Shown here: positions 1 to 26,950 of the stretch, piece after piece | How positions within the stretch are numbered: position 1 is the stretch's first letter | Layout of the letters: the number at the start of each line of letters is the position of its first letter | From: a virus | Strand: one strand, 5' to 3' | Virus record (IMG/VR): IMGVR_UViG_3300021197_001259 | Location: 1-26,950 of that record | DNA length: 26,950 nt | Translations under genes and position numbers: made by a program | Notes under the pieces: generated by a model | Seen by the model: the letters and a program-made list of their open reading frames with translations, nothing else | Databases searched by the model: none | What the model was told of the DNA's origin: nothing

Positions 1-989
1 GCTAAACTTCTGATTTCAAGTGTGTCATCAGAACTTAAGTTAGCACCAAAGGTAATAGTTGTAGTTCCAGCTGCAGTAGATACTGTATATGAATCTACAT
101 CTGCTGGTGAAGAAGCAACCTTACGCATCAACAAACCGTTCTTGAATGCCATGACAAAGTTGTCCATCAAAGCATTAACTTCATTAGCTAAAACAAAAGC
201 TAATGTTGAACCGTTTGGTGAGAAGATGTCTTGTCTTGCTTGGAAACCAAGTTTCGCTTCAACGATAATACCATCAGCTACAGTAGATGAAGCATCAACC
301 GCACCATCAGCAATCTTTCCAGCGGTAACAGCATCAGCAGCAATCTGGCCTGAACCAACACCTAAGTCAGCAATCTTAACACCTGAAGCAGATTTAGCAA
401 GAGTAGAACCATCAAGGTTCAAATCCATTGTTTGTCCAGCAGAACCATCGAAAGCAGAACCAATAGCAAGTCCTTGTCCAGCAGCAAGAGCATCAAGTGA
501 TGTTCCTAATGCTTTACCAGAGATCGTGCTGTTTGCCAACTTTGCATTGGCAATAGAACCAGCAAGCTTAGCGCTTGAGATACCAGCATCAGCAATAAAT
601 AAACCTGATGCATCAACGCTAATCGTTCCACCTGATTCTGATTTAAGTTGTGTAGCTAAACCGTTAGCATCTTTAACAAGACCTTTGTTTGCAAACAGCT
701 TAAGGTCTAATTTGTTTGAGGAAAACTGAAGTCCTGGGTTTGTGGCAAGATCGACTGCAATGACATCCGGATCAGAATCAGTAATGACAATACCGTCACC
801 ACCAGAAAATGCATCTGGAAGTTGTCCATCGACATAAGCTTTATTGGCAACATCTGATGCTGCAGATGGAGCGGCACAGATAAACGAAGAAGCGGCTCTT
901 AAGTCAAATGACCCGCTAAGATTAATGTTAGAAGCTTCAACCGTTGCGGCTTGAATTTGACTACCTCTAATTTGAATAGTATTTGGCAT
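1..989 (-). CDS. Phage fibre protein, N-terminal part (3' end off window)
   Basis: About 329 residues are visible from ATG at 989 with no stop before the window edge, so the C-terminus is missing. AGGAG lies 7 bases upstream of the start. The N-terminus (MPNTIQIRGSQIQAATVEAS) is followed near residue 45 by SDVANKAYVDGQ, a motif I know from many phage tail-fibre proteins. The middle is a low-complexity Ala/Gly/Ser/Asp region with recurring units such as ISSAKLAGS, IANAKLANS and VTAGKIADGAV, typical of trimeric fibre shafts. The last visible part (about 270-329) contains FKNGLL followed by alternating beta strands ending DDTLEIRSL, similar to the 96-aa protein upstream. Probable role: receptor-contacting fibre or virion appendage; the assignment rests on motif and repeat character, not on a database match. 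Confidence 0.8.
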   Translation of the reverse strand, partial: MPNTIQIRGSQIQAATVEASNINLSGSFDLRAASSFICAAPSAASDVANKAYVDGQLPDAFSGGDGIVITDSDPDVIAVDLATNPGLQFSSNKLDLKLFANKGLVKDANGLATQLKSESGGTISVDASGLFIADAGISSAKLAGSIANAKLANSTISGKALGTSLDALAAGQGLAIGSAFDGSAGQTMDLNLDGSTLAKSASGVKIADLGVGSGQIAADAVTAGKIADGAVDASSTVADGIIVEAKLGFQARQDIFSPNGSTLAFVLANEVNALMDNFVMAFKNGLLMRKVASSPADVDSYTVSTAAGTTTITFGANLSSDDTLEIRSL

Positions 990-1058
990 AATAATTCTCC
1001 TGTGTTATGCTATTTGTTCAACTCAACTTTACTGATGCGGCTTCTTCTTCTATATATA

Positions 1059-1349
1059 TCAATCATCAACACCTTGTGGATTTCCTTTTACAGAATATAT
1101 TACTTGAACATTATCTGGTGATGCTGGAATAAAATCTACTGTAAAACTTGTCTCACTTCTTGCGATGATATCCGGATTTACTATTAACCCGTTATAATAA
1201 ACAAAGATTTTTTCCTCATCTGCTGGTTCGCTTAAAGTAAATGATGCTGTGATGCCATCGATTTGGCTGCTTACATCTTCCCATCTTAAATCAGATCCTA
1301 TGGTATCTTTTGTAATGATGTAGGGTGAAGGATAAGAAACTCTACTCAT
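1059..1349 (-). CDS. Small beta-rich virion/fibre-associated protein (96 aa)
   Basis: A 96-aa protein with a very good ribosome site (AGGAGGTGAAGT then ATG) that overlaps the end of the upstream gene by spacing only 10 bases away. The N-terminus is MSRVSYPSPYIITKDTIG. Residues about 45-90 form alternating hydrophobic strands around YYNGLIVNPDI and end in VQVIYSVKGNP. The pattern F/Y-x-NGL ... TSFTVDFIPA ... V-I-Y is like the short Ig-like beta domains often found in phage fibre and tail proteins, and resembles the last visible domain of the fibre gene just downstream. Likely a virion appendage or fibre-accessory protein; exact role unknown. Confidence 0.75.
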   Translation of the reverse strand: MSRVSYPSPYIITKDTIGSDLRWEDVSSQIDGITASFTLSEPADEEKIFVYYNGLIVNPDIIARSETSFTVDFIPASPDNVQVIYSVKGNPQGVDD

Positions 1350-1359
1350 ACTTCACCTC

Positions 1360-1803
1360 CTATTCAACCCATGTTATTTCGCACTCCGAAACTGTAAATG
1401 TGCCAGTGTCGGTTTTTACGAACAAATAAAAATCATCTGTGTCATTTGCAACAGATGCATCAACTAATAATGTAATAGAATGTTTTCCAGTTCCATCAAC
1501 ATCCAGTTGATCAGAAGATATTAGCACTGCAGTAGGAGCGACGATTTGTTCGCGTCCAATGCTATCCCATGTGCCTTTAATGGTGATATTGTTTGTCCCA
1601 CCGGCAATGGTTCCTCTCATTCTTATAAGCTGTAGCTTACCGCCGAAATAGCCGCCAGACTTTCCTGGCGATGGATAACCTGCAGACCCATCAGTGTTAT
1701 TTAAGTTTAAATGTATCGAAGTTCCTACAGCAAATGCAGTCCCAAACGCGACATTCAAACTATTATCAAGCGTCCTGTGTATGAACGCGCCAACTTTTGG
1801 CAT
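1360..1803 (-). CDS. Beta-rich structural protein, paralogue of the 150-aa neighbour
   Basis: A 147-aa protein starting at ATG 1803 behind GGGAG. Sequence is rich in Gly, Thr, Asn and alternating hydrophobics, with no charged helices, as expected for a beta-sandwich virion protein. The last third reads VANDTDDFYLFVK ... GTFTVSECEITWVE and lines up with the end of the preceding 150-aa protein (VVQDTDVLYCTVK ... GRITVSQE), so the two are probably diverged copies. No enzyme motif is visible. A head or tail decoration/fibre role is inferred from composition and from its place between late structural genes. I do not recognise a named family. Confidence 0.75.
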   Translation of the reverse strand: MPKVGAFIHRTLDNSLNVAFGTAFAVGTSIHLNLNNTDGSAGYPSPGKSGGYFGGKLQLIRMRGTIAGGTNNITIKGTWDSIGREQIVAPTAVLISSDQLDVDGTGKHSITLLVDASVANDTDDFYLFVKTDTGTFTVSECEITWVE

Positions 1804-1841
1804 AATGTTTCTCCCTCTTCTACTTCTGAGATAGTTTTATT

Positions 1842-2294
1842 TTATTCTTGCGACACGGTAATACGACCACTTGTAGCAGTTATATCAACAGATCCACCTT
1901 CGCACTTTACTGTGCAATAAAGCACATCAGTATCTTGAACAACAATAGGGTGTGCAATATGAAACGACACAATACATTTTGTTGTATCAAACTTAGCATC
2001 TGAATAAAGGCCAGTTCCAAAATGCACGATATCAGTAAATGCTGCATCTTTTGCTATTAGAATTTGAACTTCTTCTTTATCAGCTTTAGCAGGTACTGTT
2101 CCTGTTCCAACAAAAAGTATTTCTTCAATAGTTAAGGGACAATCTGCACCGGTGTTAAATGGTATGTTAAGATCTGAAACGGCTATTTGTGCATTTTCAG
2201 CTATTACCCAAGTATTATCCCATACAGCATTGTTATTAATCCCATCTGCCCAAGTTATGGTTGTTGTAGTTCTTGCATGTTTTTGTATTGGCAT
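1842..2294 (-). CDS. Beta-rich structural protein (150 aa)
   Basis: Starts at ATG 2294 in a TAATG junction with the 58-aa basic gene upstream; the ribosome site (GAGGAAGAAG) is inside the last codons of that gene. The N-terminus MPIQKHARTTTTITWADG is polar; the remainder alternates hydrophobic and polar residues and contains three cysteines. The C-terminal strand pair VVQDTDVLYCTVK ... ITATSGRITVSQE matches the same region of the following 147-aa protein. Predicted all-beta virion component, function unknown. Located at the start of the fibre/appendage cluster. Confidence 0.75.
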   Translation of the reverse strand: MPIQKHARTTTTITWADGINNNAVWDNTWVIAENAQIAVSDLNIPFNTGADCPLTIEEILFVGTGTVPAKADKEEVQILIAKDAAFTDIVHFGTGLYSDAKFDTTKCIVSFHIAHPIVVQDTDVLYCTVKCEGGSVDITATSGRITVSQE

Positions 2295-2470
2295 TACTTC
2301 TTCCTCTTCTTTTTTAAGTATTTTATTGCTTTTTCTTTCGCCTTTTCTGGCTTCACCTTAGGCATCTTTTTTTTCCTAACAGCATCCAGGTCGGATTTAG
2401 TTATCTTGTTGCGCGGTTCAGTTATCCTCGCTAACTTCTTCTGCTTCGGGCTGTATTTCTTGAATGGCAT
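2294..2470 (-). CDS. Small lysine-rich protein (58 aa)
   Basis: This 58-aa gene reads MPFKKYSPKQKKLARITEPR at its start and ends KYLKKKRKK. By my count 21 Lys and 4 Arg make up over 40% of the protein. ATG at 2470 follows GGAGG with a 5-base spacer. It overlaps the last 53 bases of the 56-aa membrane-protein gene in another frame, and its own stop forms TAATG with the next gene. The KKYSPKQKKLA opening is familiar to me from small phage proteins of unknown function, recalled without checking. Nucleic-acid binding is plausible from charge alone; no defined domain is visible. Confidence 0.7.
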   Translation of the reverse strand: MPFKKYSPKQKKLARITEPRNKITKSDLDAVRKKKMPKVKPEKAKEKAIKYLKKKRKK

Positions 2471-2588
2471 CGTCGCCTCCTGTTGGTTGTAGAGTGCATG
2501 TTCCCCATTGGCTACCTATTACCAAGGCACCACCTATAAAAGCTACACTAAGTTTATTCTCGTTAATCCAGTTAATAATCTTTTCCAT
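2418..2588 (-). CDS. Small single-pass membrane protein (56 aa), holin-like size
   Basis: A 56-aa frame from ATG 2588, joined by TAATG to the preceding basic gene; the ribosome site AGAGGAAGAAG is formed by that gene's last codons. The N-terminal segment is amphipathic (MEKIINWINENK), residues about 13-29 are a hydrophobic stretch (LSVAFIGGALVIGSQWG) able to span a membrane, and residues 39-56 are strongly acidic (DDAIQEIQPEAEEVSEDN). No lipobox. Size and single span would fit a small holin or another inner-membrane phage protein, but with one span and no endolysin in view this is only a possibility. The acidic tail is in marked contrast to its polybasic neighbours. Confidence 0.6.
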   Translation of the reverse strand: MEKIINWINENKLSVAFIGGALVIGSQWGTCTLQPTGGDDAIQEIQPEAEEVSEDN

Positions 2589-2836
2589 TACTTCTTCCTC
2601 TTATAACCTGTTTTTTTCTTTGTTGATTTCTTCTTTGATTTAGATGGAAAGTCGATTGCACGGGCTTTGCCGCCTCGCAAAACAGAATTAACACGAGCCA
2701 TTGCCCACTGATGGGATGACATTCCTTTGCGTGATCCTGAAGATGCATATGCTGCTAAACCTTTATCATAACTTTTCTTAAGCTGTGATGCCGTAAATTT
2801 TTTACTTTTTGCGGCTTTTTTTCTTAAGGTTCCCAT
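2588..2836 (-). CDS. Small basic protein with AYASSGSRKGMSSHQWAMAR motif (82 aa)
   Basis: I place the start at ATG 2836, preceded by AAAGGGAAGCGTA, rather than further upstream, because the longer version would sit wholly inside the previous gene in another frame. The 82-aa product has a basic head (MGTLRKKAAKSKK), a central conserved-looking core (residues about 17-60: SQLKKSYDKGLAAY, SSGSRKGMSSHQWAMARVNS, LRGGKARAID) and a polylysine tail ending TGYKRKK. The core has helical periodicity and Trp/His. I recall similar cores in marine phage and large-virus small proteins, unverified. Function unknown; DNA binding or packaging with the genome is possible. Confidence 0.7.
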   Translation of the reverse strand: MGTLRKKAAKSKKFTASQLKKSYDKGLAAYASSGSRKGMSSHQWAMARVNSVLRGGKARAIDFPSKSKKKSTKKKTGYKRKK

Positions 2837-3032
2837 TACGCTTCCCTTTCGTTTTTTTGCTTTTGCTTTTGGCACGGACTTTCTCCTCCATTTCTTCTCG
2901 CATCTTAAATGCTGCTTGTTTGTTTCCTGATTTGTAAAGTTTAGCAGCACGAGCCAGCTTTCTTGCACGAGCTGACCCTTTTGGTGCTGCATACTGTTTC
3001 GGTAAAGCCTTTACCTTTGTTTTCTTTTTCAC
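2802..3032 (-). CDS. Basic helical small protein with GTG start (76 aa)
   Basis: The frame opens with GTG at 3032, forming a GTGA overlap with the TGA of the 44-aa gene, and an AAAGG site lies 7 bases ahead; no ATG lies near the N-terminus. The 76-aa product begins with a Lys-rich stretch, has a helical middle (ARARKLARAAKLYKSGNKQA then AFKMREEMEEKVR, residues about 21-53) and ends GNLKKKSRKK. The middle looks amphipathic with mixed charge, unlike the flanking polybasic ends. No known domain seen. Expression depends on translational coupling, so the start is less certain than others. Confidence 0.6.
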   Translation of the reverse strand: MKKKTKVKALPKQYAAPKGSARARKLARAAKLYKSGNKQAAFKMREEMEEKVRAKSKSKKTKGKRNGNLKKKSRKK

Positions 3033-3163
3033 TTTTTAGCCTTTCTTTTTGTGCTTTTCTTCTTCTTAGCTGCTTTCTTCTTCTTCAATCTGTCTGCTGC
3101 TTTCTTTGCTGCTGCTTTTCCCTTCTTGGTATAAGCATATTTTTTTCCACCTACTTTTGGCAT
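3029..3163 (-). CDS. Histone-tail-like lysine-rich peptide (44 aa)
   Basis: ATG 3163 has one of the best ribosome sites in the window (AGGAGG, then TCATC). The 44-aa product starts MPKVGGKKYAYTKKGKAAAK and continues as nearly pure Lys/Ala: 20 Lys and 2 Arg against one Asp. This resembles the tails of H1-type histones and bacterial Lys/Ala-rich nucleoid proteins in composition only. The start overlaps the end of the 42-aa gene by 13 bases. Likely to bind DNA or RNA through charge; whether it is packaged, condenses DNA or acts in the host is unknown. Confidence 0.7.
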   Translation of the reverse strand: MPKVGGKKYAYTKKGKAAAKKAADRLKKKKAAKKKKSTKRKAKK

Positions 3164-3279
3164 GATGACCTCCTACAGTCGTTATGTTCCTCACAATGAG
3201 GATGAATTTTTGGCTTCCTGGCTGGAGGCCGTTTTGGAATCGGTTTCTTTGGCTTGGCTGGGACTATATGCTTTGGCAT
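3151..3279 (-). CDS. Pro/Lys-rich small protein with Cys/His tail (42 aa)
   Basis: The gene starts at ATG 3279 in a TAATG junction, with GAGGAG at the correct distance; a longer upstream frame was rejected because it lacks its own site and lies inside the previous gene. The 42-aa product has a Pro-Lys-Arg head (MPKHIVPAKPKKPIPKRPPA) and a C-terminal part with Cys29, His32, Cys35 and Cys40 (HCEEHNDCRRSSCQK), spacing that could hold a metal ion, though it is too short to name a known finger. The Arg36-Arg37 codons AGG AGG also serve as the ribosome site for the next gene. Confidence 0.6.
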   Translation of the reverse strand: MPKHIVPAKPKKPIPKRPPARKPKIHPHCEEHNDCRRSSCQK

Positions 3280-3587
3280 TATTTTCTCCTCTTGCGTGCT
3301 ACGCCGCCTTTTGTGCCTGTTGTTTTCTTTTTGCCACCTGCTGACCACAAGTCGCGACAAGCCCAATATGATGCTGTTAGTTTTGATTTCTTCTTATCAC
3401 AACCATGTCTGGCTCTAAATGATTTACGAGCACCCTTGCTGTAGTTATGTCCATAACCTGTTGCACCATAATGTATGATTTTTTCTTTACCACCTTCACA
3501 GGCCTTAACCACCTTTTTCTTCTTTGGATTTGGTGATTTACGAGGCTTGTTGCATTTCATCTTCTTTTTATTCAGCTTTGTAGCCAT
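3279..3587 (-). CDS. Basic Cys-containing phage protein with SFRARHGC / YWACR motifs (102 aa)
   Basis: A 102-aa protein from ATG 3587 behind GGAGAAG, overlapping the giant upstream gene by 20 bases. Order: Lys-rich head (MATKLNKKKMKCNKPRKSPN), then VKACEGGKEKIIHYGATGYG, then GARKSFRARHGCDKKKSKLT, then ASYWACRDLW, then a Lys/Arg tail. The ACEGGKEKIIxxG, SFRARHxC and YWxCRxW blocks look like a compact conserved domain; I recall the same blocks in small proteins of cyanophages and other marine viruses, without an assigned function. Four Cys (12, 30, 63 and one in YWAC) could form a zinc site. Its place directly after the ejection proteins suggests a late or virion role. Confidence 0.75.
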   Translation of the reverse strand: MATKLNKKKMKCNKPRKSPNPKKKKVVKACEGGKEKIIHYGATGYGHNYSKGARKSFRARHGCDKKKSKLTASYWACRDLWSAGGKKKTTGTKGGVARKRRK

Positions 3588-6500
3588 AGCTCTTCTCCAT
3601 TTCTTTAAGTTTGCTTGCTGCCTGTCTAATTTGTCTGTCTCTTACTTCCCATTCTTTTGGCACTCTAACTGGAGACTGCCTACCAAATAAATATAATGCT
3701 GGTGTGCCGTTTTCTAAGTATCCAAACTCAGATCCTGGCGGAACCACACCACCTGCGATCAATGCTGCTGTTGCATCTTGCCCCATTCTTTGTGCGCCTA
3801 ATGTTGCCATTAACAGAGCATCTAACCTGAAGTTATTATAACCCGATTTAGAAGCAAATCGATATTGAAAGTCTGAGAATTTGGCAGAACCAGGAACCTG
3901 TGATCCGATAGGTCGCACTTCTAAGTCATAGCGATCAACATAATATTCTGCAGGTGATTCTGTATCAGGCCTTCCTAACCCCATCGATCTTAGCGCTATG
4001 TTTTCACCAGGCAATCCAGCTTGTCCTGATAGAGCTTGACCTACATCAGTCATAAAAGGTGCATCAATATTACCTGCCATGTGTTGTGCTTGTAGAATTT
4101 GATAGACTGTTTTTGGTGGCACACCTTTTTTATAGTCCGGATCTAAATCTCTTATTACATCTAAAACAGGTAGATAAAAGAAATCCATTGCAGCATCTAC
4201 TGAGGTCGTTACGGTTGTTTCTGGATCGTTTTCATACACATTCATACCGAATCCAATAGCTTGTGAATACATCATCATGTTTGATGTCCAAGGATTACGG
4301 AAGTATGTATCAACATAGTCGCTGTCAGGATCTGATTTTGTCAAGAAGAACGATTGTAATGTTCTATCACCTACATATTCATAAGCACCATAATAACGAG
4401 CAGCTGATCTTTGCATTTGACTTAACTTACCTAAGCGTGTTATAGCATTAGGTTTAAATAGAGCTTTCACTGTTTCAGCAGATGTTCTATACATAAATGA
4501 TAAGTAAAGCAAACCACGAGCACCAGCTTGCTTTGCAATCGGTGGTAATGCACCATAATCTAAGAATGCATTCTTTGCAATATCAGCAGCTTGTTCAACA
4601 GTTTTACCTTGTTTTAGCTGGTCAAAATACATTGCTTCACGAAAGTAAAAGTCTGTATCCATTGCAAACTTCATATGTGGCGAACTCTTCTTAGCTCTAA
4701 ATCCAGCCTGTGATGCTATTAAGTCATCAGCTGCATACATTATACTTTTAGCATTTTGGCCACCTAATTTGGCAGCATCTGCTCTTGCAATAGCTTTTAT
4801 ATCGGCCAACAGCACATCACTTAGTTGTAATGCAGAGTTTGATGATCCAATACTTACTCTATTAAGTGATTCATAAGCTTGTCGATAAGTTATATTAAGA
4901 GAACCAGGTATGATTTCATCAGGTGCGGTTTGCACCATCTTTCTAAAATATCTTGCACCGGTCGGGTTAGCTAATCTGTTTAAGGAAAACTTCGATGCAT
5001 TTGCATTATCAAGTGTTATAGCTGCTATAGCAGGTGCAGATGCAATGTTTTCCATTTGATAACGAAAGTTTGGTAGATACTTACCACCAAGTTGGCCTGA
5101 AACAAATGATCGACGAATATCACCTAATGTTAAACCTAATATATTCATAACTGAATTTAATGCATTTTGGTTTTCTGGTCTCGATAGCTGTTCAAACCCT
5201 CTGGCCAGCTGACCTAATGATTTAGGATCGCCTAACATTGTTTTGAGTTCGTTTAGTTCTGCTCTTGTATTTGCACCCACAATACCAATAAACTGTTCAT
5301 TGAATAGTGTTTCTTGTGTCAAACCTATTTGTTGCGCAAATACAACAGGATCTTCAGCATTACCTAAACCAGCAGCACGAACTTGATTGTATAAGTCAGA
5401 ATCTCTACGACCATAAAAAGCACGAAGTCTATCTTCAACACCAGCCCTTCCAGTTGCTCTTCCTATACCTGGCAGCTGCAGCTGGTCTTTCTCACCATAA
5501 ATATATCTAACAGTTTTTGCTACTTCATCATTAGTATAGCCTGAGGATTTCATTAGCGCACTAAACTCTTCTCTTGTTGCAAGATATGGATTGTATGTTA
5601 TTGGATCTTGAATTCTGTTAATAGCAGTTCGAAGAATTAGGTCAGCTTCTTTCTTAGATTCTACACGAATACTACTTCTTGCAACCTTTTCTGATATGAC
5701 TCTTTCAATGCGTCGTCTTGCCATACCATTTGCTGCAGCTACAATAAATGTGCCTTCAAAATCAATACCTGTGTTAATACTAGCAGGTAATCCAGCCTTC
5801 ACTAAATCTTCTGGCACTGACACATTTCTTCCCATTGCAACAGTTGCTGTTGTATCTGCATATCTTCTGTTTTGTGCTAAGAATGTAGCCATAACTGTTT
5901 TGTAATCATCAACAGACTTGATTGCTACTTCACCTACTTCATCAACAAACTTTAAAGATATCGCTAAATCAGCCAAGGCAGCTGCATCCTGTGCTTCTAA
6001 TGCACCAAAGGTAATACGACCTAAATCTTGTAGTTGAGCTGCTCCTATGGCCAACTCTGTGTCTGGAAGAATACCTAATGTAATACCGCTTGGATCGCTT
6101 TTCTGGCTTTGCACCATCATTTGAAACAATCCTCTTTCTTGTATGTTGCCTACACCTGGGTTTTCTGATGCCCATTTAATATAGCCTCTAACAGTAGGTG
6201 TTATAACTTGTTCGATTCTTTCTACTTCACCTTTTGCTGCTATTACTGCTTGACGCATTTGTTGTTGTTCAAATGTGACAGCATAAACCGGTGCTTCTGT
6301 TATATTAAATGCACGACCAACATATGTTTGACCAACAACTTCTTTCGCTTTGTTGATTAACTGAGCAGGTGATCGTCTAATACCAAAAGCATTAAGTCCT
6401 AATCTTCCTAATTCAGCTATAGTTTGGCGACCATTACGAGTAGCAACCAAACCTATCATTGCACCAGAACCAAGATCACCAGCCAGTGTAGCAATAGAAC

Positions 6501-9500
6501 CAGCAACAACACCTGGTTGAAAGTCTTTTAATCTAAGTTCTGGAGCTTTTGCTATCTTTTCACCAATAACACCACTATTAAAGAAAAGATCTGCACGATT
6601 ATTTGCACCTACTTGTAATGCTTCCATCTCTAAGATTCTTGCATCTAAATACATTTCTTCAGCAGCTGTAAGTGCTAAGTTATTGTCTGTTTTCTCGATG
6701 ATTGTTTGTAGCTTAACATCGCGTCTGAGTGTTTTATTAGATACACCTTTAAAATAATCTTCATATTTACCATCGACGCCACCATAAACTCTTTTTATAG
6801 TTTGATGTCGATCTAATAAATCTTTTTGATTCTTCTTCATCCACTTTGTTGAAACACTTATGCGATCTGTAAGTGCTGTATATTTATCCAAGTTAAAGCG
6901 TGCAAGTCTTTCAGCACCTGCTTCTACTAACTGTTCATATGAAGCAGCAGATTCTGCAGGTCTTATGACACCTGATGCTTTTATTGGTGCTTTAGCATCA
7001 GCAGCTACACCTGGTAAAGCGCTAAGTGGTGCTATTGTATTATCTGCTCTACCGTATCTTAATCCACCTTCTCTTAAAACAATGCGCGCCATATCTCCAT
7101 ACACATCGTCTTTTGTTGCCATCTTTTGTATGACACCATCCATATCATCAGCAAAACGAGCTAAACCATCTGGTGATAATCCATCAGCTTTATCTAATAG
7201 ATCTTGTGTCATTTGGTATTGACGACCATTCATTTGATCTAAAGCTCTTATCTCATCGTCTGGTGTAGAAGCTTTAGCTCTTATTTCTAATGGCTCATCC
7301 GCAAACCGTGCTGATAAAAAGTCATCATAAACACTTTGACCTACTTCTTGTGGTGTTAAGTCAGCTTTACGAACTTCTTCTAAATTTACTTTATGTATAT
7401 CAGTTATATCGTCTTGCAATCTTTTAGAAAACTTAGGAAATACTTTTGTATATTCTTGCTGTGTATAAGAAACTTTATTACCTAAGTTATCGATTAATAC
7501 TGCTTTATCAGGCTCACTCAAATACGGAAGTGATCTATCGATTTGTTTTGCAGTTCGTTGCTGTGCTTTTATTAGTGCTGATCTATTAGCTTTAGGAACA
7601 GCCGTTTCAGCTACTTGCGTTGCTTCTGCTCTTACTTGATCGCCTCTTTCAAACCCCTTAGCTCTTCTTACTCTTGCTCTTGCAATATCTTTTGCAGCTT
7701 CTACAGCGACAATATTGTCAGCGGCTTTTTCAGCTAAATAAGTGTTTGTGCTAAATGTCGATTCAAGCATTCTGGGTGGTCTTAATACATCTGCTGCAGC
7801 AGTTCCTTTAACAGCACCTTTAAGTGAAGATATATCAGCAGCTGCTCCAATAGCTTTACCTGCTACACCATAACCTGATTTAGCAATATAACCTGGCACT
7901 TTTAATAGTGTGCCGTAAGGTATAAATATTTCTGCTGCTGTTCCTATCAAAAAGTTTTGGTCTTGTTGATCTAATCCAATGTCTGGTCGTGATGGATCTG
8001 TTGAAGGTGCTTGTCCGTATTTAGCGAAAGCATTACCCATTGTATAACCGGTTGCTGTTTCTAATGCAACTTCTTTTAAATAAGCATCAATAGGAAAGTA
8101 GCCTTCTGCTTCTTCTGTTAAATCAATAGAAGCTGCATCATAAAGCTGTCCTTTTGTAGAATTCTTTGGCTCACCTATTACCGCTTCTAATCCTTCTTCT
8201 AATGGGTTGTTAATCATTCTAAAAGGTAATCCAATATCACGAATGATTGTCATACCCATAGATTCTGTAAGCTCACCAAACTTTTCTTCTGTTGTTGCAT
8301 CTTGGACTACTGGCAACACAGATGTCATAGCAAATTCTTTTACCTGTGCAATCAAATCTTCACTAGGTAGTGAAAACTCTGGTTCTGATAACAACTTATC
8401 TCTATCGTAATAGTGTCGTGGCTCCATACTTAAAACATCACGAATCTCAGTTCTTACATTTTCTACTGCTTTTGTATCGATATAGTTCTGAAAGTTAGGA
8501 TGCCTGATTGCATTAATGTTTGTGCTTAATACATCATCTCTAATTTGTTGCTTTTCTGATTCTAACTGTGATAAAAATAGCTTCTTAGCGATAGGATATG
8601 TATCTCTTTGTTCTTTAGGTAGTGCATAATAATCATCACTATACAGCGCAAAGTTATAGTTGGCTATCCTTGATCGATCTTGTGCATCTTTTTGTTGCAT
8701 CTCTTCGCGTGAAACTAATGTCTGAGGTTTTAGCGCTTCAAACATGGCTTCACCAACACCCATATCTCTAATAGATTCTGGATCTCTTTGTAATCTACCA
8801 CCTACAAAATCTTGTCCTGGTGTTCTAAATGTAAGTGGTGTTGGTGGCATATTGAATGGATCGCCGGCTTGTCTTGCTCTACCTGGACCGGTATAAGAAT
8901 CCATTCGTAATCTGGCTCTTTTTTCTGCTGTGTCTGCTTGTCTGGCTACTGCATCAGCTTGTTGTTCCAAAGCAGCTGTATCTGTGTTTGGAAAGTCTTT
9001 TATAAGCTGTGCCAGTGCTTGCTCTTTAACTTGTGCCTGTGTAGGAAAGCCTTCAAACTCTTGTTGTTGTGCTATGCTTTGTCTTGTTTTCGATCTTCGT
9101 AGTTCCAAGTCGTTTAATGTAGGTCGTCGTTCATTGCGAACCATCACACTTTCAGATTCAGGCACACCTTTTCTGAGTGTAGGTGTTATGATTTGTTCGT
9201 TTTTATATTTTTCATAAGATCTTAATTCAGCAGCGTCTCTATTTTTTCTGGCTTCTTGTAGTTCTAATGCACCAGGTGGCTTAAAACCCATCAGTGCTTC
9301 ATAGTTTTTTGCTGACTCTATCTTCTTTTCTTCTTCTTCTATATCTTTATAAACCTCATCTACCATTTCTTCTTCTGTAAAATATAGATTTATACCAGGA
9401 AATGTAGGTTCTGCTCTTTGTGTGCGTTGTTGTAAGTTAGCAACAGACTTTTTAAACATTTCTTTTTGAAGATCTGTGAGCTCCATAGTGGGTGGTGGTG

Positions 9501-9702
9501 GTGCAACAGGATCTGTGCCTTCTAACTCTGCTCTTTGCTCTTTGGCTTGTTGTTCTAATAACTGTCGCGACTCATTTTGAATTTGTCGATCCAACATTTT
9601 AGTATCATAATACTGAATAGCAGCAGCTTCACCAAACTCAGTCATTAAGCGTTGGTATTCTTCTTGTTCAGGTAATGTTAATAAATTCAGTTCTGGTGGC
9701 AT
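3568..9702 (-). CDS. Giant internal virion (ejection) protein, T7 gp16-like in position (2044 aa)
   Basis: At 2044 aa this is the largest gene, 23% of the window. ATG 9702 directly follows the TAA of the preceding gene, with GGGAAAATAA as ribosome site. The first ~330 residues are charged and helical, with a PPPPT run near 70. Ala/Gly-rich hydrophobic stretches occur near 600-620 (GTLLKVPGYIAKSGYGVAG) and 1060-1085 (VVAGSIATLAGDLGSGAMIG), and an aromatic C-terminal segment near 1730 (GLLYLSFMYRTSAETVKAL). Gene order (233, 662, 2044 aa) copies T7 genes 14-15-16, whose products leave the virion and span the host envelope during DNA entry. I see neither the Glu-Ser lytic transglycosylase motif found at the N-terminus of T7 gp16 nor RNA-polymerase motifs such as those of N4 virion polymerase. 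Role inferred from position and character. Confidence 0.75.
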   Translation of the reverse strand: MPPELNLLTLPEQEEYQRLMTEFGEAAAIQYYDTKMLDRQIQNESRQLLEQQAKEQRAELEGTDPVAPPPPTMELTDLQKEMFKKSVANLQQRTQRAEPTFPGINLYFTEEEMVDEVYKDIEEEEKKIESAKNYEALMGFKPPGALELQEARKNRDAAELRSYEKYKNEQIITPTLRKGVPESESVMVRNERRPTLNDLELRRSKTRQSIAQQQEFEGFPTQAQVKEQALAQLIKDFPNTDTAALEQQADAVARQADTAEKRARLRMDSYTGPGRARQAGDPFNMPPTPLTFRTPGQDFVGGRLQRDPESIRDMGVGEAMFEALKPQTLVSREEMQQKDAQDRSRIANYNFALYSDDYYALPKEQRDTYPIAKKLFLSQLESEKQQIRDDVLSTNINAIRHPNFQNYIDTKAVENVRTEIRDVLSMEPRHYYDRDKLLSEPEFSLPSEDLIAQVKEFAMTSVLPVVQDATTEEKFGELTESMGMTIIRDIGLPFRMINNPLEEGLEAVIGEPKNSTKGQLYDAASIDLTEEAEGYFPIDAYLKEVALETATGYTMGNAFAKYGQAPSTDPSRPDIGLDQQDQNFLIGTAAEIFIPYGTLLKVPGYIAKSGYGVAGKAIGAAADISSLKGAVKGTAAADVLRPPRMLESTFSTNTYLAEKAADNIVAVEAAKDIARARVRRAKGFERGDQVRAEATQVAETAVPKANRSALIKAQQRTAKQIDRSLPYLSEPDKAVLIDNLGNKVSYTQQEYTKVFPKFSKRLQDDITDIHKVNLEEVRKADLTPQEVGQSVYDDFLSARFADEPLEIRAKASTPDDEIRALDQMNGRQYQMTQDLLDKADGLSPDGLARFADDMDGVIQKMATKDDVYGDMARIVLREGGLRYGRADNTIAPLSALPGVAADAKAPIKASGVIRPAESAASYEQLVEAGAERLARFNLDKYTALTDRISVSTKWMKKNQKDLLDRHQTIKRVYGGVDGKYEDYFKGVSNKTLRRDVKLQTIIEKTDNNLALTAAEEMYLDARILEMEALQVGANNRADLFFNSGVIGEKIAKAPELRLKDFQPGVVAGSIATLAGDLGSGAMIGLVATRNGRQTIAELGRLGLNAFGIRRSPAQLINKAKEVVGQTYVGRAFNITEAPVYAVTFEQQQMRQAVIAAKGEVERIEQVITPTVRGYIKWASENPGVGNIQERGLFQMMVQSQKSDPSGITLGILPDTELAIGAAQLQDLGRITFGALEAQDAAALADLAISLKFVDEVGEVAIKSVDDYKTVMATFLAQNRRYADTTATVAMGRNVSVPEDLVKAGLPASINTGIDFEGTFIVAAANGMARRRIERVISEKVARSSIRVESKKEADLILRTAINRIQDPITYNPYLATREEFSALMKSSGYTNDEVAKTVRYIYGEKDQLQLPGIGRATGRAGVEDRLRAFYGRRDSDLYNQVRAAGLGNAEDPVVFAQQIGLTQETLFNEQFIGIVGANTRAELNELKTMLGDPKSLGQLARGFEQLSRPENQNALNSVMNILGLTLGDIRRSFVSGQLGGKYLPNFRYQMENIASAPAIAAITLDNANASKFSLNRLANPTGARYFRKMVQTAPDEIIPGSLNITYRQAYESLNRVSIGSSNSALQLSDVLLADIKAIARADAAKLGGQNAKSIMYAADDLIASQAGFRAKKSSPHMKFAMDTDFYFREAMYFDQLKQGKTVEQAADIAKNAFLDYGALPPIAKQAGARGLLYLSFMYRTSAETVKALFKPNAITRLGKLSQMQRSAARYYGAYEYVGDRTLQSFFLTKSDPDSDYVDTYFRNPWTSNMMMYSQAIGFGMNVYENDPETTVTTSVDAAMDFFYLPVLDVIRDLDPDYKKGVPPKTVYQILQAQHMAGNIDAPFMTDVGQALSGQAGLPGENIALRSMGLGRPDTESPAEYYVDRYDLEVRPIGSQVPGSAKFSDFQYRFASKSGYNNFRLDALLMATLGAQRMGQDATAALIAGGVVPPGSEFGYLENGTPALYLFGRQSPVRVPKEWEVRDRQIRQAASKLKEMEKSYGYKAE

Positions 9703-11691
9703 TTATTTTCCCGTGGCATTAAAGTATTCTAAAGCTTGATCATGCTGAGCTGAGCCTTTACCAAACTTTTGCTTTTTGACGCTTCCATCTGTAAATACAA
9801 ACTGAACTGTATCAGCATCAATAAACTTGTATCCAAAGCCTGAGTCTTTACCGCCCTTGTAATAAGTCTGGCCAAATACTATCTGTGGTGTTTCACCACC
9901 TGCTGTTTCTGCTGCTACTGGTGCTGGAGCTACTTCTTCAACTTCTTCTTCAGAAACCAAAGCTTCTATTTTCATTCTTTCTTCTTCATCTTTAAAAGCG
10001 AAGCCATAAGCTTCTATTTGCATTCTTTCTTTTTCATCTTTTGAGGCTTGTATTGCTTCCATGATTATTTGATCAGCATTTTCTGTATTGATTGCAGGAT
10101 ATAAACCATCTGCACCTGGTGGCGATATTTCCTCTGCCAGTGTCATGATTTTAGGTTGTAAGGCTGCCAACTCTTCTTTAGTTCCTGGCGGAACCTCACT
10201 ATCGGGTGGTTTTGGAATAATATCTGCTGATACCAACTCGTTTCTTCTCTCTTGTGATTTAATCAACAATGCTTCTCGATCTGAAACCGCCTTTTGTTGT
10301 GCTTCAATATCTTTCTTGATTCTTTCTTGATCTTTTCTTAGAGCTCTTGAGTCCATCGCGATTCTTAATTTGTTTCTTGTAGATGTAAGCGGATTTGCTA
10401 TTGCTTGTTCGCCTCTCATGATATAACCTAATACTCTTTTCTGAGCCTCTAAAGCTGCTTCTGAGGCTGCTTCATCACTTAAACCAGTATTTCTAAACCT
10501 ATCTTCTGAAAATACTTCTGCGGCCTTCTCGTGTATCTTAAAATCTATAGGTTTGCCAGCCTTTTTGGCTTTTTGTGCAGCATAAAACAAGTCATAAGCC
10601 AGTTCTCGTTCTTCTCTTTCCAAAGATCCTTGCTCACCTGGTATGTTTTTACGACTTTGTGTCATAAACTTAACTTGACTGGGTGCAACCATTGCATATC
10701 CTTGAGATATTAGTTGCATTTCTGGTGGTAAAGATTGATATACTTGATCCATACCTGCTGATCGTCTTTGTTCTCTTGTTTGTGGTGAAAACTCTGTGCT
10801 GTAAATTTGTCTGGCTCTCATCATTGTATCTTCAGGTGTTCGTCCTGCTATAGCTGCTTGTTGTCTTAATCCTGCTTCTGCAGCTGCTCTTTGCTGTTCA
10901 AGAGGATTTACAGCAGAACCTGCTTTAGATAATCGTTCATCAGCTTGAGCTTGAGTCATACCTTCAGGAAGTATAACTTTACCTGTTTCAGTATCGTAAT
11001 CTAATCCTGCCAGCTTAGCAGCTGATTGCATTTGTTTTCTCGAAACAGTTGGACCACCTGCTTCATTCAGTGCTTGAACTCTTTTCTTTTCTTTATAAGC
11101 AGCAAGTGTGTCAATATCACCTTCATTAACACCAAAGTGTGTTGCAACTTGGCCTTTTAGTTTAGTATCTGAGTTGAATTTTGCTAATGCACCGCTACCT
11201 TTTCTGGCAGCAGCAGCTTTCATATTGTTGTATGTTAAGGTTGCCAGTGCATGTGCTGTATCAGAGCCTTTTACTTGAGGGCTAATTTGTCTTAACATTC
11301 TTCCAGCAGCTGCATTAGCTGATGTGGCACCTGAAATATTAGATGCAAATGACTCTGACTGTTGCATAATATTAGCTTCATAAGGTGTAGTATCAAAACG
11401 CTGATCTACATTTCTTTGTGCTGTTAATGTTCTGGTAAATGCTGCATTTTCTGTGCTATTTTCTAACTGTAATAGACTCAAATATCTGTCAAAATCTTTA
11501 TTTGATTTTGCATTTTGTAGCTTTGCAATGTTATTGTTAATATTTGCCAGTTCTTTTTCATAAAGCTTTGCTAATATTAGTGCATTTGCTTGTTCAGCAC
11601 CCGCCATTTGCTGAGCAAGAGCGATTCTTTGTGCATGAGTTTGCAAATATGAGTTGTAATATAACTCACCGGTTGTCGTTGGTTCTGCCAT
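9703..11691 (-). CDS. Internal virion protein, T7 gp15-like in position (662 aa)
   Basis: Starts at ATG 11691 (TAATG junction with the 233-aa gene) behind GGAGGACAATA. The protein is mostly long charged helices rich in Ala, Gln, Glu and Lys: N-terminal coiled-coil-like stretch (residues about 15-85), several Gln/Arg-rich helices, and a Glu-rich region near 560-600 containing a tandem 16-residue duplication (KDEKERMQIEA then KDEEERMKIEA). After a Pro/Ala hinge (EVAPAPVAAETAGG) the last ~55 residues form a small beta-rich domain (IVFGQTYYKGG ... VQFVFTDGSVKKQKFG). Position between the gp14- and gp16-like proteins suggests an ejection protein lining the internal core. No catalytic motif seen. 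Confidence 0.7.
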   Translation of the reverse strand: MAEPTTTGELYYNSYLQTHAQRIALAQQMAGAEQANALILAKLYEKELANINNNIAKLQNAKSNKDFDRYLSLLQLENSTENAAFTRTLTAQRNVDQRFDTTPYEANIMQQSESFASNISGATSANAAAGRMLRQISPQVKGSDTAHALATLTYNNMKAAAARKGSGALAKFNSDTKLKGQVATHFGVNEGDIDTLAAYKEKKRVQALNEAGGPTVSRKQMQSAAKLAGLDYDTETGKVILPEGMTQAQADERLSKAGSAVNPLEQQRAAAEAGLRQQAAIAGRTPEDTMMRARQIYSTEFSPQTREQRRSAGMDQVYQSLPPEMQLISQGYAMVAPSQVKFMTQSRKNIPGEQGSLEREERELAYDLFYAAQKAKKAGKPIDFKIHEKAAEVFSEDRFRNTGLSDEAASEAALEAQKRVLGYIMRGEQAIANPLTSTRNKLRIAMDSRALRKDQERIKKDIEAQQKAVSDREALLIKSQERRNELVSADIIPKPPDSEVPPGTKEELAALQPKIMTLAEEISPPGADGLYPAINTENADQIIMEAIQASKDEKERMQIEAYGFAFKDEEERMKIEALVSEEEVEEVAPAPVAAETAGGETPQIVFGQTYYKGGKDSGFGYKFIDADTVQFVFTDGSVKKQKFGKGSAQHDQALEYFNATGK
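9962..10041 (-). repeat. Tandem 48-bp direct repeat inside the 662-aa gene
   Basis: The 32 bases at 9962-9993 recur at 10010-10041 with two differences, a period of 48 bases (16 codons). The copies encode KDEKERMQIEA and KDEEERMKIEA. The period is a whole number of codons, so the duplication lengthens a charged helix without breaking the frame. Confidence 0.85.
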
Positions 11692-12392
11692 TATTGTCCT
11701 CCACCAGGTGTTCCCATGTATGTATTGTAGAGATTAGGGTTCATCATAAATGGATTGCCACCTCGCATTTGGTTTTGCTGCATGTAAGGATTATAGTTGT
11801 ATCCATAAGGATTGGCATATCCACTAATTTGACCTAACTGTTGTGCTGCTGGATCCATTGCACCTCTTGATATTAGTTCTTGTTGTGCAACAGCCTGACT
11901 TCCCATTTGCAATGCTTGACCGGTTGCTTGAATACCACCACCTACTAAAGCAGCTTGTCTATTCTGTTCTCTAATATCTTCATCTCTTTGTAGCGCACGA
12001 AGTTCTGTTTCTTGTAGCTGTGCTTGTTGCAGATTTACCATCTCAACCTGACGATTTGCATCAGCAACGGCTCGTTGTGCTTGTTCTTCGTTTGTTCTTA
12101 ATCTTCTTAGTTGCTCACCACTGTCTCCCATTGCTGCTTGCAATGCTTGACTTTGCTGCATTTGTTGTGCTGCAATGGCGCGCTGAGGATCTACGAAAGA
12201 TGCCATATATGCTGATTGTTCAGCTCCAGTTAAACCAAGTGCATTAGCTTCTTGTAGTCTCTTTAGTTCTTCAATGCGTTCTACTTGAGATTCAAGAGGC
12301 CTGTTGGACATGTATTGTCCTGCTGCTTTACCTACACCTGCTAATAGTTGTGCGCCTCCGGCAAGCAGAAGTCCTGTTGTTATCGGTTCCAT
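11691..12392 (-). CDS. Internal virion protein, T7 gp14-like (233 aa)
   Basis: ATG 12392 follows AGGAGGTAGCACAT. The N-terminus holds a short hydrophobic helix (residues about 6-22, TGLLLAGGAQLLAGVGK), then a long Gln/Ala/Glu-rich coiled-coil region (about 30-165, for example QMQQSQALQAAMGDSGEQLR), and a glycine/asparagine/tyrosine/proline/methionine-rich tail (YANPYGYNYNPYMQQNQ ... MGTPGGGQ) that looks disordered. Size, N-terminal membrane-like helix and position before two larger helical proteins fit the smallest ejection protein of T7-like phages, which inserts in the outer membrane during infection. Inferred from architecture, not from residue-level homology. Confidence 0.7.
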   Translation of the reverse strand: MEPITTGLLLAGGAQLLAGVGKAAGQYMSNRPLESQVERIEELKRLQEANALGLTGAEQSAYMASFVDPQRAIAAQQMQQSQALQAAMGDSGEQLRRLRTNEEQAQRAVADANRQVEMVNLQQAQLQETELRALQRDEDIREQNRQAALVGGGIQATGQALQMGSQAVAQQELISRGAMDPAAQQLGQISGYANPYGYNYNPYMQQNQMRGGNPFMMNPNLYNTYMGTPGGGQ

Positions 12393-12427
12393 ATGTGCTA
12401 CCTCCTATGTATTGCTTAAAATTTTTC

Positions 12428-13126
12428 CTACGAAGTTGTGTCTCTGTAGTATGCATAAATGTTGATTTGATAGTAATGAATTGGAACTGTTCTTTCATTA
12501 CTTCCTATTCTTAAACTATAACTATACTCACCAGCAGTCAAGAACTCTTGATGCATTGCGTAATAAGGTCGTCGTCTTTCCAGTGCGTATATACCACCAT
12601 CATTAGACGCAGTCGAACTTACACCAAACTCAGACTCAGTAAAATTTACACCTTGTGTTGTTTTCTTTAAAACTGGATCACCAGTCCTCTTAAGAGTAAA
12701 TGTGGTTGTTCTACCTGCTAAACCAACCTCAGCACTATTTCCACCATTATATTGTCTGGGATACGCTGTTATATGCACAAAGACATCTGCATCTTCTTCT
12801 AAGTAGAAATCAATACCTGTGCCTGAAGCACTTACCTGCTGCCCTGTAGTGTTTCCCAGAATATTAGCACTATGTCCAGCTGCTTGATTGCTACCTAATG
12901 TGCCTTGCACTGGTCCTGTTGCAAACTCATATCTGTTGTTTAGTGCAAAGTATTCACCTTTCATTACATGTCGCAAGCCAAATGGATTGTTAAGTGCTGA
13001 GGTGTCAATATCTACAGAGGAAACGCCACCATTAACATAAGACTGAAGAACATCAATGTTTTGTTCTACTGCAGATGCAACTATTTTTGCACCTACAGAA
13101 AAGCTATTTGGTGCTGTATATGCCAT
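12428..13126 (-). CDS. Fibre-like structural protein 3 of 3 (232 aa)
   Basis: ATG 13126 overlaps the TAA of the upstream gene by one base; AGGAGCATATA is the ribosome site. The N-terminal region (about 1-50) reads FSVGAKIVASAVEQNIDVLQ then SYVNGGVSSVDIDTSALNN, a short helix followed by an NGG-x-D turn seen also in the two upstream genes. The remainder is beta-rich with Gly, Thr and aromatic residues and ends with paired strands (AGEYSYSLRIGSNERTVPIH, YYQINIYAYYRD). This is the expected design of a trimeric fibre or tailspike-like head. Probable receptor-binding or tail appendage protein, specificity unknown. Confidence 0.7.
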   Translation of the reverse strand: MAYTAPNSFSVGAKIVASAVEQNIDVLQSYVNGGVSSVDIDTSALNNPFGLRHVMKGEYFALNNRYEFATGPVQGTLGSNQAAGHSANILGNTTGQQVSASGTGIDFYLEEDADVFVHITAYPRQYNGGNSAEVGLAGRTTTFTLKRTGDPVLKKTTQGVNFTESEFGVSSTASNDGGIYALERRRPYYAMHQEFLTAGEYSYSLRIGSNERTVPIHYYQINIYAYYRDTTS

Positions 13127-14235
13127 TATATGCTCCTTCTGCCTGAGGCAGGTGTTATTATTTCTAACTCTACTGCTGATCTTTCTAATACTATACTTAC
13201 ATCAACACCGTTTTGTGCAGGTGTTGCAGTAGGATCTGTTATTTGAGATTCTAAAAAGCATCCATCTGCATTTAAACGCCATGGTCCGCTAATAAACATT
13301 TGCACACCATACAGTGTTTTACCACCACCATCTGCAACATTTACTTCAAAGGTATGTTGGCCACAAATATTATGTGGGCCACCTGCTGATTGATAATCTT
13401 GTGTGCTAAAATCATATGTTTGATATGTAGCAAATCTACCACCACCAGATGCTGTTTCTGTTGATGTGACTAAATGCATAGGAACTATAGAACAGTGATC
13501 AAATCTTCTTGCAGAAAAAGCAAACTGAATATCTGAGTTACCATTGGTTAAATCTTCTGGTGCAAAGTAGTCATCATCAACATCGCCAGAATAAAAACCT
13601 GCATTGTCAGCAGATTTAAATTCATTATTGTTTAGGTTGCTACTGACTGTGTTAAACTTTGGATATATAAAATAATAATATTCACCTACTCCAATACCTG
13701 CAGTGGCATTATCTACTAAAACTGACATATAACTTGCTGGTGATGTTCGTGCTACATTACCATTGTGCAATATATCCCATACATTTACATTCCATTGCAT
13801 CTGTATCTGTTGATGTTGTTTTAATCTAATACCAGTCGTTCCATTAACTTGCATTTTAGTGCCTTTATTAACAGCTGTATTGATTGCAAAAGTATTATCA
13901 TGATTGATAGGATATTCCATAACAGCACTTGCAGAACCTGTTAAACTAAAATGTTGTCCTGAAGGTGATCCGGTGATAGTAAATGCATTATATATCCAGC
14001 CATTGTATGTGGAAGGTGCTGTTGCTAAGGGTGCAAAAGCTTGGTTATCTTGACGATCAACATAAAGAATATGTGGATTACCACTTAGATTTACCATGTC
14101 AATACCTTCTAATCTGGTATTTTGTGCATCTATGCGACCGGTTGATCCATTGATTGCTCCATTGTTGGCATTTGCTTCTGCTGCGTCTGTTGTTCCATTT
14201 GCTGGATAAAATTTGACAAGATTTACTTCACTCAT
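13126..14235 (-). CDS. Fibre-like structural protein 2 of 3 (369 aa)
   Basis: ATG 14235 lies in a TAATG junction with GGAGCAGATA ahead. The N-terminal 60 residues contain ANANNGAINGSTGRIDAQNT and LEGIDMVNLSG, again a helix-turn segment with an N-G-x-x-G-x-x-D pattern. The body is all-beta in character, with many Asn, Thr, Gly and aromatic residues, and a His/Cys-containing stretch (HNICGQHTFEVN) near 290. It ends with strands VDVSIVLERSAVELEIITPA. The middle gene of three adjacent fibre-like genes and the longest. Probably a virion surface or tail fibre protein; no enzymatic (for example depolymerase) motif is recognisable. Confidence 0.7.
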   Translation of the reverse strand: MSEVNLVKFYPANGTTDAAEANANNGAINGSTGRIDAQNTRLEGIDMVNLSGNPHILYVDRQDNQAFAPLATAPSTYNGWIYNAFTITGSPSGQHFSLTGSASAVMEYPINHDNTFAINTAVNKGTKMQVNGTTGIRLKQHQQIQMQWNVNVWDILHNGNVARTSPASYMSVLVDNATAGIGVGEYYYFIYPKFNTVSSNLNNNEFKSADNAGFYSGDVDDDYFAPEDLTNGNSDIQFAFSARRFDHCSIVPMHLVTSTETASGGGRFATYQTYDFSTQDYQSAGGPHNICGQHTFEVNVADGGGKTLYGVQMFISGPWRLNADGCFLESQITDPTATPAQNGVDVSIVLERSAVELEIITPASGRRSI

Positions 14236-14912
14236 TATCTGCTCCTATTATGCACTGATAGTTGGCCACCAAAGTAGTTCAGCACAACTGTTCCACTTGT
14301 ATCTTCTCTTTGTGAAGGCACCTTACAATATACTCTGATTTCATGATTACCTTTACTTATTGGCACTTGACACATCATCTGAGTTGTATGGAATACAGGA
14401 AATATTTCACTTGTTCTACTTACTTCAACACCATCTACTTCTATTTTAAACTGTCTGCTTTTTCTTGCTACTCTTGTTGTTGTGCCCTTTACATAGTAAT
14501 GAAAGTATTTAGGCACAAAGCTATTGATATGAAATCTTATAGTGGCCATACCTTCCTCACAAGGCATATTTAAAGCATTGCCTATAGGAAACCAAAACCC
14601 ACCGCCTTCAATAGGTTCTGCTTCATATTTCAAACCGCTAAAACTATTACCTCTTGGGTTTCTTGCGCCACCTGCAAAGTTAGTATCAGTACTTACAGTC
14701 CAATCATCAGTAGCATTTATGTTATTTATCATTCCCCATCGACCAACAGACTTATCTTCAAAGTCATCATGCGTAATACTATTGACCGGTAGATTATCTC
14801 TATCCATACCGCCATTTATTATAGACACATGCTGACTGTAGTTCTTGTCATATTCTCTGGCACTTGTAATCATCGATCCAGTAATATTATTATAACGCCA
14901 GCGATAACTCAT
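14235..14912 (-). CDS. Fibre-like structural protein 1 of 3 (225 aa)
   Basis: Starts at ATG 14912 in an ATGA overlap with the nozzle-like gene, ribosome site GGGAGAGAGAA. N-terminus: ITGSMITSAREYDKNYSQHV then INGGMDRDNLPVNSI, the clearest version of the helix plus NGG-x-D-x-x-NL linker typical of short phage fibres. C-terminal half is a beta-sandwich-like domain with KIEVDGVEVSRTSEIFPVF, GNHEIRVYCKVPSQRED and a closing strand LNYFGGQLSVHNRS, similar in layout to carbohydrate-binding or jelly-roll domains. Likely attaches to the tail nozzle made by the gene directly upstream. Function inferred from layout. Confidence 0.7.
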   Translation of the reverse strand: MSYRWRYNNITGSMITSAREYDKNYSQHVSIINGGMDRDNLPVNSITHDDFEDKSVGRWGMINNINATDDWTVSTDTNFAGGARNPRGNSFSGLKYEAEPIEGGGFWFPIGNALNMPCEEGMATIRFHINSFVPKYFHYYVKGTTTRVARKSRQFKIEVDGVEVSRTSEIFPVFHTTQMMCQVPISKGNHEIRVYCKVPSQREDTSGTVVLNYFGGQLSVHNRSR

Positions 14913-17080
14913 TTCTCTCTCCCTCGTATTGTTTGCATACCTTTCGATGTAAATTCTACCGTATAACCCATAATGATTAAAGGCTCTGTAGTTTCTATTT
15001 CTAATGCAAACTCTGACACTGCTTTTAAATCTACAGGTAAGCGTATTTGTGTTAGCAACTTATCTTGCCATACTGCTGTATCCCATACTGCTTCACTATC
15101 TTCTAATCCATCATCAACCGGTGTATATACAGGCTGAAAAGCATGATCTGGTCTTTGCATGATTGGGAATGATGTCGTTACGCCGTTTTCCCATTGCCTA
15201 TCTTTATAAAACTTAACTAAAGGTTTTCCATTACCTGTTGTCAAGCAATACAAATAAACATACTTGATATGCTTTTTAATAAACGGATAACCTAAATCTA
15301 ACCACTGTGTTCTAATCTTTGACACAACTGGTTGTCCATTTAAATATACTTTTTCTTCACCAGATCCTTGTGATACTGTTCCTGTCTTTTTAAATCTACT
15401 AATAACATATATACCTCTATTAGCACGAGTATCATTATCATAAGTCCGCCAATAACCATAAATTAGGTTTGCATCTTTATCAGTTGTAATACAGTTTATT
15501 GACCATTCTCTGTTTGTTCTTGTGCTCCAAGAGTCGCTATCTAAATGATAAACCAAACCTGTGTCTAAGCGATATCCATCATCCAAAGAGCAGTAGTAAT
15601 GCACTTCTCTCCATTTTGCTGAGTATATACCAACAGCAGAAGGCAGCCTGTCCAACGATAATCTTTCAATATATTGCTGAATAGGATCACTTACTTTTTC
15701 TATGCCTAAATCGGCACCACCATCTAAACCACCAAAGATTCTATATACACCATCTTGTCCAAGAAACATAATACCTTTTGTTGGCACATTGATAATACAG
15801 TGTGGTGATTTAGTTCCAATACCGGTAATAAATGGAACCAGTTCGAACCCATTTAGGGGATCTCCTCTTACCAGGTCGATGGCTTGTTCTCTAAATACTA
15901 ACAGTGCGTTATAATAAACTTCAAAACCTGTAATATCACCACCTTCTCTTGTGCCTACCTCAAAGAACGCAGAATCCCTGAAGGTGTCCGGTTGTAGTGG
16001 ATTTGAATAATATAACCTTGAACCATCTGAAATGCCTCCATCGATAAACAGCGTGTTCTTAAATGTGGCTGTGAATCGGCCTCCGGCAGCTGGAAAGATA
16101 ATAGAGTCTGAATCGTTAGGTGCTAATGCTCCAAGTTGTGTATCTGGTTTATAATCTACATAAATATCGTCTGTATTGTTGGCAACCAGATCTAAGAAAA
16201 AGAAGTCAGTTCCATCATTGGCGGTTCTATACATTCTTCTGGCTATAGTGCCTGTAGGACCTTTAGGTATTTCCATTGCCACAACAGCACGGTTTGCATA
16301 TTCATTTGTGCCTTTTGTAATATCAGCTGTTGTCCATCTTAAAACTGGTGTTGCTTCTGAGATAGGTGATTCAGATCCTGCTTCATTAACAAAAGAGCAT
16401 TTATATCGATATCTATTTTGTCCATCAGATCCTGTAAGAAAACCTACACCTTCATAAACTGAGGATTGTAGAACAATGTTTCCACCTAACTCATCTTGTC
16501 CTAATTCAAAATCACCACTTGCTTCTATGTATGCCTGAGGATTATCTTCACCACCAGTAAATACACCTGGATTTATTGCATCTGGTGCGCCTGGTCTTCT
16601 GTCCCAACCTAATGGAAAGAGTCGATCACCACCTCTGTATTTTAGTGGTCCATCTACACCGTTTGTAATAACACAATATCTACCATAAGGTGTGTAGTTT
16701 GTATGGGCTTCATTGCGTGTAGGTATATGTCTATTACCATCTAAAGTTTGTGCAACTTGATTGTTTGCTTGTCCTGCTGCAGGCACTAAATACTTAAGTG
16801 ATCCACCTTGCTCAAACAAAAACCATTGTTGTGATGAGTTATGTCGTTGATAACAGTAGATGCTATCGACAGAGTCATCAGAATAGATTGTGTTGGTTGC
16901 TGAAGTGTAAGGCCTATTAGTTTTATGGAAAAACTCTTCAAAGCCCAGGAAGTTATTCCAGGTCTTCGTATGAGCATCATATGTCATGTTCTCCATTAGT
17001 ATAGTAGAGTTTGGTGCAGCAGGTATGCGTTCGTCTATACCTACAAAAGGTTTTACTTCAAATTTGCCTGGTGTTTTCAT
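14909..17080 (-). CDS. Tail nozzle-like protein, T7 gp12 (tail tubular B) type (723 aa)
   Basis: ATG 17080 forms TAATG with the adaptor gene; only a weak site precedes it, so coupling is likely. The N-terminus VKPFVGIDERIPAAPNSTIL followed by ENMTYDAHTKTWNNFLGFE is the usual start of podovirus nozzle proteins. An Ig/FN3-like insert lies about 215-325 (FVNEAGSESPISEATPVLRW; MYRTANDGTDFFFLD). Residues about 330-470 hold propeller-like blades (FKNTLFIDGGISDGSRLYYS; YNALLVFREQAIDLVRG; GIGTKSPHCIINVPTKGIMF; GQDGVYRIFGG). T7 gp12 is about 794 aa, so the size agrees. Expected to form the hexameric tube end below the adaptor through which DNA leaves. Confidence 0.8.
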   Translation of the reverse strand: MKTPGKFEVKPFVGIDERIPAAPNSTILMENMTYDAHTKTWNNFLGFEEFFHKTNRPYTSATNTIYSDDSVDSIYCYQRHNSSQQWFLFEQGGSLKYLVPAAGQANNQVAQTLDGNRHIPTRNEAHTNYTPYGRYCVITNGVDGPLKYRGGDRLFPLGWDRRPGAPDAINPGVFTGGEDNPQAYIEASGDFELGQDELGGNIVLQSSVYEGVGFLTGSDGQNRYRYKCSFVNEAGSESPISEATPVLRWTTADITKGTNEYANRAVVAMEIPKGPTGTIARRMYRTANDGTDFFFLDLVANNTDDIYVDYKPDTQLGALAPNDSDSIIFPAAGGRFTATFKNTLFIDGGISDGSRLYYSNPLQPDTFRDSAFFEVGTREGGDITGFEVYYNALLVFREQAIDLVRGDPLNGFELVPFITGIGTKSPHCIINVPTKGIMFLGQDGVYRIFGGLDGGADLGIEKVSDPIQQYIERLSLDRLPSAVGIYSAKWREVHYYCSLDDGYRLDTGLVYHLDSDSWSTRTNREWSINCITTDKDANLIYGYWRTYDNDTRANRGIYVISRFKKTGTVSQGSGEEKVYLNGQPVVSKIRTQWLDLGYPFIKKHIKYVYLYCLTTGNGKPLVKFYKDRQWENGVTTSFPIMQRPDHAFQPVYTPVDDGLEDSEAVWDTAVWQDKLLTQIRLPVDLKAVSEFALEIETTEPLIIMGYTVEFTSKGMQTIRGREK

Positions 17081-18564
17081 TATGCATCCGGTAGTCTGGT
17101 TAATCTTTGGAAAGGCTTAACTCTTAACGGACCAGAAATGTAGCTGTCTTTTATATAAAGTGCAGATCTTTGTGTTAAATACTTGTTATCGATCTTTAAT
17201 AGTTCTTTGTCTGCTTTCTTTTGGTAATAAGTTGCCATTTCTGGATTATCATGCTTGATAAATAAATCAGCACAAGTTTGATAAGCTAAGTATCTATGCG
17301 TGTCATCAGGACATGCAGGTCTGTCAAAGTCGTCTTCCAATAAGCGAGGTGTGTAAATATATCGTATCTCTAAAGGTATAGATACAGCAGGGCGAGGATA
17401 GAGTCTAATTCTTTTACGATAACCAATATTAACACTTTCTCTTGCAAATCTAAAAAGATCTGAGATAGTGCTTATTTCTAAGTTATTGCCTTGATTCCAG
17501 CTAACTTGTGTTTCATCATCATCTATTAAGAAGAAGTTATATTGTGATGCGCCTGTATTTGGTGATGCTTTTGTTAAGCCACTTGACAGATCTCTAAAGA
17601 AATCTTCTTCATGTGGTAGTGTATCAGTACCTGTTATTTCTTTTAAGCGGACATAAAACTTCTTTCTTAAACCTGCAAAACCTTGTTTGGTTGTGTCAAG
17701 TGTGTTAAAGCGTGGAATCTGTGTGCCTGTAGTTTTAAGTTCAAATGGATCTGATAGTTGTGATTCTACACCTCTCCATACATATGACATTTTAAATTCA
17801 TAAGTGCCTGCTGGCCATGCTGGAGAGTTAGCAACCGAATCAACAGTAAAATCTTTACCAGCACGCGGTGTAAATTGGTCTATGTCGATTGTGTGTTCTG
17901 GGTATCCATCATAAACAACGAATTCTGTAGGTGTTCCTGTTAGATCGTATCTTAAGTTTAACTCTTGGTCTCTTCGTCTTGTTAGGTTATAAATCATACC
18001 TAACGAGTTTGTTGTGCTACCTGCTTCTTCTAAGTTTCTAATACCAAGTTGCAATATGTCTGTGCAATCTGCAGGTAGTGTTATAAATCTTTCATTTACT
18101 GAGCCTACTATTGCATCTAATGTGGCTGAATCCCAATCAACCTGAGGTGTAGAGCTTAGTTTGGATAAAAATACTCTGTTTAAGCCAAAGTCTATTTTAT
18201 CTATAATAAAGGTGCCGTTATTTGTGGCTGTTGCAGCATCTGTTAAAATAACAATGCTTCCTTCATGGGAGTTTCTAAATTTATCTACAAAGCCAACTTC
18301 TGCTGAATCTGTAGCATCTAATGCACTGGCTTGAACCCAGTTTCTTATTTCTGTTGCGTTTGATGTAATAGTTGCATCTGGTATTGTGCCATCTGGCATT
18401 GAATAGACATCAACAGTTTTTTGTGCAAACTCATAAGGACGACTTACAAACCAGTTTCTGTATGTTTCATTCAAAATTCTATTCACTTCTTGTCGATATG
18501 CTCTTACATCAGGATCATAATCAACTAACGAAGCAACCATCTCTCTTATTTCTTTTAAGTTCAT
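17080..18564 (-). CDS. Head-tail adaptor-like protein, T7 gp11 (tail tubular A) position (494 aa)
   Basis: ATG 18564 is preceded by GAGGACAAC, only 12 bases after the T-run of the terminator. N-terminal helices (MNLKEIREMVASLVD; DVRAYRQEVNRILNETYRNW) and C-terminal helices (HRYLAYQTCADLFIKHDNPE; TYYQKKADKELLKID) look like an adaptor helical bundle; between them lies a long beta-rich part, including an Ig-like insert at about 245-345 (SYVWRGVESQLSDPFELKT). At 494 aa it is much longer than T7 gp11 (about 196 aa), the difference being these inserts. It should dock onto the portal and carry the nozzle protein encoded next. Assigned by order and helical ends; could alternatively be a combined adaptor/stopper. 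Confidence 0.65.
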   Translation of the reverse strand: MNLKEIREMVASLVDYDPDVRAYRQEVNRILNETYRNWFVSRPYEFAQKTVDVYSMPDGTIPDATITSNATEIRNWVQASALDATDSAEVGFVDKFRNSHEGSIVILTDAATATNNGTFIIDKIDFGLNRVFLSKLSSTPQVDWDSATLDAIVGSVNERFITLPADCTDILQLGIRNLEEAGSTTNSLGMIYNLTRRRDQELNLRYDLTGTPTEFVVYDGYPEHTIDIDQFTPRAGKDFTVDSVANSPAWPAGTYEFKMSYVWRGVESQLSDPFELKTTGTQIPRFNTLDTTKQGFAGLRKKFYVRLKEITGTDTLPHEEDFFRDLSSGLTKASPNTGASQYNFFLIDDDETQVSWNQGNNLEISTISDLFRFARESVNIGYRKRIRLYPRPAVSIPLEIRYIYTPRLLEDDFDRPACPDDTHRYLAYQTCADLFIKHDNPEMATYYQKKADKELLKIDNKYLTQRSALYIKDSYISGPLRVKPFQRLTRLPDA

Positions 18565-18575
18565 GTTGTCCTCAT

Positions 18576-18610
18576 AAAAAATGGGCCACGCCCGTTGCCA
18601 GGCGGGCCCA
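18576..18610 (-). terminator. Rho-independent terminator between head and tail genes
   Basis: Read on the minus strand: TGGGCC-CGCCT, loop GGCAAC, GGGCG-T-GGCCCA, followed by six T. This gives an 11-bp GC-rich stem with one bulged T and a 6-base loop (one of the stem pairs is T-G). It sits 31 bases past the stop of the decoration gene and 12 bases before the start codon of the adaptor gene. It is the only strong intrinsic terminator I see in the window, and occupies the same place as T-phi between capsid and tail genes of T7. Confidence 0.88.
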
Positions 18611-18640
18611 CGAATTAATCAATCTAAGTTATATATTAGA

Positions 18641-19126
18641 TTAAAACTGCTTGATTACCATTACGCCAGTCTGTGGAATCCCAGCAGCACTGTCAGCAAC
18701 AAAGTCTGTCAGTGCATATCCAACGATTGGCACAGTGTCTGTATTCACATAAGCATCTGCTTCAGCTGAGACTGCAGAAATAGTTAATCTATCCCCTTTA
18801 GCAACATTTGATTTGCATTTAGCTAGCGAATGAACGCCAGCAACCGTGACATCCACTCTCTCACCTGCACCAGCAGCTGTTTGAGCGAATCCAACCACGC
18901 AAATGCTGTCAGTAGAACTTGAAATAGCAGGGATTACCGTGACGGCAATATCCCCTTCAGATTCTCCACCAGAAGTTGAGAAGTCAAAAGCAACCAAATC
19001 GCCGATTGCAATAGTTGCACCTGCAAGATAAGTTTCTGTTTGTCTTCGATTGGATCCGGTAATGCCGTAGTCTTCACCGTCAGCGTTAGATTGATCTAAG
19101 TATTGTAGTATTGTATTTGTAGCCAT
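18641..19126 (-). CDS. Head decoration-like protein (161 aa)
   Basis: ATG 19126 follows GGGGGATAAC, 12 bases after the coat gene. The 161-aa product is Ala, Gly, Ser, Thr and Val-rich and all-beta in character: TYLAGATIAIGDLVAFDFST, VGFAQTAAGAGERVDVTVAG, KGDRLTISAVSAEADAYV, VPIVGYALTDFV. The order (gain-of-value strand, G-D-L-V, V-x-V-x-x-A-G-V, G-D-x-L, G-Y-A-L) is what I associate with DUF2190-type capsid cement/decoration proteins that stabilise the expanded shell. Immediate position after the coat gene and before the terminator supports high-level co-expression with coat. Confidence 0.75.
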   Translation of the reverse strand: MATNTILQYLDQSNADGEDYGITGSNRRQTETYLAGATIAIGDLVAFDFSTSGGESEGDIAVTVIPAISSSTDSICVVGFAQTAAGAGERVDVTVAGVHSLAKCKSNVAKGDRLTISAVSAEADAYVNTDTVPIVGYALTDFVADSAAGIPQTGVMVIKQF

Positions 19127-19138
19127 GTTATCCCCCTA

Positions 19139-20122
19139 TTAGTTTGAACTGTAAAGACCGTGAGCGCCAAGGTGATCAACATACATCTGCATACGAGTGA
19201 AAATGTTAGCGCTTCTTGAAGCATATCCGGAGATAGATTCGAAGTCTTCCATTTCAAACTGTGCTGATGAGTCAAACCCAAGCTTTAGGTGGTCTGTGTT
19301 TAAGAAATACATAAAGATTTCTTTTGCATTTGCATCTGTTTGATTGTCCATGAACGGATCGTAATACATTCTTGCACCGTGGAACATTAATGAGAGACGA
19401 CCACCATCAAGGCTGTCTTCTGCCATAAATCTTTCATTAGCAAAAAGTAGTTCTTTATACTTTTGATAAGCTGTTGCAGATGAAAGGATAACATTTGGAG
19501 ATCCTCCACCAGGTGTAGCAGCTTGACATTGAATATAAAGATCGACCATATCTGGAATAGATACAGCTGCAGCATTTGATTTATATTGATTGTTGTAAGT
19601 AGTGAAAGTTGCAGTACTGATTCCACCAACTTCTCCACCTTGCGTATTCGATAAGAATCCACCGTTTCCACGAGTAGCTGTCGCTTTAAGTGTTTGTAGT
19701 TCTGAAAGAATAGATGAATCATCAGCAACGATTTGCTTTTCAACTTCTCGTTGAAGCATACCCATTACAGATTTCATTCTTGCTTCAGCAATATTTACGA
19801 TTGCGCGCTCACCACGGTTAGATAATTCTTCCTTTTTGGTGATAACAACAGGAGCAACAAAGTCGCACCAGTTATATTCTGCTTGTCGTAAAGCATCTTT
19901 TACTGCGAGATTAACAGGTTCATACCCGTTTGAAAGCTGAGTTATTTGTGAATGTTCAGCTAAGATAAGTGGGATATTAAGTTTTTGCCCACCGTCATAA
20001 GTTTCTATACCGCCACTCTTACGCATTTCATTTAAAAGAGGAGTAGCCTTGAAAAGGTTATCTACTTCTTCATCTAAAAGAATACGGAGGGTGGTCGATA
20101 GAATATCATTTGATATAGCCAT
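19139..20122 (-). CDS. Major capsid (coat) protein (327 aa)
   Basis: I choose ATG 20122, because GGAGG (20128-20132) lies 5 bases ahead; an in-frame ATG 15 bases upstream has its codons inside that site. The product begins MAISNDILSTTLRILLDEEV and contains TKKEELSNRGERAIVNIAEA followed by an amphipathic helix (MKSVMGMLQREVEKQIV), a Gly/Ser/Thr-rich region (GNGGFLSNTQGGEVGG), then PNVILSSATAYQKYKELLFA and an aromatic C-terminal half (FHGARMYYDPFMDNQTDAN; IFMYFLNTDHLKLGFD). Length and order fit HK97-fold coat proteins. Flanked by scaffold upstream and decoration downstream, which makes the role nearly certain by context. Confidence 0.87.
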   Translation of the reverse strand: MAISNDILSTTLRILLDEEVDNLFKATPLLNEMRKSGGIETYDGGQKLNIPLILAEHSQITQLSNGYEPVNLAVKDALRQAEYNWCDFVAPVVITKKEELSNRGERAIVNIAEARMKSVMGMLQREVEKQIVADDSSILSELQTLKATATRGNGGFLSNTQGGEVGGISTATFTTYNNQYKSNAAAVSIPDMVDLYIQCQAATPGGGSPNVILSSATAYQKYKELLFANERFMAEDSLDGGRLSLMFHGARMYYDPFMDNQTDANAKEIFMYFLNTDHLKLGFDSSAQFEMEDFESISGYASRSANIFTRMQMYVDHLGAHGLYSSN

Positions 20123-20258
20123 TATTTCCTCCGGCATATTGTTTTACACATATTGTATAGTTATTGTTTATTTTGCATTCATTAACAATCGGGTATTCCT
20201 TACGGAAGCCAAAGGTTATCCTCTTCGAATACATAAGAGGGCCGTTCAGGTTATGCAT
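20106..20258 (-). CDS. Possible 50-aa ORF between scaffold and coat
   Basis: In the 146-base gap between the scaffold and coat genes an ATG at 20258, preceded by AGGA 8 bases away, opens a 50-codon frame (MHNLNGPLMYSKRITFGFRK ... VKQYAGGNNGYIK) that ends 17 bases inside the coat gene. The product is mildly basic with two Cys and no recognised domain. Its last codons overlap the coat ribosome site (GCC GGA GGA). It may be a real small gene, a leader peptide coupling coat translation, or chance. Confidence 0.35.
   Translation of the reverse strand: MHNLNGPLMYSKRITFGFRKEYPIVNECKINNNYTICVKQYAGGNNGYIK
20128..20132 (-). promoter_or_regulatory. Shine-Dalgarno that decides the coat start
   Basis: GGAGG on the minus strand, followed by AAATA and ATG at 20122. 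This optimal site favours the 327-aa coat protein over the version five residues longer, whose start codon would lie upstream of the site. Confidence 0.8.
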
Positions 20259-20268
20259 TATATTTTTC

Positions 20269-21144
20269 CTATTTTCCTGCATTTCTTTTTAACCAGTCAT
20301 ATATTTCACTGCCTCGTTTAAGATGTGCGGGTGGTCGGTTAGGGCTGAAGTCACGAGGCGTTCCTATTTTTAAACCTGCTTGTTGCATTTGAATCTTACG
20401 ATTTCGGTTTTCTTCTTCTAAGGTTTGCAATCTATCCGTGTTTTTTCGTCCCTTGACAATATAATACGCATCTTCTAAAGATAAGTTATGATTTGATTGC
20501 AGCGCTTTGGCCACATCAACTTTCATTTCTTCTAAATCTGGGTGTTCAGACTTAAATTTATCTAACTTCATTTGTCGAACTTGCATTTCTTGCTGTTCTT
20601 GTATCGGCTGAAGTAGTTGTTCCATTCGCTTAGCCACTTCTTGCTCAATGCGTGATTCAAATGATTTAGTATCATAAGGATCTAATTCAACTGGATCTGC
20701 ATCTGCCAATGCTTTTGCTTTCTCATAAACGCCTGAATCATTTAACGACTCAAACTGTGCCTGCAAGGCTTTTCTTTGTTCTGCCAACTCTTGTGTTTTT
20801 CTGGTATAATCAGCACGCAAGTTGCCTAATAATGTTTTGGCATCATCAGGTAATGCATCGACAACAGATTTAAAATCGACACCTTTACCTTCCGGTAAAG
20901 ATAAATCACTTAACTCTTCTAAGGAAGCGTTTTGTGCTATCTTCATTTGTTCCAGTTTGGCCTGATTTACTGCATCAGCAATACGACTTTCTCTGGACTT
21001 ACCATCATTATCTTTTGTAAATGCTTTCGATCGATCTTCGATAGCATCTATATCAGTTAATGTTGGTTCTGTTGTGTTAGCGGTTTCTGTAGCAGTGGTA
21101 GGTTCCGCAGCTTCTCCTACTACCGTGTTGCTTTCTTCGCTCAT
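20269..21144 (-). CDS. Capsid scaffolding protein (291 aa)
   Basis: ATG 21144 behind AGGAGAATAT. The protein is highly charged and helical with an acidic, Thr/Glu-rich N-terminus (SEESNTVVGEAAEPTTATET), a long coiled-coil-like centre (YTRKTQELAEQRKALQAQFE; IEQEVAKRMEQLLQPIQEQQ) and a basic C-terminal helix (HLKRGSEIYDWLKRNAGK). This is the classical scaffold composition: disordered acidic head, elongated dimerising helix and a basic tail that in P22 contacts coat. Position immediately before the coat gene is also classical. It would direct procapsid assembly and then leave. Confidence 0.82.
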   Translation of the reverse strand: MSEESNTVVGEAAEPTTATETANTTEPTLTDIDAIEDRSKAFTKDNDGKSRESRIADAVNQAKLEQMKIAQNASLEELSDLSLPEGKGVDFKSVVDALPDDAKTLLGNLRADYTRKTQELAEQRKALQAQFESLNDSGVYEKAKALADADPVELDPYDTKSFESRIEQEVAKRMEQLLQPIQEQQEMQVRQMKLDKFKSEHPDLEEMKVDVAKALQSNHNLSLEDAYYIVKGRKNTDRLQTLEEENRNRKIQMQQAGLKIGTPRDFSPNRPPAHLKRGSEIYDWLKRNAGK

Positions 21145-21160
21145 ATATTCTCCTGTTGTT

Positions 21161-21661
21161 TTACATACGCGACATCATAATTTTCTCTAAGTCATCTTCA
21201 GACATTTCTGCCTTTTCCATTGCAGCAGGTGCTGCAGGTTCTTCTACACTTACTTCGACTTCCATGCTTGACCCTTGATCTACAGGTGGCTTTCTTAAGA
21301 ATGCCTTAAATGCACGATCACCAGCAGCAGCATCTAATCTACCACGAGCCATCATTAAGTCTCTATCTGTTGCCATTCCATCTAACTCTATAGAGTATTC
21401 TGTGAATTTGGCATCGTCAAGTGCTTTGTTAATCATTGAAACATATTTTAGCACTGGGATAGGTAAAGAATCGACATCTTCTTCTACCATTTCTAACTGG
21501 GGAACTTGACCAAAGTTAGAAATAACTTTATTAACCGCTTCAATAAATCTATTCATACTATCTTTAGAAAAATCACCACGCGGTGCAATCTCTTCAGCTT
21601 TTTCATTTTCAGCCATATCAAGTGCTTGTGCTCGTTCCATTACTTCTTCAAATTTTGCCAT
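21161..21661 (-). CDS. Uncharacterised head-region protein (166 aa)
   Basis: ATG 21661 with an excellent AAGGAGATTAAC site. The 166-aa product is acidic and helical, opening MAKFEEVMERAQALDMAENE, with a central region PIPVLKYVSMINKALDDAKF and a Met/Glu/Ala-rich end (AAMEKAEMSEDDLEKIMMSR). A Pro/Glu/Val stretch near 130-145 (VEVSVEEPAAPAA) looks like a flexible linker to a short terminal helix. No domain recognised. Genes between portal and scaffold in podoviruses are often head-assembly accessory proteins; a second scaffold-like or portal-associated role is possible but unproven. Confidence 0.75.
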   Translation of the reverse strand: MAKFEEVMERAQALDMAENEKAEEIAPRGDFSKDSMNRFIEAVNKVISNFGQVPQLEMVEEDVDSLPIPVLKYVSMINKALDDAKFTEYSIELDGMATDRDLMMARGRLDAAAGDRAFKAFLRKPPVDQGSSMEVEVSVEEPAAPAAMEKAEMSEDDLEKIMMSRM

Positions 21662-21696
21662 GTTAATCTCCTTCCGATTAATGCTTATATTTTTTC

Positions 21697-22191
21697 CTAT
21701 ACATCTTGCATGTCTTTCGACACAAAAGTCTTTGCTGCAGCTGCAATCTTATCGCCACCTGCTTCTTTTAAGTTCTTTGTCCATTCTTCGCCTACTTTGT
21801 CTTGTGCTGTCAAACGCTCAGCTTGCTCATATATGTGTTGATCTGCTACAGATTGTGAAACTTCTTTGTATCCATTGCTTTCTGCATACTCATACATAGC
21901 GCGCTTGTCTTCAAAGTATCTACCAAATGCTGTAGAATAGTGTCCTTGACTATTATGCACACCATTAGCATGTAATCCTTTACCCATGATTGCAAAACTG
22001 GGTGGCACATAAACTTGTTCGACCAGATTACCACAACCTTCTGAGTTTTCTGTGTCATCCTTAGGGTTGAACTGCATTGGTCGATCATAATAGTCTGTTT
22101 GACCACAAATCATCTCTTCTAGATCGTCATAACTACACAGAACTTCCCATTCTGTTTGACACTTCTTGCATTCTACTTTATAAAAAGCCAT
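21697..22191 (-). CDS. Zinc-ribbon protein, FmdB-like N-terminus (164 aa)
   Basis: ATG 22191, ribosome site AGGAG somewhat distant (9 bases). The N-terminus MAFYKVECKKCQTEWEV has a Cys8-x-x-Cys11 knuckle, and Cys29 and Cys53 (SEGCGNLVEQVY) can complete a zinc site; this arrangement is like the FmdB-type zinc ribbons frequently found between portal and scaffold genes of phages. A second part (AFGRYFEDKRAMYEYAESNG, then YKEVSQSVADQHIYEQAERL) is helical and may be a linker to head proteins. No nuclease motif. Function unknown; nucleic-acid or protein binding through the ribbon is plausible. Confidence 0.72.
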   Translation of the reverse strand: MAFYKVECKKCQTEWEVLCSYDDLEEMICGQTDYYDRPMQFNPKDDTENSEGCGNLVEQVYVPPSFAIMGKGLHANGVHNSQGHYSTAFGRYFEDKRAMYEYAESNGYKEVSQSVADQHIYEQAERLTAQDKVGEEWTKNLKEAGGDKIAAAAKTFVSKDMQDV

Positions 22192-22203
22192 CTTCTTCTT
22201 CTC

Positions 22204-23874
22204 CTATGATATAGATGTGGCGCCTGGTAAGACACCTTGTAAATTAGCTGGGCCAGCTGGTGTTGATTGCATCATTTCTCGAGCATCTGGTTGCACCGCC
22301 GAACCTGCTACATTAGCTTTTGCAGCTGATGCTGCTTGTATTGCTTCTTGATTTTCTTTCGCTTCAATAACAAAATCTTCTGGTAAGCCTAAAGATCGCA
22401 CTAACTCTGCTAAAAGTGTTTCCTGAGGCACACCTAATGACTGCAGAAGTGGTATTGACTGTATAAACTCTCTCTTCTTTACCGATTCTGATAAGGGTGT
22501 AGAGGCTTGATCTTGTGCATAGATAAGAAAGTTTTCTTCAAGATCTTGTGGTCGAACAACCTCAGGACTATTACTAACCATAATCATATCAGCAGAGTTT
22601 TCGATCTCTAAGTAAAGCTGCAACATGTAAATATAAGTGCGACTTAATTCTTCAATCATGCTATCTCGCTCTCTTGCCAATCGGCCTACCTCTGACGAAG
22701 TATAAGCAGCAAGTGCAGCTATTTCTGTTGCTGAAGAACGAGTCGATTCACCACGAGTAAATGGTGCCAAGATGCTACCTTTATCTTTATCAGCTTGCAC
22801 TTGGTTGTAATACATCTGTAGTTCTGGTGGTGTTGGGTTCTGAGGTAATGCAGTCATGACACCAGCCAACGATTCTTCATCTACTTCCACAAACAAGCCA
22901 TCAATACCACTTGTAATCTGTGCCATTTGTTCTTCGTCAAGCACACCCTTCTTAACTAAATACTGTCGCGATGCTTTTCGCACTCCATTTGCTTGAAATG
23001 TTCTAATTAGATTAGTTTCATAGATCTGGTCATAGATTCTTCTCATTGCACTGTAGCCATCTATTGGTTTATCAGGCATCCTATTATAATAGAGCGGAAC
23101 TAAAGGGATCACAGCGTTATTCTGCGGATCTCTAAATGGTATCTCTTCACTCAACAAGAACTTCTCACCCATCTTCCAGTTAGGCGACCAAAAATACATC
23201 TGTTTAGTGTGTAAGTCATACAACTCTACAATCTCGATATAGCGATAATAGTCAAAGTCTTGCTCATAAAAGTCATTATCACGCTCATATTCTTCAGATC
23301 GAAACTTATCGAAGTAGTCTTCTTTTTCAATAGGCTCATATTCTTTATTACCAAACTTATGTCGAGCATCAATCATTGACATGTAGTAGTGATGACCAAC
23401 AAAACGCATGTCTTCATAACGCTTGGCATCTCTATCTAAGATTACTTCCCATGGTGCAATAGAGCAAACTGATATACGCTTATAGATGTCCTCGTTCATA
23501 TTAGGCATTAACTTCATAAAAGCCATAGGGTAAATAAGGGCAAGACGCGAAGCGTTCTCTATTTCCTTTCTCTGGTTCATTAAGAAATCATTTGCAAGAG
23601 CTTGTGCTTTCTTTGTATCACCTCGTCCTTTTAGTCCGGCTTTGAAGATAACACCTGGGTTTTTAGAAAAGAGTGAAGCAATATATGACTCAATATAGCC
23701 GTAGGCATCTGAGGTTTGCACATATTCAGACATAAGACCTACAGCTTTCTTATCCCAGAAGCGTGTAGCATAGGCTGACTTATAACGGTAAAGTTCATGT
23801 TTATAGTCATCCCAGTAGTCTGTGTGAGATTCTAATATTTGCTTAAGCAAACCAGGTGTCATTTTATATTTCAT
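22204..23874 (-). CDS. Portal protein (556 aa)
   Basis: ATG 23874 overlaps the TGA of terL (ATGA). Begins MKYKMTPGLLKQILESHTDY, with an N-terminal aromatic/charged region, then SYIASLFSKNPGVIFKAG typical of portal wings. Residues about 120-290 are rich in Tyr, Arg and Asp (ISVCSIAPWEVILDRDAKRY; YYRYIEIVELYDLHTKQMYF) and lead to NAVIPLVPLYYNRMPDKPID. The stem/crown helices include ILAPFTRGESTRSSATEIAA near 360-380, a portal-type long helix (SSEVGRLARERDSMIEELSR), and a Gln/Ala-rich C-terminus. Immediately after the large terminase, as in most tailed phages. Forms the dodecameric channel for DNA packaging and the site for the adaptor. Confidence 0.85.
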   Translation of the reverse strand: MKYKMTPGLLKQILESHTDYWDDYKHELYRYKSAYATRFWDKKAVGLMSEYVQTSDAYGYIESYIASLFSKNPGVIFKAGLKGRGDTKKAQALANDFLMNQRKEIENASRLALIYPMAFMKLMPNMNEDIYKRISVCSIAPWEVILDRDAKRYEDMRFVGHHYYMSMIDARHKFGNKEYEPIEKEDYFDKFRSEEYERDNDFYEQDFDYYRYIEIVELYDLHTKQMYFWSPNWKMGEKFLLSEEIPFRDPQNNAVIPLVPLYYNRMPDKPIDGYSAMRRIYDQIYETNLIRTFQANGVRKASRQYLVKKGVLDEEQMAQITSGIDGLFVEVDEESLAGVMTALPQNPTPPELQMYYNQVQADKDKGSILAPFTRGESTRSSATEIAALAAYTSSEVGRLARERDSMIEELSRTYIYMLQLYLEIENSADMIMVSNSPEVVRPQDLEENFLIYAQDQASTPLSESVKKREFIQSIPLLQSLGVPQETLLAELVRSLGLPEDFVIEAKENQEAIQAASAAKANVAGSAVQPDAREMMQSTPAGPANLQGVLPGATSIS

Positions 23875-25418
23875 TTATTCCATCCTCTTATATTTTTATG
23901 TATTCCATTATTTTTTCTAATAGAAGCTGCTCTACGAGATTTAATCATATCATCAATCATTGACTGACGCACTTGAAAAAAGCTGGGAACAGGCTTTAAC
24001 TTAGCAGCCCATAATGCAAGTGCTGTGGCAACAACTAAGTCATCATGTCCATTTATCACTTTAGGCGCTCCTTGTGTTATTTGAACTGCTCTTAGCTCAG
24101 CCCAAAGATCTCGCTCAACGGCATCGATAACACCTTCGCAAATCAAGTCGCGCAGGTAGTCGAATATAGCTATTTTATTTTCCTTCCGAGTACGCCAGTC
24201 GCGACCTTTACTATCCTTATATAAATTCTTTACCTTCCACTCTTTTAATCTATACAACACAGTTTCACCTGGCCCATTCTGCTCCACAATAGTATAGGGC
24301 TCATTAAACTCCCAATATAACTCATAAACTTTATCAGCCAAGTTATGAGGCAAGATCTGATTAGACCTGAAGTGATATACAGGCTGCATGGTCGTGCATG
24401 ACACAACTGTAATAACACTATAATCACCACCTCGACCACCACTTACATCAACACCCATAGCAAACTTATCACCCGGCACAGGATCACAATACCAACGATC
24501 TTTTTGACCACCACAATCTAACACTTCTAATTCGTCTAAGATGTCTGCAGGAAAGAATTCATTACTCGATGCAAAGAAAGCCTCATCTACTGTAGCTGGA
24601 AACTCTCGTCTAAACTTCTCTAACCCCATTGTCTTAATCATTGATCGACGCCAATACAACTGGCCTAAGGTCAAATCAAAGTCTTCCTTTAACTGTATCT
24701 CTTCTTCAGTAGGATCTGGAACTTGTGGCTGATGGAACTGACTTTTCTTTGTATATTGTGGGTGCTCATACCAAGGAAACCAACAGAGATGCCAGTCATT
24801 CTCTGGTGCGCCCATAATCAGGTCGTGGTATTTATCACCTGGTGTGTTGGGCGTTGTTTCAATAACGATCTGTCCCTCACCAACTGAGGCCATGACATTT
24901 GCAAGCAAGTCATCTTGATCGTCAAAGAAAGCAAACTCAGAGATATGAGTATCTGTAAATGTAAATGATCGGGTAGCTCCGGCCTTTCCTCCGGCTGTAA
25001 AGGCTCGTAATCCTGCATTGGTGTCTCCAAACTGTAATGTTCTCGAGGATGACTTAGAAAGCTTCCTCTGTAAAGGCTTAGGCAAACTTAGGTAGAAACC
25101 TTTGTCCATGTTATGTAGGTGGTCTGCGCTATCTCTGGTGTATGATATAATAGCATGCTGTGTAGGTTCAACAGACATGTAAGTCTTCCACAAGAAATAA
25201 GCACGCAGCAGTGTTGATACACCTAACTGACGCGCTTTAAGCACAACAATCTTATTATGTGTCAAGAGTGCTTCCAATAACTCTTCTTGTTGTGGTCGCA
25301 GCTGAAAGGGAACAAGCTTATTTGTCTCTTTGTCGAACACCTTTAAGAATTTAAAGAAGTTACGCGGATCACGAAAAGCCTGATAGACCTCAGGAGTTAT
25401 TTTCTTTATGCGTGGCAT
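23871..25418 (-). CDS. terL: Terminase large subunit (515 aa)
   Basis: The packaging motor and nuclease. ATPase: Walker A variant KARQLGVST at 61-69, hydrophobic strand with catalytic acids FTDTHISE (154-161, Glu161), coupling motif ETTPNTPG at 187-194. RNase-H-like nuclease: first Asp in GVDVSGG (Asp324), second acid in TIVEQNGPGETV (Glu379), third acid in GHDDLVVATALA (Asp459/Asp460). All motifs are complete, so the protein should be active. It begins at ATG 25418 (AAGAGA upstream), 29 bases inside a 48-aa ORF, and ends ATGA into the portal gene. Length is normal for the family. It hydrolyses ATP to drive DNA into the procapsid and cuts the concatemer. Confidence 0.93.
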   Translation of the reverse strand: MPRIKKITPEVYQAFRDPRNFFKFLKVFDKETNKLVPFQLRPQQEELLEALLTHNKIVVLKARQLGVSTLLRAYFLWKTYMSVEPTQHAIISYTRDSADHLHNMDKGFYLSLPKPLQRKLSKSSSRTLQFGDTNAGLRAFTAGGKAGATRSFTFTDTHISEFAFFDDQDDLLANVMASVGEGQIVIETTPNTPGDKYHDLIMGAPENDWHLCWFPWYEHPQYTKKSQFHQPQVPDPTEEEIQLKEDFDLTLGQLYWRRSMIKTMGLEKFRREFPATVDEAFFASSNEFFPADILDELEVLDCGGQKDRWYCDPVPGDKFAMGVDVSGGRGGDYSVITVVSCTTMQPVYHFRSNQILPHNLADKVYELYWEFNEPYTIVEQNGPGETVLYRLKEWKVKNLYKDSKGRDWRTRKENKIAIFDYLRDLICEGVIDAVERDLWAELRAVQITQGAPKVINGHDDLVVATALALWAAKLKPVPSFFQVRQSMIDDMIKSRRAASIRKNNGIHKNIRGWNK

Positions 25419-25536
25419 TATATCGATCTCTTATTGAAGCGGCGGTTGCGTAGTTCTGACAATCTATCACCTCACCAGTAGGTAATAAAACAGCATAATA
25501 ACCCCAGAAACGAGGATTATCTATAATAATACTCAT
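25390..25536 (-). CDS. Small hypothetical protein (48 aa)
   Basis: Reading the minus strand, ATG 25536 sits in an ATGA overlap with the preceding 53-aa gene, and CAAGGAGG lies a few bases ahead, so a ribosome site is present. The 48-aa product reads MSIIIDNPRFWGYYAVLLPT then GEVIDCQNYATAASIRDRYN and ends ATHKENNS, overlapping terL by 29 bases. The pattern looks like a tiny alpha/beta domain (strand-strand-helix). No family recognised. Supported by start overlap and ribosome site. Confidence 0.6.
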   Translation of the reverse strand: MSIIIDNPRFWGYYAVLLPTGEVIDCQNYATAASIRDRYNATHKENNS

Positions 25537-25694
25537 CCTCGGCCTCCTTGCGCACGACGATTAGCTCGTATCATAGTCAGAGCTGTATGCAATGCAGCCT
25601 CGAACTGAGGAGAACGGATCTTTAAAATCTCAAACAGCTGCAACAACTCTTCACCGCTTAAGTCTTGCAATGTGTCATCAATAGTCTTAATCAT
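25533..25694 (-). CDS. Small helical protein (53 aa)
   Basis: ATG 25694 (an alternative in-frame ATG is at 25700) overlaps the end of the 93-aa gene by 8 bases; GGGTGGTGA precedes it. The product MIKTIDDTLQDLSGEELLQL then FEILKIRSPQFEAALHTALT ends MIRANRRAQGGRG. It is helical: acidic front, basic C-terminus. It lies between the possible TerS-like genes and terL. No family recognised; a terminase-accessory role is only suggested by context. Confidence 0.6.
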   Translation of the reverse strand: MIKTIDDTLQDLSGEELLQLFEILKIRSPQFEAALHTALTMIRANRRAQGGRG

Positions 25695-25968
25695 CAGCAT
25701 TCACCACCCGCAAGATATCTTCAAAATCACTATCAGTTGTGCCAAACTCCACACGGAACTTATGCAACACTTGCAATAACTCCATCCAGGTACGCGGTGA
25801 AGCACGCCAATCTGTCTCTGCATTATGCTTAATAGCCAATAACATGATTGACTTAACAACCTCTTCAAAATCACCACCATCCACTGCTTGCTTCAGTCGC
25901 GTCTTATAGTTGCGACTCTTAAGGGCATGCTTTGCTGCTGCTTTTAGTTCTGTATCACTCTTCTTCAT
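25687..25968 (-). CDS. Small helical protein, possible terminase small subunit (93 aa)
   Basis: ATG 25968 has an excellent GGAGGAAAG site and overlaps the upstream gene by 14 bases. The 93-aa product has a basic helix at the start (KKSDTELKAAAKHALKSRNY), then GDFEEVVKSIMLLAIKHNAE, WRASPRTWMELLQVLHKFRV and an acidic end (DSDFEDILRVVNADD). All-helical small proteins near terL are often terminase small subunits, and T7 gp18 is of similar length (89 aa). There is no clear helix-turn-helix, so the preceding gene with one is an equal candidate. Function uncertain. Confidence 0.75.
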   Translation of the reverse strand: MKKSDTELKAAAKHALKSRNYKTRLKQAVDGGDFEEVVKSIMLLAIKHNAETDWRASPRTWMELLQVLHKFRVEFGTTDSDFEDILRVVNADD

Positions 25969-26362
25969 CTTTCCTCCAAGGTGAGATATTATCTCTCTTA
26001 ATAATAGCCCGTATTTTTTCCATTGCTCGCTTCTCTCTCTTCCACAAATAACTGAGGTTATAACCTAATTTATCTGCTATATCCTGCCACTTCAAACACT
26101 CTTCATGGCGTAATCTTATAATCTTCTGGTCCAACTCTGAGACACTCTTAAACAAGACACCTATAATATCAGTATCTAACTCTTTCGATGGCTCTGTCGC
26201 CTCTTCTTCAGCGCGTATCATGGCTTCTAAAGGATCTTCTACAACACGACCTTGCTGATCACTAATCCACTGCACGATTTCAGGCTTCTTGATAATATGT
26301 CGTCGATACCATTTGACATCATCCTCATCCTCACAGCCACACCACCACATTCTTGCATTCAT
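25955..26362 (-). CDS. Sigma-region-4-like HTH protein (late regulator or TerS)
   Basis: I prefer ATG 26362, which makes an ATGA overlap with the upstream gene and has GGAAGAGCG ahead, giving 135 aa; a TTG at 26404 would give 149 aa. The N-terminal half is acidic/aromatic with Cys (MNARMWWCGCEDEDDVKWYR). Residues about 75-122 read SVSELDQKIIRLRHEECLKW then QDIADKLGYNLSYLWKREKR and a basic helix: the layout (LDxKIIRLR ... WxDIAxxLG ... LxxREKRAxxKI) is that of sigma-70 region 4. Such phage proteins act as late transcription factors or as DNA-binding terminase small subunits. As first or second gene of the late module either fits; no region 2 is present, so it is not a complete sigma factor. 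Confidence 0.75.
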   Translation of the reverse strand: MNARMWWCGCEDEDDVKWYRRHIIKKPEIVQWISDQQGRVVEDPLEAMIRAEEEATEPSKELDTDIIGVLFKSVSELDQKIIRLRHEECLKWQDIADKLGYNLSYLWKREKRAMEKIRAIIKRDNISPWRKDEEE

Positions 26363-26691
26363 CGCTCTTCCATCCCAAGCGGTGTTATCCGCCAATGCTT
26401 CCAACCTGAATAACCCTTCTCACGACATGACTTCATCCGCCATGTGCCTAAAAACCACTTGCCATCACTATCAGGCATAAACCAGATCCACGGCTTGGTC
26501 ACGAAACCCTCGACTTGAATCTGAACACGAGGCTTCTTCGGATCTACCGCGACTACCCGTCCTCGTCGTTTGCCTTCGTGTGTAAATGCCACCAGGTTGC
26601 AACCCTGACGACGCGCTTTCCAGAATGCCTCATTCATGACATGGCCATCCCAACGCTCCTTTAATATAAACTGTTTCTTGAGTTCTGTCAT
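26359..26691 (-). CDS. Trp-rich basic hypothetical protein (110 aa), first gene of the module
   Basis: ATG 26691 follows GGAGGAAAT, directly after the promoter region. The 110-aa product contains nine or so Trp, a short beta-like stretch (GKRRGRVVAVDPKKPRVQIQ) resembling an SH3/KOW-type barrel strand pair, and a C-terminus SGWKHWRITPLGMEER. The N-terminal ERWDGHVMNEAFW recalls the motif AWDGRAMNARMWW just upstream of the next gene's preferred start. Basic charge and barrel-like strands suggest nucleic-acid binding, but no family is recognised. Confidence 0.7.
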   Translation of the reverse strand: MTELKKQFILKERWDGHVMNEAFWKARRQGCNLVAFTHEGKRRGRVVAVDPKKPRVQIQVEGFVTKPWIWFMPDSDGKWFLGTWRMKSCREKGYSGWKHWRITPLGMEER

Positions 26692-26707
26692 ATTTCCTCC
26701 ACATATT

Positions 26708-26725
26708 ATTATAACAGGTCGCCTG
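26708..26725 (-). promoter_or_regulatory. Proximal extended -10 promoter candidate with dyad
   Basis: Minus strand TGTTATAAT: perfect -10 at 26708-26713 with the TGn extension. No good -35 at 17 bases, as is usual for extended -10 sites. The dyad CAGG-CGA-CCTG (26715-26725) touches the TG element, so a bound protein would block it. Start would lie about 10 bases ahead of the first gene, giving a very short leader. Confidence 0.5.
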
Positions 26726-26832
26726 CACTTTTATATATATACGCCCTATTTTTTTATATCTCGTTTTTTTTAGGGGTGCATTTTTTTAGAGATGTTCGAT
26801 TTCTGTTTTCTAGATCGCGCACTTTCATCTTA

Positions 26833-26894
26833 CGATATGCTATCGACCCGACTTGTGGGGTTGGGCCCCTACCTACCTATATGTATGCCATACA
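26833..26894. promoter_or_regulatory. Two dyads downstream of the distal promoter
   Basis: Perfect inverted repeats CGATA-TGC-TATCG (26833-26845) and TGTATG-C-CATACA (26882-26894), each 13 bases. The second would fall about 10-22 bases into a transcript from the distal promoter. Operator function is inferred from symmetry and position only. Confidence 0.35.
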
Positions 26895-26910
26895 CTATAC
26901 TTATATATAC

Positions 26911-26939
26911 ATTATAACATAGAGGCTCTATATTTACAA
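26911..26939 (-). promoter_or_regulatory. Distal sigma-70-type promoter with overlapping dyad
   Basis: Minus strand: -35 TTGTAA (26934-26939), 17-base spacer, consensus -10 TATAAT (26911-26916) with TGT directly ahead (extended -10). The spacer contains the perfect 13-base dyad ATAGAG-C-CTCTAT (26919-26931), which would put a dimeric repressor between the two promoter boxes. Predicted transcription start near 26904, about 210 bases before the first gene. Confidence 0.6.
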
Positions 26940-26950
26940 AATATTTTTAA

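Follow-up and report, generated by a model that had tools for sequence, protein, structure and literature searches.

The evidence leans, on balance, towards the view that the row of mini-genes described here forms a cassette whose small basic products associate with DNA, are made late, and would be built into the assembling head and lie inside the capsid together with the genome. The observations in favour of this reading are the composition and the coupling of the genes, purifying selection and a gene order shared with sister contigs, the head-gene neighbourhoods of homologs, the fusions of the 102-aa protein family to other proteins, and leader sequences in other phages. Members of these families, in varying combinations, are found again in many unrelated aquatic phages, either next to genes for capsid construction or fused to them.

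The stretch of DNA analysed (the window) comprises the 26,950 bases of an IMG/VR virus record, which may represent a fragment, and all of its called genes are located on the minus strand. An initial annotation had described seven mini-genes between positions 2294 and 3587, and all of these ORFs were found there on this strand (Table 1). They are coupled to each other, lie downstream of a gene encoding a 2044-aa protein and are followed by a gene of 150 aa. The 2044-aa protein had zero matches in Pfam or the phage collection. The placement of the row in a virion gene block, likewise claimed before, is supported by the portal gene of the window. In the following the protein families are designated T (102 aa), K (76 aa), D (82/95 aa), S (58 aa) and H.

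Table 1. Positions of the mini-genes and of the genes for the 2044-aa protein and the portal protein in the window.
Feature	Position	Strand	Remarks
2044-aa protein	3568..9702	-	directly upstream of the cluster; presumed virion protein (internal or for ejection); its stop overlaps the start of the 102-aa gene
102-aa basic protein, family T	3279..3587	-	remotely DUF5754/Tlr6F-like; phrog_7595, phrog_220
42-aa Pro/Lys/Arg-rich, Cys-containing ORF	3151..3279	-	counterpart in sister contigs by position and composition only
44-aa ORF, 50% Lys/Arg	3029..3163	-	phrog_33179, E 0.009
76-aa basic protein, family K (LPKqY...LYKsG)	2802..3032	-	GTG start overlaps the preceding stop
95-aa basic protein, family D (DUF5824)	2588..2875	-	82 aa from ATG 2836 (2588-2836) in the initial annotation
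56-aa acidic protein, one hydrophobic segment	2418..2588	-	counterparts in L002 and L004
58-aa basic protein, family S (MPySKYSpKQKKLA...KIT..DL)	2294..2470	-	start lies within the 56-aa gene
Portal protein	22204..23874	-	phrog_1216, 4.6e-9; puts the cluster in the virion gene block

Six of the seven products are small and strongly basic, as a protamine-like protein would be, with Lys/Arg fractions of 0.29-0.50 and a pI of 10.2-11.3, and the 56-aa member is acidic. For the 102-, 42-, 44-, 76-, 82-, 56- and 58-aa products, respectively, the Lys/Arg fractions are 0.33, 0.29, 0.50, 0.41, 0.32, 0.04 and 0.43 and the net charges +30, +9, +21, +27, +24, -8 and +20; the earlier statements that six members are strongly basic, that the 44-aa product consists of Lys/Arg to one half and that the 58-aa product exceeds 40% agree with these values. 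The remaining 20 called genes of the window encode products with 0.05-0.17 Lys/Arg and a pI almost always between 4 and 7, and the GC content of the cluster (40.6%) is close to that of the whole window (39.1%). A base-composition artefact was therefore ruled out, since the basicity is confined to these genes.

Most of the cluster genes exhibit a stop/start overlap and a Shine-Dalgarno-like sequence; a start overlap with a ribosome site or coupling had been assumed for each of them, which held for the majority. The gene described with 82 aa is real and its size requires a correction, as a GTG at position 2875, preceded by the ribosome-site-like sequence GGAGGAG, results in a product of 95 aa. 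The start GTGCCAAAA and the upstream GGAG-type site are kept in the sister contigs L002 and L004, and this GTG is almost certainly the true start. Scans for promoters and terminators yielded signals at or near chance level.

The set and order of the mini-genes, for which a homolog search had been proposed, are kept in sister contigs. The order T-(PKK)-(H or 44-aa)-K-D is common to the window, L002, L004 and L091, and is continued by the 56-aa gene and S in the window, L002 and L004. Accordingly arranged counterparts of the 102-, 76-, 82-, 56- and 58-aa genes are all present in the latter two contigs, and those of the 102-, 76- and 82-aa genes in L091. The 102-aa protein is 93% and 88% identical to its sister-contig counterparts and the 56-aa protein 68% and 51% to those in L002 and L004. 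The 102-aa gene showed a pairwise dN/dS of 0.03 with L002 and of 0.10 with L004, and the 82-aa gene one of 0.09 with L002, its dS with L004 being saturated. Several of the dS values are close to saturation, and for the overlapping 56- and 58-aa genes the ratios have no simple reading. Judged by these substitution patterns, the 102- and 82-aa genes are under strong purifying selection, and the conservation of the frames rules out chance ORFs for T, K, D, the 56-aa gene and S. Thereby the synonymous-rate test suggested for the whole set supported these two genes, and the 42- and 44-aa genes were found without sequence-conserved counterparts. The slot of the 42-aa ORF, which gave no family match in Pfam and PHROG profile searches, is occupied in the sister contigs by a Pro/Lys-rich ORF of 36-41 aa without sequence conservation. 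No counterpart of the 44-aa ORF was recognised in L002 or L004, and the respective region of L002 and L091 encodes a different small basic protein, which constitutes family H. Family K occupies the same slot in L002, L004 and L091 and has relatives in the phages HTVC111P, HTVC026P and MED4-184, and family S is present in L002, L004, L008, L055, L082 and others. Searches with the portal and the 2044-aa protein retrieved no close cultured relatives of the phage.

The compact motifs of the 82- and 102-aa products had been regarded as conserved and unassigned. Compact and conserved they are, and both can be connected to families on record. By its sequence the 82/95-aa product is a DUF5824 protein (PF19141; 1.3e-9, 38.7 bits with a gathering threshold of 25 bits), and the match spans positions 63-118 of the 127 positions of the profile. 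The search with D retrieved at least 600 related stretches. Its AF2 model is helical and matches DUF5824 proteins as well as one ChaB-annotated phage protein, which is also matched by T. Neither Foldseek nor VIA-align revealed a convincing relative of D among solved folds; the best VIA-align match, a chain of an RNA polymerase holoenzyme (Z 5.6, 52 residues, rmsd 3.0 A), was taken as a common helical arrangement.

The 102-aa protein significantly matched phrog_7595 over most of the profile (8.7e-16, positions 9-96 of 96) and part of phrog_220, annotated as "minor head protein and DNA pilot" (2.8e-13). Relatives are encoded on 211 IMG/VR stretches, and the core of the family retains approximately 70% identity over 94 aa among distant phages. 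DUF5754 (PF19058) was the sole recurrent Pfam match of the family (21 of 31 diverse members of alignment A5, best E 1.3e-5). Against this entry the protein of the window scores 12.2 bits and the best individually scored phage relative 23.8 bits (4.6e-5); no member with a displayed score reaches the gathering threshold of 27.4 bits. Because its score lies below the curated cut-off, the assignment of the 102-aa protein to DUF5754 was dropped. The AlphaFold2 model of T consists of a beta-hairpin and two helices with a pLDDT of 82-87 across most of the core. In Foldseek it matched the Tunisvirus protein V9SE36 (E 2.2e-3, probability 1.00, TM 0.54/0.57) and, weakly, a protein of Chrysochromulina ericina virus (E 0.31), neither of which is assigned to DUF5754 here. 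Further viral predicted structures resembling the model, identified by accession, length or name, are the CL131 portal, CRP-6 gp55, an XkdF protein and ICP1 ORF125. No solved-structure relative of T was found by Foldseek or VIA-align, PDB sequence searches gave nothing convincing, and NCBIfam contained no useful match for the mini-genes. Taken together, profile and model provide a lead that T may be a remote, sub-threshold relative of DUF5754, which is identical to Tlr6F (PMC12220804). Tlr6F is reported as a conserved protein without known function that polinton-like viruses, virophages and Megavirales share with some phages, and its conservation across very different DNA viruses has been on record since at least 2015 (PMC4642659). 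Zn-binding via the four Cys residues of the 102-aa protein was considered and set aside, as these are absent in many relatives, e.g., in CL131 and L136.

The genomic surroundings of the families were compared by profile searches across 1.7 Mb of fetched loci. Of the 80 D loci, 64 contained at least one partner family, namely T (48 loci), K (46), S (14) or H (two), whereby these counts ignore kinship and related contigs recur in the collection. Within 1 kb of D lay 107 of the 110 partner hits, and all 110 were located on the strand of D. In approximately 70 loci T follows directly downstream of a T7-like portal gene (c0, phrog_449), and in 22 of these a scaffold gene (c1, phrog_1052/1018) is the next large gene. 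Another 22-locus pattern has H between the scaffold gene and that of the major capsid protein (phrog_267). Six loci have D and T flanked by a portal gene (phrog_145) and the gene of a MuF-type head morphogenesis protein (phrog_241), with K counted in this interval in four. K-D is located just upstream of a phrog_1216 portal in six loci, and the portal of the window likewise belongs to this type. In the cultured Prochlorococcus phage MED4-184, K-D-H-T are flanked by head morphogenesis and by scaffold/capsid genes. The pelagiphages HTVC111P and HTVC026P carry K and D next to lysis genes and together with a small membrane protein, and H is present in HTVC111P; some pelagiphage cassettes adjoin endolysin or phosphodiesterase genes rather than head genes, and in a Flavobacterium phage T is found near a tail spike gene. 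In freshwater T7-like phages the T loci mostly lack D, K and H and contain other small basic genes instead, and two adjacent ones among these match consecutive segments of DUF5872 with scores under the cut-off.

Several phages encode the domains as parts of larger proteins. In Roseobacter phage CRP-6, T is fused to the N terminus of an XkdF-type prohead protease, and in ICP1 it forms the C terminus of gp125, which is a predicted procapsid protease according to reviews (PMC9040626, PMC7567579). Phage CL131 carries T inside a portal-InPase-MuF protein, between the portal and MuF domains. A cytidylyltransferase, D and T are combined in one protein in Melnitz phages and split over two adjacent genes in HTVC008M.

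Proteins of phage T4 known as internal proteins enter the prohead by means of leaders of 10-19 residues, which are later proteolysed and which are identical in IPII and IPIII (PMC9026906). In the T4-like contigs L100 (genes at 2705, 3103 and 3375), L121 (2644, 3084 and 3321) and L144 (3046 and 3321) different basic domains stand behind similar leaders, which mostly end with ..EALLDE. A leader of the type MNDLFLLEEFI(L/R)EALLDE precedes K and D in all three contigs, and L100 and L121 encode another basic protein with such a leader. The leaders of K and D in L144 are identical at 18 of 21 positions. Among 15,826 background segments 11 displayed a leader-like pattern, a rarity which is descriptive as the pattern was written after the sequences had been seen; one large T4-like contig with 252 called genes contains the pattern in two of them, and D is one of the two. 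Two large D-bearing T4-like contigs encode a gp21-type protease and gp23. By their sequences the K and D leaders resemble the capsid-targeting sequences of T4. None of the seven proteins of the window matched the targeting-peptide pattern.

Based on these observations, each protein would consist of a short folded core (the beta-hairpin and two helices of T, the helices of D) and Lys/Arg-rich tails. This folded part might dock on the portal, the protease, the scaffold or the internal core of the prohead. Neutralising or organising the packaged DNA near portal or core would fall to the tails. The neighbors, fusions and leaders in other phages suggest the location in the head, and the amino acid composition is what points to a contact with DNA; late expression, incorporation into the head and the division of labor between docking core and tails are likewise inferred. 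With regard to the roles proposed in the initial annotation, a position in the capsid interior or in association with DNA appears favored because T is fused to head-maturation proteins and targeting-like leaders are found in other phages. Against the model stand the mismatch of all seven proteins of the window with the targeting-peptide pattern, the lack of a convincing solved relative of T or D in the fold searches, the cassettes away from head genes (pelagiphage endolysin, Flavobacterium phage tail spike), the fact that a prohead protease was not identified within the 27-kb fragment, and the lack of usable virion mass spectrometry or DNA-binding data for these families in the open-access literature.

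The proteins could also be carried in the head like the T4 internal proteins and act after ejection in host takeover or counter-defence, where they would coat the incoming DNA or block nucleases or functions of the host nucleoid. The variable mix-and-match repertoires are as expected from an arms race, the cassette comes after the presumed ejection protein of 2044 aa, and T4 internal proteins have capsid-targeting sequences, fusions to which are delivered into the host (PMC9026906). We nevertheless consider this explanation unlikely, since the T core is strongly conserved in distant phages, unlike typical arms-race proteins, and its fusion partners prohead protease and portal belong to the assembly machinery. 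These same fusions, including the position of T between portal and MuF in CL131, and the location of H between scaffold and capsid genes would be in accordance with assembly chaperones or scaffold-core factors of the procapsid stage, which use their charge for protein-protein contacts in the prohead core and do not condense DNA. The low-complexity tails with very high Lys/Arg content on five unrelated small families, however, suggest contact with nucleic acids, and single small genes occur apart from head genes too, so that we regard such factors as rather improbable. Small regulators that bind RNA or DNA, or proteins associated with lysis, in either case without a link to the head, would be indicated by the hydrophobic segment of the 56-aa member and by the pelagiphage cassettes beside endolysin or phosphodiesterase genes and a small membrane protein. 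The fusions to head proteins and the fact that portal, scaffold, capsid and head-morphogenesis genes are the commonest neighbors in several phage types make this a very improbable explanation.

The system had been put forward as undescribed, which does not hold at the level of its families: DUF5824, DUF5754/Tlr6F and phrog_7595 are known and uncharacterised, their function being undescribed, and K, H and S are unnamed. In a limited search of the open-access literature no description was found of the cassette, of its association with the genes for prohead protease, portal and scaffold, or of K and D proteins with leaders. Because cultivable phages, ICP1 among them, link a putatively Tlr6F-related domain with prohead protease, portal and head-gene neighborhoods, the role of Tlr6F becomes directly testable. 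The model would also account for many tiny basic genes of aquatic phages, an extensive class that has so far lacked annotation. A further, speculative and rather doubtful extension is that small basic proteins of the head interior form a modular set common to tailed phages and eukaryotic giant or polinton-like viruses, in which Tlr6F would be the piece with the widest distribution. In that case domains for genome packing or head loading would have been exchanged between viruses whose capsids are unrelated, in the form of mini-genes in a row, as in the window, or of fusions within multidomain proteins. The function of Tlr6F would then be located in the capsid interior.

Among known systems, the internal proteins of T4 (PMC9026906) are likewise small, and K and D of T4-like contigs share with them leaders that end at a possible ..E cleavage site, whereas the proteins of the window differ by having no such leader. 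DUF5824 (PF19141, phrog_28338) shares the SSGSR..QWAMARVNS core with D, which differs as a stand-alone small cassette gene matching part of the profile. To Tlr6F/DUF5754 (PF19058) the T family is connected by its best recurrent Pfam match and by the predicted structure of the Tunisvirus protein, whereas its scores stay under the Pfam cut-off. The DUF5872-like cassettes behind the portal gene of freshwater T7-like phages resemble the cassette of the window in combining T with further small basic genes, and are distinguished from it by their other partner families.

The domain of the T family, represented in the window by the 102-aa product and remotely related, below threshold, to DUF5754/Tlr6F, was also found in larger phage proteins. 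In the T4-like phage Melnitz it lies within the same protein as a fusion of a cytidylyltransferase with D (DUF5824 family), while in HTVC008M it is encoded by the gene next to such a fusion. In gp125 of the Vibrio phage ICP1_2005_A, the predicted procapsid protease of ICP1, a Tlr6F-like T domain follows an XkdF protease domain; the consulted passages of the ICP1 literature contained no mention of this T domain.

In the T-bearing uncultured podovirus MW202828, groEL and the gene for a 10-kDa chaperonin stand side by side close to T, and a GroES gene is located near T in Roseobacter phage CRP-901. Directly downstream of T, locus L033 encodes a protein resembling a DNA methyltransferase by sequence, and the closely similar locus L032 has a different small basic gene in this slot. 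Several cassettes come with a gene for a small protein that contains a hydrophobic segment and may be a membrane partner.

Coordinates of features in the window and in fetched loci (K-D, adjacent genes of the 76-aa product family and of D)
Feature	Coordinates	Context
Cytidylyltransferase-D fusions and T	L090:2834-4786 and L085:1917-4108	Melnitz and HTVC008M, T4-like phages
ICP1_2005_A gp125	L251:3425-4261	
Chaperonin genes, MW202828	L083:410-2300	
CRP-901 GroES gene	L254	
Methyltransferase-like gene	L033:6500-7312	
56-aa gene, hydrophobic segment	window 2418-2588	
gp60, hydrophobic segment	L087:5204-5395	HTVC111P
phrog_20984 protein, hydrophobic segment	L122:39-494	Upstream of K-D
2044-aa protein	window 3568-9702	
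Cys-rich protein, 164 aa	window 21697-22191	Downstream of portal gene
Two adjoining basic mini-genes	L010:6300-6437 and 6437-6673	After portal and T, freshwater T7-like phages

For the window's 2044-aa protein, searches of Pfam, NCBIfam and 50,697 phage records returned no hits, and an IMG/VR search with its C-terminal 500 aa yielded one relative (75% identity). The gene for the Cys-rich protein, possibly a zinc ribbon, precedes the genes for the 166-aa and 291-aa products and the presumed capsid gene.

In the freshwater phages, the two adjoining basic mini-genes correspond, below cut-off, to consecutive portions of the giant-virus family DUF5872; the two phage genes look as if they were a split form of a fused giant-virus protein.
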